Shown piece after piece: positions 1 to 64,000 of a DNA stretch of 64,000 nucleotides. The DNA comes from an uncultured Granulosicoccus sp. (lineage in GTDB: Bacteria; Pseudomonadota; Gammaproteobacteria; Granulosicoccales; Granulosicoccaceae), in NCBI GenBank assembly GCA_937991945.1, contig CALKLO010000025.1:62001-126000 (forward strand), given 5' to 3'. A program made the translations under genes and the position numbers. Below the pieces are notes generated by a model. It was not told the DNA's origin. It searched no databases and saw only the letters and a program-made list of their open reading frames with translations. Each line of letters opens with the position of its first letter. Within the stretch, counting starts at the first letter, position 1.

Positions 1-158
1 ATCATCTCTACACACTGAAAATGCCTGGCAACACTCGTCTGCTCTGCCTAGCGCCTTCTCATCACAACCATGAAGTTGGCGAGCAATTTGGCATCCGCTT
101 GCAGCTGGATCACCTAGTGGTGTTCGATAGAGAAAATGAGGACATGAGTACCCGGTAG
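1..158 (+). CDS. ABC transporter ATP-binding subunit, C-terminal fragment
   Basis: This is an open frame (reading frame 3) entering from the left edge and ending at TAG 156-158. The last roughly 50 residues include EVGEQFGIRLQLDHLVVF, which resembles the TOBE-like C-terminal domain of importer ATPases for anions, iron or polyamines, where a loop of this kind precedes a final VVF/VLF strand. None of the ATPase motifs are in the window, so the substrate cannot be named. It converges on the oxidoreductase that ends at 175. The assignment rests only on this tail. Confidence 0.55.
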   Translation, partial: HLYTLKMPGNTRLLCLAPSHHNHEVGEQFGIRLQLDHLVVFDRENEDMSTR

Positions 159-174
159 TTGTTACCAACTGGGC

Positions 175-1284
175 CTAACGACTCAACTGATTGACGTGTT
201 CGGCAATCGCTAAACACGATGTCAAACCCGGCGACTCAATTCCAAACAGGTTGATCAAGCCTGGAACACCATGGTCGCGCATCGATGTGATCATAAAGTC
301 GTTATACGGCTCACCTTGCCACAAAAGTTTAGGCCTAATGCCTGAGTAATCGGGTGTTAAAGCGGCATCGGGCAGGCCTGGCCAGTATCGCCTAATGGCT
401 TCATAAAATTTATCGGACCTACCCGGATCAACGGCATAGTTCTCGTGCTCTATCGCTTCAACGTCTGGGCCGAAGCGCGCCTGCCCTGCCAGATCAATCG
501 TAATATGCACGCCTAAACCACCAGGTTCAGGCACCGGGTAAATCAAGCGCGAAAACGGCGCACGGCCTTGCAAACGAAAGTAATTGCCCTTGCTCAATAA
601 CGGCTCTGGACAATGCGTTGAGGACAGCTCCGATAATGAAGATGCCAACTGACAAGCACCATGCCCTGCAGTATTGATTACCCACTGACTGGTTAGTGAC
701 GCCGGCTCATCACCACCCGTCTCAATCTGGAAAAAACTACTGGACGCCACTCGTGATAATCGTCTAACGGGTGCTCGTAAAGCCAGCACAGCGCCATTAG
801 CTTCTGCATCACCCAACAGTGAAACCATGAGCCCATGGCTGTCAATGATGCCCGTGGAGGGCGACAGCAAAGCAGCAACACACGCCAGTGAGGGTTCTAA
901 TGCCTGCGCTTGGGCCTGCGTCAGGTAGTGTAAATCAGTGACTCCATTGGCCACGGCGCGTTTGCGAATATCAGCTAGCTCTCGGGCTTGCGCATCGTTG
1001 GTCGCAACAATTAATTTACCTGAGCGTTTATGTCCAATGTGTCGTCGCTGGCAATACGCATAGAGCGCCTTACGACCTTCTACACAAAACTGCGCTTTCA
1101 AACTACCGGCCGGGTAATAGATACCTGCATGAATGACTTCAGAATTTCGCGCACTTGTCATTGAACCGTAGCTGGATTCTTGCTCCAGAATGAGTACATC
1201 GCGTCCACTTTGTGCAAGCTTTGCGGCTATGGCTAGTCCCACTACGCCCGCCCCAATCACCACACATTCGCAATCAGCCATCAT
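175..1284 (-). CDS. FAD-dependent oxidoreductase, L-2-hydroxyglutarate dehydrogenase type
   Basis: The 369-residue protein belongs to the DAO flavoenzyme superfamily. An N-terminal Rossmann dinucleotide site is visible (GAGVVG, residues 11-16), followed by RNSEVIHAGIYYP near residues 46-58. That arrangement is typical of L-2-hydroxyglutarate dehydrogenase/oxidase (LhgO/L2HGDH) and relatives, which oxidise L-2-hydroxyglutarate to 2-oxoglutarate. A family-like C-terminus (GIESPGLTSCLAIAEHV) is present, so the protein appears complete. It has no signal peptide and is expected to be cytosolic or loosely membrane bound. It sits 12 bp downstream of the FkbM gene on the same strand. Other 2-hydroxyacids are possible substrates. 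Confidence 0.8.
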   Translation of the reverse strand: MMADCECVVIGAGVVGLAIAAKLAQSGRDVLILEQESSYGSMTSARNSEVIHAGIYYPAGSLKAQFCVEGRKALYAYCQRRHIGHKRSGKLIVATNDAQARELADIRKRAVANGVTDLHYLTQAQAQALEPSLACVAALLSPSTGIIDSHGLMVSLLGDAEANGAVLALRAPVRRLSRVASSSFFQIETGGDEPASLTSQWVINTAGHGACQLASSLSELSSTHCPEPLLSKGNYFRLQGRAPFSRLIYPVPEPGGLGVHITIDLAGQARFGPDVEAIEHENYAVDPGRSDKFYEAIRRYWPGLPDAALTPDYSGIRPKLLWQGEPYNDFMITSMRDHGVPGLINLFGIESPGLTSCLAIAEHVNQLSR

Positions 1285-1296
1285 AGGACGCTTGCT

Positions 1297-2043
1297 CTAC
1301 GGCTCTTTAGCCAACGCTAGGTAGTTGGTGGTACTGAAGAACTCATCTCGCTCACGGTATTTGTCGACCAAGGCAACGCCACCTGGCGTGATTCGGTATA
1401 ACGCGAAATTGCGTTCAGTAAAAAAGTACCAAAAATCTTGAAAGAAGGTCCGCGTATCGATGTTGCAACCACCGAACTCAAATTGCACAACCCGCGTGTT
1501 TGCTAGCGCCTCAACACTGCCATTTAAGGCATCCAGCTCATGACCTTCGATGTCTAATTTAAAGAGATCAATACGACGACTCCCTAAAGTTTCTTTCCAA
1601 TAGTCATCGAAAATACGCGTGGAAATGGTTTCGCTGACATCAAAATCATTGCCGCGATGATCTAGACGTCTGCGCGTCAAACTCCCCAGACCAGAACCCG
1701 GTTTATCAGAGTACAGCGTGGCCTCTGAGACGCTAGATGACAAAGCAAATGGCTGCACGGTGACCTGAGAATCGTCGCTAAAACGACCCATAAGTATGTC
1801 TATATTGGTCTTGGAAGGCTCAAACATATGAACCTCGGCACCCGGATGAACCGTGCGAATGGCCCCCGTGTAATTGCCGACATTGCCGCCTACATCGATG
1901 GCCAAGGTTATATCGGTATTGTTGCCCATGAGTGAGCCCGCAGCCCGCAACTCATGCTCAACGCTACCAGAACCCCAACCTTTACCCTGACGACGAGCCG
2001 CTGCACGTTCAATTTTACCTAGAAGCTGATGATATATATTCAA
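1297..2043 (-). CDS. FkbM family SAM-dependent methyltransferase
   Basis: The 248-residue protein has the Methyltransf_21 (FkbM) layout. DVGGNVGNYT, near residue 50, is the glycine-rich SAM-binding loop. FEPS, about 25 residues later, is the acidic strand-2 motif, and DIEGHELDAL near residue 165 is the hallmark post-motif. FkbM enzymes O-methylate sugars or secondary metabolites; the substrate here is unknown. It is the first gene of a two-gene minus-strand unit with the FAD oxidoreductase and diverges from the HbpS-like gene across about 218 bp. Confidence 0.85.
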   Translation of the reverse strand: MNIYHQLLGKIERAAARRQGKGWGSGSVEHELRAAGSLMGNNTDITLAIDVGGNVGNYTGAIRTVHPGAEVHMFEPSKTNIDILMGRFSDDSQVTVQPFALSSSVSEATLYSDKPGSGLGSLTRRRLDHRGNDFDVSETISTRIFDDYWKETLGSRRIDLFKLDIEGHELDALNGSVEALANTRVVQFEFGGCNIDTRTFFQDFWYFFTERNFALYRITPGGVALVDKYRERDEFFSTTNYLALAKEP

Positions 2044-2184
2044 TCGGGTATCAAATTTATTGGCGCTACGAAGCTCTAGAGATTAGCAGAATCAGGAACT
2101 AGTCGGCTAATCGTGTATTTCCGGGCTCAACCCGAGAAACTCACTGGGTGCTATTCTTAGCGCCAAGCGAACACCAAAGACTGA

Positions 2185-2206
2185 GCTGCCTGCGCAGCCA
2201 TTTTTT
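2185..2206 (+). terminator. terminator-like hairpin in the leader of the HbpS-like gene
   Basis: GCTGC (2185-2189), a 4-base loop and GCAGC (2194-2198) are followed by CATTTTTT. The stem is short, but the run of six T matches an intrinsic terminator. It lies 56 bases before the ATG at 2262 with no other plus-strand gene upstream, so it would be an attenuator or a chance structure. Confidence 0.3.
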
Positions 2207-2261
2207 GTTAATTCACGTATTGCTTCCTAACCACATACCGACATCTGGAAAACTCATCTCC

Positions 2262-2693
2262 ATGGATTTAACCTTAGCTCAATCAAAGCAAATCATTGAA
2301 AGCACATTGGCCGCACAAGCCAAAAACGGTTTCAAACCAATGGCCGTTGTCGTACTGGGTGTTGCTGGCACTATCAAGGCCAGTGAAAGCCAAGACGGCA
2401 CTAGCCTTCTGCGTCCTAAAGTTGCTCACGGAAAAGCCTTTGGCGCTATCTCAATCGGCATTGGCTCAAGAGCCTTGTTCGAACGTGCCAAAAATGAGCC
2501 TTTCTTTATCCAAGCAGTCAACTCATTATGCGATGGCGCCCTAGTCCCCGTTCCAGGTGGTGTTCTAGTCCGAAACAGCGACGGTGAGTTAATCGGTGCG
2601 GTCGGCGTTACTGGCGATACATCAGACAATGATGAACTCTGCGCAGTTGCAGGTATTGAAGCTGCAGGATTAGTTGCCGATACTGGCGCGTAA
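2262..2693 (+). CDS. GlcG/HbpS family heme-binding-type protein
   Basis: The protein is 143 residues from ATG 2262. The open frame extends upstream to 2148, but that part is not protein-like, and MDLTLAQSKQIIESTLAAQ is the usual family start. The order of elements matches the family: an N-terminal helix, VVVLGVAGTIKA, a central DGTSLLRPKVAHGKAFGA-type segment, then VPVPGGVLVRNSDGELIGAVGVTGD. Members include GlcG (glycolate locus, role unclear) and the Streptomyces heme-binding HbpS. No signal peptide is seen with this start. It stands alone between divergent and convergent neighbours. Confidence 0.8.
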   Translation: MDLTLAQSKQIIESTLAAQAKNGFKPMAVVVLGVAGTIKASESQDGTSLLRPKVAHGKAFGAISIGIGSRALFERAKNEPFFIQAVNSLCDGALVPVPGGVLVRNSDGELIGAVGVTGDTSDNDELCAVAGIEAAGLVADTGA

Positions 2694-2723
2694 TTGTAGC
2701 GTTTTGCGTTAAACGATAGATTC

Positions 2724-2751
2724 CGTCTGCCAGCGTCTGGGCTGGCAGATG
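2724..2751. terminator. convergent-gene hairpin
   Basis: A perfect nine-base stem (TCTGCCAGC 2726-2734 and GCTGGCAGA 2741-2749) encloses a six-base loop and extends by one G-T and one C-G pair. It lies between the stop of the HbpS-like gene and the stop of the histidine kinase gene. Neither side carries a clear T-run, so bidirectional termination is only likely. Confidence 0.4.
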
Positions 2752-2753
2752 GA

Positions 2754-4334
2754 CTACTGCACCGTGATTTTTCCGGTGGGTAGCGTAAAACTTACCTCTG
2801 TTCCCTTGTTCTCGATACTGCTCATTCGGATGTCCGACTGATGCAACTCCAGAATACTTTTTACTATCGACAAGCCTAGCCCAGCATTACCACTGCGGCC
2901 CTCGCCCACCGTGGTCTCAGGGTAGTGTCTAGTAAACACATGAGCAATTTTCTCTTCAGATATCCCTGAACCTGTGTCCCGAACGATGACATCAACACGT
3001 TCCTTGTGGGTACGTTTTAGCTCCACTTCTATAGCGCCACCTGATGGTGTAAAACGAAGTGCATTGGCTAGCAGATTCTCAAATACTCGCTGAATCAATG
3101 CGATGTCTGCTGTGATGTCAAACTGTTGCGAGTCATCGTTTTGCGGCTTTACGCGCAACGCGATATCAGCTTGTTGTGCCTCTAACGCAAATTGTTGCAC
3201 GCAGTCAAACGTCAGCTCCAGTAATGAGAAGCGCTCTGTTTCCAACACCACACTGCCAGATGATAATTTTGAGAGTTCAAATAGCTGCATAACCAAGCGA
3301 CGCAAACGCAGGGTTTGTTTGTGTGCTGTCTCTAGGTATTTTTTTCGATCCGCCGCATCTAACGTATCAGAGCGAAGCACTAGGGTCTCGAGATAGCTTT
3401 GCATCGTTGTCAGCGGCGTGCGCAAATCATGGGATATATTGGCAAAAAACTCACGACGATTTTTATCACTTAGTTGAAGATGTTGATACTGAGTCACTAA
3501 CTGTGCAGCCATTGAATCGTAGGTAGCCGCCAACACATCTATTTCATCTCGTGGTCGTCCATTAGCACCGGCCCCTGAAAGGCGAGTTACAAAAGTTAAG
3601 TCTGTATCGCCAACTTCACCGCCACTTAATCGGTTGGGAAGTGTTTTTTGCCATTGCGTCGCTTTTTGGGTGAGCAGTCTTAGTCGCCTAGTGAGTAGAA
3701 AAAATACAGCGATGCCTGCTAACAAGGCAAATAGCAACGTACCTGCTAGCGTCAGCGTTAGATTTTTAATGCTGTAACTATCAGACAATGAATTTAATAA
3801 AGACTGATGGCGCTCGCCCGCTAACACCACATACACATACCCTAGCTGTTCAGATTGTTGACCAATAGAGGGCGTTGTAAATAAAGGCGCTACCGAAAAA
3901 ATACTCTTACTACCAACACTTCTTGGGTTAGTGCCGAATATCGGGTACACAGAATTCGGATCAAGAAACTTGTTTATGGGGGCTAAGTCTACGATAGGGT
4001 TAAACTGTTGCGCTGCATTTGCACCGAGATCATTACTCAGAATGGGCTCAATCACGTTGCCTTGCATATCGAGCAAATAGACTTCTACGCTTGGATTAAT
4101 AACAACGACGTGCTCAGTCAACTCAGCTAATGCATCAATGTTAGGTTGTCGATTAACGATCAACTCTGCATTTTCAGCCATGTACATGGCTATCGGGCTA
4201 TTGAGTTGTTGGGTGAATTCCAGAAAGTAACTTCGGCTATTTTTGTGCGATACCCATAAGGTGGTTAGCCCTAACATGAGTAATATCAGCAAGAAAAATA
4301 ACGATAGCCGAGCAAACAACGAAGAGGGAAACAT
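2754..4334 (-). CDS. membrane sensor histidine kinase (two-component system)
   Basis: The 526-residue protein starts with a membrane helix (about 8-28), a periplasmic sensor region (29-190) without a recognised ligand fold, and a second helix (191-215). A HAMP-like linker and a HisKA helix with NISHDLRTPL (phosphoacceptor His302) follow. The HATPase domain shows the N box (ENLLANALRFTPSGG), the G1 box (VRDTGSGISEE) and the G2 box (GLGLSIV). It would autophosphorylate and pass phosphate to the regulator encoded 9 bp upstream on the same strand. The signal sensed is unknown. Confidence 0.9.
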   Translation of the reverse strand: MFPSSLFARLSLFFLLILLMLGLTTLWVSHKNSRSYFLEFTQQLNSPIAMYMAENAELIVNRQPNIDALAELTEHVVVINPSVEVYLLDMQGNVIEPILSNDLGANAAQQFNPIVDLAPINKFLDPNSVYPIFGTNPRSVGSKSIFSVAPLFTTPSIGQQSEQLGYVYVVLAGERHQSLLNSLSDSYSIKNLTLTLAGTLLFALLAGIAVFFLLTRRLRLLTQKATQWQKTLPNRLSGGEVGDTDLTFVTRLSGAGANGRPRDEIDVLAATYDSMAAQLVTQYQHLQLSDKNRREFFANISHDLRTPLTTMQSYLETLVLRSDTLDAADRKKYLETAHKQTLRLRRLVMQLFELSKLSSGSVVLETERFSLLELTFDCVQQFALEAQQADIALRVKPQNDDSQQFDITADIALIQRVFENLLANALRFTPSGGAIEVELKRTHKERVDVIVRDTGSGISEEKIAHVFTRHYPETTVGEGRSGNAGLGLSIVKSILELHQSDIRMSSIENKGTEVSFTLPTGKITVQ

Positions 4335-4343
4335 AACGATGAA

Positions 4344-5048
4344 CTAGGCCATTAGTTTGTAACCAACGCCCCATACAGTTTGTATGTACTCTGGTTTGGC
4401 TGGGTTCGATTCGATTTTGGATCGCAGTCGATTAATATGTGAATTCACCGTATGTAAGTAGCCGTCGTGTCGCGTACCCCATACTTTCTCAAGTAGTTCT
4501 GTGCGATTAAACACTTGACCAGGAGACTTTGCAAAGTGCAAAAGCAACTCAAATTCTCTGGCCGTAAGATTGACAGCTCTACCTGTTATTGAAACCGTAT
4601 GACGCAAGGGATCTAAAACGATGCCGTTAACGGACACAACATCGGTTGCCACTAATCCTTGCAACGCATCGACACGTCTGAGCACCGCTTTAACACGGGC
4701 AATCAATTCATCAATGCTAAAGGGTTTGGTGATGTAATCATCAGCCCCCACATCCAATCCCAGTACACGTTCACTCTCCTCACTTCGAGCAGAGATAAGA
4801 ATAATTGGCGTAGCCGGATTAGATTCCCTTACCTGTTTGCAGATATCTAAACCGTCAATTCTGGGTAGCGTTAGATCAAGAAGAATTAAGTCCCAGCTAC
4901 CTTGCAGCGCAAGTGTCAAGCCCTTGATACCATCCGCTGTGTGCGTGATGGAATAATTCAAGTCGCCAAGGTGCAACATCACGATGTCAGCAATTTCTTG
5001 CTCATCCTCGACGAGAAGTATCGACTTTTTATTACACTCTTGGGCCAT
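4344..5048 (-). CDS. OmpR/PhoB-family response regulator
   Basis: The receiver domain has the acidic pair (VEDEQE), the phosphoacceptor Asp in LILLDLTLPRIDG (Asp58 from the ATG at 5048) and the KPF lysine motif. The C-terminal winged helix ends in the typical IQTVWGVGYKLM. The frame can also begin at GTG 5051, one codon earlier. It is cytosolic and DNA binding, and is cotranscribed with the downstream kinase. Target genes are not evident. The nearest upstream same-strand gene encodes the secreted spondin/FN3 protein, but a terminator separates them. Confidence 0.92.
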   Translation of the reverse strand: MAQECNKKSILLVEDEQEIADIVMLHLGDLNYSITHTADGIKGLTLALQGSWDLILLDLTLPRIDGLDICKQVRESNPATPIILISARSEESERVLGLDVGADDYITKPFSIDELIARVKAVLRRVDALQGLVATDVVSVNGIVLDPLRHTVSITGRAVNLTAREFELLLHFAKSPGQVFNRTELLEKVWGTRHDGYLHTVNSHINRLRSKIESNPAKPEYIQTVWGVGYKLMA

Positions 5049-5151
5049 CACACTCAGAGTTCAAGGTTCGCGAATAGTTCATTGATATCTGACTCTGGTG
5101 TGACTCATATCACCAAAGGGGCACAATTGTTCGTACTTGTTGATACATCAC

Positions 5152-5185
5152 TCAAAAAGCCGGGCTTGCAACGATGCAAACCCGG
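5152..5185 (-). terminator. rho-independent terminator of the spondin/FN3 gene
   Basis: On the minus strand an eleven-pair stem (5185-5175 with 5170-5160, one G-U wobble) closes a TCGT loop and runs into CTTTTT (5159-5153). It lies 38 bases past the stop codon of the spondin gene and isolates the downstream two-component operon. Confidence 0.85.
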
Positions 5186-5222
5186 AACACTAGAACTGAT
5201 TAGATTCAATACCTAACTACAT

Positions 5223-6227
5223 TTACTCAAACGTCGATACAGATACTGTAGAGCTAGGTCCAGTTTCGCCATTGGCATCAACCGCACGTACTTCATATTC
5301 GTATTCAACACCTGCTCGTAGCGAATCATCGAAAAAGCTCAATGCGTCACGAGTATCAATCAATGTACCGTTTCGGTAGATGTCATAAGCGGTGACGATT
5401 GAATCAGAAGACGTTGCTCTGTCCCAGAATATTTCGATGCTGCTTGTAGAGTAAGCAACGCCATTCAAGCCTGTGATGGCGCTAGGAGCGCTTCCTTCAC
5501 CTGTGCCATCGTCTAAACGAGTGACTGTTACGCGTGCCACAGGGTTCAACCAACGATGTACCACTGAGTTGATATCACTTGCCCCGCCTTCTGAATCAAA
5601 ATCACCTAATACGTTACGGTGAATATGTACAAAGCCTTCAATCTCAGCTGGAATACCGTGTCCGCCAGTACCAGTACCTGATGCGACAACCGGTGGTGGT
5701 GCAGGAAAACCCGCCTCGCCTGGTGCACCGCTGCCTACTAGCTCATCATTGGCTTCTGTACCCGCATCATAGCCGTTGACGTTCCAGCTTCTTGTTGCAG
5801 GGTCGCCAGCACCTGGCAATGGAACTGAGTTGAGGCCTAAAAAGCCATCGTTCGTTGGTAATAACATGCTGGTTACTGACAATACTGAGTTGTCTGCATC
5901 ACCTGAATCTTGGATAGTCACAGTTACAGACTGACCGGGGCCAACCAAACCATCACCTGTAGCCACAGATGCGCCGATGCTCTCTAGAAGAGCTGCCATA
6001 GGTGCAACGTTTCCGCCTTCAGCGATCGCTTGCAATTCAGCTGAGGCAGCTGTTCCAGAGCGAAACATTGCAACGCTAGGGGCGTGTGCACTGGCGATGA
6101 CGGGTGTGAAGTAAATACCGCTAGTTAGGTTGGTTACTGTAACTTCATAGTCTGCAGCCATTGCTGAAGACATAGTGCCAAATAAAGCCAGTGCTACTGC
6201 AGCACTAGTTGATGTCAATCGGTTCAT
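5223..6227 (-). CDS. secreted spondin-domain protein with a C-terminal fibronectin type III domain
   Basis: The 334-residue protein has a clear signal peptide, with cleavage expected after SSAMA near residue 24. Residues about 25-235 read as a bacterial Spond_N domain: YEVTVTNLTSGIYFTPVIASAH at the start, then GPGQSVTVTI, SVTSMLLPTNDGFLGLN and a closing NPVARVTVTRL. Residues about 250-334 form one FN3 module (ITGLNGVAYSTSSIEIFWDR to VRAVDANGETGPSST). No sorting signal or anchor follows, so it is probably released or surface associated. It is monocistronic with its own terminator. In bacteria such proteins are of unknown function. Confidence 0.8.
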   Translation of the reverse strand: MNRLTSTSAAVALALFGTMSSAMAADYEVTVTNLTSGIYFTPVIASAHAPSVAMFRSGTAASAELQAIAEGGNVAPMAALLESIGASVATGDGLVGPGQSVTVTIQDSGDADNSVLSVTSMLLPTNDGFLGLNSVPLPGAGDPATRSWNVNGYDAGTEANDELVGSGAPGEAGFPAPPPVVASGTGTGGHGIPAEIEGFVHIHRNVLGDFDSEGGASDINSVVHRWLNPVARVTVTRLDDGTGEGSAPSAITGLNGVAYSTSSIEIFWDRATSSDSIVTAYDIYRNGTLIDTRDALSFFDDSLRAGVEYEYEVRAVDANGETGPSSTVSVSTFE

Positions 6228-6355
6228 AACTAATTCCTGTATCTGTTAACGAAGTATTTTCAACCGAGAAAATGCGTTCTCGTATACTCAGAGACAGGTA
6301 TTGGGATTAAGTTGTCACGAAAGTATCCCGAATTCAGGACAATTTCATATCAATT

Positions 6356-7291
6356 TTAATCCTGTGTTTTTTCATCGGCAACGATGCGCCAGCCCGCCGC
6401 TCGGTAAGCGTTAACCATGTCATCACGCACCGTGTGATGACCCGCTGATTTAAACGTTGCACTACTCGTGCGCCCCACTCGTTTGCCGAAATCTGGCCGA
6501 CAACTCCACAACGATTCATCGTCAGCGGGGTGAGGTGGCACATAGGTACCCACGCCGTCATGCTTCCACGCCATGCAGCTTAAATGGATATCTTCGCCAT
6601 TTTCCCAGGACATGGGCTGCTCTTGCCAGATGTATTTCAAATGCTCTTTTTTAAAAAACCAAGCATGGCCCACTAGATCGACGCGAGTCGTTTCATTATG
6701 GTGGTGACCATTCCAGCCAACCTTATTCTTGGACGAGTAACCGCCCTCAGCCGGAAGCAGAACACCGGAACCACCCAGTATTCCATCGATACCAGATGCA
6801 TAGGTGTTCAAACAGTTTTTCAACCAATTGGGCTGCGGCAAAATGTCATCGTCGAACAAACAAATGTACGGCGTGCGTACCAAATTTGCGATTGCGAAAC
6901 GCCCCCAAAATTTCCAGTTCGAGTTGGATACGATAACTCTATCCACAAGCTCCGATACATCTTCTAAAGGAACATCGCTGTCATTACACCAAACCCAGAT
7001 TTCTGTCGGCGGTACGGTTTGTTTTTTTAACGCATCAATTTGCGCTGACAAGTATTCACCACGCTTATACACAGTGAGAATGGCGGTGATGCCTTCATCA
7101 CGTACATCACCCAGCTCAGTACCCGCCTGCTTAAAGGCAAAAGTTGTTGCTGTACTAGAGCGCTTATTGAGTATCGCTGGCAAACGTACTGTCCATAGCG
7201 ATCGAATTCGGGTGTTCCACCACCAGCGTATACCTTCTATAGGACCTCGTTTAGCCCGGCGTGCTCGGTCCCGACGCTTAGTATCAGTCAT
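6356..7291 (-). CDS. GT-A fold glycosyltransferase (family 2-like)
   Basis: The 311-residue protein begins with a basic, membrane-peripheral N-terminus. ITAILTVYKRGEYLSAQIDAL near residue 70 is the nucleotide-sugar half, and LFDDDILPQPNWL provides the DxD-type metal motif. SWENGEDIHLSCMAWKHDG resembles the acidic ED motif of inverting GT2 enzymes. It is the last gene of the long minus run, and its ATG overlaps the upstream stop (TAATG), which suggests translational coupling. It probably acts in surface glycan synthesis; donor and acceptor are unknown. Confidence 0.75.
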   Translation of the reverse strand: MTDTKRRDRARRAKRGPIEGIRWWWNTRIRSLWTVRLPAILNKRSSTATTFAFKQAGTELGDVRDEGITAILTVYKRGEYLSAQIDALKKQTVPPTEIWVWCNDSDVPLEDVSELVDRVIVSNSNWKFWGRFAIANLVRTPYICLFDDDILPQPNWLKNCLNTYASGIDGILGGSGVLLPAEGGYSSKNKVGWNGHHHNETTRVDLVGHAWFFKKEHLKYIWQEQPMSWENGEDIHLSCMAWKHDGVGTYVPPHPADDESLWSCRPDFGKRVGRTSSATFKSAGHHTVRDDMVNAYRAAGWRIVADEKTQD

Positions 7292-8181
7292 TAGCTTGCT
7301 ACAGTGTCTGTTGCTTTACGTAATCGTTTACGCCACTCAGATAGTCGGGTGCCTTTGGCATACCGACCCTTTTCTGCATGTCGAATTCGGTATAAATTGC
7401 AAATATCGACAGCCTCCCCTTCGTATTCAATAACGCGCCTGAACACGGTATCTTCGTAGGTTTTGCGCCACTGCTCTGAAGGTTGTTGATAAATCGGTAT
7501 GGAGCCGCAATAACCGACAGCACGCGCAACATCACCATGCACAATCTGAAAAGCTCCTTTGGCTTTGTGGATTGCATTACGTTTGAAAAGGCTTGTATCA
7601 ACATCAATGGTGCCGCTTCCGTCCGCTGTTTGATTCAATAGCGGGTGCTCTGGAGGTAGCAAATCGGTTATGCCTTCGTAGCCCGGAAACACCATACCGG
7701 TACGTTTACCGTTTACTGCTACGGCTACCGAGTCAAGACAACCTTCATGAAATATTAAATCGCAATCGGCAAACCAAATCCAATCAGCGGTAGTCGCTAG
7801 CGATGCTCGGTTTCTACCGATAGCTCGACGAAACAATTCGCCCTTGGGCAGTACTTGCCAATCCCATGTGACGTTAGGCACGTTTAGCGCTGAAAAATGT
7901 GCGACTAGATTTCGCATCCCTTCGTCTTCTTCTGCATAAAACAAGGTGTAGGTCAGCTGACAATTTTTAGGCGGATAATTGACCAGTGAACTCAACTGAA
8001 ATAACGAGAGGTGCGCGTAGTTCCAGCAGTGACTCACTATTTGCAAATGAATGGGGGCATCGGCAACACTAAGCTGATCAGGCCGAGGTGCCTTAGGCGC
8101 AAACCACGACAAGGGCAACAGTGAACCGACTACGCGATTGTAAAACTGGTTTCGTAGCCACAGCCCTGCATCACCACTCAT
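7291..8181 (-). CDS. putative glycosyltransferase (GT-A-like)
   Basis: The 296-residue protein has IHLQIVSHCWNYAHLSLFQLSSL near the start, a conserved RAIGRNRASL segment and WIWFADCDLIFHEGCLD, which carries a DxD motif. This combination fits a glycosyltransferase of the family 2 type and the position beside a second transferase. It overlaps the TPR gene upstream by four bases (ATGA) and the next transferase by one base. No membrane span is seen, so it should be cytoplasmic. Substrate unknown. Confidence 0.65.
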   Translation of the reverse strand: MSGDAGLWLRNQFYNRVVGSLLPLSWFAPKAPRPDQLSVADAPIHLQIVSHCWNYAHLSLFQLSSLVNYPPKNCQLTYTLFYAEEDEGMRNLVAHFSALNVPNVTWDWQVLPKGELFRRAIGRNRASLATTADWIWFADCDLIFHEGCLDSVAVAVNGKRTGMVFPGYEGITDLLPPEHPLLNQTADGSGTIDVDTSLFKRNAIHKAKGAFQIVHGDVARAVGYCGSIPIYQQPSEQWRKTYEDTVFRRVIEYEGEAVDICNLYRIRHAEKGRYAKGTRLSEWRKRLRKATDTVAS

Positions 8182-8501
8182 TCGCCCAGAGCCTTAAGCA
8201 CACGCTTTCTAAAGACGTTGATTTCCTTGGCAGCTTGTTTGTCACCGTTTTCCAGAGCAACCACTTCTCCTTGATCAAATGCGGCTTTAGCCTCTACTAA
8301 CTGATCATCACCGGCTAGGGCTCGCCCCAGTACGCGCCAGGCGGCTGAGTAGTCTGGCTTTAGCGCTACGGCCTTTTGCAAATGACTCACAGCCTGTGCG
8401 AATTTCTCTTCGGCAAAATAAGCATTACCCAAGGTGTAGCGCAGCATTTCGCTATCTTGCCCTTTGGCAAGCATTGCTTCAAAGGTGTCTATTTGACTCA
8501 T
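8178..8501 (-). CDS. small TPR-repeat protein
   Basis: The 107-residue soluble protein has about two tetratricopeptide units: YTLGNAYFAEEKFAQAVSHLQKAVALKP and AAWRVLGRALAGDDQLVEAKAAFDQG. A charged C-terminal helix follows. TPRs mediate protein contacts. Lying between a methyltransferase and two glycosyltransferases with a four-base overlap, it may scaffold those enzymes, but that is inference. Confidence 0.8.
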   Translation of the reverse strand: MSQIDTFEAMLAKGQDSEMLRYTLGNAYFAEEKFAQAVSHLQKAVALKPDYSAAWRVLGRALAGDDQLVEAKAAFDQGEVVALENGDKQAAKEINVFRKRVLKALGE

Positions 8502-8515
8502 ACAACTTAGGCCCT

Positions 8516-9073
8516 TCAGTCGTGCATTGGACGTCGTGCTATTAATCTGGCGTCAGCTTTACCGTCGCTATCCGGTTCTGGCTCGTGATATTCCAGTATA
8601 TGTAGCCCCTTGAACAAGCTTAACAGCTCATTGGCGCAAAGCAGAAAATCAGGGTTGGATAATCCGTGTGTAAAGGTCTGGTAAAAAAGCACACCACCCG
8701 GCTTTAACGCCGCTTGTATCGCACCGCACAGCCCACGGTCCAAGAATTTCGAAACAACGATGACATCGAAACTGCTGGCACTGGGTGGTTTTTCCACAAC
8801 ATCGCGGACAGTGGCGTCAATCAATGATGCCGATTGCCGACTGTTGATTTCGGCTACGACCGTTTCGCTGATATCCCAAGCACTCACCGAGAAATTACGC
8901 GCCACTAGCCACTGCGCATTAGCTGCTCTTCCACACGCTAGATCCAGTGCGGTTAAATTCTCGCCCTTGGGTAGCCAGCGCTCGCCACGGCTTAACACGG
9001 CCGCAGGAGGTGGCAAAGGCTTGCCGGAATACGCGTAACGAGAGTTCCATTTACTGGCTATCTCATCGCTCAT
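8516..9073 (-). CDS. class I SAM-dependent methyltransferase (TehB-like)
   Basis: The 185-residue protein has LDLACGRAANAQWLVARN as SAM motif I, DISETVV as the acidic motif II, and FDVIVVSKFLDRGLCGAI then LKPGGVLFYQTFTHG as motifs III and IV. This fits the TehB-like group of small methyltransferases. It follows trkH by 10 bp and precedes the TPR gene by 14 bp. The substrate is not predictable; tellurite methylation should not be assumed. Confidence 0.8.
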   Translation of the reverse strand: MSDEIASKWNSRYAYSGKPLPPPAAVLSRGERWLPKGENLTALDLACGRAANAQWLVARNFSVSAWDISETVVAEINSRQSASLIDATVRDVVEKPPSASSFDVIVVSKFLDRGLCGAIQAALKPGGVLFYQTFTHGLSNPDFLLCANELLSLFKGLHILEYHEPEPDSDGKADARLIARRPMHD

Positions 9074-9083
9074 AGGCTGTCAC

Positions 9084-10550
9084 CTATTGACGCCAGAATG
9101 TGGGAGTAAACAGAATCAGCAACGTGAAAATTTCAAGTCGTCCAAACAACATGGCAATGCTCAGCACCGACAATGAAAAATCACCCAGACTGGAATAATT
9201 TGCCGCCACCATACCAAGACCAGGGCCTAAATTATTCAAACAGGCGACCACCGCTGAAAATGCAGACTCTTGATCAAGCCCTGCTGCCATCAGCAGCAAT
9301 AACATAATAGCTAACAGTGCTAGATAGCTTGCAAAGAACCCCCAAACCACATCGATCATGCGATTAGACATAGGTTGTTTATCAACCTTGACCTTTATCG
9401 TTGCATGAGGATGAAGCAGGCGTCGAATTTCGCGCTGCCCTTGTTTAAACAACAACAGCACACGAATCACTTTCATGCCGCCGCCTGTTGAACCGGTACA
9501 CCCACCTGCAAAACTTGCGAACAACAATAGAACTGGCAGGAAGCCCGGCCAATTAAAGTATTCCTCAGAGGTAAACCCTGTGGTGGTTCCGATGGAGACG
9601 ACATGAAATAGTCCGTCAACGAACGAGTCTTTCCATTCGGATGTACCACTGAGATACAAGTAACTACTGGTGATAATCGTCAAGGTCACAGCGATTAGAA
9701 TGTACGTTCTAAACTCTTCATCTCGCCAATAGTGCATGAGATTGATTTGGCGGGCAGCCGTAAAATGCAAGGCAAAGTTAACACCTGAGATAAGCATAAA
9801 CACGACAGCAATCATTTCTATCAGGGTACTGTCAAAGTATCCAATGCTGTTATCGTGGGTTGAAAAGCCGCCAATGGCCACTGTTGAGAAACTGTGCCCT
9901 ACTGCATCAAAGGCGCTCATGCCTGCAGCCCAGTAGGCTAACGCACAGGTCACTGTTAATCCTAAGTAGATATACCACAAGGCTTTCGCTGTTCCGGCTA
10001 TCCGCGGTGTCAGTTTGTCTTTGCTGATTCCAGGCGTTTCCGCGCGAAACAATTGTTGGCCACCAATACCGAGCATGGGCAAGACCGCGATGGCTAAAAC
10101 GATGATTCCCATTCCACCCAGCCACTGCATTTGCTGTCGGTAAAAAAGGATGGAGCGCGGAAGTAAATCTAGTCCCACAATGATTGTCGCACCAGTCGTC
10201 GTAAGGCCCGACATGGACTCAAAAATTGCACCTGCCACTGACATATCGAGAGGGGTATAGAAATAGAAAGGCAGACTACCGAATATACCTAGTACCGCCC
10301 AAAACAAAACAACGACTAAAAAGCCATCGCGTAATCTTAATTGTCCCACGTGATCTTTAACAGGTAGGAACAACAAAAGCCCCGTACCTATGGTGGATAT
10401 GAACGCACCTATAAACGGTGTAATCGCATTCCATTGATCACCAGATATCAGACCCACCATAAAAGGTGTGAACAGCGTAAAACTGAACAAGGTCAGCAGG
10501 ATCCCGACAACCCTCTGTACCACTTTTACCTGAATAGGAATCGCAGACAT
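9084..10550 (-). CDS. trkH: Trk system potassium uptake transmembrane protein
   Basis: The 488-residue inner-membrane protein is at full family length. Four pore-loop repeats carry the selectivity glycines: SGLTTTGATI, STVAIGGFSTHD, IGTTTGFTSEEY and CLNNLGPGLGMV. TrkH is the K+-translocating subunit gated by TrkA. The gene follows trkA by six bases, so both subunits should be made together. Confidence 0.96.
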   Translation of the reverse strand: MSAIPIQVKVVQRVVGILLTLFSFTLFTPFMVGLISGDQWNAITPFIGAFISTIGTGLLLFLPVKDHVGQLRLRDGFLVVVLFWAVLGIFGSLPFYFYTPLDMSVAGAIFESMSGLTTTGATIIVGLDLLPRSILFYRQQMQWLGGMGIIVLAIAVLPMLGIGGQQLFRAETPGISKDKLTPRIAGTAKALWYIYLGLTVTCALAYWAAGMSAFDAVGHSFSTVAIGGFSTHDNSIGYFDSTLIEMIAVVFMLISGVNFALHFTAARQINLMHYWRDEEFRTYILIAVTLTIITSSYLYLSGTSEWKDSFVDGLFHVVSIGTTTGFTSEEYFNWPGFLPVLLLFASFAGGCTGSTGGGMKVIRVLLLFKQGQREIRRLLHPHATIKVKVDKQPMSNRMIDVVWGFFASYLALLAIMLLLLMAAGLDQESAFSAVVACLNNLGPGLGMVAANYSSLGDFSLSVLSIAMLFGRLEIFTLLILFTPTFWRQ

Positions 10551-10556
10551 AATGGA

Positions 10557-11930
10557 TTAAACGAACGTTATTCCAACTTGGAATAATTTTTCCACGTCGG
10601 CTATTTGTTTTTTGTTGGTTATTAGCACGATTAGGTGATCCTCAGGTTCTATGACGAGATCATGGTGCGCAACCATAACTTCTTGCCCCCTTACCACGAC
10701 ACCAATGCTAGCGCTTGATGGCAATTTGATATCGCCTATGGCTCGTCCTACTAACACGGATGTATCTTGATCACCGTGGGCAATACCTTCGAGGGCTTCA
10801 GCCGAACCTCGTCGCAAAGAGTGCACAGCGACAACATCTCCTCGTCGGATCAAGGTCAGCAAAGCACCAATGGTAATTTGCTGTGGCGATATGGCCACAT
10901 CGATTATATCTCGCTCAACCAAGTCCACATAGGCCGGACGATTGATCAAGGACATAATTTTACGAGCGCCCATTCGTTTAGCCAACATAGCTGAAAGAAT
11001 GTTGGCTTCATCGTCGTTAGTGAGTGCGCAAAAAACATCCATTTCTTGAATGTTTTCATTGATGAGTATTTCTTGATTGGCGGCATCTCCATGCAGCACC
11101 ATAGCTGAGTGCAGAGTAGAGGCAAGTACGTCAGCCCGCTCCTCTTTTGCCTCAATGATTTTAACTTGGTACAGATTTTCCAGTTTGCGCGCTAACAACA
11201 AACCGATGTTACCGCCACCTGCAATCATGACTCGCTTGCACGGCATATCTTCATGATGGAACTGCTGCATAACCGTACCAGTGTAGGTACGAATACCCAT
11301 AAAGAACACGATGTCTTCTTCTAGTACCACCGTTGGGCCGTCCGGGATGATGACTTCTTCACCACGATAAATTGCCATGACGCGTGTTTCGATATCACCC
11401 AGTAGCCCGGTAAGATCAGATAATTTTCTACCGGCCATCGGTGCGCCTGCTTGCACCTCAACGCCCACTAAACGAACCCTACCGTGTGCAAAGTCAACTA
11501 CCTGAATTGCACCTGGATGTTCAATAATGCGCTGGACATGTTCTGTCACTAATTGCTCAGGACTGATGATGACGTCAATAGGAATATTGTCGTTATCAAA
11601 CAGATTTTTTTCCCGCATGTATTCCATGGATCGAATTCGCGCGATTTTCGCAGGCGTTCGAAACAAGGTGTAGGCAATCTGTATAGCGACGATATTGGTT
11701 TCGTCAGAATCCGTGGCCGCTATGATCATGTCGGCATCTTCCGCACCAGCTTTTCTCAGCACTTCAGGATAGGACGCTGGACCTTTGACTGTCCGCAAAT
11801 CAGAGTTATTTTCTAATTCTTCAAGTATCGCGCCGTTGGTATCGACCACCGTAACCTCGTTGTCTTCCAACACGAGACTACGCGCAACGGTCAGTCCAAC
11901 TTGGCCTGCGCCTAAAACAATGATTTTCAT
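10557..11930 (-). CDS. trkA: Trk system potassium transporter NAD-binding regulator
   Basis: The 457-residue protein is two tandem RCK units. Each has a Rossmann NAD(H) site (GAGQVG near residue 7 and GGGNIG near 237) followed by a TrkA_C ligand-binding domain. It binds TrkH on the cytoplasmic face and controls K+ flux. It follows ntrX by 54 bp. The ntrYX-trkAH order is conserved in several proteobacterial groups and suggests NtrYX may regulate it. Confidence 0.96.
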   Translation of the reverse strand: MKIIVLGAGQVGLTVARSLVLEDNEVTVVDTNGAILEELENNSDLRTVKGPASYPEVLRKAGAEDADMIIAATDSDETNIVAIQIAYTLFRTPAKIARIRSMEYMREKNLFDNDNIPIDVIISPEQLVTEHVQRIIEHPGAIQVVDFAHGRVRLVGVEVQAGAPMAGRKLSDLTGLLGDIETRVMAIYRGEEVIIPDGPTVVLEEDIVFFMGIRTYTGTVMQQFHHEDMPCKRVMIAGGGNIGLLLARKLENLYQVKIIEAKEERADVLASTLHSAMVLHGDAANQEILINENIQEMDVFCALTNDDEANILSAMLAKRMGARKIMSLINRPAYVDLVERDIIDVAISPQQITIGALLTLIRRGDVVAVHSLRRGSAEALEGIAHGDQDTSVLVGRAIGDIKLPSSASIGVVVRGQEVMVAHHDLVIEPEDHLIVLITNKKQIADVEKLFQVGITFV

Positions 11931-11984
11931 GTATTAAAAACCGACGAGCTAATCGTTGATAGCACTAAAGCCCAATGCGCTAGT

Positions 11985-13355
11985 TTATTCACGTGCTTTG
12001 TCCAAGTCTATGTCCAGACTGCGCAGCTTCCTATACAAATGCGTACGCTCCATTCCGACGTGCTTGGCAAGGTCGCCAATATTACCTTGAGATTCGGCTA
12101 GGCAACGTAACAAATATTGCCGTTCAAAGTCGGCCCTAGCCTCTCGAAGTGGCAAATCATGCCGCAGCGCAAGGGTCGTATCGTTGCTAGGAACAATACC
12201 GAGAACTCGATTGATTTCAGGCACTTCAATTTCAGCAGGACCGCCAAGCAACAAAATGCGTTGAACCAGATTTTTTAATTCCAGCAAATTACCGGGCCAC
12301 TCAAGATTTCTCAAACGGTTTTGAGCCGCCACACTAAAGTGCCGATAGGCTAAGCCTTCTTCTTCGACATGCCAGTCCACTAAGCCCTCTAGCAAGGCTG
12401 GGATGTCTTCTGGGTGTTCGCGTAAAGGTTTGATTGTGAGTGTCTCATTACTGAGCAATCTGGCAAGCGATGCATCTAGCATGCCTTGGTGCACGGCAAT
12501 CGAAAGCTCACTGCGAGACGATGCTACTAATCGACAACGAAAAGGCACTCGGGTTTGTCCACCTACACGCAAAAAACCTTGCTGTTCAATTGCTTGGCGT
12601 ACACATTGTTGGGCGCTTTGCGGCAACTGCTCGACATCGGTAAGAAACAGTGTCCCACCCGAAGCCGACTCAAGATAACCCTGACTGATTACGCCATTGT
12701 TTTCGTCACCGTACAATTCTTTATGCGCATTGACTGATGACAAGCTGTCACAGCGTAGCTGAATAAAACGGCCAGACAATTCAGGGTTCTTATCGTGGGC
12801 ATGTTGTGCAAAAAGCACGCGACCGCTACCCGACTCCCCAACGAGTAATAGGGAATCTGTACGGCTCGAGTGAGCCACTAACTGCTCGCGCAAGCTTTTA
12901 ATGTAATCGCTAACGCCAGCTACCAAGGGTAATCGTCGAGCCACAGGGGCGAGGGTTTTGGTTGCACCACCCTCACCGGCAGGCACATGCTCCGTCAGTG
13001 CCTTCTCAACTGTCAGTAGCAACTTAGCCAGTGACAGAGGCTTTTCGATAAAGTCCACGGCACCGTGCCGTGTCGCTTCGACGGCCGTCTCAACCGTACC
13101 GTGCCCTGATATCATAATGACAGGGAACTCAAGCACACCAGAGCTTTTCCACGTTTTCAGTAAGCTGACACCGTCCATGTCAGGCATCCAGATATCCAGC
13201 AACACCAAGTCAGGTTTACATTCGGAAACGTACGCTTGTGCAGCGGCAGCGGTATCCGCGGTGGATACCGCGTAGCCTTCGTCTTCTAGGATCTCTTGCA
13301 ACAAACCACGAATATCTGGCTCGTCATCGACAACTAAAATGGCGCGCTCACTCAT
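11985..13355 (-). CDS. ntrX: NtrX-type response regulator with degenerate AAA+ domain
   Basis: The 456-residue protein has a receiver domain with Asp54 in LVLLDIWMPDMDG and the KP motif. A central AAA+-like domain (about 147-385) and a Fis-type HTH (GNIGDLAKHVGMERTHLYRKLR) follow. The centre is not a normal sigma54 activator: the Walker A position reads GESGSGR (Lys replaced by Arg), the GAFTGA loop is missing from the segment after ELYG, and the Walker B position reads GGTLFLTDVEQ. It is therefore unlikely to hydrolyse ATP or remodel sigma54. The start overlaps ntrY by four bases. Confidence 0.88.
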   Translation of the reverse strand: MSERAILVVDDEPDIRGLLQEILEDEGYAVSTADTAAAAQAYVSECKPDLVLLDIWMPDMDGVSLLKTWKSSGVLEFPVIMISGHGTVETAVEATRHGAVDFIEKPLSLAKLLLTVEKALTEHVPAGEGGATKTLAPVARRLPLVAGVSDYIKSLREQLVAHSSRTDSLLLVGESGSGRVLFAQHAHDKNPELSGRFIQLRCDSLSSVNAHKELYGDENNGVISQGYLESASGGTLFLTDVEQLPQSAQQCVRQAIEQQGFLRVGGQTRVPFRCRLVASSRSELSIAVHQGMLDASLARLLSNETLTIKPLREHPEDIPALLEGLVDWHVEEEGLAYRHFSVAAQNRLRNLEWPGNLLELKNLVQRILLLGGPAEIEVPEINRVLGIVPSNDTTLALRHDLPLREARADFERQYLLRCLAESQGNIGDLAKHVGMERTHLYRKLRSLDIDLDKARE

Positions 13356-15568
13356 GCAGCATCTCCTCGAAGTTGCAATGTAGAAGGATAAGGCAAACTG
13401 ATGATCACAACCGCTCCTCCGTCAGGACGATTTTCAGCCCGTATTTTGCCATTGTGCTCTTCAACAATTTTTTTAACGATAGCCAAGCCTAAGCCTGTTC
13501 CCTTCGGTTTGGAAGTGACATAAGGTTCAAACAATCTGTCCATTAATTCCATAGGGAACCCAGGGCCGTTATCCTCAGCAACTACTTCAAGGACATTTTG
13601 TAGAGTACCTTTCTTAAAGTAGGTACTGATGTGGACAGTCTGAAGCATTTGCCCTTGCTGTGCTTCCAAAGAGTTTTTCACCAAATTATGTATGAGTTGG
13701 CGCATGCGAGGAACATCCACCGGAATCTTCGGTGCATTATGATCCAGCGTTAATTCGATTCGCACAGAACTATCTGGGTCTGTATACAACTCTGCAATGT
13801 CTTGCATCAGCGTGCTGATAGAGGTCTGTGTCAGCGTCAGATTGGGCGTGGACGCATATTCAGCGAACGCATTCACCATGGACTTGAGCGAATCTACTTG
13901 GTTTTCAATCGTATGCGTCAAACGATCAAGTAGATCAAGATCGTTGCCCTCGAGCTTATGACTAAACTTCTGACGAAGTCGCTCAGCAGAGAGTTGAATA
14001 GGGGTTAATGGGTTTTTAATTTCGTGAGCTAGGCGCCGTGCAACCTCGCTCCATGCGGCATCTCGTTGAGCGCTGATAATCGTTGTCATGTCATCAATAA
14101 CGATAACTCTACCTGTCAACCCACCCGCCGCATCGAGGAGCACAGTGCCACGACAAAACAAAAATCGTCGGCCACTTTGGTCAAACACTTCAATCTCAGC
14201 AGACCACTCTTGTATACCTGCAGCTTCAAGCGGCTGCGCTACTTGTTCACAAAACTGCGACACCACACTGTTGTCCTGCGCATCGTATCTTAGCGTTTGC
14301 CCTTGACGTTGTCGCAGCGCGCTACCCAATATGGTTACAGCTGCTGGATTACTGGTCAGGACTTGATCGTTTGCATCAAGCGTAATTACGCCTGATGATA
14401 TTTGCCCTAATACCGCTTGAAGCCGAGTACGCTCTCGCTCAACCTCTAGCTGACTTTGGTCTGCCTTTTGTCGACTCTGCTCAAGCTGCAACGTCATATA
14501 GTTAAACGATTGAACTAAAAACCCTAGCTCATCATTTTTGCTGCGCTTGTATATTCGCGTGGAATAATTGCCTTCCGCCACACTGCGCGTACCTTCGACC
14601 AGATCATGTATTGGCACCATCATGCGTCGTGCTGCATACAGAGCAAACCATACAGCCATCATGACCGATAACAACAACGCTAATGACAAGGTCAACATAG
14701 AGCTGAGCATGAGTGGTTGTCGTAAGAACACTAACTGCCGGTACTGCTGATAACTCGACTGAACACTCTCGGCTAAATCTGATGATCTGGATGCTATCGG
14801 GTACAACGCTTGTAGCACTGAATTCTCAACCGTTGCATCTTCTGAAAATACCGGTGTCACAACACGGATGTATAACTCCCCTCCCCCGATAGGATCGACA
14901 CCGACATAGGACAAACCTTGTTGCGCACGAGAGACTAAATCGTTCTCTGGACGATTTGGCTGCACAGATATGCTGTCAAATAATCCGGTAGATGCAACGA
15001 TTCTGTTGTTAGGCCCAATCAACGTCATCTCGGAGGCTTCGGTTTCTGCACTGAGCGTGTTTAACGCCATGACAGATACCGATTCACTCACACCCACAAG
15101 CTGCTGAGCCACGTTAATCGTGTCGCGTTGCAAGGTTCGCATTTGCAAACCTAACGACTCTCGACTCAACTCCAATGCATCGTCTAGCGCCTGCTCTATT
15201 TCCAAATCGAAGTAACTGTTGATATTGGCACGTAAGAACCGGATTGAAAAACCGTACACCAACGTGACTGGAACCAAGGCTAGCAACACCGACAAGATAA
15301 CCAGCTTAACCGTAAGACGAGAGCCGGCTATTCGTGCTCGAAACTCTCGCACCAATCGTAGACCATTGAGAATAATGAGAATGGCGATAAACGTTAATGC
15401 AAGTCCATTACCGAGCAACAACCAATGGTAATACTGCCCGAAGCGATCCAATTGCAAACCGATAGTGCCTAGAACATAAAGCGATGCAATAAGAACTAAA
15501 AACAACAGAGCCATGAAGATGGCACTGGTTAATGTTCGGTTTCTGAGCGCTGCTAGTTGACCAACCAC
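13352..15568 (-). CDS. ntrY: NtrY-type membrane sensor histidine kinase
   Basis: The 738-residue protein starts at GTG. Three N-terminal membrane helices (about 12-110) are followed by an extracytoplasmic region and a fourth helix near 295-315. HAMP (MVPIHDLVEGTRSVAEGNYSTRI), a PAS domain (about 385-500), HisKA with RRLAHEIKNPLTPIQ and HATPase with DNGPGFP and GTGLGLAIVKKIVEEHNG complete it. It is the cognate kinase of the adjacent NtrX. NtrYX systems act in nitrogen, redox or envelope control depending on species. It overlaps the DUF4390 gene by 16 bases. Confidence 0.9.
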   Translation of the reverse strand: MVGQLAALRNRTLTSAIFMALLFLVLIASLYVLGTIGLQLDRFGQYYHWLLLGNGLALTFIAILIILNGLRLVREFRARIAGSRLTVKLVILSVLLALVPVTLVYGFSIRFLRANINSYFDLEIEQALDDALELSRESLGLQMRTLQRDTINVAQQLVGVSESVSVMALNTLSAETEASEMTLIGPNNRIVASTGLFDSISVQPNRPENDLVSRAQQGLSYVGVDPIGGGELYIRVVTPVFSEDATVENSVLQALYPIASRSSDLAESVQSSYQQYRQLVFLRQPLMLSSMLTLSLALLLSVMMAVWFALYAARRMMVPIHDLVEGTRSVAEGNYSTRIYKRSKNDELGFLVQSFNYMTLQLEQSRQKADQSQLEVERERTRLQAVLGQISSGVITLDANDQVLTSNPAAVTILGSALRQRQGQTLRYDAQDNSVVSQFCEQVAQPLEAAGIQEWSAEIEVFDQSGRRFLFCRGTVLLDAAGGLTGRVIVIDDMTTIISAQRDAAWSEVARRLAHEIKNPLTPIQLSAERLRQKFSHKLEGNDLDLLDRLTHTIENQVDSLKSMVNAFAEYASTPNLTLTQTSISTLMQDIAELYTDPDSSVRIELTLDHNAPKIPVDVPRMRQLIHNLVKNSLEAQQGQMLQTVHISTYFKKGTLQNVLEVVAEDNGPGFPMELMDRLFEPYVTSKPKGTGLGLAIVKKIVEEHNGKIRAENRPDGGAVVIISLPYPSTLQLRGDAA

Positions 15569-16194
15569 AAGAGCTCCTTGCTAGCGAGTCGCCAGCTGCT
15601 TGTAATAACCGGTTGCAATGGCAAGGGCAATGATCGCGAATCTAGGCGAAAATCTAATGCGGCGAACACGTCGTCTTCACTCAGTTCGTCACTGAGTGAT
15701 TCATCCACTAAAAACGAGGTCGAATGATTGACCTCTAGTGGCAAACGTTGAATGTCTCCCAGACCTCGTAAGGCTGCAGACAACGATCGATAATTTTTAT
15801 TAGATTTAGTATCAAGCGACTTTACACGGTAGTGCCGGGTTAATTCGTAGTACGTCAGGCTGAAGCGGCGTTCTATCGTGTTGAGTTTTTTATCAAACCA
15901 ATACGCGGTTGGTTCAAAAAAACGCAGAGTAAGAACAAACACCAATGGCACGCCATTGTCTAGACCCGCTTTGATTGTTACCGGCAGGTCAATGTATGCC
16001 TTGGCATCCAGATATAAGCGCCCACGATCCTGAATCAGGCTGACATCGGCCACGCTAATGCTGCCGCCATTGCCATAGGCGTCTGATAAACCCCGAGCGG
16101 AGAGTCCTACCAAGACTAAGAAAACAACCAGTGTCAAAAGAGGCACTAACAGGACCGCCATGGCCCATCGCCGCTTTTCGACACTGGGATTCAC
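15553..16194 (-). CDS. DUF4390 domain protein
   Basis: The 213-residue protein has one N-terminal membrane helix (about 11-33) and a periplasmic beta-rich DUF4390 domain (IQDRGRLYLDAKAYIDLP to WRLASKELLW). DUF4390 genes recurrently sit between rsmB and ntrY in gammaproteobacteria, so a role in NtrY sensing is plausible but unproven. It starts at GTG within a GTGA overlap with the rsmB stop. Confidence 0.85.
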   Translation of the reverse strand: MNPSVEKRRWAMAVLLVPLLTLVVFLVLVGLSARGLSDAYGNGGSISVADVSLIQDRGRLYLDAKAYIDLPVTIKAGLDNGVPLVFVLTLRFFEPTAYWFDKKLNTIERRFSLTYYELTRHYRVKSLDTKSNKNYRSLSAALRGLGDIQRLPLEVNHSTSFLVDESLSDELSEDDVFAALDFRLDSRSLPLPLQPVITSSWRLASKELLWLVN

Positions 16195-17483
16195 CTTACG
16201 CCCTTCACGATAGGCGCATAGAAAAATCCATCCATGCCGTTATCACCCGGCAACAGTTGTTGCGTTTCAACCACCAAGGAGGCATCGGGAGTTCTCGCTA
16301 AAAACGCCTGTACTTGTTCTTCATTTTCTTTTTTCAATATAGAACAGGTTGCATACAACAACACACCCTGGTCAGACAGCGTACGCCACAACTCATCCAG
16401 TAGCTGTGCTTGTATTGCTACCAACGGTGCGATGTCTGTTGGTCGCCGCAGCAGCTTGATATCCGGGTGTCGACGAATAACACCGGTACCTGAGCAAGGC
16501 GCATCCAACAAAATCGCATCAAACGGCTTTTGATCCCACCAATCATCTAGCTGGCGTGCATCAGCTGCTTTGAGCACAACATCGTTGTCCAAATTGAGTC
16601 GAGTCAGAGTCTCTTGAACACGCGTCAAACGATCAGGGTCTTGATCAAGAGCCGTGACGTGCGTGAAATGTTTCAGCTCAAGAATATGTGCTGTTTTTCC
16701 TCCTGGCGCTGAACACGCATCGAGCAGTCGGCCTCCGGCTGGGATGTATTCCATCAATTTTTGTGCACACATTTGAGCAGCGCCGTCCTGCACACTGACA
16801 TCGCCCTCAGCAAATCCTGGCAGTTGATGCACTGGCGCTGGCTGCGTTAATTGCAACGCTTCAGGAGCACCTTCAACGACAACAGCTGCCATAGTCTGCT
16901 GCACTAAACGCTCTAGGTACGCCTCCGTGCTCTGGCGCTGCGTGTTAACGCGCAAAGTCATGGGACCCTGCGTGTTATTTTGCGCACAAATAGCCTGCCA
17001 CTGATCGGGCCAGTCTGCTTTGAACCGCTCTAGCAACCATTGCGGATGGTTATGACGCTGTGAATCGTTAAGCTGGGATTCGAGTTCTTCAACACGCCGT
17101 TGATAATTTCGTAAAACGGCATTAACCAACCCTTTAGCCCACGGTTTTTTCAATCGCTTGACTAACTTTACACATTCATCGACGGCTGCATGTTCAGCGG
17201 TTGATGTATGTCGAAGTTGAAGCACGCCCAACTGAAGTAACAAGTAAATATCTTGGTCTTTCTTTTTAAGCCGCTTGTCCATCAATTGATCGACTAGCCC
17301 TTCGAGCTCTGCCGAGTAACGCGCAAAACCATAGCACCATGCTTGTAGCTGTGATCGTTCAGACTCAGCGACTCTGGCTTGCGCAATCGGCAGCAATCGC
17401 GTTAGTGAGCCACCACGGGTTTGCAGTTCCAGCATCAGCTGAATACAAACTAGGCGAATATTTTCTGTGCCTTGTGCGTTCAT
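16191..17483 (-). CDS. rsmB: 16S rRNA m5C967 methyltransferase
   Basis: The 430-residue protein has an N-terminal NusB-like RNA-binding domain (about 1-150). The C-terminal RsmB/Nop2 catalytic domain shows LDACSAPGGKTAHIL as the SAM site, DAPCSGTGVIRRHPD with one catalytic cysteine and YATCSILKKENEEQV with the other. It methylates C5 of cytidine 967 in 16S rRNA. It begins one base after the fmt stop codon. Confidence 0.95.
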   Translation of the reverse strand: MNAQGTENIRLVCIQLMLELQTRGGSLTRLLPIAQARVAESERSQLQAWCYGFARYSAELEGLVDQLMDKRLKKKDQDIYLLLQLGVLQLRHTSTAEHAAVDECVKLVKRLKKPWAKGLVNAVLRNYQRRVEELESQLNDSQRHNHPQWLLERFKADWPDQWQAICAQNNTQGPMTLRVNTQRQSTEAYLERLVQQTMAAVVVEGAPEALQLTQPAPVHQLPGFAEGDVSVQDGAAQMCAQKLMEYIPAGGRLLDACSAPGGKTAHILELKHFTHVTALDQDPDRLTRVQETLTRLNLDNDVVLKAADARQLDDWWDQKPFDAILLDAPCSGTGVIRRHPDIKLLRRPTDIAPLVAIQAQLLDELWRTLSDQGVLLYATCSILKKENEEQVQAFLARTPDASLVVETQQLLPGDNGMDGFFYAPIVKGVR

Positions 17484-17484
17484 A

Positions 17485-18441
17485 TTATGAAAAGCGTTGC
17501 CCGATTAGTGAGTGAGCTTGAGAGAAGGCTGACGCCTCTTGAGCTTTTTTACCAGGCCACTGAAGCACCTGTAAATCGAGATAGCCATCACCGGTTTTAA
17601 CACGCACGGCGTCATTGAGCACAGCGACAATTGTTCCACTGGTGGCCGTATCGTCGTCGGTGGTTTGAGCATCGTTAACTCTTTGGCTTTGCCAGATTCT
17701 GACGCGTTGCTCGCACAACTGGCCCTCCGCAACAGGCCATGGATTAAACGCTCTTACACATCGATGCAATTGCTCCGATGTTTGGCTAAAATCTAAATGG
17801 GCTTCAGCTTTACTGAGTTTCTCTGCGTAAGTGATGCCCTCTTCCGGCTGCACCTGTGCGGCGAGTTCGCCCTTGCAACGCAACGGCAAGGTTTCGAGCA
17901 ATGCGCTAGCACCTAAGGCTGCAAGCTTGTCATGCAGCAAAGCCACCGTGTCATCGTCGCCAATCGGGAGGCTTTTACGCAGCAGTACATCGCCGGTATC
18001 CAAGCCCTTGTCCATTTGCATGATGCACACACCTGTTTCGGTGTCACCGGCAAGAATGGCCCTGTGAATAGGGGCAGCGCCCCGCCAGCGCGGCAGCAAG
18101 GAGCCATGGATATTTAGGCAGCCTAATGCGGGCAATTCTAGAACAGACGTCGGCAAAATCAGACCATAAGCCGCCACGACCAATACATCCGCATTCAAAC
18201 TAGCCACCTCAGCCACAGCCGCCTCGTCGCGCAAACTCAATGGCTGCAATACAGGCACACCGGCCTCTAAGGCGCGCATTTTGACAGCACTTGGCGTTAC
18301 TTTGCGTCCACGACCCGCAGGGCGATCAGGCTGGGTCAATACACCGACCACCTCATGATCACTGGCCAGTAACGCATCCAAAGCGACCGCTGCAAATTCT
18401 GGCGTGCCGGCAAACGCTATTTTCAACTGCTGGCAATTCAT
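17485..18441 (-). CDS. fmt: methionyl-tRNA formyltransferase
   Basis: The protein is 318 residues from ATG 18441; the open frame runs back to a TTG at 18504, but family proteins begin at KIAFAGTPEFA. The N-terminal formyltransferase domain contains LNIHGSLLPRWRGAAPI with the catalytic His and the GLDTGDVL Asp. A C-terminal OB-like domain follows. It formylates Met-tRNAfMet with 10-formyl-THF and is paired with def 66 bases upstream. Confidence 0.95.
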   Translation of the reverse strand: MNCQQLKIAFAGTPEFAAVALDALLASDHEVVGVLTQPDRPAGRGRKVTPSAVKMRALEAGVPVLQPLSLRDEAAVAEVASLNADVLVVAAYGLILPTSVLELPALGCLNIHGSLLPRWRGAAPIHRAILAGDTETGVCIMQMDKGLDTGDVLLRKSLPIGDDDTVALLHDKLAALGASALLETLPLRCKGELAAQVQPEEGITYAEKLSKAEAHLDFSQTSEQLHRCVRAFNPWPVAEGQLCEQRVRIWQSQRVNDAQTTDDDTATSGTIVAVLNDAVRVKTGDGYLDLQVLQWPGKKAQEASAFSQAHSLIGQRFS

Positions 18442-18507
18442 GGATACATGTGACTCATTTGTGTTGCGGATATCGTGTAGGGGCAATGGGCAATGGAGGC
18501 TCAACCG

Positions 18508-19038
18508 TTACGGACGATCAGGCAGCTCATCAAGATCTGCTCCGTCACGAATCCAACGTTCCAGACGCTTACGAATCCTATTGCGCTTCAGAGGCGACAA
18601 ATAATCGACAAACAGTTTTCCGTTTAAATGATCAATTTCGTGCTGTATGCACACTGACAACAGGCCATCTGCTTCCAATTCAAAGGGATTTCCTTCCCGA
18701 TCTATGGCAGCAACCTTGATTTGTTCCGACCGTTTAACCGTTTCATAGACGCCAGGTATCGATAAACACCCTTCCTGCATCTCACCAACCCCCTCGGATA
18801 ACAGTATTTCAGGGTTAATGAAGGTCATAGGCGTGTCATTTTCCTCAGAAACATCAATGACAACGACCCGCTGGTGAATATTGACCTGCGTAGCCGCCAA
18901 CCCTATTCCAGGGGCCGCATACATGGTCTCCAGCATCTGATCGATCAATGAAACCATCTTCCCATCAACGTTATCTACTGGGGCAGCGTTGCGCCTCAGT
19001 TGAGAATCCGGGTAATAAAGAATATCTAGCAACGACAC
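18508..19038 (-). CDS. def: peptide deformylase
   Basis: The three deformylase motifs are present: [18 protein letters not shown] (metal-binding Cys) and QHEIDHLNG (HExxH). I place the start at GTG 19038 ([15 protein letters not shown]), giving 176 residues, because the frame upstream to ATG 19092 does not match the family. It removes the formyl group from nascent proteins and diverges from the LysM lipoprotein gene. Confidence 0.94.
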
Positions 19039-19173
19039 AGTTAGCCCCAAGCGATTTCGATTGCAGAATTCTAACAGGGACGGACAAGGCATCCCGTTTG
19101 CATATCAAGGTTTCTTCAGCTCCGCCGATTGTTTGGTGGATAACAGCTATTCAACCTGGGAGAGTTCCCGAAC

Positions 19174-20427
19174 ATGGCTCTAAATATGACTGCACCAACT
19201 GCCAAGCTAGCCATGGCTTTGTGTCTGCCCGCTATTCTCGCAGCCTGCTCTACTATCTCAGACCCGATTTCGGGCGTGATGGCCGTTCAGCCTCAGGTAA
19301 TCGATCGATACGATGAAAATGGGTACACAGGTGAAATACTGCCTGCCAACCAATCCAGGGCGTTCATTGACCCTTCAAACATCAGAAAAGACGCACCGGT
19401 TGAATATACGGTCGTCCGTGGCGATACGCTGTGGGATATTGCCGGTCGTTACTTGAACGAGCCATGGAAATGGTCAGAGATTTGGGAAGCTAACCCACAA
19501 ATTCAAAACCCCCACCTCATCTATCCTGGAGACAGGGTTGAGCTGGAATACATCAATGGCCGTGCCTCCATTTTGCTAACGCAAGGCGGAATCTCAGCCA
19601 CTGGGGAACCGCGAATGGCCGGTGCCAATGAACCCATGAAATTTGATGAAAACGGTAATCCTATGCCGATGTTCACCAATTCACGGATTCGCGTATCTCC
19701 GACTATTCGTTACGAATCACTGGACGAGGCGATTCCGACAATTCCTGGAGACTCCATACAACAATTTCTGGTTCACCCACTGGTGGTCGGTGCGAAAACG
19801 CTAGCTCAGGCGCCCTACGTGGTTGCCAATGACGATGACCGACTCGTGGTGGCCAAAGGCTCCAATGTGTACGTGCGTGGCCAGATGAACAACCGCCAGA
19901 CCGACTACGGGATCTACCGAAAGAGCAACGAGCTTCGCGATACGGTCAACGGCAGACTCTATGGCTACGAGTTAACTCACGTGGCCGACGCGAAGCTCCA
20001 AAATTTGGGCGACCCTTCAACCCTGACAATTACCGACAACAAAATGGAAACCATTGCTGGTGACATTCTGTTAGCGAGCAGCAAAGGCAGCGTTACCCAC
20101 CAATATGTGCCTAGAATTCCTGAGCTCAAAGGTGAAGGCAGAGTCATTTCTCTCGTAAACGCGATATCTCAATCAGGTCGTGACCAGGTCATTGTCCTCA
20201 ATATGGGTACTAGTTCAAATATTAAAGCTGGCGACGTTCTGGCGATTGAGACACGCGGCAAAATGATTACAGATGATCGGGCAAAACCCGGATACGACCA
20301 AGTTTCCCTGCCAAATCAACGTACTGGCGTGGTAATGGTATTCAAGACGTTTGACGAGGTAAGCTATGCACTTGTCATGGAATCGACACGCCCGGTAAGA
20401 AAAGACGACATCATTACCGGTATCTAA
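19174..20427 (+). CDS. LysM-domain outer-surface lipoprotein
   Basis: The 417-residue protein has a lipoprotein signal with lipobox LAAC (Cys near residue 25). A LysM domain (VVRGDTLWDIAGRYL to LIYPGDRVEL, about 75-125) follows and should bind peptidoglycan. The long C-terminal part is beta-rich with repeated short strands. This family is usually encoded beside dprA, as here, diverging from def. Role in the cell wall is inferred from LysM only. Confidence 0.88.
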   Translation: MALNMTAPTAKLAMALCLPAILAACSTISDPISGVMAVQPQVIDRYDENGYTGEILPANQSRAFIDPSNIRKDAPVEYTVVRGDTLWDIAGRYLNEPWKWSEIWEANPQIQNPHLIYPGDRVELEYINGRASILLTQGGISATGEPRMAGANEPMKFDENGNPMPMFTNSRIRVSPTIRYESLDEAIPTIPGDSIQQFLVHPLVVGAKTLAQAPYVVANDDDRLVVAKGSNVYVRGQMNNRQTDYGIYRKSNELRDTVNGRLYGYELTHVADAKLQNLGDPSTLTITDNKMETIAGDILLASSKGSVTHQYVPRIPELKGEGRVISLVNAISQSGRDQVIVLNMGTSSNIKAGDVLAIETRGKMITDDRAKPGYDQVSLPNQRTGVVMVFKTFDEVSYALVMESTRPVRKDDIITGI

Positions 20428-20447
20428 CAACGCTCGGAACTACGAAA

Positions 20448-21689
20448 GTGGCTGCGGGCCTAACCGCAGTCACTATCATGGATGATACAAATACCGCCAC
20501 AGCCACTTGGCTGACATTTACGCTCGCTCACCCCAAATCAACTAAGCTGTGCAAAATTTTGCGCGAATCGATACCTACTCCTAGGCTCGTTCGCAGCATC
20601 ATAGAGCAGCATCTAGCCGGCCAAAGCAATGATTTAAGCCTGGCTCTCCAAGAGTACGTTTCCGACAGTGAGCTGCAGGCTCTGCACTCAATCGCCACTC
20701 GCGAATCCGTCCGCCAGGCACTCGAATGGGAAGCTTTTGCTCCATCAAATCACATCATTGGCCTGGATCACCCTGCCTACCCTGCGCAGCTCAGAGACAC
20801 TGATTTCGCACCGCCTGTGCTCTATGCACAAGGCTCCATAAGCGCACTAGATCGCCCGTTGATAGCCGTTGTAGGTTCTCGCAAGGCCAGCCATGGGGCG
20901 CTGACGCATACGCGACACCTCTGCCGCGAGCTTGCAAGCATGGACATTGGCATTGTCAGTGGACTTGCATTAGGAATCGATGCTGCGGCACACGAGGGCG
21001 CTCTTGAGGTTGACGGCGTAACGATCGCTGTCGCCGCTACTGAGCCGAACAGGGTGTATCCCAAACGTCATGCAGCCCTTGCGGCACGCATTATCGCCTC
21101 TGGCGGCCTCATTCTTACGGAATATCCCTTGGGAAGCGTTACGCGCCCTTGGTTTTTTCCCCAACGTAACCGAATTATTAGCGGATTGAGTTTGGGCGTA
21201 TTGGTGGCGGAAGCCAGCCTGCCTAGTGGCACGTTAACGACAGCCACCCATGCCATGAACCAAGGCCGAGAAGTCATGGCCGTACCCGGCTCGATTCACA
21301 ACCTGCAAGCACGAGGTTGTCATGCCCTTATCAAGCAGGGCGCAGCCTTGGTAGAATCCACCCCGGACATCTTGGATACGTTGGCTCAACCTCTACAACG
21401 TAGCCTAGACGCCAGTAAATCGCACCCAAAACAGGCTAAACACGGTGTCAGCCACCCACCAAAAACTGTGCAAACCAAGGCAAACCCCTTTGCAAAATCG
21501 TTAAGTGACACCGACAAATGGTTACTCAATTGCTTAGACAGTCAATCGGCCAGCATCGACGATTTAATGACACTTGCACAAAAAGACTCACAAGCGATTA
21601 CAATCTCGGCGCTTAACACCGCACTCGGGTGGTTAGAGATCAAAGGGCTAATCACAGCCGAAACAGGTGGTCGGTATGCGCGTTGCTAG
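20448..21689 (+). CDS. dprA: DNA processing protein DprA
   Basis: The protein is 413 residues from GTG 20448, which has GGA nine bases before it; ATG 20478 is an alternative start. The Rossmann-like DprA core contains VGSRKASHGAL, VSGLALGIDAAAHEGAL and FPQRNRIISGLS, with a C-terminal winged helix (about 340-413). DprA loads RecA on single-stranded DNA during natural transformation, so the strain may be naturally competent, though no uptake genes are in this window. Confidence 0.94.
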   Translation: MAAGLTAVTIMDDTNTATATWLTFTLAHPKSTKLCKILRESIPTPRLVRSIIEQHLAGQSNDLSLALQEYVSDSELQALHSIATRESVRQALEWEAFAPSNHIIGLDHPAYPAQLRDTDFAPPVLYAQGSISALDRPLIAVVGSRKASHGALTHTRHLCRELASMDIGIVSGLALGIDAAAHEGALEVDGVTIAVAATEPNRVYPKRHAALAARIIASGGLILTEYPLGSVTRPWFFPQRNRIISGLSLGVLVAEASLPSGTLTTATHAMNQGREVMAVPGSIHNLQARGCHALIKQGAALVESTPDILDTLAQPLQRSLDASKSHPKQAKHGVSHPPKTVQTKANPFAKSLSDTDKWLLNCLDSQSASIDDLMTLAQKDSQAITISALNTALGWLEIKGLITAETGGRYARC

Positions 21690-21806
21690 CAAGGAATTAC
21701 ACAGGCGCGTTGACAAAGCGCTGCCAAGCGACGAGTCTATTAGTCGATTCAACTCACACTTTTGGATGGTGGCGGGCTTCCTGACACCACAATCACTACG
21801 GCATTC

Positions 21807-24287
21807 ATGAGCAAAAATCTGGTCATCGTAGAGTCTCCCGCTAAGGGCAAGACTATCGAGAAGTATCTCGGCAAGGACTATAAGGTGCTCGCATCTTATG
21901 GTCATGTCCGTGATCTTCTCCCCAAGGAAGGCGCTGTCGATCCAGACAACGACTTTGCCATGAAGTACCAAATGATTGAGCGTAACGAGAAACACGTTAA
22001 CGCCATAAAGAAGGCACTTAAAAAAGCCGACTGCCTACTTCTCGCAACGGATCCGGATCGCGAGGGGGAAGCTATCAGCTGGCATCTAGTCGAGCATCTT
22101 CGAGAAGAAGGCTTTCTTGAAGGTAAAGAGGTGCAGCGAGTGGTTTTCCATGAAATCACTAAACGCGCCGTCCAAGAGGCGGTCGATAATCCTCGTGAGC
22201 TGGGTTACGATTTGGTCAACGCTCAACAAGCCCGTCGAGCTCTGGACTATCTGGTCGGCTTTAACCTGTCGCCGCTCTTGTGGCGCAAAATTAGGCGTGG
22301 TTTGTCAGCTGGACGAGTGCAATCCCCAGCATTGCGCATGATTTGCGAGCGGGAAAATGAAATCGAAGCCTTTATTCCGCAAGAATATTGGAGTGTGTTG
22401 GCAGAGATGCAAAAAGACACACAACCGTTCACAGCGCGACTATCGCTGCTCAACGGCGATAGAGTAAAGCAGTTCACCATCAACAATGGCGAGCAGGCTA
22501 ACGGCACGCGCGACATGCTGATGGGGCACGCAGGCGGATCCCTAACCGCGATAAAAGTTGAAAAGAAGCAACGGAAGCGTAACCCGACGGCACCATTCAC
22601 CACGTCTACGCTGCAGCAAGAAGCCTCTCGTAAACTCGGCTTTGGCGCACAACGCACCATGCGTACTGCTCAAAAATTGTATGAAGGCATAAAAATTGGC
22701 GAAGAAGGCCCAACCGGTCTCATCACCTATATGCGTACTGACTCAATCACTCTGTCTCAAGAGTGCCTCGATGAATTGCGCGAACTCATACCGATGCGTT
22801 ATGGCAAAGATTATCTGCCTGACGAAATCAACGTTTACAAAAACAAATCTAAAAACGCTCAGGAAGCTCACGAAGCCGTTCGACCTACCTCAGTCATGCG
22901 CGCGCCCGAAGAGATCAAATCATTTTTAGAAGAAGACCAATACAAGTTGTACAACTTGATCTGGAAGCGAACCGTTGCCAGCCAAATGATTTTCGCAACC
23001 ATTGACCAAGTTGCTGTGGACTTTGCTTGCGGTGAAGGCAACAAATTTCGCGCAACCGGCTCAACAGTGAACTTCCCAGGCTTCATGACGGTTTATCGCG
23101 AAGATGAAGACGACAAGAAAAAGTCCGAAGACGATGAAAAGATATTGCCTGAGCTTAAAGAAGGCGATGTTGTTCCGTTGCAAGATATCAAGCTGACTCA
23201 GCATTTTACTGAACCTCCTCCACGCTTCTCAGAAGCAAGCCTTGTTAAGACGCTGGAAGAATATGGCATTGGTCGTCCATCGACCTATGCATCAATCATT
23301 TCGACGTTGCAGTCACGTGAATATGTAGAAATTGAAAGCAGACGCTTCTTCCCTACCGATACAGGTCGCGTTGTTGCCACGTTCTTAGCGAAACATTTCG
23401 ATAAGTACGTTGACTATGATTTCACAGCTAACCTAGAAGATGAACTAGATGCCGTGTCACGTGGTGAGAAAGAATGGGTGCCATTGTTAGCTGATTTCTG
23501 GAAACCCTTTAAGGATCAGGTTGACGACAAGCTAGAGAACGTCTCAAAGGACGAAGCCATACAGGCTCGCGAATTGGGCATTCATGAGGAAAGCGGCAAA
23601 CCGATCACGGTGCGCATTGGTCAATACGGTGCCTTCGTACAAATTGGTACCCGTGACGACGAAGACAAACCTAAGTTTGCAGGCCTTCGTCCTGGCCAGC
23701 GCATGAACACAATCACGCTTGAAGATGCCTTACAGCTTTTCACCTTGCCAAGAGCCTTGGGCGAGACCGCCGAAGGCGAGAAAATCACTGCAAACATTGG
23801 CCGCTTTGGCCCGTATATTAAATACGATGCCAAATTCGTTTCGCTTAAAGAAGATGACCCGTATACGGTCACACTAGAGCGCGCTCTAGAGATTGTTGCC
23901 GAAAAGAAAGTCGCTGATGCTAACAAGCTGGTTAAAGCGTTTGATGGCACTGATGTTCAAATTCTTAATGGCCGATGGGGTGCTTACATCACCGACGGCA
24001 ATAAGAACGCAAAAATCCCTAAAGAGATGAAGGAAGACCCCAAGGCCATCGACCTTGAGACCTGCCTAAAACTGCTGGAAGAAGCTCCTGAACGCAAAGG
24101 GCGCGGCAAGAAAAAAGCCGCAGCTAAAGCTGATGCTAAGAAAAAGCCGGCAGCCAAAAAGAAGACTAAAAAGAAAAAGTCGAAAAAGAAAAGTGCGGCT
24201 AGCAAAAAAACTGCAGCGAAGAAAAAGGCCACTGCCAAGAAGACCGCTTCCAAAAAGAAAGCGACTGTCACGGCGAAGCAGGATTGA
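21807..24287 (+). CDS. topA: DNA topoisomerase I with lysine-rich tail
   Basis: The protein is 826 residues from ATG 21807 (MSKNLVIVESPAKGKTIEKYLG, the TOPRIM start). DPDREGEAISWH is the metal motif and TYMRTDS carries the catalytic tyrosine. Topoisomerase C-terminal repeats (GQYGAFVQIG, GRFGPYIKY, GRWGAYITDG) follow. No cysteine zinc fingers are present; residues about 765-826 are instead a Lys/Ala-rich tail. It relaxes negative supercoils. The open frame upstream to 21762 is not family-like. Confidence 0.96.
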   Translation: MSKNLVIVESPAKGKTIEKYLGKDYKVLASYGHVRDLLPKEGAVDPDNDFAMKYQMIERNEKHVNAIKKALKKADCLLLATDPDREGEAISWHLVEHLREEGFLEGKEVQRVVFHEITKRAVQEAVDNPRELGYDLVNAQQARRALDYLVGFNLSPLLWRKIRRGLSAGRVQSPALRMICERENEIEAFIPQEYWSVLAEMQKDTQPFTARLSLLNGDRVKQFTINNGEQANGTRDMLMGHAGGSLTAIKVEKKQRKRNPTAPFTTSTLQQEASRKLGFGAQRTMRTAQKLYEGIKIGEEGPTGLITYMRTDSITLSQECLDELRELIPMRYGKDYLPDEINVYKNKSKNAQEAHEAVRPTSVMRAPEEIKSFLEEDQYKLYNLIWKRTVASQMIFATIDQVAVDFACGEGNKFRATGSTVNFPGFMTVYREDEDDKKKSEDDEKILPELKEGDVVPLQDIKLTQHFTEPPPRFSEASLVKTLEEYGIGRPSTYASIISTLQSREYVEIESRRFFPTDTGRVVATFLAKHFDKYVDYDFTANLEDELDAVSRGEKEWVPLLADFWKPFKDQVDDKLENVSKDEAIQARELGIHEESGKPITVRIGQYGAFVQIGTRDDEDKPKFAGLRPGQRMNTITLEDALQLFTLPRALGETAEGEKITANIGRFGPYIKYDAKFVSLKEDDPYTVTLERALEIVAEKKVADANKLVKAFDGTDVQILNGRWGAYITDGNKNAKIPKEMKEDPKAIDLETCLKLLEEAPERKGRGKKKAAAKADAKKKPAAKKKTKKKKSKKKSAASKKTAAKKKATAKKTASKKKATVTAKQD

Positions 24288-24832
24288 GTGAAAATATAAT
24301 CACAGCCGTAGAGGCGCTTCGTACCGGTGGGGTTATCGCCTACCCCACCGAAGCGGTCTATGGTCTTGGCTGTGATCCTCACAAGGAAACCTCGCTGCAA
24401 CGCATTCTCGACATTAAGCATCGAGAAGCGCACAAAGGCTTTATTCTGATTGCCTCCAATCAAGAACAGCTTGAACCTTTCTTAGCACCCATCAACACTG
24501 AATGGCAGCAACAACTGGATGCGGTTTGGCCAGGCCCTGTCACTTTTGTTATACCTGCAGCAAACACTGTCAGCGCACTGCTCAGCGGTCAGCGCGACAC
24601 GCTTGCAGTACGCGTCAGTAGCCACCCAATGGTCGTTACACTGTGTGATGCGTATGGCGGTGCCATTGTGTCCACGAGCGCAAACCGTTCAGGCCAGCCA
24701 GCACTGCAAACAGGGCGTGATGTCAGAACCGTATTTGGTGATAGCTTAGACGCCGTAGTAGATGCAGATGTCGGTACTCTGGCCTCCCCCACGCGCATCA
24801 TTGACATTAGAACTGGCCAGCAACTTCGTTAA
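24284..24832 (+). CDS. tsaC: threonylcarbamoyl-AMP synthase (Sua5/YrdC family)
   Basis: The 182-residue protein has AYPTEAVYGLGCDP, the KHREAHKGFILIAS substrate loop and STSANRSGQPA. It makes threonylcarbamoyl-AMP for t6A37 modification of ANN-decoding tRNAs. The only sensible start is TTG 24284, overlapping the topA TGA (TTGA), with AGGA just before it. Coupling to topA translation is expected. Confidence 0.93.
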   Translation: MSENIITAVEALRTGGVIAYPTEAVYGLGCDPHKETSLQRILDIKHREAHKGFILIASNQEQLEPFLAPINTEWQQQLDAVWPGPVTFVIPAANTVSALLSGQRDTLAVRVSSHPMVVTLCDAYGGAIVSTSANRSGQPALQTGRDVRTVFGDSLDAVVDADVGTLASPTRIIDIRTGQQLR

Positions 24833-24855
24833 AACTCGTACCTGAGACGCTATGC

Positions 24856-25896
24856 ATGACCAACCAATACAGCTTCCTTGATGACTACAGCGAAGGTTGC
24901 CACCCTGATATTTTAGCGGCGTTAACCCAGTCTAATTTGGTGCAAAACACCGCCTACGGTGCTGACTCGCATTCGAATAACGCGCGTCGACTCATACGAG
25001 AAGCACTGCAAACTCAAGACACACCTGTCTATTTCGTAGCCGGTGGTACGCTTGCCAATATCATTATTGTATCCAGCTGTCTTCGCTCGCATGAAGCGGT
25101 TATTGCAGCGAAAACTGGGCATATTGTCGTCCGAGAAACCGGGGCCATAGAGGCCACGGGACATAAGATCATCACAATACCTACCGATGATGGGAAACTT
25201 ACCCCAGACCAAATAACAGCTACGCTTGCAAGCAATGCGCACTACCCGCACATGGCTCGCCCTAAATTAGTTTATATATCGAATGCCACTGAGCTTGGCA
25301 CGGTGTACACCAAACAGGAAGTCACCGACCTGTCTGCCTGTTGTCGATCAAACAACCTATGGTTGATGATGGACGGCGCTCGACTGGGCGCCGCATTAAC
25401 CGCACCGACAAGTGATCTTACGCTTAGCGATGTTGCTCGTTTAACCGATATATTTTGGATAGGTGGTACAAAAGCCGGCGCTTTAATTGGTGAGGCTATT
25501 ATCATCCCCAACACACAACTTGCCGATGACTTTGCTTTCCATATAAAACAGCGAGGCGCTTTATTAGCTAAGGGTCGCTTGCTAGGCATACAGTTTGAAG
25601 CGTTGTTTTCCAACGACCTGTTTTTCAAACTCAGTGAATCAGCCAATGCCATGGCACAGCAACTATCGACAGCATTTATCGCAAATGGACATCAACTCGC
25701 AGCCGACACACAAAGCAATCAAGTCTTTCCTATTTTGCCTAACTCGCTAATCGATACGCTAAAAGAGCGCTTTGATTTTTACGTGTGGGAGCCTGTCAGC
25801 GAGACACATTCTGTTATTCGGATGGTGACATCATGGGCTACAGACTCAAACCAGGTTGACGCATTTATACAGGCGCTTGAGACCTCTGGAAGATAA
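24856..25896 (+). CDS. low-specificity threonine aldolase family PLP enzyme
   Basis: The 346-residue fold-type I PLP enzyme has YGADSHSNNARRLIREAL at the start of the core, FVAGGTLANIIIVSS as the PLP phosphate region, MDGARLGAAL with the ring Asp, and GGTKAG with the Schiff-base lysine. The family cleaves L-threonine or allo-threonine to glycine and acetaldehyde. It begins 23 bp after tsaC, so it is likely in the same unit. Confidence 0.85.
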   Translation: MTNQYSFLDDYSEGCHPDILAALTQSNLVQNTAYGADSHSNNARRLIREALQTQDTPVYFVAGGTLANIIIVSSCLRSHEAVIAAKTGHIVVRETGAIEATGHKIITIPTDDGKLTPDQITATLASNAHYPHMARPKLVYISNATELGTVYTKQEVTDLSACCRSNNLWLMMDGARLGAALTAPTSDLTLSDVARLTDIFWIGGTKAGALIGEAIIIPNTQLADDFAFHIKQRGALLAKGRLLGIQFEALFSNDLFFKLSESANAMAQQLSTAFIANGHQLAADTQSNQVFPILPNSLIDTLKERFDFYVWEPVSETHSVIRMVTSWATDSNQVDAFIQALETSGR

Positions 25897-25978
25897 GTTG
25901 TATGCGCGCCATTCAATTGCGAAGTCGGTAGAATGGAGCCTGAGTGGTTTTCGACTCGACTGACTGTGCCCACAATTT

Positions 25979-26923
25979 ATGACTACAGACTCCTCCAAAC
26001 AAAGCGATAGCAGCGCAGTTAACAGCGATGCTGTCTATGCGTTTCTAACGCAGTTCCATGATTCGTTGTGCAAGCAGCTAGAGGCGCTAGATGGAAAAGC
26101 CCATTTTGTAGACGATCACTGGGTGAGAAAAGAAGGCGGCGGCGGTCTAACTCGCATTCTCACAAATGGGGCGCTGTTTGAAAAAGCAGGCGTTGCGTTT
26201 TCAAAAGTACAAGGCTCAACCTTGCCACCTTCTGCCTCAGCTCACCGACCAGAGCTTGCAGGTAGAGCATGGGAGGCTATGGGCGTCTCCCTGGTGTTGC
26301 ATCCGTTAAACCCGTTTATACCAACAACCCATGCCAACATCCGTTTTTTCCGTGCAGACAAAGACGGTGAAGATCCTGTTTGGTGGTTCGGCGGTGGATT
26401 TGATTTGACACCCTACTACGGTTTCGACGAAGACTGTAAACACTGGCATCAAACAGCTCATGATGCAGTCGCACCGTTTGGTGACTCACTGCACGAACGT
26501 TTTAAAACATGGTGTGATGATTACTTCTATTTGAAACACAGAGACGAAGCACGTGGCATCGGTGGCTTATTTTATGATGACTTCAACGGCGATGGCTTTG
26601 ATCACGCCTTTGGACTTATGCGTTCTGTCGCTGAGCACATCTACCCAGCCTACGCCCCAATTGTCGAAAGGCGTAGAGACATGCCCTACACACAAGCACA
26701 GCGTGATTTTCAATTGTATCGACGCGGTCGGTACGTAGAATTTAATTTGGTCTTTGATAGAGGCACGCTGTTTGGTCTGCAATCGGGTGGCAGGACAGAA
26801 TCCATCCTAATGTCATTGCCACCACATGTTAGCTGGCACTACAACTTCAAACCTGAGCCTGGCTCACCGGAAGAAGCGTTGACGACAACGTACCTACCTG
26901 CACGCGACTGGCTCGCTGACTAA
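25979..26923 (+). CDS. hemF: oxygen-dependent coproporphyrinogen III oxidase
   Basis: The 314-residue protein is at full length. Family signatures are [44 protein letters not shown] and [21 protein letters not shown]. It decarboxylates coproporphyrinogen III to protoporphyrinogen IX using O2 in heme synthesis, which indicates aerobic growth. It is in a gammaproteobacterial dprA-tsaC-hemF neighbourhood. Confidence 0.97.
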
Positions 26924-26940
26924 GTCATTCGGACCAACTC

Positions 26941-27501
26941 ATGAAAATGCTCTTTAGACTGCTCTGGTTGATACTCACCCAGTCCTTTCGCAGCCGTTCC
27001 AATATATTAGGGCCCGTGCAGACAACGGTGCGTGTGTACCCCAATGATCTTGATATATTTCTACATGTAAACAACGGCGTCTATCTGACCTATGCCGATT
27101 TAGGCCGAACCGATTTAATGCTGCGCTCAAACGTGTTTCACCTTATTCGCAAGCAAGGTTGGTATCCGGTTGTGGCAGCTGAGACTATCCAATTTAAGCG
27201 CTCGTTAACATTAGGCCAGCGCTTCACTATCAGCACCAAAATTTTAGGTTGGGATGAGCGATCAATTTATTTGGAACAACGGTTCGAGCAAAACAATAAA
27301 TGGGTAGCCACAGCACTTATCGATGCTCGGTTCTTAGCGAAAAAAGGTGGCAAAGTCACACCCAAAGAAGTCTATGAGTTGATCGGCTATACAGACCCCG
27401 CGCCTGTATTACCAGACTACGTCAAGCTGTGGCAGAAGTCGGTTAGCCTTAGCCGCGATTTACCAGCAAAGCCCCCAACAACACCAACACCAGACCAATA
27501 A
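26941..27501 (+). CDS. hotdog-fold acyl-CoA thioesterase
   Basis: The 186-residue protein has a basic/hydrophobic N-terminal helix followed by a single 4HBT hotdog domain. VYPNDLDIFLHVNNGVYLTY contains the Asp and the HVNN of the YbgC/THEM6-like group, and FTISTKILGWDERSIYLEQRF is the following sheet. It probably hydrolyses acyl-CoA; chain preference is unknown. The last 53 bases overlap the convergent ydcZ-like gene. Confidence 0.82.
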   Translation: MKMLFRLLWLILTQSFRSRSNILGPVQTTVRVYPNDLDIFLHVNNGVYLTYADLGRTDLMLRSNVFHLIRKQGWYPVVAAETIQFKRSLTLGQRFTISTKILGWDERSIYLEQRFEQNNKWVATALIDARFLAKKGGKVTPKEVYELIGYTDPAPVLPDYVKLWQKSVSLSRDLPAKPPTTPTPDQ

Positions 27502-27889
27502 TACGCGTTGGAGATAAGCTCTTAACAGGCAAACCAAATGCGCCTACGTGATCCGCAATAGCAGCGCCGAACAATTGCCCACCCACTAGACAAACGAAAA
27601 ACAAAGCAGCGCCTAGAATAGGCGCAAAGTATGCGCCACCGGCAACGATACCCACGCCAATAACGCCGCCTAAAACTGACCACCAAGGCAATGTACTCAA
27701 TACCTGCGGACGAAGGCTTCCACCCGCGAAAGGCAACAGTGCCAACAAGCAACACAGCGTTATGAACACTGAGAATGCGGCGGTCGCAATCGGCGAGCCT
27801 ATGGTTTTACTCACGGCCGCATTGATCACTGGCTGTTGTGCGAAAACAGCTCCTAGCAATATCGTAAAACCAACGGCTATCCAAGGCAT
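27449..27889 (-). CDS. DMT-superfamily YdcZ-type membrane protein
   Basis: The 146-residue protein has about five membrane helices. ISO-family features are QPVINAAVSKTIGSPIATA, GGAYFAPILGAALFF and GGQLFGAAIADHVGAFG, typical of DUF606/YdcZ half-transporters of the drug/metabolite superfamily. The substrate is unknown. Its 3' end overlaps the convergent thioesterase gene by 53 bases, and both proteins look intact. Confidence 0.85.
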   Translation of the reverse strand: MPWIAVGFTILLGAVFAQQPVINAAVSKTIGSPIATAAFSVFITLCCLLALLPFAGGSLRPQVLSTLPWWSVLGGVIGVGIVAGGAYFAPILGAALFFVCLVGGQLFGAAIADHVGAFGLPVKSLSPTRIIGLVLVLLGALLVNRG

Positions 27890-27968
27890 GTGAAATTCCT
27901 ATACAAACACGTACGGTACAGCGAGCGTGTTGAACAACTCGCAGGAAAAATCGTTTGTCTCAAACGCA

Positions 27969-29012
27969 CTACATAGGAATGGGGTAATCAAGATAGATAT
28001 CGTGTATCCCCTTCACTAACTCCTCACTGAGTGTAATGTCAGTTGCCGCTAAGTTAGTTTCTAGCTGCTCGATAGTTGTCGCACCAATGATGGCTGAGGT
28101 CATAAAAGGACGAGACAAACAAAACGCTAATGCCAAGTGCGATGGATGCATGCCATGTTCTCGAGCTAAGGACACATAACGCTCACAAATTGGAGCACTC
28201 TTGTCTGTATAACGACCACCCAACTTGTCGTTCATGGATCGTCGTGAACCCTCCGGGATTTTTCCATCGCTGTATTTACCGGTCAGCATTCCAGCCGCTA
28301 ACGGTGAGAATGAGAGCAGCCCCATATTTTCATGGTGCGACAGCTCTGCAAGATCCAAATCAAACAAGCGATTCATCAAGTTGTATTCGTTTTGCGTACT
28401 AACAACTCTGGGTAAATTTTCTTGCTCAGCAATGGATAAGTACTGTGCACTACCCCAGCAACTTTCATTGGATAGTCCTATGTGCAAAATACGTCCTGCT
28501 TTGACTTCAGCATCCAACGCCAAAAGCACTTCGTGGATATTATCCTTAACCTTTTGAGTCTCTTGCTTCGTGGCATCAAACGTCCAGTTTTGCCTAAAGT
28601 GATAACTGCCTCGGTTAGGCCAATGCAATTGATATAAATCAATGCGATCTGTTTGCATGCGCTTCAGGCTGCGCTCCACCGATATACGAATTTTTTCTGC
28701 GGTGATATCTTGGCCACCGTACATCCACGCTTTACCGTTGCCCGTGACTTTCGTCGCTAGTACAACTTCATCGCGACGACCAGAATCGGCAACCCATTGA
28801 CCGATAATTGCTTCAGTGTCACCTAAGGTTTTTTCCGACATGGGTGTAGTCGGATACATCTCGGCGGTGTCAATGAAATTAACACCGTGATCTAGGGCGC
28901 AAGCTATTTGCTCAGAGGCTTGTGCATAGGTATTTTGCGTCCCCCAAGTCATGCTGCCTAAGCACAGCTCGCTGACATAGGTGTCGGTTCTGCCTAGCTG
29001 ACGTTTCTTCAT
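27969..29012 (-). CDS. aldo/keto reductase (Tas-like)
   Basis: The protein is 347 residues from ATG 29012, in an ATGA overlap with the upstream aminotransferase stop; the frame extends four codons further up. VNFIDTAEMYP carries the catalytic Asp/Tyr, TKVTGNG the Lys and LYQLHWPNRG the His. IIGATTIEQLETNL is the NADPH-binding C-terminal signature. The long loop and NTYAQA near the start are as in E. coli Tas. It should reduce carbonyls with NADPH; the natural substrate is unknown. Confidence 0.9.
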   Translation of the reverse strand: MKKRQLGRTDTYVSELCLGSMTWGTQNTYAQASEQIACALDHGVNFIDTAEMYPTTPMSEKTLGDTEAIIGQWVADSGRRDEVVLATKVTGNGKAWMYGGQDITAEKIRISVERSLKRMQTDRIDLYQLHWPNRGSYHFRQNWTFDATKQETQKVKDNIHEVLLALDAEVKAGRILHIGLSNESCWGSAQYLSIAEQENLPRVVSTQNEYNLMNRLFDLDLAELSHHENMGLLSFSPLAAGMLTGKYSDGKIPEGSRRSMNDKLGGRYTDKSAPICERYVSLAREHGMHPSHLALAFCLSRPFMTSAIIGATTIEQLETNLAATDITLSEELVKGIHDIYLDYPIPM

Positions 29013-29896
29013 GATCGAGCCCAATCCATGTATGCGGTTCTGGCAAGTGTCGCTATCGGTCCAATCTCGTAGCGTGTGCCTTCAAAGGCTGTGACAGGCG
29101 TGACCTTGGCGATATTGCCCGTTAAAAAGACCTCATCGGCTTGATGGAAGTCGGCATACGTTAGGCAGCTTTCGTGCACGCTTACGCCAGCCTCTCTCAA
29201 CAATCCCATAATGCGTTGCCGAGTGATGCCATTTAAAAACGTACCGTTGGGCACGGGTGTGAAGACTTCACCATCGCGAACCATAAAAACGTTACTGGTA
29301 GCAGACTCCGCTACATTACCCAGCGGATCGCATACCAAGGCGTTAGAGAAACCTTTGGCAACGGCTTCACGCACCATTCGAGCGTTATTCGGGTACAGGC
29401 AGGCTGCCTTGGCATCCACGGTTGCAACATCGAGCGTGGGCCGGGTGAATTGGGTTGTCGCCAGAGTCGCTGTCGCCTCAATTGACGGCATAGGAATTTC
29501 TTGCAAGCACAAACAAAAATCTGTGGAGTCGGGATCCGCACTGATAAACCCGTCTCCATAACCCGTCGACCAGTACATAGGACGAATATAGACCGCAGCG
29601 GCGTCATCAAACTGCTTGAGTCCTTCGTGAACGTGCTCAATGATGTCTTGCGCACTCAACGTAGGGTTCATGCCTAATGAGAGCGCAGATCGATTCACAC
29701 GAGCGCAATGAGGTTCTAAATCAGGGGACACGCCGTCAAAGCGCCGGGCACCATCAAAAACCAAAGTGCCTAACCACGTGCCGTGATCGGCAGAGCGCAT
29801 TATCGGTACGCTGCCCTGCTGCCAACGTCCGTCGTGGAAAGTTAATATTGAAGGAGAAGACACGGTAGATGATCCGGCGGCTTGAGTAAGCCTCAA
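29009..29896 (-). CDS. class IV aminotransferase (branched-chain aminotransferase-like)
   Basis: The 295-residue fold-type IV PLP enzyme has VDAKAACLYPNNARMVREA with the PLP lysine and GNVAESATSNVFMV with the ring-nitrogen Glu. GITRQRIMGLL and DEVFLTGNIAKVTPV complete the family pattern. It resembles branched-chain amino-acid or D-amino-acid transaminases; substrate direction cannot be read. The start is uncertain: TTG 29896, or GTG 29863. Confidence 0.82.
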   Translation of the reverse strand: MRLTQAAGSSTVSSPSILTFHDGRWQQGSVPIMRSADHGTWLGTLVFDGARRFDGVSPDLEPHCARVNRSALSLGMNPTLSAQDIIEHVHEGLKQFDDAAAVYIRPMYWSTGYGDGFISADPDSTDFCLCLQEIPMPSIEATATLATTQFTRPTLDVATVDAKAACLYPNNARMVREAVAKGFSNALVCDPLGNVAESATSNVFMVRDGEVFTPVPNGTFLNGITRQRIMGLLREAGVSVHESCLTYADFHQADEVFLTGNIAKVTPVTAFEGTRYEIGPIATLARTAYMDWARS

Positions 29897-29911
29897 TGCT
29901 ACCGCATCGGG

Positions 29912-30448
29912 TTAGGGCATGACGATCCTGTCGCCAGCCTTTATGCCATTTTCTTCAAACCAGCCTTGATTGACCTCAAGCGCAAACATGGCGATATTTT
30001 TAGAATCGAACAACTGCCCTGGCCCAACATCCATCAAATGGATCTCATTAATGATCATGTCTTTCGAGATGTACGCAATGGATAGTGGAATCAGGGTATT
30101 TCTCATTGTGAACGTGAGGGGACGTTCTGCTGGATAGACAAACAACATGCCGGCATCGTCCGCCATCTGTTGTCGGTAGCTTAAGCCCATGTAGCGTTGT
30201 TGGCTTGTCGTCGCTAGCTCAACCGTTAAAGGCACATCGTTAATTTGTAGCAAGATGCTTGGCAGAGTTAATTGAGAGTCATTCGCGGCGACCTCTTTCA
30301 CTGGTGTAAAGAATAAACAAAGCGTCGCTACAAACGCTATCAGCGAACTGGTCAAACGCCACGCTAGATGGCTTCCCATGGCTCTAGGTCTTATTGATGC
30401 AACCGGAACAATTCGTTGCCCTCTGCTTGTGTATAGCGGTGACTTCAT
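29912..30448 (-). CDS. DUF192 family exported protein
   Basis: The 178-residue protein has a hydrophobic export segment (about 29-55, cleavage near VAAND). The DUF192 domain follows: TSQQRYMGLSYRQQMADDAGMLFVY, FTMRNTLIPLSIAYI, and a C-terminal EVNQGWFEENGIKAGDRI. The start may be the internal ATG at residue 24, which leaves a more usual signal peptide. The domain function is unknown; it is found in periplasmic or outer-membrane contexts. Confidence 0.87.
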   Translation of the reverse strand: MKSPLYTSRGQRIVPVASIRPRAMGSHLAWRLTSSLIAFVATLCLFFTPVKEVAANDSQLTLPSILLQINDVPLTVELATTSQQRYMGLSYRQQMADDAGMLFVYPAERPLTFTMRNTLIPLSIAYISKDMIINEIHLMDVGPGQLFDSKNIAMFALEVNQGWFEENGIKAGDRIVMP

Positions 30449-30460
30449 TAGAGATACCTC

Positions 30461-31300
30461 TTATGCGCGTTCGGTTTTAGCCAATATTTCATGCAGACGC
30501 GGAAAAATCAGCTGAGTTTGAGGTCTGATACCTTCCCAAATTAAAAACGCTTCAGCAGCCTGCTCAACCAACATACCCAACCCATTACAGGCGGTTGCAC
30601 GATGACGCTTACCCCATTGCATAAACACCGTATCCAAACTGGCGTAGGTCATATCGTAAGCTAACGTATTCTCGCTGATCACGTTGGGAGGTATATCCGG
30701 CATTCCACCATCAGCGCTGGGGGTAGTCGCGTTTATAATGATGTCATAGGGTTCAGCCAATTCAAGCGCATCGTAACCACCTGCGCTTAAAGTACCTAAA
30801 TCACTGAATATAGTGGCTAAATCTGATGCTTTGCTAGCGGTTCTATTGGCGATATGAAAATGCGAAGGCTTAGTCGCAAGCAAGGGTTCGACGACCCCAC
30901 GAGCGGCACCACCAGCCCCCAACAATAAAATACGTTTAGCGTTCAGCGCTCGAGAATGGTTGTTTTGAATATCCGCAACCAAACCCGCACCATCGGTGCT
31001 GTGCCCCACGCGCTTTCCGTCTTGCTGCATGTGAATGGTGTTGACCGAACCCGCGCGCATGGCAAGGGGTACTACGTCATCGCAAACGCCTACCGCTTGC
31101 TCTTTAAACGGCGCTGTAACATTGCAACCTTTCGCACCAGCGGCTTGGAAATCCAAAACCACTTGTTCAAAGCTTTCAGGGCTAGCCTCAGTGCGCGTGT
31201 AATGAATGTCCCGCAGCGTTTGATCGCCAAATAAATGATGAACAACTGGGGACAGACTGTGGGCAATAGGTTGCCCAATTACGGTGTAGCGATTTGTCAT
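30461..31300 (-). CDS. aroE: shikimate dehydrogenase
   Basis: The 279-residue protein has GQPIAHSLSPVVHH as the substrate site, NVTAPFKEQA with the catalytic Lys, and LLGAGGAARGVVEPL for NADP+. It reduces 3-dehydroshikimate in aromatic amino-acid synthesis. Its start overlaps the stop of the membrane protein upstream (TAATG). Another shikimate gene, aroQ, is at 42.5 kb. Confidence 0.95.
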   Translation of the reverse strand: MTNRYTVIGQPIAHSLSPVVHHLFGDQTLRDIHYTRTEASPESFEQVVLDFQAAGAKGCNVTAPFKEQAVGVCDDVVPLAMRAGSVNTIHMQQDGKRVGHSTDGAGLVADIQNNHSRALNAKRILLLGAGGAARGVVEPLLATKPSHFHIANRTASKASDLATIFSDLGTLSAGGYDALELAEPYDIIINATTPSADGGMPDIPPNVISENTLAYDMTYASLDTVFMQWGKRHRATACNGLGMLVEQAAEAFLIWEGIRPQTQLIFPRLHEILAKTERA

Positions 31301-32100
31301 TATTTTTTAGGGTAAACCACAGAGCCTTCAGGCACGCCATGTTGTCTAAAGTAATATTTGAGCTCGTTCAAACGTCTTTGAGTCAAGCCTTCGCTGGCAT
31401 CCACATTGCCGTCTGCGCTGATGGTCATCTCGAAAGTCCCTTCCCCGCAATCGCGGAAAACCGTCAGCATGGCCGTCAGATCTGTCACGCTTTGACCGCG
31501 CAGGGCTGGATCGTCATGTCTGAATAAAATGGGCACAAGCTCCGTATTAATCTCAGGATCTACGCACTGATCAGGAATAGATAGCGCTACATCGATCGCG
31601 TGAGTCGGTGGCTTAGGCTCAGTAATACCCAGCATCTCTCTTAGCAGCCGAGCATTTTTCTCCGCGGGAGTCTCATCCTCAGGGTCCTCATCCTCGTCTT
31701 CCTGGGTGAGTCTATTTTCGTCAGCAAATGCTTCTGCTTTTGCGGTCCCATCTTCTACTTCAACATCTTCCTCAAGGCCTGGCAATATAGCGTTTTCGTC
31801 CTGCTCTTCCCGGTCTTTTGGCTCTTCCAATTCTTTAAATACGGTGTCTTTTTTTGTCAGCTTGTCGCCTGCACGGTTAGCCAGTTTAGGGCCTTTGACA
31901 GCGTGTTTCGGTTTACGGCCCTTGGCGCGTAATTTGGCGGCGTTTGATCGTTCTATTTCCGCTTTAGATTCTGCCGAGTGCACAGGTGCGAAAATTTCGT
32001 CATAGAAGACGGTTAACAGCACCCAAACAAGCACAGAAACAAGAGCACAACCAATAATGACTAGCAGTAGACTTGAGCCGGTCGAGTGTCTTCTTGACAT
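31300..32100 (-). CDS. single-pass membrane protein with acidic linker and OmpA-like C-terminus
   Basis: I do not recognise a named family. The 266-residue protein has one membrane helix (about 10-32), a basic stretch (about 45-75) and a strongly Glu/Asp-rich linker (about 85-155). The last 80 residues (DDPALRGQSVTDLTAMLTVF, then ISADGNVDASEGLTQRRL and YYFRQHGVPEGSV) read as a degenerate OmpA-type peptidoglycan-binding domain. An envelope role is inferred. It shares one base with aroE. Confidence 0.6.
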   Translation of the reverse strand: MSRRHSTGSSLLLVIIGCALVSVLVWVLLTVFYDEIFAPVHSAESKAEIERSNAAKLRAKGRKPKHAVKGPKLANRAGDKLTKKDTVFKELEEPKDREEQDENAILPGLEEDVEVEDGTAKAEAFADENRLTQEDEDEDPEDETPAEKNARLLREMLGITEPKPPTHAIDVALSIPDQCVDPEINTELVPILFRHDDPALRGQSVTDLTAMLTVFRDCGEGTFEMTISADGNVDASEGLTQRRLNELKYYFRQHGVPEGSVVYPKK

Positions 32101-32328
32101 TAATTAGTCACCTAAATGCGAAAACGGAAAATTTGAGTGGTGTCTGTCGGAAAATCGACCGTAGAAACAACGAACGGTTTAACCTTGATCTCTTAGGACT
32201 CAAAGCATAATAGCTCGCTAAGACCAAGGTTGCTCGCGGATAAACCTAAATATGAGAAAGGTACCCCCAGAGCACATTGAACTGGCGCACGAAGACTCAA
32301 ACTTTACACAGTTTCACAGACTAAATAG

Positions 32329-33363
<1,035 letters not shown>

Positions 33364-33391
33364 CCACAAATCGGCATTCCCGACAACTCGA

Positions 33392-33425
33392 AGCCGGTCT
33401 GTCATTGTGGACCGGCTCAATTTTT
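33392..33425 (+). terminator. rho-independent terminator of hemB
   Basis: An eight-pair GC-rich stem (AGCCGGTC 33392-33399 and GACCGGCT 33410-33417) with a ten-base loop is followed by CAATTTTT. It lies 28 bases after the hemB stop and before the ompA-like ATG at 33450. Confidence 0.8.
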
Positions 33426-33449
33426 GCTGCCTTCAATTCACCACAACAG

Positions 33450-34736
33450 ATGCATCATTGCCACGTGTTCAGACATCATTCAATTAGTTTAGTATGCGCA
33501 GGCCTGCTGGTTTGTCTGTCCAGCCCTGCAGCTGCCAATTTAGGCGATCAATGGTACGTTGGAGGCGGTTACGCTAACGCTCTGCTGTCACCTGCTGCTA
33601 CCGACGCTACCGTCTCCCTCGAAGAAGAAATCGGCACTGGCGCGACGGTATTTTTCGGTCGTGATTTCGACGAAAGAAGCAGCGCTCAAGTCCAGATTTA
33701 CTCATTTGGCGATGCCATTTTCAGCGATGAAACCGTCGCTAGCTATGCAGCAGCAGATCTTTCCCTACTCTTCCGTTTTTACGATTCTCGGGACAACAAG
33801 CGTGGAGTCACGTTTGGAACCTCATTCTATGGCCGTTTCGGCATGGGTTATCTCGATCGTGAAACCGAATTACCCTTGGACACGAGTTCAGAGCCCGGCG
33901 TCTACTTTGGTATTGGCGCAGGCTTAGAGACCTACTTCACCAACACCTTCGGTATTCGTGGCGAAATTATGTACCACGAAGCAGATGTTGCCTCTGGAAA
34001 TATTTCACTTGTCGCACGCTTTGGCGGCAGGCGCTCTCGTAACTTCGCACCGGCAGTTGTTCTGAGCCCGACTTTCCCAACACCACAATCTAATGTTCCG
34101 AGCGCGGAAACGATTAGCACGGCCCCTGCACAGAGGCCTCAAGCTGCTCCAATTAGCACGCCACAACCACGGCCTACAAACCAGAACAATCAACTCCCTG
34201 AGGTGGCCATTATGGTGCCTGCAGACGAGCAATCTAACCGTTTTGAGCGCGACAACAGGGTACCGACGCCCACAACGCCTAGCGCACAGCTACCCATTAC
34301 GAGAGTAGATTCGGATAGAGACGGTGTCTTAGACGATATTGATCGCTGCAAAGGTACAAAAGCTTACTCTTCAGTTAACTCTGCAGGGTGTTCACCGTTA
34401 AATCAAATCGCACAAAATTTGCGCTTCTTTGACGACTCCCCCCTACCGCTCGAAAGTGCAGAGCCTGCTTTAGCAGCCTTGGCAATTATGCTGCGAAGCG
34501 ATGCGAACAAAATGATCGAAATCGCGGCCCATACAGATACCGCAGGTGATCGACAGAAAAAATCATTACTGACCAAACAACGTTTGTTGGCTATCGGGAT
34601 TTATTTGGTACAGCGTGGCGTCAGCCAAGATAGACTAGTACTTCGATCATATGGCAGCACACGTCCAATAGCTGACAACGGCAGTAAGGCTGGGCAACGT
34701 GCTAACAACCGAATAGAGATCACTGAAAGATTCTGA
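33450..34736 (+). CDS. OmpA-family outer-membrane protein
   Basis: The protein is 428 residues from ATG 33450; the longer frame into hemB is not protein-like. A signal peptide ends near SPAAA|NLGDQ. Residues about 25-200 form a beta-barrel with alternating aromatic strands. A Pro/Gln-rich linker, a calcium-type DSDRDGVLDDIDRC repeat and the OmpA peptidoglycan-binding domain (AHTDTAGD to AGQRANNRIEI) follow. It should tie the outer membrane to the cell wall. Confidence 0.92.
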   Translation: MHHCHVFRHHSISLVCAGLLVCLSSPAAANLGDQWYVGGGYANALLSPAATDATVSLEEEIGTGATVFFGRDFDERSSAQVQIYSFGDAIFSDETVASYAAADLSLLFRFYDSRDNKRGVTFGTSFYGRFGMGYLDRETELPLDTSSEPGVYFGIGAGLETYFTNTFGIRGEIMYHEADVASGNISLVARFGGRRSRNFAPAVVLSPTFPTPQSNVPSAETISTAPAQRPQAAPISTPQPRPTNQNNQLPEVAIMVPADEQSNRFERDNRVPTPTTPSAQLPITRVDSDRDGVLDDIDRCKGTKAYSSVNSAGCSPLNQIAQNLRFFDDSPLPLESAEPALAALAIMLRSDANKMIEIAAHTDTAGDRQKKSLLTKQRLLAIGIYLVQRGVSQDRLVLRSYGSTRPIADNGSKAGQRANNRIEITERF

Positions 34737-34761
34737 ACGCAAACGCTGACGAACTTCACCA

Positions 34762-34870
34762 TAACGCGCAAGCGTTACAGCGAGTCCTGAAAGATAGGTT
34801 GTTCTGGGCGAGCCTGCTAGCAGGACCAGCATGCTGGGTGGCCCTCTACCTTGTTGGCACGCCAACAAGG
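34762..34870. repeat. stack of four perfect inverted repeats
   Basis: Four perfect structures lie in 109 bases. TAACGC/GCGTTA (34762-34777) has a GCAA loop. CCTGCTAGCAGG (34813-34824) and CCAGCATGCTGG (34826-34837) are uninterrupted palindromes. Arms CCTTGTTGGC and GCCAACAAGG (34849-34870) are separated by two bases. They span the 3' flank of the ompA-like gene and the first codons of the protease gene. Confidence 0.8.
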
Positions 34871-35203
34871 CAGCAACCTCTTATCATTAACGTGTTTGTG
34901 ATGAGTGCCATCGTCTACCCACTATTGGAAGAGATGGTCTTTAGAGGTGGTATTCAGGGCTTCTTACTAAACCGGCCAGGCTTTGCTAAATCACTGTGCG
35001 GCATCAGCATTGCCTGCCTGATTACATCCCTTTTATTCGCAGCAGCTCACCTGCTAAGGCAACCCCCTCTGTGGGCGGCCGCTATTTTTCTGCCGTCACT
35101 AGTCTTCGGTTGGGCAAGAGAGCGTCATAAAACTCTGTTCTCACCTATCGCTTTGCACATGAGCTACAACGCAGGCTTTGTTGGTATTTTTTACAACGGC
35201 TAA
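34799..35203 (+). CDS. small glutamic-type intramembrane protease (CPBP family, MrtJ-like)
   Basis: The 134-residue frame begins at TTG 34799 and is open back to 34727, so an ATT/CTG start is possible and the true start is uncertain. It is almost entirely hydrophobic. PLLEEMVFRGGIQGFLL supplies the catalytic EE and Arg, FAAAHLL the first His and SPIALHMSYNAGF the second His/Asn. The compact length and pattern, with LFWASLLAGPACWVAL and FLPSLVFGWARER, resemble from memory the protease of JDVT-CTERM sorting systems. No matching substrate is seen here. Confidence 0.75.
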   Translation: MFWASLLAGPACWVALYLVGTPTRQQPLIINVFVMSAIVYPLLEEMVFRGGIQGFLLNRPGFAKSLCGISIACLITSLLFAAAHLLRQPPLWAAAIFLPSLVFGWARERHKTLFSPIALHMSYNAGFVGIFYNG

Positions 35204-35206
35204 CGA

Positions 35207-35229
35207 TGCGCGCCGTTTAGTGGCGCGCA
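35207..35229. terminator. hairpin between convergent genes
   Basis: TGCGCGCC (35207-35214) and GGCGCGCA (35222-35229) form a perfect eight-pair GC-rich stem with a seven-base loop. It lies between the protease and purH stops. No T-run follows on either strand, so it may be a transcript-stabilising end rather than a classical terminator. Confidence 0.5.
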
Positions 35230-35240
35230 CGGCTTATAGC

Positions 35241-36821
35241 TTAGTGGCGGAAATGCCTAACACCTGTAAACACCATAGCCATATCATGTTCATTAGCAGC
35301 AGCAATAACTTCGTCGTCATTGCGTGATCCACCCGGTTGTATAACAGCTGCGATACCCGCTTGAGCGGCGTTATCGATACCATCTCTAAACGGGAAAAAT
35401 GCATCTGAGGCCATCACAGCACCAGTGACTTGCAGATTCTCATCTGACGCTTTTATACCTGCGATTCGGGCTGAGTAAACCCGACTCATTTGCCCAGCTC
35501 CCACACCGACAGTGGCAGAGTCGCGACCATAAACAATGGCATTGGATTTAACAAACTTTGCAACCCGCCATGTAAACAGTAAATCTCTAAGCTGTGCTTC
35601 CGTGGGGTGTTTTTTCGTCACCACTGTTAACGCATCTGCTTGTACGTTTAATACGTCATCGTCTTGCACAAGCAGACCACCGGATACAGGCTTGTATTGC
35701 TTACCCACTGACGATGCATCAGCGTGCAGTGATCGGCAATCTAGAACGCGTATGTTCGGCTTGGCGGCTAGTACGGCTAGGGCTTCTGTCGTTACACCTG
35801 GAGACACAATTACTTCGACGAACTGTCGCGACACGATCTCTGCTGCAACCGCTGCGTCTAACACCTGATTGAACGCAATGATGCCGCCAAATGCCGATGT
35901 TGGATCTGTGAGATACGCTTTGTTGTAGGCTTCCAGCTGTGAGCTTGCGATAGCAACCCCACAAGGGTTAGCGTGCTTAACAATGACGCAAGCTGGATCA
36001 TCAAATTGACGAACGCAGGCCAATGCGGCATCGGCATCCATAACATTGTTGTAAGACAATGCTTTGCCTTGCTTTAACGTTGCCGCAGCGATAGTGCCGT
36101 CTCCTGCCGTTGCGGTTCGATAGAACGCTGCACGCTGGTGAGGATTCTCACCATAACGCAACGTACTATTGAGTTGGTACTGCGAGTTTAGAGTACGAGA
36201 AAATTCGCTTGGGTTATCGTGAGAATGCTCGCCTACGCGTTGACCAAAGTAGTTGGCAATCATGCCGTCGTACTGCGACGTATGCTCAAAAGCCTTAACG
36301 GCCAAATCAAAACGCAAGGCCTGCTTTTGTTCTTCAGTACTTGCTAACGATTCGATAACCCTTGCGTAGTCCGAAGGATCAGTAACAACGGTAACCGATG
36401 CGTGATTTTTAGCAGCGGAACGAACCATCGCCGGACCACCAATATCAATGTTCTCAATAGCATCTTCGAAGGAGACGTTCTCCTTAGCGACAGTTGCAGC
36501 AAACGGATACAGATTAACAACCACATAATCGATTGGCGCAATGCCTCGCTCAATCATGATGTCGTTATCGATACCACGCCTGCCTAGAATTCCACCGTGA
36601 ACCGTGGGATGCAGCGTTTTAACCCTGCCCGCCATCATTTCTTGTGCACCGGTATGTTCAGCAACATCAGTCACTGACAAGCCTGCTTCACGAAGTGCTG
36701 TAGCCGTGCCTCCCGTCGACAGTAGTTGAACACCAGCAACAGACAACGCCTTTGCTAGTTCCACCACACCGCTTTTGTCAGAAACACTGAGCAAAGCACA
36801 CGCTTTAGCCAAATTAGTCAC
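35241..36821 (-). CDS. purH: bifunctional AICAR formyltransferase/IMP cyclohydrolase
   Basis: The 526-residue protein has the MGS-like cyclohydrolase domain ([44 protein letters not shown]). The AICAR transformylase domain ([41 protein letters not shown]) follows. It does the last two steps to IMP. It starts at GTG two bases after fis. The usual downstream purD is absent here; the protease gene converges instead. Confidence 0.97.
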
Positions 36822-36823
36822 TT

Positions 36824-37174
36824 TCAGTCGTACCCCATATCAGCTAGCTTGTTACGCAGATTGCCACGACTTATGCCGAGCCATTTTGTTGCCTTACTCT
36901 GATTGCCGCCACATTCTTGCATGACACTTTCAATGAGAGCATGTTCGGCTTGACGCATCACCAAATGATAAACATTGGAAGGCTCTTCTCCGTCCAGTAA
37001 ATCAAAGTATCGTCGAAGCTCATGTTGCACACAGTTTGCAATGGCTGTATTCGCAGGTTTAACCGACAAGTCTGTATCGACTCGATTGGCTTTTTTGATT
37101 GCATCGCTAGCCATCGTTTTTTTAAGCATGGCTGCAGACGAATATTTTGCTGTGTCGTTTTTCACAGAAGTCAC
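36824..37174 (-). CDS. fis: DNA-binding protein Fis
   Basis: The 116-residue protein starts at GTG 37174, supported by AGGAG ten bases upstream; internal ATGs give lengths nearer the usual 98. The C-terminal helix-turn-helix [18 protein letters not shown] is typical of Fis, as is VMQECGGNQ before it. It bends DNA and controls growth-phase transcription. The dusB-fis arrangement is the conserved one; fis is followed directly by purH. Confidence 0.93.
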
Positions 37175-37246
37175 AAGCTTTCTACTCCTTGTGAAAGCTC
37201 TTTAAGCTGTTGCATATTTACTCTAAGTTGTATAGCCGTTAGCACG

Positions 37247-38233
37247 TTACGCCGCCTCCTGAAATGCGTCAGGGTTCGTAAAAAATGCCTCGACCATGTT
37301 GAGTTGATCTGTTGGATCTTCTATCTTGTTGACACACTCGCGAAAACTCGCGGCGTGACGTAAACCTTTACAAAACCACGCTATGTGTTTGCGCGAAATA
37401 CGCACTCCCCGATAGTCTCCATACAACTGATGGCAGCCAATCAGGTAATTAAGCAAGGCTTGGCCTATTTCTTCGTTTCTAGGGCGACTAGGAATGACTT
37501 GTCCATTGAGAGCCGCGTTTACCTCTCTAAAAACCCACGGATTACCCTGAGCTGCACGGCCTATCATGACCCCCGCTGCTCCAGTACGCGACAAGACCGC
37601 CAATGCATCTTCACCCGTGTGAATATCGCCATTAGCAATAACCGGAATATCAACGGCATCGACAATAGCTGCAATGGTGTCGTATTCAGCATTGCCTTTA
37701 AATCGATCACTGCGAGTCCGACCGTGGACCGCTAAACAGGCAATTCCCTCACTTTGAGCAAGCTTGGCAATCTCAACACCGTTGCGTGACTCAGGCGTTG
37801 GGCCTGTTCGAATTTTTAGGGTAACCGGCACATCTACACTTGCCACAACCGCCTGCAAGATTGCGCGCACTTGTGCAGGGTCTGCTAGTAGAGCGGAGCC
37901 TGCCATGCGATTACAGACCTTTTTTGCAGGGCACCCCATATTGATATCGATGATCTGGGCGCCATGCTGAACGTTAAGTCTCGCAGCTTCGGCCATTGCG
38001 GCAGGCTCTGCACCTGCAATTTGAACAGCATGCGGCAAGCCATTGTTTGCACGAACAATACGATGGCGAGTTTTAGCCGTAGCGTAGAGTAAGGTGTCGC
38101 TGGAAATCATCTCTGATGCCGCATAGCCGACACCTTCGCGAGCGCATAAATCTCTAAAGGGTCGGTCCGTAACGCCAGCCATTGGAGCGAGAAACACAGG
38201 GGTTTTTACAACGTGTTCTCCTATCTCAATCAT
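37247..38233 (-). CDS. dusB: tRNA-dihydrouridine synthase B
   Basis: The 328-residue flavoprotein has LAPMAGVTDRPFRDLC (FMN site), NMGCPAKKVCNRMAGSALL with the catalytic Cys, and VHGRTRSDRFKGNAEYD with the catalytic region. It reduces uridine 17 in tRNAs. It precedes fis by 72 bases, as in many gammaproteobacteria. Confidence 0.95.
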   Translation of the reverse strand: MIEIGEHVVKTPVFLAPMAGVTDRPFRDLCAREGVGYAASEMISSDTLLYATAKTRHRIVRANNGLPHAVQIAGAEPAAMAEAARLNVQHGAQIIDINMGCPAKKVCNRMAGSALLADPAQVRAILQAVVASVDVPVTLKIRTGPTPESRNGVEIAKLAQSEGIACLAVHGRTRSDRFKGNAEYDTIAAIVDAVDIPVIANGDIHTGEDALAVLSRTGAAGVMIGRAAQGNPWVFREVNAALNGQVIPSRPRNEEIGQALLNYLIGCHQLYGDYRGVRISRKHIAWFCKGLRHAASFRECVNKIEDPTDQLNMVEAFFTNPDAFQEAA

Positions 38234-38331
38234 GTCGGCTTGGAATCAAATGCGGCCGTATATCCTAATACAGATCAAACTTTAAAAATACCGTATGGGG
38301 CTACAGCAGTAGAGGAATATTATTAGCGCAG

Positions 38332-39699
38332 CTACTTGACTTTATGGAAGTCAAGTTCAAATGAGATTGCGGTATTACCTGGATCTTGCACAGCTAATCC
38401 AATGTCCAAACGTTTTTGTGCATCTAGCACGTCACCCTCTTGCCAACCTCTCTGATACTCGCTAGGCAAAAAACGATTAGTAACAACTAAACGTCCTGCC
38501 ATATCGCTTAGGCGAATCTCTAGAACCGGATAAGGCTGGCCAAAACTAGCCTCATTTACAATACCAAACCGTATGACCAGGGCGCTCTCGATTGTTGGGT
38601 GGGACACGACGGATCTCTCAACCGCTCTTAGCGCACTCAGATTGTAACGAGGCGGCAATTGACACGATAAGGTCTCGCACATTGACTCAAGTGCCGGACG
38701 CACATAACTGTTATTCAGCAATTGGGTGCGTTCACGATAAGCGTAGAGAGAGCCTGCGAGAACCAATACGATAAAAAACAAAAAGCTTCGCATGAACCAC
38801 GGATTCGACGCGGCCGGCTCAGCAGGCACCTCAAGGTCGCGATCAACGCCTGTGTAGGTTCGAGTATCAACCGCTTGGTCGTAGTTGGACAAATCCTCAT
38901 CAAAGGAGTCATTGACCTTGCTTTGCTGAGCCTCAGAACGCTTGAACGGAATTTCCGCTACCGGCGGCTCTGGATCTTGATATTCAAATATTAACGGCTC
39001 TAGTTGAGTATCGTCCGTGATGAAACCGATATCGTTACCTATATCGATACCCTCACCCAAACCAAGGTTGGAACGACCTCGCATCGTGGAGCGAGCATCT
39101 ACGGTGACATCTTGTGCAAACAACGTATCGTTAAATGTTTCGTCATCGTTGTCGGAAAAATCATCAAAATGAAATCGAGGCGTATCACGGGTATTGTCTA
39201 GAAACTGGACGTCTGGAAGCCCGGCATCTGTTGAAAACAGATCAAAGTCAGAATACGTGACATCCAGTGAACCCGTATCGTTAGCAAGACCAGCTAGTAA
39301 GGCCGAACTAACATCGTGTGGCGCATCTGGAGCGTTGGTTTGGTTGTTAGAGCCATAAGCAGGCGTAGCACCCGTCAGATTGTGCAAAATGGCTGCCTGA
39401 GTATCAGACAAGCTGAAATCGCCTTGGTCGCTGAGATCGCGTAAGTTTGCTAAGGCATCGAATACGCTGAGGCATTCTCCACATCGGACTCGCGTATCGG
39501 AACTCGATAGTAGATCCAGCGAGACTTCGAATACCGTCTGACAATTGGAGCAGCAGGTTTGAGGCGTTAGACCCTCATTTGCACGCGCGCCACTGTGCTG
39601 ACTGCGCGCCTCCGTGGCTCTGGGTACCCGGGTGTTCCGCAAGCCAGACGCTGCAGAGCCTTGTTTACCTGAGCGCTGAATTTTTCCGGGTTTTCCCAT
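38332..39699 (-). CDS. zinc-ribbon DUF3426 membrane protein
   Basis: The 455-residue protein has an N-terminal MJ0042-type zinc ribbon (CCSNCQTVFEV and VRCGECLSVFDA; four Cys ligands near residues 49-77). A long acidic low-complexity region and one membrane helix (about 300-322) follow. The DUF3426 domain (LESMCETLSCQLPP to FELDF) lies on the far side of the membrane. The function is unknown. The prmA-linked position is conserved. Confidence 0.88.
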   Translation of the reverse strand: MGKPGKIQRSGKQGSAASGLRNTRVPRATEARSQHSGARANEGLTPQTCCSNCQTVFEVSLDLLSSSDTRVRCGECLSVFDALANLRDLSDQGDFSLSDTQAAILHNLTGATPAYGSNNQTNAPDAPHDVSSALLAGLANDTGSLDVTYSDFDLFSTDAGLPDVQFLDNTRDTPRFHFDDFSDNDDETFNDTLFAQDVTVDARSTMRGRSNLGLGEGIDIGNDIGFITDDTQLEPLIFEYQDPEPPVAEIPFKRSEAQQSKVNDSFDEDLSNYDQAVDTRTYTGVDRDLEVPAEPAASNPWFMRSFLFFIVLVLAGSLYAYRERTQLLNNSYVRPALESMCETLSCQLPPRYNLSALRAVERSVVSHPTIESALVIRFGIVNEASFGQPYPVLEIRLSDMAGRLVVTNRFLPSEYQRGWQEGDVLDAQKRLDIGLAVQDPGNTAISFELDFHKVK

Positions 39700-39706
39700 G
39701 CGTTTT

Positions 39707-40630
39707 TCAGCGTCGGACGGCTGTCAACAATGCCCATCCATCTTGAAGCTGATTTGGAGCAAATTCGAAGTTGTTATTGTAGCGCAAGCGCAATGGCTCC
39801 ATCTGCTCTTCTAATATTCCCGATAACACCAATGCACCGCCAGGCTTAACAAACCCAGCCAAATTATCGGCCAATGCCATTAACGGCTTAAACAATATGT
39901 TCGCCATCAGTACATCAACCTGCTGAGAATCGAGAATTTCTGGCTGCCCCACATGAATACTGGGCAATACACCGTTTTGCTCTGCGTTGGTTTTGGTGGC
40001 CAGAATGGCTTGTTCGTCGATATCAACAGCCCAGGCTTCGTTGGCACCCAGCATGAGAGCGGCGATAGCCAGCACTCCAGAACCACATCCAAAATCAATG
40101 ACGCTGAGCCCTTGGAACGGAGTGAGGGAGCTCGTAGTCTTGTCTCCCATCCATGCAAGGCATTGCGCGGTAGTAGCGTGTGTGCCTGTACCAAAGGCCA
40201 GACCTGGGTCTAATCGAATGGTTACCGCTTCTGGGTCTGGCACGGGTTGCTGTGTTGGGCAAATCCACAGACTTTGACCAAACTGCATGGGCTGGAAGCT
40301 GTCCATCCAGGCGCGCTCCCACTCGCGATCCCCCAACTTGCTCATCCGATGAACAGGCACTGATATGCCGTTGAGTGCTGCAGACAGATATAAGGCGTCC
40401 TGAACCTCTGAAGGGATAGAATCTTGGGCAAAGAGGCCTACCAATGTGACCTCTTTCCATAACCGTACTTCGCCAGGAACCGGCTCTAGGACGGCATGGG
40501 CGATATCGTCGTCATCTTCGCTGTCGCGCAAAGTAACGGATAGCGCGCCCGCACCAAACAACCATTCTTCAAACGCTTCAACGTCTTTTTGGTTGCTTTG
40601 TATCTCTACTTCTAGCCAATCATCACTCAC
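39707..40630 (-). CDS. prmA: ribosomal protein L11 methyltransferase
   Basis: The 307-residue protein has an N-terminal substrate-recognition domain (WLEVEIQSNQKDVEAFEEWL). The SAM domain shows RLDPGLAFGTGTHATTAQCL, VIDFGCGSGVLAIAAL and VLMANILFKPLMAL (NPP-like loop read as NIL). It trimethylates L11. Starts at GTG, four bases after the accC stop. Confidence 0.95.
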   Translation of the reverse strand: MSDDWLEVEIQSNQKDVEAFEEWLFGAGALSVTLRDSEDDDDIAHAVLEPVPGEVRLWKEVTLVGLFAQDSIPSEVQDALYLSAALNGISVPVHRMSKLGDREWERAWMDSFQPMQFGQSLWICPTQQPVPDPEAVTIRLDPGLAFGTGTHATTAQCLAWMGDKTTSSLTPFQGLSVIDFGCGSGVLAIAALMLGANEAWAVDIDEQAILATKTNAEQNGVLPSIHVGQPEILDSQQVDVLMANILFKPLMALADNLAGFVKPGGALVLSGILEEQMEPLRLRYNNNFEFAPNQLQDGWALLTAVRR

Positions 40631-40634
40631 AAAG

Positions 40635-41987
40635 TTAGCTCAGTCCGAGTTTCTTTTCTAAATAATGGATGTTTGTACCACCTTCCTGAAACGATGGATC
40701 GTTGAAAATATCCATGTGCAACGGGATGTTGGTCTTAATTCCATCAATGAAAACCTCACTCAATGCACCGCGCATTCGTGCAGATGCAGATTCGCGGGTA
40801 TTACCAAACACTACCAACTTAGCGATCATTGAATCGTAATGTGGTGGCACGGTGTAGCCGTTGTAGATGTGAGTTTCTACGCGCACACCAAGACCACCTG
40901 CTGCATGGTACTGCTTGATGGTGCCGGGTGATGGCATGAACGTGACTGGATCTTCTGCGTTAATGCGACATTCAAACGCATGGCCGTTAATTCGAATATC
41001 ACTTTGCTTCCAACGAAGAACTCTCTCCTCAGCCGCAAAAATTTGTTCTTTAATGATATCGATACCCGTAATCATTTCGGTTACAGGGTGTTCGACCTGA
41101 ACACGAGTGTTCATTTCAATAAAGTAGAAATTGCCATTTTCGTAAAGAAACTCAAACGTTCCGGCGCCGCGATATCCTAGACGTTTACACGCATCAACAC
41201 AGCGCTGGCCCATGTCAGCACGTGTCGCTTCATCAATTCCTGGAGCCGGCGCTTCTTCAACTACTTTTTGGTGACGGCGCTGCATGGAGCAATCACGCTC
41301 ACCTAAGTGAATAGCATTACCGTGCTCATCGCAAATAACCTGAAACTCTATATGCCGAGGCGTTTCAAGAAATTTTTCCATATAAACAACGGGATTACCG
41401 AAAGCCGTACCGGCTTCGTTTTGAGTCATTGCGATGGATTCTTCTAAATCATCATCTGAACGCACGACTCGCATGCCGCGTCCACCACCACCACCGGCAG
41501 CTTTTATGATGATCGGGTAGCCAATGCCATTAGCCAGTTTCTTGTTAACGGTTATGTCGTCGCCCAATGGACCATCACTGCCAGGTACGCAAGGAACTCC
41601 AGCCGCTTTCATTTCAGCAATAGCACTAACCTTATCGCCCATTAAACGAATGACTTCTGCCGTGGGTCCGATAAATTTAAAACCACTGGTTTCAACACGC
41701 TCAGCAAAATCGGCGTTTTCTGCCAAAAATCCGTATCCCGGATGAATGGCATCTGCGCGCGTAATTTCAGCGGCACTAATAATCGCAGGTACGTTCAGGT
41801 AACTTTTAGCAGAAGGCGGAGGACCGATACATACCGCTTCATCAGCTAGACGCACGTGCTTTAAGTCCCGATCAGCCGTAGAATATACAGCAACGGTTTT
41901 AATACCGAGGTCTCTGCAGCATCGCATGATGCGCAAGGCAATTTCACCGCGATTGGCGATCAGTATTTTTTTTAGTGGGGCAACCAT
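40635..41987 (-). CDS. accC: acetyl-CoA carboxylase biotin carboxylase subunit
   Basis: The 450-residue ATP-grasp enzyme has [44 protein letters not shown] (ATP loop) and [17 protein letters not shown]. It carboxylates the biotin on AccB for malonyl-CoA synthesis. It follows accB by 14 bases. Confidence 0.97.
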
Positions 41988-42001
41988 ATCGAGTCCCCCG
42001 C

Positions 42002-42457
42002 TTAGTCAATGACGATTAATGGTTCGCCGAATTCTACCGGCTGACCATCTTCAACGAGAATCGCCCGGATTGTTCCGCTAATTTCCGCCTCGATCTGATT
42101 CATTATCTTCATCGCTTCAATAATGCAGATAGTGTCGCCTTTGTTGACGCTCTGCCCGACTTCTGCAAACGGCTTTGTCGTCGGCGAAGAAGACCGGTAA
42201 AAGGTACCAACCATAGGTGACTCCATAAGAGTACCCGGCGGCATAAGTGTCTCGTTGTCAGCTGCTGATGGTGCGCTAGCCGGAGCTGCGGCCGTAGGCG
42301 CAGCGGCAGCCATTGGGGCTACTGCCATTGGGGCGGCATAAGTAACGCCGGTTGATCGAGCAATCCGGACAGACTCCTCGCCTTCAACAATCTCTATTTC
42401 TGAGACGTCCGAGTCTTCGAGCAATTCGATCAATTTTTTGATCTTGCGAATATCCAT
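42002..42457 (-). CDS. accB: biotin carboxyl carrier protein of acetyl-CoA carboxylase
   Basis: The 151-residue protein has an N-terminal dimerisation helix and a Pro/Ala-rich linker (about 40-75). The biotinyl domain carries [13 protein letters not shown]; the Lys is the biotinylation site. The residue after Lys is Ile rather than the usual Met. The protruding thumb typical of AccB ([13 protein letters not shown]) is present. It follows aroQ by 14 bases. Confidence 0.96.
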
Positions 42458-42471
42458 TAAAAATTCCTTAT

Positions 42472-42921
42472 TTAGTTCGAGTGGTTTTTCACGAATGCGC
42501 TGGCGGCTGTCAAAGCCATGCTGTAACCCGCAGTGCCGAAGCCTGCCAGTGTGCCAACCGCGATATCGGAAAAATATGAATGATGACGAAACGCTTCACG
42601 CGCGTAAATATTGGAGATATGGATTTCAATCACCGGCATAGCGACTCCAAGAAAAACATCTCTAAGAGCAACGCTGGTATGGCTATAACCTGCTGGGTTC
42701 AAAATCACTATTTGCACGCCTTCCTTCTTGGCCGCTTGAACGCGGTCAATCAGGGCGCCTTCACTGTTGCTTTGGTAGAACGCGATGCTGACACCGAGTT
42801 CAACGGCCTCTTGTGCCAGAGTCGCCTCTATATCTGCCAAACTCGAAGAGCCATATTTCTCGGGCTCGCGGGTTCCTAGCAAATTAAGGTTTGGGCCATT
42901 GAGCACCAACACCTGTGACAT
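42472..42921 (-). CDS. aroQ: type II 3-dehydroquinate dehydratase
   Basis: The protein is 149 residues from ATG 42921, which is preceded by GGAG; the frame extends to a TTG at 42936. [18 protein letters not shown] carries the catalytic Tyr/Arg region, [13 protein letters not shown] the Asn/Glu and [14 protein letters not shown] the His/Arg. It dehydrates 3-dehydroquinate in the shikimate pathway. It heads the aroQ-accBC-prmA run. Confidence 0.96.
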
Positions 42922-43074
42922 ACTCAAACTCTCCAAAAAATAAACACGGTAAGACTACGTGGCTAACAGCAGACAACGCTCATCAGCCTTAGTTTTATTG
43001 CCGCCCTCTGCACTGATCGCGCTAAAGACTGCATTCCCGAAAGATAGCATCAAATAGGCTAGATTTGCAGACAA

Positions 43075-44103
43075 TTGGCGACTTTTATCGACAATAAGCG
43101 AGCTCTTGACATAGACACACTAGATCCAACAACCGCATTTCAATCATTGGATCCCAACCAGATCCTCGATGCCATCGACAGCACAGGCTTCCGGACCGAT
43201 GGGCGGGTTAGCGCTCTCAATAGCTATGAAAACAGGGTCTACTCTATCGGCCTTGAAGATAACCAAACCATCGTTGCAAAATTTTATCGCCCTGCCCGAT
43301 GGAGCGATGAAACTATATTGGAGGAACACGCGTTTTGCGACGCACTAGTAGAACGCGATCTACCGGTTATCACGCCACTAAAAAATGCCGATGGTGAGTC
43401 CCTCCATCGCTCAGGCCCTTTTCGATTTAGTCTTTTTCCTCGTGCTGGAGGAAGACCACCCGAGCTAGACAACCCCGAGCAACTCGCCGTTATCGGCCGC
43501 ACTATTGGCCGCCTTCATCTGGTGTCCGACACTTTCCCGTTTGAGCACAGACCCTTCATCGATGCCACTCGCCTGGGTGACGATTGCGCGGACTACTTAC
43601 TTGACTCAAACGTACTGCCGGCGGAGCAAGCGCATATCTATGAGTCAGTCATCGACGACCTCCTGCCAGAGGTACACGACTGCTTAGATGCAGTTGGCTA
43701 TCATGAGTTGTCGCTACACGGCGATTTTCACCCGGGTAACATTCTATGGGGCAGCGATAACACGCCGCATTTATTGGATTTCGATGACACAGCAACCGGT
43801 CCTGCGATGCAAGATCTTTGGATGTTCATCTCCGGGGAGCGGCAATACGCTCAGGCGCGGCTGGCCGACTTATTAGACGGCTATAACGAATTCAGAGAAT
43901 TTGATGAGGCCGAAATAGCCTTAATCGAACCACTGCGAACGCTGCGAATAATTCACTACGCCGCGTGGATCGCCCGCCGCTGGAAAGACCCCGCTTTTAA
44001 GCAGGCATTTCCGTTTTTTGCAGAGGCTCGATTCTGGGACGAGCACATCCAATCGCTTCGCGAGCAACGCGCAGCGTTGGATGAGCCTTGGCTGGTCTAC
44101 TAG
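43075..44103 (+). CDS. srkA: stress response kinase A (RdoA/YihE family)
   Basis: The 342-residue protein has the aminoglycoside-phosphotransferase fold. NRVYSIGLEDNQTIVAKFY carries the ATP-binding Lys, LHGDFHPGNILW the catalytic HGD loop and LLDFDDTATGPAMQDLW the metal-binding Asp. It is a Ser/Thr kinase linked to Cpx-type envelope stress survival in E. coli. The start is TTG 43075; no in-frame ATG is close. It diverges from aroQ. Confidence 0.9.
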   Translation: MATFIDNKRALDIDTLDPTTAFQSLDPNQILDAIDSTGFRTDGRVSALNSYENRVYSIGLEDNQTIVAKFYRPARWSDETILEEHAFCDALVERDLPVITPLKNADGESLHRSGPFRFSLFPRAGGRPPELDNPEQLAVIGRTIGRLHLVSDTFPFEHRPFIDATRLGDDCADYLLDSNVLPAEQAHIYESVIDDLLPEVHDCLDAVGYHELSLHGDFHPGNILWGSDNTPHLLDFDDTATGPAMQDLWMFISGERQYAQARLADLLDGYNEFREFDEAEIALIEPLRTLRIIHYAAWIARRWKDPAFKQAFPFFAEARFWDEHIQSLREQRAALDEPWLVY

Positions 44104-44126
44104 CGCTTTTTAACGTAGCGTCAGTG

Positions 44127-44573
44127 TTAAGCGACGTTAAATAGCAAGTAGCCTGGGCCGTATTTGCCCAAATCTATCGTGAAAGCAAACGCTTCACCAC
44201 CCAGTGATGCATCATTGCCTTCGTTCACAACAGTAAGCTTTAGGTGGGATGATTTATCACTCATCATCAGGCTGGAGAAGATATTCATTACCTCGTAGAG
44301 GTTCTCCGTAGCCATTTGAGTCAGCGCCTTGTCCTCAACCATGCCTTCGGCTCCGCCTGGCGGAATCATCGATAAGGCACAACCCAATGCTGCTGCGGTT
44401 GGCAAGGTGCATCGACATGTTGCCACGCACTCACCGTCGCTATTCACATACTCTGCCGTATGCGAGTGTGAGGAATCGTCGACGGAATCAGCTACGGCAG
44501 CTTTTGTTTCAGCCCCGAGCATCATATCCATCATAGAGACTAGTTCGGCGGTATCTGGTGTTTTGTAAGCCAT
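44127..44573 (-). CDS. CheX/CheC-like protein next to a lone CheY
   Basis: I do not recognise a named family. The 148-residue acidic soluble protein has MVEDKALTQMATENLYEVMNIF, which resembles the helix of CheC/CheX phosphatases (ExxNExxN-type). It lies after an ALGCALSMIPPGG segment, and the final strands fit that fold. It begins two bases after the stop of the CheY-like gene, so it is likely a partner, possibly a phosphatase. Confidence 0.55.
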   Translation of the reverse strand: MAYKTPDTAELVSMMDMMLGAETKAAVADSVDDSSHSHTAEYVNSDGECVATCRCTLPTAAALGCALSMIPPGGAEGMVEDKALTQMATENLYEVMNIFSSLMMSDKSSHLKLTVVNEGNDASLGGEAFAFTIDLGKYGPGYLLFNVA

Positions 44574-44575
44574 GA

Positions 44576-44938
44576 TTATCCTATTACCGGCCGTAGCGCT
44601 TTTTCAAACGACTCTGGCGTGAATGGTTTGGCCACGAGAAATTGTGCGCCAGCCTCTTTGGCGGCAGCTCGCATGTCCGCCGTTGATTCCGTAGTAACGA
44701 AACCAAACTTAACGGAGTTACCGGCTGCTCTGATGGCTTTAAGGAAATCGATGCCATTCATGAGTGGCATATTCCAATCACACAATACGAGGTGCGGCAT
44801 GTAGTCATCGATTTTCGCGAGAGCGTCTGTGCCGTCTTCTGCCTCTTCAAATTCCATGTTGTCATACCCTGCTTGTTTCAGAGTACGTTTCACAATCATC
44901 CTCATGGACTTGGAATCGTCAACAATCATCACTTTCAT
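44576..44938 (-). CDS. single-domain CheY-like response regulator
   Basis: The 120-residue receiver has VDDSKSMR (acidic pair), LVLCDWNMPLMNG with the phosphoacceptor Asp, TTES with the conserved Thr, and AKPFTPE with the Lys. There is no output domain. No chemotaxis genes are nearby, so its kinase is elsewhere. The first gene of a two-gene unit with the CheX-like protein. Confidence 0.9.
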   Translation of the reverse strand: MKVMIVDDSKSMRMIVKRTLKQAGYDNMEFEEAEDGTDALAKIDDYMPHLVLCDWNMPLMNGIDFLKAIRAAGNSVKFGFVTTESTADMRAAAKEAGAQFLVAKPFTPESFEKALRPVIG

Positions 44939-45040
44939 TAGTCACGGACCATTTATAAAGGGGTACTCACCCTATCGGCTGATCTGCCGATTTTTGTAGG
45001 TAACCCTTTACAAAATAGCCCGTGAACTAATCGTCAAAAA

Positions 45041-46252
45041 CTAGATTTTACGAAACACCAGTGAGGCATTTGTGCCGCCAAATCCAAAACTATTCGACAT
45101 AACCGTGTCCATCTGCGGATTATCGATACGCGCCCGCACAATTGGCATGCCAGCAGCAGCTTCATCAAGCTCTGTGATGTGGGCGGATTCTGCGATGAAC
45201 CCTGCTTGCTGCATCAATAACGTGTAAATGGCTTCTTGCACACCTGCAGCACCCAACGAATGGCCCGATAACGATTTTGTCGACCCAATATGCGGAATCG
45301 CCTCGCCAAAGGCAGCCTTAACAGCACCTAGCTCAGCAATATCGCCAACCGGCGTGCTGGTTCCGTGCGCGTTGATGTAATCAATAGGCGTATCGACAGT
45401 GGACTTAGCCAGCTGCATGCATCGAGCAGCACCTTCACCCGACGGGGCAACCATGTCATGACCATCTGATGTTGCGCCATAACCGACGACTTCAGCATAA
45501 ATAGTCGCACCACGTGCTTTCGCCACTTCTAGCTCTTCGACAACGACCATACCGCCGCCACCTGCGATAACAAAGCCATCACGATTAGCATCGTAGGCTC
45601 GAGAAGCAATCTCTGGCGTATCGTTGTATTGCGTCGACAACGCACCCATGGCGTCGAAAAGGCAGCTTAATGTCCAGTGCTCTTCCTCACCACCACCAGC
45701 AAATACGCGATCTTGCTTGCCAAGTTGAATGAGCTCTAGAGCATTGCCAATGCAATGCGCACTGGTGGAGCATGCGGATGAAATGGAGTAGTTAATGCCC
45801 TTGATTTTGAATGGCGTAGCCAAACACGCAGACACGGTACTACCCATAGTTTGCGTTACACGATAAGGACCGACTCGACGTATACCGCGCGCGCGCAGGA
45901 TATCGGCTGAATCAACCTGACTTAATGAAGAACCGCCTCCTGACCCGGCAATAATGCCAGTGCGAATATTTGAAACCTCTTCAGGTGTCAGTCCAGCATC
46001 TTCGATTGCATCTTGCATAGCAAGGTACGCATACGCTGCAGCACCACCCATGAACCGAAACTGCTTTCGGTCTATGGATTCTTTCAGATCAAGGTCAGGT
46101 GCTGCCGCCACGTGGCTGCGCATGCCCATCTCTTTATAGATTTCTCGGGTGGTGATACCAGACCTTGCTTCCCGCAAAGATTCAGTAACCGATGCCTTAT
46201 CATTTCCCAAGCACGACTTGATACCGATGCCTGTGATAACCGCTCTACGCAT
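45041..46252 (-). CDS. fabB: beta-ketoacyl-ACP synthase I
   Basis: The 403-residue condensing enzyme has [18 protein letters not shown] with the nucleophilic Cys, [11 protein letters not shown] and GHSLGAAG with the two catalytic His, and a closing [14 protein letters not shown]. It elongates acyl-ACP and, with FabA, makes unsaturated fatty acids. It follows fabA by 15 bases. Confidence 0.96.
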
Positions 46253-46267
46253 AATAATAAATACTCG

Positions 46268-46798
46268 TCAGAAATCTTCAGTAGATGTAAACAGACCAAC
46301 ACGCAGATCACGAGCCGAATAAATTTCTCGGTCATCGACCAGCATGCGAGCATCAGCGATACCCATTACTAATTTTCGTTCAATTAATCGAGTCATGGAT
46401 ATTTCATACCGAACGCGCGTAGCCGAAGGTAATACCTGACCAAAAAATTTGACCTCTCCGGAACCCAACGCCCGACCTCGGCCAGGGTTACCTTTCCAGC
46501 CTAGGAAAAAGCCGATCAGCTGCCACATGGAATCCAACCCTAAACAACCAGGCATAACGGGATCTCCGCGAAAGTGGCAATCGAAAAACCATAAATCAGG
46601 GTTGATATCTAGCTCGGCGATAACTTCACCTTTGCCAGCAGCCCCACCATCAGCCGTTATGCTCGTAATACGATCGAACATAAGCATGTTGGGTAACGGT
46701 AGGCGAGCATTGCCCTCACCAAAAAGTTCACCGTTACCACAAGCGATAAGTTCGTCACGATCAAAAGAGTGCCTATCAGATAGATCAGGAGGATTCAT
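46268..46798 (-). CDS. fabA: 3-hydroxydecanoyl-ACP dehydratase/isomerase
   Basis: The 176-residue hotdog enzyme has [20 protein letters not shown], carrying the catalytic His and Asp. It dehydrates 3-hydroxydecanoyl-ACP and isomerises to cis-3-decenoyl-ACP. It begins three bases after the DUF4197 stop codon, so it is in the same transcript as bioY and fabB. Confidence 0.96.
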
Positions 46799-46801
46799 AA
46801 A

Positions 46802-47551
46802 TTAACTACCACTACCGAAAACGCGCTGCAGAATTTCGCTTGTACGCTTGATGGGGTTCTCGCGAATCGCCTTTTCCTCTTCAGCCAGGTAGTAGAAAAT
46901 TCCGTTAGAACCTTCTTCTACCACGTGGCTTGTGAGGTCGGCATCGACCTTAGGGGCAAATGGGATTGCATTGTATTTGCTCAACAAGCTATTGAACGAT
47001 GAAACCGCCCCAACGTTCGCCAACGCACTGTCGATAATTGGCCGCATTTGAGATTGCAGCTCAGTACCTGTTTTACCTCTGAAGTATTCAGTAGCTGCAT
47101 CGTCAGGCCCTTGCAAGATGCCCTTAGCATCGTCAACACTCATATCTTGAATAGCGTTGACAAACAGCGCACGAGCCTTCGGAGTTGCCTCTTCAGCCGC
47201 TTCGTTTAGCTTAAGTTCTAAGTCATCGAAAGAGCTTTCGAGTCCGACTTTCTTGGCCAAATCACGCGCTTTCACTAGCGACTTAGGCAAAGGGATGCGG
47301 ATGGCTGGATCACCACTAAAACCGTTTGCAGCACCCAGCTGGCTAACAACGGCATTGGAGCCTGTTGTTAGCGCCTCTTTCAGACCGCGGGTAATTTCAT
47401 CTGTACTCAAAGCACTGACGGCATCACCACTAACGCTGCTCTCAACCGCTGCCTTCGCCGCATCTTTGAGATCGTCTAGCTTGAGTCCACCAGCCGCACA
47501 GGCGGTGCTCATCGCTACGCCTATAGCTACCACCAAAGTTCTGTATATCAC
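46802..47551 (-). CDS. DUF4197 exported protein
   Basis: The 249-residue protein has an N-terminal signal ending in STAC, possibly a lipobox. The DUF4197 domain follows (STDEITRGLKEALTTGSN, IPLPKSLVKARDLAKKVG and KRTSEILQRVFG). It is mostly helical; the function is unknown. It starts at GTG within a GTGA overlap with the bioY stop and leads into fabA. Confidence 0.88.
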   Translation of the reverse strand: MIYRTLVVAIGVAMSTACAAGGLKLDDLKDAAKAAVESSVSGDAVSALSTDEITRGLKEALTTGSNAVVSQLGAANGFSGDPAIRIPLPKSLVKARDLAKKVGLESSFDDLELKLNEAAEEATPKARALFVNAIQDMSVDDAKGILQGPDDAATEYFRGKTGTELQSQMRPIIDSALANVGAVSSFNSLLSKYNAIPFAPKVDADLTSHVVEEGSNGIFYYLAEEEKAIRENPIKRTSEILQRVFGSGS

Positions 47552-48159
47552 TTAAATAATTTCCAAAGAGTTGGCATTACCGCCGCCGCAATAAGAATTT
47601 TAGCTAGATCACCGAGTAGGAAAGGTGTCATGCCCCACGCCAATACAGGCTTATCCCAACCAACGATGCTTCCCAACCAAAGTAAACCGAACGCATAGAT
47701 GATCGCATTACCGATAACCATAGCTGCGATGGTTGTCATCACTGATCGATCCCAGCGACGCTCAGCTAGAATACCTGTGGCAAAAGCGGCTACGACAAAT
47801 CCCAACAAATAGCCGCCTGTCGTGCCCAGCATGTAGGCCATGCCAATGCCTTTTTCAGGAGTGCCCGCAAATACAGGTAAACCCATGGCACCTTGAGCCA
47901 GATACGCAATCACGGCTGCCGCGCCTAAACGAGGACCTAAAACCATACCCAACGCCAGAACTACCAGCGTTTGTAGCGTCATGGGAACTGGGAAAAAAGG
48001 GATGGAGGCTTTGGCTGAGAGGGTCAGCAAGAGGCTTCCCGTGACAACCGCCGCAATATTACGGACCCATTTAGAACTGCCAGCATCGGTTGCCGGTAAC
48101 AACTGATCCAGCAAGGTGCCAGCTGGATTTAATGACTGATCGGCATTTGCAGTAGCCAT
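47548..48159 (-). CDS. bioY: biotin transporter BioY
   Basis: The 203-residue membrane protein has about six helices. IPFFPVPMTLQTLVVLALGMVLG and the GTTGGYLLGF segment are BioY signatures. It is the substrate-binding S component of an ECF-type biotin importer, and can work alone or with shared A/T components; none are seen here. It heads bioY-DUF4197-fabA-fabB. Confidence 0.95.
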   Translation of the reverse strand: MATANADQSLNPAGTLLDQLLPATDAGSSKWVRNIAAVVTGSLLLTLSAKASIPFFPVPMTLQTLVVLALGMVLGPRLGAAAVIAYLAQGAMGLPVFAGTPEKGIGMAYMLGTTGGYLLGFVVAAFATGILAERRWDRSVMTTIAAMVIGNAIIYAFGLLWLGSIVGWDKPVLAWGMTPFLLGDLAKILIAAAVMPTLWKLFK

Positions 48160-48469
48160 AACGGTATAAGTCTCCGATTAATACAAGAAAGAATGACAAG
48201 ATGGGCGAGAGTATATCAAAGCACCGGCCACAGCCCGAGAATAGAAATTGTGACCCGAGCTGATCCGATGACTTGATGGAAACGTTTTCGCGCTCCAGAC
48301 CCCACTCATTGAGGAAATCGCGACACCAAACCTGCCGTGTAATGCATCCAATGGCAAGCCTGCAGCGCCTAACTGCCCCACGTGAGCATGGCACTAAACT
48401 CCCCCAAACGGTATCGTTGACATCGTGTGTTGTTAAGCTGGGGCGCATTCGTTAAAACACAGGATCTAC
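48160..48469. other. divergent intergenic region between bioY and the DUF924 gene
   Basis: About 310 bases without a convincing gene. Minus-strand frames here are open but not protein-like. A likely bioY promoter is present near 48210. I see no biotin-repressor (BirA) operator or BioR-type site and no tRNA. Confidence 0.5.
48210..48218 (-). promoter_or_regulatory. extended -10 element upstream of bioY
   Basis: On the minus strand TGATATACT fits the extended -10 form TGnTATAmT, 51 bases before the bioY ATG. The -35 region at 17-base spacing is poor, which is usual for extended -10 promoters. It would drive bioY-DUF4197-fabA-fabB. Confidence 0.45.
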
Positions 48470-49105
48470 ATGACGTCCGACGATATAGAAGAAATAAGTG
48501 CTGTGTTAGAGCCTCACGACGTCTTACAGGCATGGTTCGAAGATGAACAGACGGGGCGCATGGACCTGCCGCAACTGAAACGATGGTTCAGAGGCGGCAA
48601 GAAGCTCGACGAGCACTTAAAGGCAACATTTAGCGACACCTTGCGCTCGGCAGCTGACGGTGAATTGGAGCATTGGCTCGACCACCGTGAAGGAGCGCTT
48701 GCGCTGATCATTTTGCTGGATCAAATGAACCGCAATATTAATCGAGGCACAGCCAAAGCCTTTGAGATGGATGCTCGCGCTCTAGCTGTCGCCAAGCACG
48801 CCCTGAAGCATGACTATCCATCCCAGCTGCCTTTCACACAGCGCATGTTCTGCTACATGCCCTTTGAGCACGACGAAACAGTTGAATCTCAATTCCACTC
48901 GGTGGCTCTTTTCCAACAACTCAAAAAAGACGCACCGGAAGAATTCACCGAATTCGCTGAGCGTGTTTTAGCCTCGGCTGTGGAACACAGGGACATTATC
49001 GAAAATTTTGGTCGCTACCCTCATCGCAACAACGTACTTGGCCGCCAAAGCACCGAGCAAGAACTCCAATGGCTAAACAGCGGGAGTAAACGATTCGGCC
49101 AATAG
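48470..49105 (+). CDS. DUF924 family protein
   Basis: The 211-residue soluble helical protein has VLQAWFEDEQTG near the start. EGALALIILLDQMNRNINRG and YMPFEHDETVESQFHSVALF are DUF924 signatures, followed by FGRYPHRNNVLGR. The function is unknown; the fold is TPR-like. It stands alone between divergent bioY and convergent tag. Confidence 0.9.
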   Translation: MTSDDIEEISAVLEPHDVLQAWFEDEQTGRMDLPQLKRWFRGGKKLDEHLKATFSDTLRSAADGELEHWLDHREGALALIILLDQMNRNINRGTAKAFEMDARALAVAKHALKHDYPSQLPFTQRMFCYMPFEHDETVESQFHSVALFQQLKKDAPEEFTEFAERVLASAVEHRDIIENFGRYPHRNNVLGRQSTEQELQWLNSGSKRFGQ

Positions 49106-49135
49106 CGTGTGACGCCAACGCTAACCGCGCACCCC

Positions 49136-49711
49136 TTAACTCAGTGGCTTATAACTCGGACAACTTATTAGGTGATCGTTAACTAATCCGGCTGCCTGCA
49201 TGAAGGCATAACAGGTAGTCGGCCCAACGAAGGAAAACCCTTTGCGTTTTAGGTCCTTACTCATCTGTGTTGACGTTTCGGTGGTCGCAGGCACGTCAGT
49301 GAGTTTGCGGCGAGCATTGTCTACGGGTGAATGCTCGACATACTTCCAAACAAAGTCTGAAAATTCTTCCCCAGCATCCCGCAATTTGATTAAGGCTAGA
49401 GCGTTGGTACGCACCGCATAGACTTTTTGTTTGTGCCGAACAATAGCGGGATCAGTTGCCAGCTTATCGAGTTTTGCATCGCTATACCGCGCTACTTTTT
49501 CAGGGGAGAAATTTGAAAACAATTTGCGGTAGCCCTCACGCTTATTGAGAATAGTAATCCAACTCAAACCCGCCTGTGCGCCTTCAAGGTTAATCATTTC
49601 AAACAAGTGCTGGGAGTCGAAGTTAGGTTGCCCCCACTCGGTGTCGTGATAATGCTTATAGAGTTCGCTACCCTGGCACCACCCACATCGTTCGTCTACC
49701 ACCTTTGCCAT
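49136..49711 (-). CDS. tag: DNA-3-methyladenine glycosylase I
   Basis: The 191-residue protein has RCGWC...YHDTEWG at the start, LEGAQAGLSWITILNKREGYR with the Glu of the base pocket, and a C-terminal NDHLISCPSY giving the second His/Cys pair of the zinc site. It excises 3-methyladenine. A second, unrelated alkyl-base glycosylase lies at 60.6 kb. Confidence 0.95.
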   Translation of the reverse strand: MAKVVDERCGWCQGSELYKHYHDTEWGQPNFDSQHLFEMINLEGAQAGLSWITILNKREGYRKLFSNFSPEKVARYSDAKLDKLATDPAIVRHKQKVYAVRTNALALIKLRDAGEEFSDFVWKYVEHSPVDNARRKLTDVPATTETSTQMSKDLKRKGFSFVGPTTCYAFMQAAGLVNDHLISCPSYKPLS

Positions 49712-49782
49712 CGCTAACCATCCTGCACTAGAAGCTTAGTGTGCAGCATACCTTAACGCTGACAGCAATCAGCCGGTAGCGA

Positions 49783-51927
49783 CTATCCGTCTGTACCCGT
49801 TCGCAGTTCAGGGATGTTAACTACTTTCTCACCCGTGCCACCCTCTGCCCCGTAAGGCCAGCGCTTGAGCCACTGAGAGTATTGATCTGAGTTCAATGGT
49901 TTACTGATGAAGTACCCCTGCGCAACATCACACCCCGAAGATTTCAGAAAATTGAGCTGATCTTCATCCTCAATGCCTTCTGCAACCACCTTCATGTTGA
50001 AGTGCTTGCCTAAGCCCAACACCGCCTCAACGATTGCAACGTCATCGTTGTCGCTAGAGACGTCGGTAATAAAAGCTTTGTCTATCTTTAGCGTGTCGAC
50101 CGGAAACTGCTTTAAATACGCTAACGACGAATAACCTGTACCAAAGTCATCAATGGCAAGCTTCATTCCGTACTCGCTTAATTGATGAAGAGAACGAATT
50201 ACCTCCGCAGGATCATGCATGACTGCACTTTCGGTGATCTCTAACTCGAGAAGCTCAGGAGGAAGTTGCGTATCGCTAAGCGCCTTACGCACCATAGGCA
50301 ACAGGTTACCATCAGTAAATTGCACAGCAGATATATTGACTGCGACATTGATGCCCGTGTAGCCCTGCTGTTGAAGCTCACGCATCTTGAAACAAGCACT
50401 GCGCAGTATCCACTCACCGAGCTCTATAATCAGACCGGTTTCCTCAGCCACGGGAACAAAGTCCTCAGGCGATATAAAACCTTGTGTCGGATGATTCCAA
50501 CGTACCAATGCTTCGGCACCTGCTACTTGTTTTGTATGAATATTTATTTTTGGCTGATAAAAAACCTCAAACTGCCCCTGCTCTAATGCGATTTTAAGGT
50601 CTGCTTCCAAGCGAATACGCTGAGTCAGGTTGCTACGCATTTTTTCGGTAAACAACTGATACCTTGCCTTGCCTTGTGTTTTCGCCTCTTGAAGTGCCAC
50701 TGCTGCATTGTTGACAATCTCCTCGCCCAACAAGTCCTCTTCTTGACTAATTAGAACATCATCTGGAAAACGAGAAACACCAATTGACACGGCTGTCTTC
50801 AAGGTAAAGCCGCGATACTCATACGGCTCTGCAATGACTTTCATTATTCGCTCAGCGACTTTTTCTATTGAGTCTATTTCATTCACATCTTGCTGCAGCA
50901 CGACAAATTCATCACCATCAAGACGCGCAATTAAATCGACATCTGAGATTTGTGTTCGAAGCCTATTCGACACTTCAACTACCATTTTATCGCCAATTAG
51001 GTGGCCGTACTGATCGTTGAAGAACTTAAAGCTATCCAGATCAATTAGGAATACAGAGAATTGGCGTTCATCGGCAGTAGCTGAATGAACAATTTTCTTT
51101 AACGAATCTTCGAACATCAAACGATTAGGCAAATGCGTCAAAGGATCATGGTGTGCAGCAAACTCAAGATATTGCTGTTTAACCTTCACCTGTCGCTCTG
51201 ACTTCCTTTGACCTTCTATGAGGTTATTGATCTCAACCGCTAATGGTTTTAAATCAATCCTTGAGGGTATTTCGATGAGCTGAGGCGCACGCCCATTACT
51301 CTCTTCACGACTCTTACGCAGCGCCTCAATCAAACACTCCATTGGATGAATGAAGAATTTGAATGCACCCGTCATAGCAACGGCAGCAATGATGAAGCTG
51401 GTAACTAAAGCCAATATAAATAATTGCAAGGCGCTTCTAGCGATTGCCATAACATCAGATGTTGAATCGATGAACGCTATGGCAGTTAACGTCTCTGCAG
51501 GAGTTTGGACTAACCACTGAGACCTGATCACCAAGTTGGCACTTGTCAGTTGACGCTGACCATGGGAAAAACCGCCTGTGTCCCCTGCTTGTAATAGCAA
51601 TTTGTCAGAACCACTGATGAGGGCGATACCGACTAGAGACTCATCAAAGAGTTGTTGCGGCAAGCTTTGATAGTCTTGGTTAGACGAGTGAATCCTCTCA
51701 GTCACTCTAACCTGCTCACTGGTGATGTGTAGCTGAATTAGATCGTCGTAGTCATTGTGTAACCCGCCCAGAAACACAATCCACTGAATAGTGAATAGAA
51801 CCAAAGCCACAGAGCCAGCCAACCTACGAGCTGTCTTTGAGCGATATACCTCTGTTAGTTCTCTACGGAGATCCAAAAAATCCGGTCCTATTAAGAATTC
51901 CAGACGAGCGAGAAAGTTTCCCGCCAT
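49783..51927 (-). CDS. membrane GGDEF-EAL protein (c-di-GMP turnover)
   Basis: The 714-residue protein has a membrane helix (about 36-54), a periplasmic region and a second helix (about 168-190). The GGDEF domain reads RLDGDEFVVLQ at its signature, so the first Gly is Asp. The EAL domain has GAEALVRWNHP, DDFGTGYSSLAYLKQFPVDTLKID and the Mg2+ ligands, so phosphodiesterase activity is expected. Cyclase activity is uncertain. It lies just beyond the groEL terminator. Confidence 0.92.
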   Translation of the reverse strand: MAGNFLARLEFLIGPDFLDLRRELTEVYRSKTARRLAGSVALVLFTIQWIVFLGGLHNDYDDLIQLHITSEQVRVTERIHSSNQDYQSLPQQLFDESLVGIALISGSDKLLLQAGDTGGFSHGQRQLTSANLVIRSQWLVQTPAETLTAIAFIDSTSDVMAIARSALQLFILALVTSFIIAAVAMTGAFKFFIHPMECLIEALRKSREESNGRAPQLIEIPSRIDLKPLAVEINNLIEGQRKSERQVKVKQQYLEFAAHHDPLTHLPNRLMFEDSLKKIVHSATADERQFSVFLIDLDSFKFFNDQYGHLIGDKMVVEVSNRLRTQISDVDLIARLDGDEFVVLQQDVNEIDSIEKVAERIMKVIAEPYEYRGFTLKTAVSIGVSRFPDDVLISQEEDLLGEEIVNNAAVALQEAKTQGKARYQLFTEKMRSNLTQRIRLEADLKIALEQGQFEVFYQPKINIHTKQVAGAEALVRWNHPTQGFISPEDFVPVAEETGLIIELGEWILRSACFKMRELQQQGYTGINVAVNISAVQFTDGNLLPMVRKALSDTQLPPELLELEITESAVMHDPAEVIRSLHQLSEYGMKLAIDDFGTGYSSLAYLKQFPVDTLKIDKAFITDVSSDNDDVAIVEAVLGLGKHFNMKVVAEGIEDEDQLNFLKSSGCDVAQGYFISKPLNSDQYSQWLKRWPYGAEGGTGEKVVNIPELRTGTDG

Positions 51928-51984
51928 GCTCCAGTGGTATCGGCATAACTCGTCTGCCCTTAAGGATCATTTTGCCCTCTCCTA

Positions 51985-52017
51985 AAACGCGAAACCCCCG
52001 CTCTAGGCGGGGGTTTC
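51985..52017 (-). terminator. rho-independent terminator of groESL
   Basis: An eleven-pair GC-rich stem (GAAACCCCCGC 51991-52001 and GCGGGGGTTTC 52007-52017) closes a five-base loop. On the minus strand it is followed by GCGTTTT. It is 58 bases beyond the groEL stop. Confidence 0.9.
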
Positions 52018-52074
52018 GGTACTACTAATGAGGGTTAGCTCACATAATGTTCAACACCTAAAGTAGGTATCAAA

Positions 52075-53793
<1,719 letters not shown>

Positions 53794-53824
53794 TTAAGAC
53801 TGATCACTGACCCAAGGGCCAGAT

Positions 53825-53841
53825 ACTGGTTGGAAACCAGT
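53825..53841 (-). promoter_or_regulatory. hairpin at the groES stop codon
   Basis: ACTGGTT and AACCAGT form a perfect seven-pair stem with a three-base loop directly at the groES stop codon. The groES-groEL gap continues for about 100 bases without T-run. It may tune the transcript (processing or stability) rather than terminate it. Confidence 0.35.
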
Positions 53842-54131
53842 TACGCTTCGAAAACACCCATGATGTCGTCTTCGCGCATTACCAGAACTTCTTCACCGTC
53901 AATCTTGATTTCAGTGCCGGAATATTTACCGAATAGCACTTGATCACCCACTTTTACATCTAGAGGGCGTACGTCACCGTTTTCAGCGATCTTACCTTTA
54001 CCCACTGAAAGAACTTCTCCACGGACTGGCTTTTCAGTAGCTGAGTCAGGGATCACAATGCCACCGGCACTCGTGCGCTCTTCTTCCATGCGCTTGACGA
54101 CCACGCGGTCATGCAACGGACGAATGTTCAT
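53841..54131 (-). CDS. groES: co-chaperonin GroES (10 kDa)
   Basis: The protein is 96 residues from ATG 54131 ([18 protein letters not shown]); the open frame extends upstream to 54191 across the CIRCE region and is not coding there. The mobile loop [14 protein letters not shown] and the roof region are present. It caps GroEL. Confidence 0.98.
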
Positions 54132-54184
54132 ACCAATACGACTCCGATAAAATTCAATTATTAGGGAAACAACTTCAAGGGCTG

Positions 54185-54211
54185 TTAGCACTCACCCTCG
54201 ACGAGTGCCAA
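54185..54211 (-). promoter_or_regulatory. CIRCE operator (HrcA-binding site)
   Basis: The inverted repeat TTAGCACTC (54185-54193), nine bases, GAGTGCCAA (54203-54211) differs by a single base from the CIRCE consensus TTAGCACTC-N9-GAGTGCTAA. It overlaps the start point region of groES. HrcA should repress groESL here; hrcA itself is not in the window. Confidence 0.92.
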
Positions 54212-54238
54212 TTCTAATGTCGCTTCCAGCAATATCAA
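54211..54238 (-). promoter_or_regulatory. vegetative promoter of groESL
   Basis: On the minus strand TTGATA (54238-54233), a 16-base spacer and TAGAAT (54216-54211) match sigma70 -35 and -10 elements. The CIRCE repeat follows immediately, so a bound repressor would block this promoter. Confidence 0.75.
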
Positions 54239-54263
54239 GTCTCGGGACGAACAAATTTTACGT

Positions 54264-54902
54264 CTAATCGTCAATATGGCGGAATTCGGCATCGATAACA
54301 TCCCCATCGGGTCTTTTTGGGGCTTTATTGACCTGCGGCCGACCCCCAGATTCTGGGATATAGGCCGAAGCTGAGCTGCCAGAATTCTCAGCTCCTTGCG
54401 TAGCGCCAGAGCCCACAGTGGTTCCTGTTGACCCACGAGGTCCTGGCTGAGTAACGCCTGGGTGGCCGAATCCTGGTTGGCTGGAGCCTGCGTGGCCAGA
54501 CCCCGGATGGCCGGCCCCCCGGTGGCCGGACCCTCCCATTCCAGCCATACCAATGACGGATTTCGCCGCGATTCTTTTTGCCAACCATTGGCGAGACCAT
54601 GGCAACAAACACGCAAAACCAAACGCATCAGTAACAAAACCTGGCGTAAGAAGTAACACTCCGCCAATCATGAGGAAGAGCGCTTCCAGCAATTGCTGCG
54701 CGGGCATTTCACCTGAACCCATTCTCTGGCGGGCTTTGTTGAGTGTGGCTAGGCCCTGCTGACGCAACATTGCGGCTCCCAGCACGGCTGTGAGAACAAC
54801 GATGCCTAGGGTAGGAAACCAGCCCAGCGCGTCACCAACCCTCAGCAGGACGGCGATTTCCACAATCGGCATCGCGATAAACAGAATGAGTGCAAACGGC
54901 AT
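54264..54902 (-). CDS. fxsA: FxsA family membrane protein with Gly/His repeat tail
   Basis: The 212-residue protein begins with FxsA-type helices (about 4-20, 27-47 and 72-100), including LLTPGFVTDAFGFACLLP. The C-terminal half (about 119-160) is a low-complexity tail of five-residue units such as GAGHP and GFGHP. FxsA is encoded beside groESL in many gammaproteobacteria and in E. coli modulates phage exclusion. The tail is unusual. Confidence 0.87.
   Translation of the reverse strand: MPFALILFIAMPIVEIAVLLRVGDALGWFPTLGIVVLTAVLGAAMLRQQGLATLNKARQRMGSGEMPAQQLLEALFLMIGGVLLLTPGFVTDAFGFACLLPWSRQWLAKRIAAKSVIGMAGMGGSGHRGAGHPGSGHAGSSQPGFGHPGVTQPGPRGSTGTTVGSGATQGAENSGSSASAYIPESGGRPQVNKAPKRPDGDVIDAEFRHIDD
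54442..54531. repeat. six tandem 15-bp repeats in fxsA
   Basis: Six imperfect 15-bp units run head to tail (plus-strand examples CCTGGGTGGCCGAAT and CCTGCGTGGCCAGAC), encoding a repeated pentapeptide of the form Gly-x-Gly-His-x. The repeat keeps the frame intact. Confidence 0.85.
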
Positions 54903-55040
54903 TACATACTCCGGTGGAATTACAGGAACCTAAAGCTCAGACTTGAGTCTCACGGGCGCAAGGCTTTACTTCAGGCTTTATATATTGGCGGAAGGATTGC
55001 TAATAACAGTATCTATTACAATGCAAAAGACCATGGCGTG

Positions 55041-55082
55041 CCGCTAAGGTCTAGTGTATCAACCTAGCGGTCGACAACGACC
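55041..55082 (+). promoter_or_regulatory. overlapping hairpins in the dsbD leader
   Basis: CCGCTA-a-GGT (55041-55050) pairs with ACC-TAGCGG (55062-55070). GGTCG (55069-55073) pairs with CGACC (55078-55082) around an ACAA loop. The two share bases 55069-55070, so both cannot be fully formed at once. They lie 18-60 bases before the dsbD ATG and are followed by TCAATTTT. Confidence 0.4.
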
Positions 55083-55100
55083 TCAATTTTAGATTCAATC

Positions 55101-57581
55101 ATGCAACAAAGAGATTTTCCCAATCAACGAGTGAGCCGATGGGTGGTCGCGACATGCGCCGCTGCTCTTCTACTCATTACGTTTGTTGCTGCGCAGTCTC
55201 CTGCCATTGGCAATCTACTCGGTGGCAACCCAGAGCCTCTTGCACCCGAGGTCGCCTATATACCCAGTGTCACGGATACCAGTGCTGAAGCTATAACCGT
55301 TAGCTTTCAGATAGAAGATGGCTACTACCTGTATCGAGATAAAACCTCCTTCAGCATCAAATCCGTTGAGCATGTGTCCAGCTTGTCCTCAATCGTGGCC
55401 GATGCCTCGATGAACTTGGGTAGCGTCAAGTTCCCAGAAGCCAAAACCCTCACAGATGACTTTTTCGGTGAGATGGCCATCTATCGAGACGAAGTGAGCT
55501 TTGTTGTTCCCTACTCCACGTTGTCCGCTATCAGCGGCGGTGTCATAGCCGTGAAGTATCAAGGCTGTGCTGATATCGGCCTTTGCTACCCCCCTATAAC
55601 CGTTGAACTCCCATTCGACTTACCTCAGGCCAACAAAACCTCCATTGCTCAGTCCATTATCGGAGGCAATGCGCTAACGATGCCGGCTGCTCCAAGCTCG
55701 AGCGGTCTGACGTCACCTGTTATCGGCGCACAATCCGGCGACAAAAACATTTTTGGCGAAAGCAGCGCGCAAGACGAATTGCTTCCACCAGAGCTGGCCT
55801 ACCTTCCGCAAATCTCTAGCGCCACGTCAGAGCAGATTGGTGTTCGCTGGTTCATCGAGCCAGGCTACTACCTATACAGACATAAGCTTTCTTTCTCGCT
55901 GGAAAACTTCCCTAATGCAACACTGGGAGCTATGCAACTCGACCCAGGCGTTGATCAGCACGACGAGTTTTATGGCGACGTTAAAGTGTTCCGCGATAGC
56001 GCTAATGCTATCGTTGCTATCAACGTCGAGAACGTTGATACAGTTCCAGCCAATGCGAACCTCATTATTCATTATCAGGGTTGTGCTGACATCGGTGTTT
56101 GCTTTCCACCCAGTCAAACAAGCTTGCCGCTAAGCTTCGATTCTATTGAAGCTGGCCCAGCTGTTATCGCCGCAACTATATCGCCTACCGATAGCAACTC
56201 AGGATCAGCCATTCAGGTTGCAGCTACTACACGCACTGGCGAAGTGGTTGATCAGTCAGAACAAGATCGACTTTTCGACATGTTGGGAAGCAACAGCCTT
56301 TGGCTCACGGTGGCAACCTTCTTTGGGTTTGGCATATTGTTAGCGTTCACACCTTGCGTACTGCCCATGATTCCTATTCTCTCTAGTCTCATTGTTGGTC
56401 AAGGAGACAAGATGAGCACCGCAAGGGCTTTCCAGTTGTCGCTCGTCTATGTGCTGGTGATGGCAAGTACTTATGCCATTGTTGGTGTGATTGTTGGCCT
56501 ATCCGGCTATAACGTTCAGGCCTTTTTACAAAACCCTTGGGTGTTATCGGTCATCGCAGCTCTCTTCGTTGTGTTGTCTCTGTCTATGTTTGGTTTTTAT
56601 GAATTGCAGATACCTGTTCGGATGCAAGAGAAGCTGACAAAGTGGTCAAACAAGCAAGGTGGTGGACAAGTGTCCGGGGTTGCCGCGATGGGATTTATTT
56701 CCACTCTTATCGTCGGCCCTTGCATAACCGCACCCTTAGCCGGTGCCTTGATTTACATTGCCAAAACCGGAGATGCTTTCATCGGTGGCGCTGCGTTATT
56801 CGCCCTCGGTCTAGGCATGGGCGCACCGCTATTGCTTATAGGAACCTCGGCTGGCAAATTTGTACCCAAGGCTGGCGCGTGGATGAATGCCGTGAAACAT
56901 GTATTCGGTATCATCATGCTCGGCATGGCGATTTACATGATCTCGCGTTTTATCCCATCAACAATCACTATGGCTTTGTTCGGTGTACTAGCGCTGTTTA
57001 GTGGTATCTATTTTGGCGCTACCGACACCCTCACTAAAGAGAGCAGTGGATGGCAACGCTTTGGTAAAGGCTTTGGCCTTGTTGTGTTGTTGTACGGTTT
57101 GGCTCTACTAATAGGCGCTCTGTCTGGCGGCGGTAGCTACACCACACCACTGCGCGGCATCGCCAGCAGTGGCAATAGTGGCGAGCAAGTCGAAACCAGC
57201 GAACATCTGGCCTTTGCACCGGTGAAAAGCGTTGCACAGCTTAACGCTATCGTTGCTCAAGCCAGCCAAGAAAATCGACCCGTGATGCTCGACTTTTATG
57301 CTGACTGGTGCATCAGCTGCAAGGAAATGGAAGCATTCACCTTCACTGATAATAGAGTGCAAGCGTTGTTAGAAAACGCAATTGTCATTCAAGCGGATGT
57401 CACAGCTAACGATGACCTAGACAAAGAACTACTAAAGCACTTTGAGCTTTTCGGCCCTCCAGGCATCATTTTTTATAACACTGACGGCGATGAAATTCGA
57501 TCAGCACGAGTGGTTGGTTTTATGGCTGCCGGAAAATTTGGTGATCATGTTGAACGTCATATCGGTAACTCCAGCATCTAA
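55101..57581 (+). CDS. dsbD: thiol:disulfide interchange protein DsbD with duplicated N-terminal domain
   Basis: The 826-residue protein is well above the usual 560-600. Two DsbD-alpha domains lie in tandem (about 45-178 and 227-352), each with a YQGCADIGxC motif (Cys156/162 and Cys328/334). The eight-helix core follows with AFTPCVLPM and GPCITAP, the electron-relay cysteines. The C-terminal thioredoxin domain has DWCISC (Cys737/740). It carries reducing power from cytoplasmic thioredoxin to the periplasm. Confidence 0.95.
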   Translation: MQQRDFPNQRVSRWVVATCAAALLLITFVAAQSPAIGNLLGGNPEPLAPEVAYIPSVTDTSAEAITVSFQIEDGYYLYRDKTSFSIKSVEHVSSLSSIVADASMNLGSVKFPEAKTLTDDFFGEMAIYRDEVSFVVPYSTLSAISGGVIAVKYQGCADIGLCYPPITVELPFDLPQANKTSIAQSIIGGNALTMPAAPSSSGLTSPVIGAQSGDKNIFGESSAQDELLPPELAYLPQISSATSEQIGVRWFIEPGYYLYRHKLSFSLENFPNATLGAMQLDPGVDQHDEFYGDVKVFRDSANAIVAINVENVDTVPANANLIIHYQGCADIGVCFPPSQTSLPLSFDSIEAGPAVIAATISPTDSNSGSAIQVAATTRTGEVVDQSEQDRLFDMLGSNSLWLTVATFFGFGILLAFTPCVLPMIPILSSLIVGQGDKMSTARAFQLSLVYVLVMASTYAIVGVIVGLSGYNVQAFLQNPWVLSVIAALFVVLSLSMFGFYELQIPVRMQEKLTKWSNKQGGGQVSGVAAMGFISTLIVGPCITAPLAGALIYIAKTGDAFIGGAALFALGLGMGAPLLLIGTSAGKFVPKAGAWMNAVKHVFGIIMLGMAIYMISRFIPSTITMALFGVLALFSGIYFGATDTLTKESSGWQRFGKGFGLVVLLYGLALLIGALSGGGSYTTPLRGIASSGNSGEQVETSEHLAFAPVKSVAQLNAIVAQASQENRPVMLDFYADWCISCKEMEAFTFTDNRVQALLENAIVIQADVTANDDLDKELLKHFELFGPPGIIFYNTDGDEIRSARVVGFMAAGKFGDHVERHIGNSSI

Positions 57582-57744
57582 GTATCGACACCGCTGCCAA
57601 CAACAGCAAGCCAAGCTGCGAAAAATCTCAACATTGGCGTCATTTCTGCGTAAGTAGTCAAGTTAGGAGAGGCCTGCAAGTCAGTCCTCTTCCTGTTTGA
57701 TTCAACTTGAGAGCACGGACGTAACCCGTCCTAGGCGCAGCCAT

Positions 57745-59352
57745 ATGTCACCCAGTACCCTACCGAATGTAGCCAGCCAATCTACACTGCACGAAAATGT
57801 TAGTTGGAAGCAGCCTGCTCTATTGCTAGTGCTGAGCAGTTTGACTCTGTCCCTACACAGCGTGCAAGGCCATGCGCAATCCTTTACAGAACCCGATGAG
57901 CAATGGGTAGAGTCTGCTGAGCTTTGGCAAGCACACGTTGACGACCTAAACGAACAACTCAAGCCACCTGCTATCAATCATTGTGAGGGACTCATTAGCC
58001 ACACAGATGCCTTACCTGTCCCACCGATAGGCCAGTCACCGTATATGAATCTCTATCTTGATCCTGCGTTCAACACGCGAAATAGGAGAATCAGCGACAG
58101 CCGCGACGGTCAAGTTCATCGCCCCATGAGTAACGATGCTCAGGCATGGAATGCGGATGAAAGCTTGTTAATTTTACAGCGCTACGATGATGAGGCCACC
58201 CGCCCCAAGTTCGTATTAATGGATGGTAGTAATTACCAACAACTGGGGGATCTTAGTATCAGTGTTGCGGCAAGCGATACGCTTTACTGGAGTCATCATA
58301 ATCCCCTGTCCGTTTTCTATGTCTCAGACGAGGCAGACCACGCAGGTCAGCTCCAACGATTTGATATCGCTACCGGCACTCAAGAACAAATCGCAGACTT
58401 TGCACCCGTTTGTGCCGCGCACGGCTTCACTGCCAATGGTGGTCTATTTTCTAAGCCCTCCATAGATGACGAATTGTTCGGCTTCCAATGTGGCGTAGAC
58501 AATGATTCTTCGATAGTCATTTCTTATCAGTACAGCACTGATGAATTTCACACGCTTGACGTCGGTATCGATACTGCGTGGACACTTGATCAAGCACCGC
58601 AAGCCATGCCCCATGGAAACGGATTTTGGTACCAAGGGGTTGCCTTAGACACTCAATTAGAAACGGCAAGTACGGTAAAAACCGACAGTATCGCGTTTGC
58701 CCCCAACGGTGCCAAGATATCTCCCGTTCAACAACAAACCTCTAACTGGACAGCGATGTCTAACATCGGCTACGGTGAACTTGAACACTTTGCAAAAGAG
58801 AGCTCGGCTCCCACCTATTTTTCAGAAATATTTTTAGTCAACGCTAACAATACTGATGCGCCTGAGATGTGCCGAATTGCCCATCATCGAACCTTTGGCA
58901 CCGAGGCTAACAACGCAAACTACAATGCCGCCTTAGGAGAACCCATTGCCACAATGAGCCCCTCCGGCACTCGTGTTTTATTTAATTCAGACTGGTACGA
59001 TTCAGGTTCTGTCGACACCTATACCGTTGAGCTTCCTAGCTTCACTCGGCTTCAATTAGAGGGTCGTTGGGCAGATCGCCTTCAGCCCAACATGATTACC
59101 CGTATTGCTCAGGCTGGCGCTCGTTTTGTTTACAGTCGAGCCCTCATTAACGAGGGCGAAAAGCCTGTAGTGACAACAGGTACAGGGCGTATCAACGGCC
59201 GACAAATCGATGTAGAGTATGTGAGCAAAGTGGCAGACAAACAGGTACCTGGATCTTGCACGGCAACCATTGAAAACGATATAAACGACATTGCATTTAA
59301 CTGTAACGATACCCATTTCGGTGACGCTACCTACAACCTCATTCGCCAATAA
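57745..59352 (+). CDS. secreted protein of unknown function
   Basis: I do not recognise a family. The protein is 535 residues from ATG 57745, which gives a signal peptide ending near GHAQ|SF; an upstream TTG at 57697 is an alternative. The mature part looks beta-rich with spaced blocks such as WNADESLLILQRYD and MSPSGTRVLFNSDWYDS, reminiscent of WD40-like or TolB-type propellers. Several cysteines suggest disulfides. No anchor is seen. Confidence 0.6.
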   Translation: MSPSTLPNVASQSTLHENVSWKQPALLLVLSSLTLSLHSVQGHAQSFTEPDEQWVESAELWQAHVDDLNEQLKPPAINHCEGLISHTDALPVPPIGQSPYMNLYLDPAFNTRNRRISDSRDGQVHRPMSNDAQAWNADESLLILQRYDDEATRPKFVLMDGSNYQQLGDLSISVAASDTLYWSHHNPLSVFYVSDEADHAGQLQRFDIATGTQEQIADFAPVCAAHGFTANGGLFSKPSIDDELFGFQCGVDNDSSIVISYQYSTDEFHTLDVGIDTAWTLDQAPQAMPHGNGFWYQGVALDTQLETASTVKTDSIAFAPNGAKISPVQQQTSNWTAMSNIGYGELEHFAKESSAPTYFSEIFLVNANNTDAPEMCRIAHHRTFGTEANNANYNAALGEPIATMSPSGTRVLFNSDWYDSGSVDTYTVELPSFTRLQLEGRWADRLQPNMITRIAQAGARFVYSRALINEGEKPVVTTGTGRINGRQIDVEYVSKVADKQVPGSCTATIENDINDIAFNCNDTHFGDATYNLIRQ

Positions 59353-59355
59353 ACG

Positions 59356-60573
59356 CTAGAGTTGGCGCGCCTTTTTAGCGGCTAAACAGGCCATCAAAAT
59401 GCCGCAGCTCGCACTGAATAAAATCAAAAAGCCAGCAGCTGTCCATGCATTAAAGTAATCGACCACACCGGGCACCAGCACACCACCCAGGAACATCCCA
59501 ACACCTGACATCTGCATCATTAGGCCAATGACGAGTCCAACGGACGACGGATGACTAGCCGTTTTGGGCATGGTTGAGAACAGAACTCCAGGCACCATTC
59601 CACCCAACGTGGAAAACATAAACGCCGCAGTAATTCTGACGGCTGTTGAAGATAGGGGTGAAAAAACAAGCAGTGCGCAAACACCTCCTCCCAACATCCC
59701 TGCAATCAACATAGACGAAAAGTCGACTCCTCTGCGAGACAACACACCCACCATGATGCTCCCAAGTGCATTGCATATCAGCACCAATGCCGTGATGGTG
59801 CTAACTACCGTTAATGAAATATCTGTGGTCTCAACCAACAACAAAGGAAAATAAGAAATCAATGGAATGTAACTGAACGAATAGATAAAAAAGCACCCGC
59901 TAAGCAACCACACCAATGGCTTTTTTAAGTCGTCGAAGTTACCGACCTGCTTCACTCGCGCCAAATGCGCAAGCCGTACTCGATGACGAGCAGTCACTGC
60001 AAAAACAGATACCGCCGCCGCAATTGATACAACGCTTGCGACCCACCACGACAACTGCCAACCGCCATATGCTTGGAGCGCAGGTGCGAGCAGCAACATA
60101 AAACCGGCTCCCACCGGTAAAAAAGACGCCCAAAATGCCATGACAAGAGACCGATCTTTTGGGGCGCTTAATGATGAAATTATGGAGGGGAGCACAATGA
60201 CTGAAATGATCCAGCCTAGCCCCTCAATTGATCGCCCGACCAGAAGCAACGGCAACCCTTGTGCGAAAGACCCTAGAATACCGCCGACACCCACCGTTCC
60301 CACACCAATAACAGCGAACGGTATGTACCCTAGCCGCCTAATTAACAGCCCCAGCAATAGACCGCTTATGGCGATAAGAATTGAATACAACGAAACAATA
60401 AGACCCGTTTGCGTCAAACTCAGCTGCCATTGCTCTCGAATGAGCGGGATGGCCACAGGAATTTTGCCGATGTGCAGCGCCGTTGTGCAACCCGCTAAGT
60501 ACAGCAGCGTAATAGCGAGCCACTCGGTGCGATCACAAGAGGGCTCTGTCAAAACCGCTGAGTCGCTGCTCAT
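59356..60573 (-). CDS. MFS transporter
   Basis: The 405-residue membrane protein has about twelve helices and the MFS motif-A-like loop LGLLIRRLGYIP in the first half. The architecture resembles CynX/NimT-type MFS carriers. The substrate is unknown. It overlaps the AlkA-like gene upstream by four bases (ATGA) and converges with a 3-base gap on the secreted-protein gene. Confidence 0.88.
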   Translation of the reverse strand: MSSDSAVLTEPSCDRTEWLAITLLYLAGCTTALHIGKIPVAIPLIREQWQLSLTQTGLIVSLYSILIAISGLLLGLLIRRLGYIPFAVIGVGTVGVGGILGSFAQGLPLLLVGRSIEGLGWIISVIVLPSIISSLSAPKDRSLVMAFWASFLPVGAGFMLLLAPALQAYGGWQLSWWVASVVSIAAAVSVFAVTARHRVRLAHLARVKQVGNFDDLKKPLVWLLSGCFFIYSFSYIPLISYFPLLLVETTDISLTVVSTITALVLICNALGSIMVGVLSRRGVDFSSMLIAGMLGGGVCALLVFSPLSSTAVRITAAFMFSTLGGMVPGVLFSTMPKTASHPSSVGLVIGLMMQMSGVGMFLGGVLVPGVVDYFNAWTAAGFLILFSASCGILMACLAAKKARQL

Positions 60574-61196
60574 TTAGCTTGACGACTCAAGTACGCATGC
60601 CAAAGAACGCGTGCTGCTACCGCTCTAAAGGGTTGCCACTGCAGCGCTATTTCATCTAGCTGCGCATACGTGGGAATCACATCGGTTGAGGTGCATTGTG
60701 CGTAACTGACCACCAATGCTCTGTCACCACTTGCCCAAGCATTGGTGCGTCGCATAGCCATCAGTAAGTAAACACCCGCCGTCCAGGGCCCGATACCGCG
60801 AATACGAATCAGCTTTTCCATAACCTCTTCATTCGAGCACTTGCGCAATGCGGCTAAGTTTAGATCTCCTTCGACCATAGCCGTTGCAATCGAGCGACAG
60901 TAAGACACTTTTCGCTCACTCAAACCCGCATCGCGTAACCCCTCTTCAGGTAGGAGTAGAAATTTCTGAGCCGTGAACGAGGGGCACAACTTCTTGGTAC
61001 GCTGCATCACCGCATTAGCGCTAGCAAGAGAGACTTTCTGTTCAAGCACAATATGAACAAGTGTTTCCAGCGATTGAGTCCTTTGCCACAGCGGCGGTGG
61101 TCCAAACTCGTCAACTAGGCTCCGCATCAATACATTGTCTGCACATAGCTGGGTCACGGCAGTGGGCAGTGTGTCGCGGGTCAGTGATTGATACAC
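60570..61196 (-). CDS. HhH-GPD DNA glycosylase (AlkA-like)
   Basis: The protein is 208 residues from GTG 61196, preceded by AGGA; the frame also opens at TTG 61217. The helix-hairpin-helix RIRGIGPWTAGVYLL and WASGDRALVV with the catalytic Asp identify the superfamily. It probably removes alkylated bases, as AlkA does. It lacks the N-terminal AlkA extension. Translationally coupled to the MFS gene. Confidence 0.87.
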   Translation of the reverse strand: MYQSLTRDTLPTAVTQLCADNVLMRSLVDEFGPPPLWQRTQSLETLVHIVLEQKVSLASANAVMQRTKKLCPSFTAQKFLLLPEEGLRDAGLSERKVSYCRSIATAMVEGDLNLAALRKCSNEEVMEKLIRIRGIGPWTAGVYLLMAMRRTNAWASGDRALVVSYAQCTSTDVIPTYAQLDEIALQWQPFRAVAARVLWHAYLSRQAK

Positions 61197-61223
61197 TATG
61201 AATATCCTAAAGACCAAAAAAGC

Positions 61224-63884
61224 ATGACAAATCCTAAATCAGCAACAGGCGCCGAACAAAGACGACTCAATGCTCATGCGCGACTCGGTGCAAATTGGAA
61301 GCATTGGGGCCCCTATCTGGCAGAGAGAGCTTGGGGCACTGTGCGAGAAGATTACAGCAGTGATGGCAATGCGTGGGAGTACTTTCCTCACGAGCAAGCT
61401 CGAAGCCGTACATTTCGCTGGAATGAAGACGGGTTGGCAGGCTTCTGCGATAGAAACCAATTTCTGTGTTTTAGCCTTGGGCTTTGGAATGGCCAAGACC
61501 CCTTCCTAAAAGAAAGACTGTTTGGTTTATCCGGCCCTGAAGGCAACCATGGCGAGGATGTCAAAGAGCTCTACTGGTACCTAGACAGCACACCCACTCA
61601 CAGCCACGCGAGCATGCGTTATCGTTATCCGCATGCAGCCTTCCCATATGAAGCACTGGTTAACGAGAACGCCGCCCGAGGCTACAAAGACCCAGAATTC
61701 GAAATCAGTGATACGGGCATTTTTAATGACAACCGTTTTTTCGACATCACGGTCACGTACGCGAAAGCCGACGAAGACGACCTGCTCATTCGTATTGATA
61801 TACACAACCGCTCAAATGAGACTGCAAGCCTTTCTGTATTACCTCAGGTGTGGTTTAGGAATACATGGAGTTGGGGCTATGAATCCGGCCCACAGGGCAA
61901 TGTATCGCAACGTCCGAGCATAAGCGTCGATGAAGATTCATCGCTGAACATCGAACACGAACAACTAGGCAACTATCACTTGTACTGGCAGGGCCTGCCA
62001 GAAACATTGATGACAGAGAACGAGACAAACAATGAACTGTTGTTCGGCACCGACAATGCATCACCTTATGTCAAAGATGCATTTCATCGTTATATCGTGA
62101 ACGATGAAAAAGACGCTGTAAATCCTGCATTAACGGGTACTAAAGCGGCGCTTCACTACGCGCTTAAAATAAAAGGCAATGCAACGAAGTGTATTCAGCT
62201 TCGATTGTGCAAGAGCACTAAGAATAAGCCATTTGTTGGATTCAAACCCATCATGGCTCGGCGCCAAGCTGACGCTGATTATTTCTACCAGCAACTACAG
62301 TCACCATCGGCCTCCGTTGAACACCGCGCAATACAACGACAAGCCTTGGCCGGTATGCTTTTTTCTAAGCAGCTGTATTACTACAATGTGCACCAATGGC
62401 TTGATGGCGACCCAGCGCAAGCAGTCCAACGGCACGACACGCGCAACAATCAATGGCATCACATGAATAATTTTGATGTCATGTCTATGCCAGATAAATG
62501 GGAATACCCTTGGTACGCAGTTTGGGATACAGCGTTTCACTGCCTGCCATTGGCCACTGTTGACTCGGATTACGCTAAGCGGCAATTGTTACTCATAACC
62601 CGCGAGTGGTACATGCACCCCAATGGTCAGCTGCCAGCCTATGAATGGTCGTATGGCGATGTGAATCCTCCTGTCCATGCTTGGGCAACATGGAACGTCT
62701 ACACCATGGAGAAAAAGCGTAAAGGCGTCGGGGACAGCGCATTTTTAGAAAGTGTTTTCCATAAACTACTGCTGAACTTTACCTGGTGGGTCAATCGTAA
62801 AGACACCCATGGCAACGATATTTTCGAAGGCGGTTTTCTAGGCCTGGACAATATCAGTCTGTTTGATCGCTCCGAAGAGCCCCCTACAGGTGGCACATTG
62901 CATCAATCTGATGGTACCGCTTGGATGGGATTTTTCTCGGCTTGCATGCTTCATATCGCGTTGGAGTTGGCTCGCACTAATCCTTCCTATGAAGATATCG
63001 CCAGCAAATTCTTTGAGCACTACTTGCGAATAGCGCATGCCATCAACGGTGATGAAAAAACCGATGGGCTGTGGGATGAAACTGATGGTTTCTTCTACGA
63101 CCGATTAGATTTACCTGACGGTCGAAGCTCACCGATCAAGGTTCGTTCTCTGGTTGGTCTTATGCCAATGATTGCAGCCACCACTATCGATGATGCCGTA
63201 TATCAAGAGTTCCCCAACTTTGCTCGACGCATGAGTTGGCATATTGATCAAACGCCAGAGGTGTTGAACCGCATGGCCAGTGTTCAAACCAAAGGCGAAA
63301 ACAATCGGCATTTGTTATCTTTTTTAACTGAAAAGCGTCTGCGTAGAGTGCTCTCATACCTGCTGGACGAAAACGAATTTTTATCAGACTACGGCGTTCG
63401 CTCCTTGTCTAAATTCCACGAAGAAAACCCGTATACCTATACAACCGATAGTGGAAAAACGTTGAGCATCGGATATGAACCGGGCGAAGGTGAAACCGAT
63501 ATGTTTGGTGGTAATTCAAACTGGCGCGGACCTATCTGGTTTCCCATCAATTACTTGCTAATAGAATCACTAAAGCGGTATCACGGTTTTTACGGAGCAG
63601 AATTTACCGTTGAATGCCCAACCGGCTCAGGACAGTTCATGACATTAGAGGAAGTTGCTCAAGAAATTTCAACACGATTGGTACGCCTTTTCGAACTGAA
63701 CGAAAACGAAAAACGAGCTTGGTGTGGGGAGAACCCTGATTTGTTGAGTAGCAGCAACGAAGGCATGCATCAGTTTTTCGAATACTTCAACGGCGACACT
63801 GGCGAAGGCTTGGGAGCCAGCCATCAAACCGGTTGGACAGGTCTTATTGCGCTGCTGCTACAACCCGATCTACAGAGTTACTGA
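61224..63884 (+). CDS. glucosidase-like glycoside hydrolase (GH63/MGH1-type)
   Basis: The protein is 886 residues from ATG 61224. The N-terminal beta-sandwich (ERAWGTVREDYSSDGNAWEYFPHEQARSR in two parts) and the (alpha/alpha)6 catalytic barrel follow. WDTAFHCLPLATVD and the later EGETDMFGGNSNWRGPIW are GH63/MGH1 signatures with catalytic acid residues. It should hydrolyse alpha-glucosidic bonds in small glycosides. No signal peptide is seen, so it is cytosolic. Confidence 0.88.
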   Translation: MTNPKSATGAEQRRLNAHARLGANWKHWGPYLAERAWGTVREDYSSDGNAWEYFPHEQARSRTFRWNEDGLAGFCDRNQFLCFSLGLWNGQDPFLKERLFGLSGPEGNHGEDVKELYWYLDSTPTHSHASMRYRYPHAAFPYEALVNENAARGYKDPEFEISDTGIFNDNRFFDITVTYAKADEDDLLIRIDIHNRSNETASLSVLPQVWFRNTWSWGYESGPQGNVSQRPSISVDEDSSLNIEHEQLGNYHLYWQGLPETLMTENETNNELLFGTDNASPYVKDAFHRYIVNDEKDAVNPALTGTKAALHYALKIKGNATKCIQLRLCKSTKNKPFVGFKPIMARRQADADYFYQQLQSPSASVEHRAIQRQALAGMLFSKQLYYYNVHQWLDGDPAQAVQRHDTRNNQWHHMNNFDVMSMPDKWEYPWYAVWDTAFHCLPLATVDSDYAKRQLLLITREWYMHPNGQLPAYEWSYGDVNPPVHAWATWNVYTMEKKRKGVGDSAFLESVFHKLLLNFTWWVNRKDTHGNDIFEGGFLGLDNISLFDRSEEPPTGGTLHQSDGTAWMGFFSACMLHIALELARTNPSYEDIASKFFEHYLRIAHAINGDEKTDGLWDETDGFFYDRLDLPDGRSSPIKVRSLVGLMPMIAATTIDDAVYQEFPNFARRMSWHIDQTPEVLNRMASVQTKGENNRHLLSFLTEKRLRRVLSYLLDENEFLSDYGVRSLSKFHEENPYTYTTDSGKTLSIGYEPGEGETDMFGGNSNWRGPIWFPINYLLIESLKRYHGFYGAEFTVECPTGSGQFMTLEEVAQEISTRLVRLFELNENEKRAWCGENPDLLSSSNEGMHQFFEYFNGDTGEGLGASHQTGWTGLIALLLQPDLQSY

Positions 63885-63897
63885 TACTGAAATAACG

Positions 63898-64000
63898 GTG
63901 AGTGGACGACTAAAATTCGGCTGTTGTGTTTTGTGTCAACGCGAAACACACCTCACCTTTCATCATCTTATTCCGCGTAAATTACACAAGCGTCGCCGGT
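63898..64000 (+). CDS. HNH endonuclease-like protein, N-terminal fragment
   Basis: From GTG 63898 the frame reads CCVLCQRETHLTFHHLIPRK and runs off the right edge. The paired CxxC and HH motif are those of small HNH nucleases. Thirteen bases separate it from the upstream stop codon, so it may be cotranscribed with the glucosidase. Only 34 residues are visible. Confidence 0.7.
   Translation, partial: MSGRLKFGCCVLCQRETHLTFHHLIPRKLHKRRR

Follow-up and report, generated by a model that had tools for sequence, protein, structure and literature searches.

The window, by which we mean the whole 64,000-nucleotide stretch of DNA analysed here, carries a dsbD gene at 55101..57581 on the plus strand, an open reading frame of 826 residues whose Pfam and NCBIfam (PRK00293) matches give the order alpha1-alpha2-beta(TM)-gamma. 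All features of the gene that follow lie on the same strand. The protein begins with a probable signal peptide (55101..55193, approximately residues 1-31) that has a basic start, a hydrophobic core ending in AAQS and a presumed cleavage site. Two DsbD_N domains follow, the outer one, alpha1, at 55233..55604 and the membrane-proximal one, alpha2, at 55770..56123. PF11412 matches the protein twice, with 166.6 bits for the whole protein (cut-off 25); the separate scores of 86.3 bits for alpha1 and 89.0 bits for alpha2 come from a profile search in genome coordinates, which were shifted by 62000 to window positions. The alpha1 cysteines, C156 (55566-55568) and C162 (55584-55586), lie in the motif YQGCADIGLC (residues 153-162), and those of alpha2, C328 (56082-56084) and C334 (56100-56102), in YQGCADIGVC (residues 325-334). 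By site mapping the cap loops are DDFFG (residues 119-123) in alpha1 and DEFYG (residues 288-292) in alpha2. One flexible linker separates the two alpha domains (55635..55772, approximately residues 179-224; pLDDT below 50) and another leads from alpha2 to the membrane domain (56148..56246, approximately residues 350-382; pLDDT below 50 for 350-361 and 363-382). The membrane electron carrier beta (DsbD_TM, PF02683, 326.7 bits) occupies 56298..56954 (residues 400-618), and gamma, the C-terminal thioredoxin domain (PF13899, 51.9 bits), occupies 57234..57479 (residues 712-793) with the motif WCISCK. The cysteines of beta, C419 (56355-56357) and C541 (56721-56723), and those of gamma, C737 and C740, are invariant in 56 aligned proteins. 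The initial annotation had proposed two complete N-terminal redox domains, each with a YQGCADIGxC cysteine pair, within 55233-56156 (residues 45-352); the two PF11412 matches bear this out, coordinates included, the motif is exact in both domains and the interval spans both of them.

The alpha, beta and gamma domains together with the curated whole-protein model identify the protein as DsbD, with a score of 718.2 bits against PRK00293 (cut-off 330). The best stretch of this match starts at residue 217, just ahead of the alpha2 domain, which makes alpha2 the domain that serves as the canonical alpha in NCBI's DsbD model. Upstream of dsbD and divergent from it, on the minus strand, lie fxsA (54264..54902; PF04186, 125.3 bits), groES (53841..54191; PF00166, 122.6 bits) and groEL (52075..53721; PF00118, 271.2 bits). 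In E. coli K-12, dsbD is also divergent to fxsA, groS and groL, with cutA, dcuA, aspA and yjeH interspersed. Because the protein passes PRK00293 and the divergent fxsA-groES-groEL arrangement is as in E. coli, we read the gene as an ordinary dsbD orthologue, most likely the housekeeping one of a Granulosicoccus-like gammaproteobacterium and neither an extra nor a mobile copy. A protein search of plasmid records found 1945 records with DsbD-like matches, none of them at 60% identity or above, and the nearest named relative among the loci fetched is a Granulosicoccus MAG with 74% identity to the window DsbD. The gene after dsbD (57697-59352, plus strand) encodes a probably exported protein of about 551 aa that has a TTG start and no Pfam match. 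A second DsbD in the genome of the window was considered and excluded: apart from alpha1 and alpha2 the genome has a single DsbD_N match (the third, on contig C158), which forms the C-terminus of a DUF255/YyaL-type protein. That protein (loci L003, positions 1-1842, and L150) ends in a divergent DsbD_N with the cysteine pair CDDEVC, and other members of the genus repeatedly show DsbD_N matches about as strong, most of them in reading frames of some 800 aa.

An AlphaFold2 model of the protein was built from 56 aligned sequences; of 57 relatives put forward for the alignment, L049 and L059 were left out because of stops in the stretch used. The model reached a mean pLDDT of 80.9 and a modest pTM of 0.58, so the relative placement of the domains is not to be read from it. 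The prediction is confident for both alpha domains (pLDDT mostly above 90), for gamma and for most of the membrane domain; the model has two confident beta-sandwich domains, with residues 179-224 and most of 350-382 disordered, and a helix at residues 11-32 that spans the probable signal peptide. Foldseek ranks DsbD gamma structures first, and among alpha-type targets nDsbD of E. coli and of Neisseria score best; as each target is aligned once, these matches do not test the two alpha domains apart. When the PDB was searched by profile and by sequence, the matches listed (in the second list the best 60 of 73) were all either individual DsbD domains or general proteins of the thioredoxin fold.

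Our comparisons show that the pair is a genuine and well-kept feature of the protein. Alpha1 and alpha2 share 33% identity with each other, and 33.6% and 33.3% with E. coli nDsbD. Since the copies are about as far apart as each is from E. coli nDsbD, and since the pair recurs in relatives, a recent or assembly-made repeat is ruled out; the occurrence of the pair in one reading frame of 110 distinct proteins excludes chance. These 110 proteins, each with exactly two alpha domains and taken after removal of 6 duplicate loci, all carry both cysteines in both alpha domains. The cap loop of E. coli (residues 68-72) forms a shield over C103 and C109, according to the available excerpt of one study (PMC7347389). 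Asp68 of this loop (E. coli numbering here and below), Tyr42 and the last proline of CYPP are each present in 110/110 proteins in alpha1 and again in alpha2, and Gly72 in 109/110 and 110/110, respectively. Positions 69 and 70 of the loop vary in both alpha domains of the tandem proteins, and variation at residue 70 is also reported in that excerpt among 134 sequences (PMC7347389). We considered whether one copy might be degenerate and ruled this out, as 0/110 rows lack a cysteine in either domain. Measured against the nearest relative (L034), alpha1 has a dN of 0.24 and alpha2 one of 0.20, compared with 0.52 for each linker; dS is saturated in the domains and in most blocks, for which reason no dN/dS ratio is given. 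Median identity is 15% in the linker residues 176-226 and 34-37% in the domains. Over 129 compared columns the commonest residue has a mean frequency of 0.51 in alpha1 and 0.49 in alpha2, so that the two are equally conserved. As judged from these alignments, neither alpha copy is decaying. The suggestion of the initial annotation that both domains may be active is well supported by this comparison, and by the confident predicted fold of both.

The tandem form is found well beyond the window. We counted as a tandem pair two DsbD_N (PF11412) matches less than 700 bases apart. In the search of relatives 34 of 57 genomes, the window's own included, have such a pair: 23/27 in the genus (window included), 4/9 among other members of the family and 7/21 among other members of the class. 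The spacing is a multiple of three in every pair of this search; one genome (G005) is tandem through one pair and has another that lies in two different frames. The four genus members with no pair each have one weak DsbD_N match of 39-45 bits, about the strength of the YyaL type, and three of the four are less than 82% complete. At least 36 of 232 genomes of a class sample carry the tandem pair, a count made up of 30 pairs among the matches listed and six genomes (G000, G017, G031, G036, G044 and G050) that are tandem from the search of relatives. A phylum sample of 100 genomes gave any DsbD_N match in 50. Among these matched genomes the tandem pair occurs in 4 of 24 from the class (three from one family plus the window's own) and in none of the 26 from outside it. 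Some gammaproteobacterial groups thus carry the tandem form often, and in the sampled part of the class it is a minority. Its named carriers are, among others, Methylomonas, Methylobacter, Crenothrix, Thiomicrorhabdus arctica, Leucothrix, Thiodiazotropha and tubeworm symbionts. Of 80 loci fetched by similarity to a tandem query, 78 have two or more alpha domains; this selection says nothing on frequency. The statement of the initial annotation that classic DsbD has one such domain holds for E. coli (locus L114) and fails as a wider rule, the two-domain form being common in Gammaproteobacteria. The same annotation had allowed that this form might be both widespread and described; widespread it is, and we found no description of it in the open-licence literature among the matches listed, a scope outside which most subscription papers lie.

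Several unusual arrangements came to light in this survey. Another genome of the genus (G016) has two separate alpha pairs, on contigs C92 and C194, and apparently encodes two tandem-alpha DsbDs, and a Cocleimonas MAG (L071, approximately 1962-4964) encodes a DsbD with three complete alpha domains and a cysteine pair in all three. Loci from two genomes of the genus, L194 (3798-4565, minus strand) and L195 (284-988, plus strand), each encode a stand-alone, apparently secreted alpha domain, which in L194 is a PF11412 match; a CcdA-like DsbD_TM protein and a DsbA-like thioredoxin are encoded close by (assigned by Pfam for L194 and by reading for L195). The L194 locus also has two CxxC redoxins and, by reading only, a CzcA-like pump, and reads as a split DsbD in what is likely a metal-resistance locus; a profile search of the window's genome gave no such stand-alone alpha match.

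In order to address the age of the duplication, we used position profiles of alpha1 and alpha2. With rows held out, 109/110 alpha1 and 107/110 alpha2 domains were assigned to their own position. Whole groups were held out too, because close relatives in the training set could by themselves cause good assignment: all domains remained correct for Methylococcales (22/22 alpha1, 22/22 alpha2) and Thiotrichaceae (6/6 and 6/6), and in Granulosicoccaceae 26/27 alpha1 and only 16/27 alpha2 were correct. Under the same group-wise hold-out, alpha1 resembles the alpha1 profile more closely than does the alpha2 of the same protein in 26/27 Granulosicoccaceae, 22/22 Methylococcales and 6/6 Thiotrichaceae. 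When their family is held out, the two alpha domains of the window DsbD score +4.9 and -0.4 bits, and alpha2 of Granulosicoccaceae is then only weakly alpha2-like. As the two profiles are recognisable across families, the duplication looks old, and the assignments support a single duplication that would predate the split of Methylococcales, Thiotrichaceae and Granulosicoccaceae, less firmly so for the window's own family.

Of the domain search and phylogeny of the two halves that the initial annotation had proposed, the search gave a clear answer, two DsbD_N domains, and the alpha-domain trees are poorly resolved. A quick tree of this short domain needs 8 changes between alpha1 and alpha2. Under one-clade tests, a single old duplication and a duplication in Granulosicoccaceae only both escape rejection; all three one-clade constraints outscored the free tree, the best being the one that groups all alpha1 together, 20 log units above the Granulosicoccaceae-only duplication, and none is decisive. 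On a quick membrane-plus-gamma tree of 153 proteins the tandem or single label changes 11 times, at least 4 of these changes being forced by well-supported branches. Three single-alpha proteins from the family of the window, L189 with L190, and L191, sit inside tandem clades, which reads most simply as at least two losses of one alpha domain, as far as this tree can tell. Such nesting indicates that the loss of one domain is tolerated and that two outlets are not essential. We scored 45 single or stand-alone alpha domains, two repeats uncounted; 34 lean towards alpha2 and 11 towards alpha1, five of them by less than 2 bits. On the same tree the DsbD of L065, a record titled Aquificaceae MAG, groups inside Thiotrichaceae, which suggests a misbinned contig or a transfer.

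The window DsbD does not show the E. coli-like count of exactly one alpha domain, as it has two. We take the number of alpha domains to be a variable trait of DsbD that does not define it, given how widespread the tandem form is and that DsbDs with one alpha domain nest among those with two. The nested losses and the three-alpha protein of Cocleimonas show that this number is free to change, as would be expected if the second alpha were simply redundant, raising the local concentration of outlets with no distinct role and being kept or lost near-neutrally. A freely replaceable copy would be expected neither to keep its cysteines at both positions in every one of the 110 proteins nor to fall into position-specific types common to several families, and we hold this explanation to be rather improbable.

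That alpha1 and alpha2 are recognisably different types by profile could instead mean that they divide the labour and serve distinct client sets, for example CcmG/ResA-like proteins on one side and DsbC on the other. Two positions offer weak hints of such a difference: the one equivalent to E. coli 50 is mostly Ser/Thr in alpha1 and Leu in alpha2, and the one equivalent to E. coli 113, directly after CYPP, is Gln/His/Thr in alpha1 and Met/Ile/Gln in alpha2. However, just these two of the 129 columns compared pass the divergence threshold, the active-site frame is identical in both domains, and some relatives have lost one alpha domain. Several candidate clients are encoded in the genome, which is in keeping with division of labour. 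A client scan that took in eight of the thioredoxin- or redoxin-type proteins found there gave one DsbC-type protein, with DsbC_N and Thioredoxin_2 above cut-off but under the cut-off of the NCBI DsbC equivalog, one CcmG/DsbE family member above cut-off (173.5 compared to 123.15) and at least three ResA/TlpA-like CxxC proteins that match DsbE/CcmG and ResA/TlpA-type models below cut-off. On balance, we think it unlikely that the two domains serve separate clients. Equally doubtful is the broader proposal that a large share of Gammaproteobacteria use a two-outlet DsbD whose alpha identities have stayed separate since before the families diverged because they serve different clients; if it were true, the single-outlet E. 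coli enzyme would not be typical.

DsbD is a textbook transmembrane electron carrier. The E. coli chain from thioredoxin to the membrane cysteines, cDsbD, nDsbD and then DsbC, CcmG or DsbG is established, and the mechanistic work covered by the available excerpt addresses the one alpha domain that E. coli DsbD has (PMC7347389). We favour, with somewhat better than even confidence, an old internal duplication of the output domain, after which both alpha domains would be redox-active outlets reduced in parallel by gamma. Cytoplasmic thioredoxin would pass electrons to C419/C541 of the membrane domain, these to C737/C740 of gamma, and gamma would hand them via an alpha domain to clients in the periplasm, for example DsbC and CcmG. 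Each alpha domain is predicted by the model to be tethered by a flexible linker, and gamma may reduce either of them directly and in parallel. Both alphas would in turn reduce clients, which would give each pump two tethered outlets whose client preferences would overlap and might differ in part. Having a second outlet would be helpful yet dispensable, because some relatives seem to have lost one alpha.

The same linkers raise the question of whether electrons might run in series instead, from gamma to alpha2 to alpha1 and then to clients further from the membrane. Alpha1 is the outer domain and in the model has a long disordered linker, and the gap between the two alpha domains is variable, at 16 to 106 residues in the 110 proteins, both of which would suit such a relay. 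Yet the linkers, judging by their apparent length, would let gamma reach both alphas, and to our knowledge there is no precedent for exchange between two capped immunoglobulin-fold domains; cDsbD, DsbC and CcmG have thioredoxin folds. The complexes of nDsbD named in the available excerpt are with these three proteins (PMC7347389). A relay is the least likely of the readings of the second alpha domain, and we regard it as very improbable.

Parallel outlets would leave the known mechanism of DsbD unchanged and would not constitute a new kind of system. What makes the tandem protein worth attention is that methanotrophs, sulfur oxidisers and marine Gammaproteobacteria commonly carry the two-alpha form, with both sites kept in every protein compared, and that it offers a natural system for testing outlet choice within one protein.

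Compared with known systems, the window protein is like E. coli DsbD (b4136) in its alpha-beta-gamma carrier, the alpha cysteine pair, the cap-loop frame, the match to the DsbD model and the divergent fxsA-groES-groEL genes, and differs from it in having two alpha domains in place of one (L114). It also resembles ScsB of Proteus mirabilis (PDB 6c29), a DsbD-like protein whose periplasmic part is reportedly described, in a paper title, as a tandem immunoglobulin-fold domain. The Foldseek match to 6c29 is weak (11% identity, TM 0.33 on the target). ScsB works with ScsC, as the available part of one paper has it (PMC8900818). The five neighbouring genes of the window dsbD that were scanned are GroEL, GroES, FxsA, one with no family and an MFS protein, with no thioredoxin-type (scsC-like) match among them. 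An ScsB identity, weighed after the 6c29 fold match, is supported neither by the curated DsbD model nor by these neighbours. The window protein has the same architecture as the tandem-alpha DsbDs found in Methylococcales, Thiotrichales, Thiomicrorhabdus and tubeworm symbionts, relatives known from their sequences alone; aligned rows outside Granulosicoccus are 40-49% identical to the window DsbD, and many of these relatives differ from it in a shorter gap between alpha1 and alpha2. The second outlet is apparently a widespread and overlooked variant of DsbD, built on a family, a domain and a mechanism that are already known.
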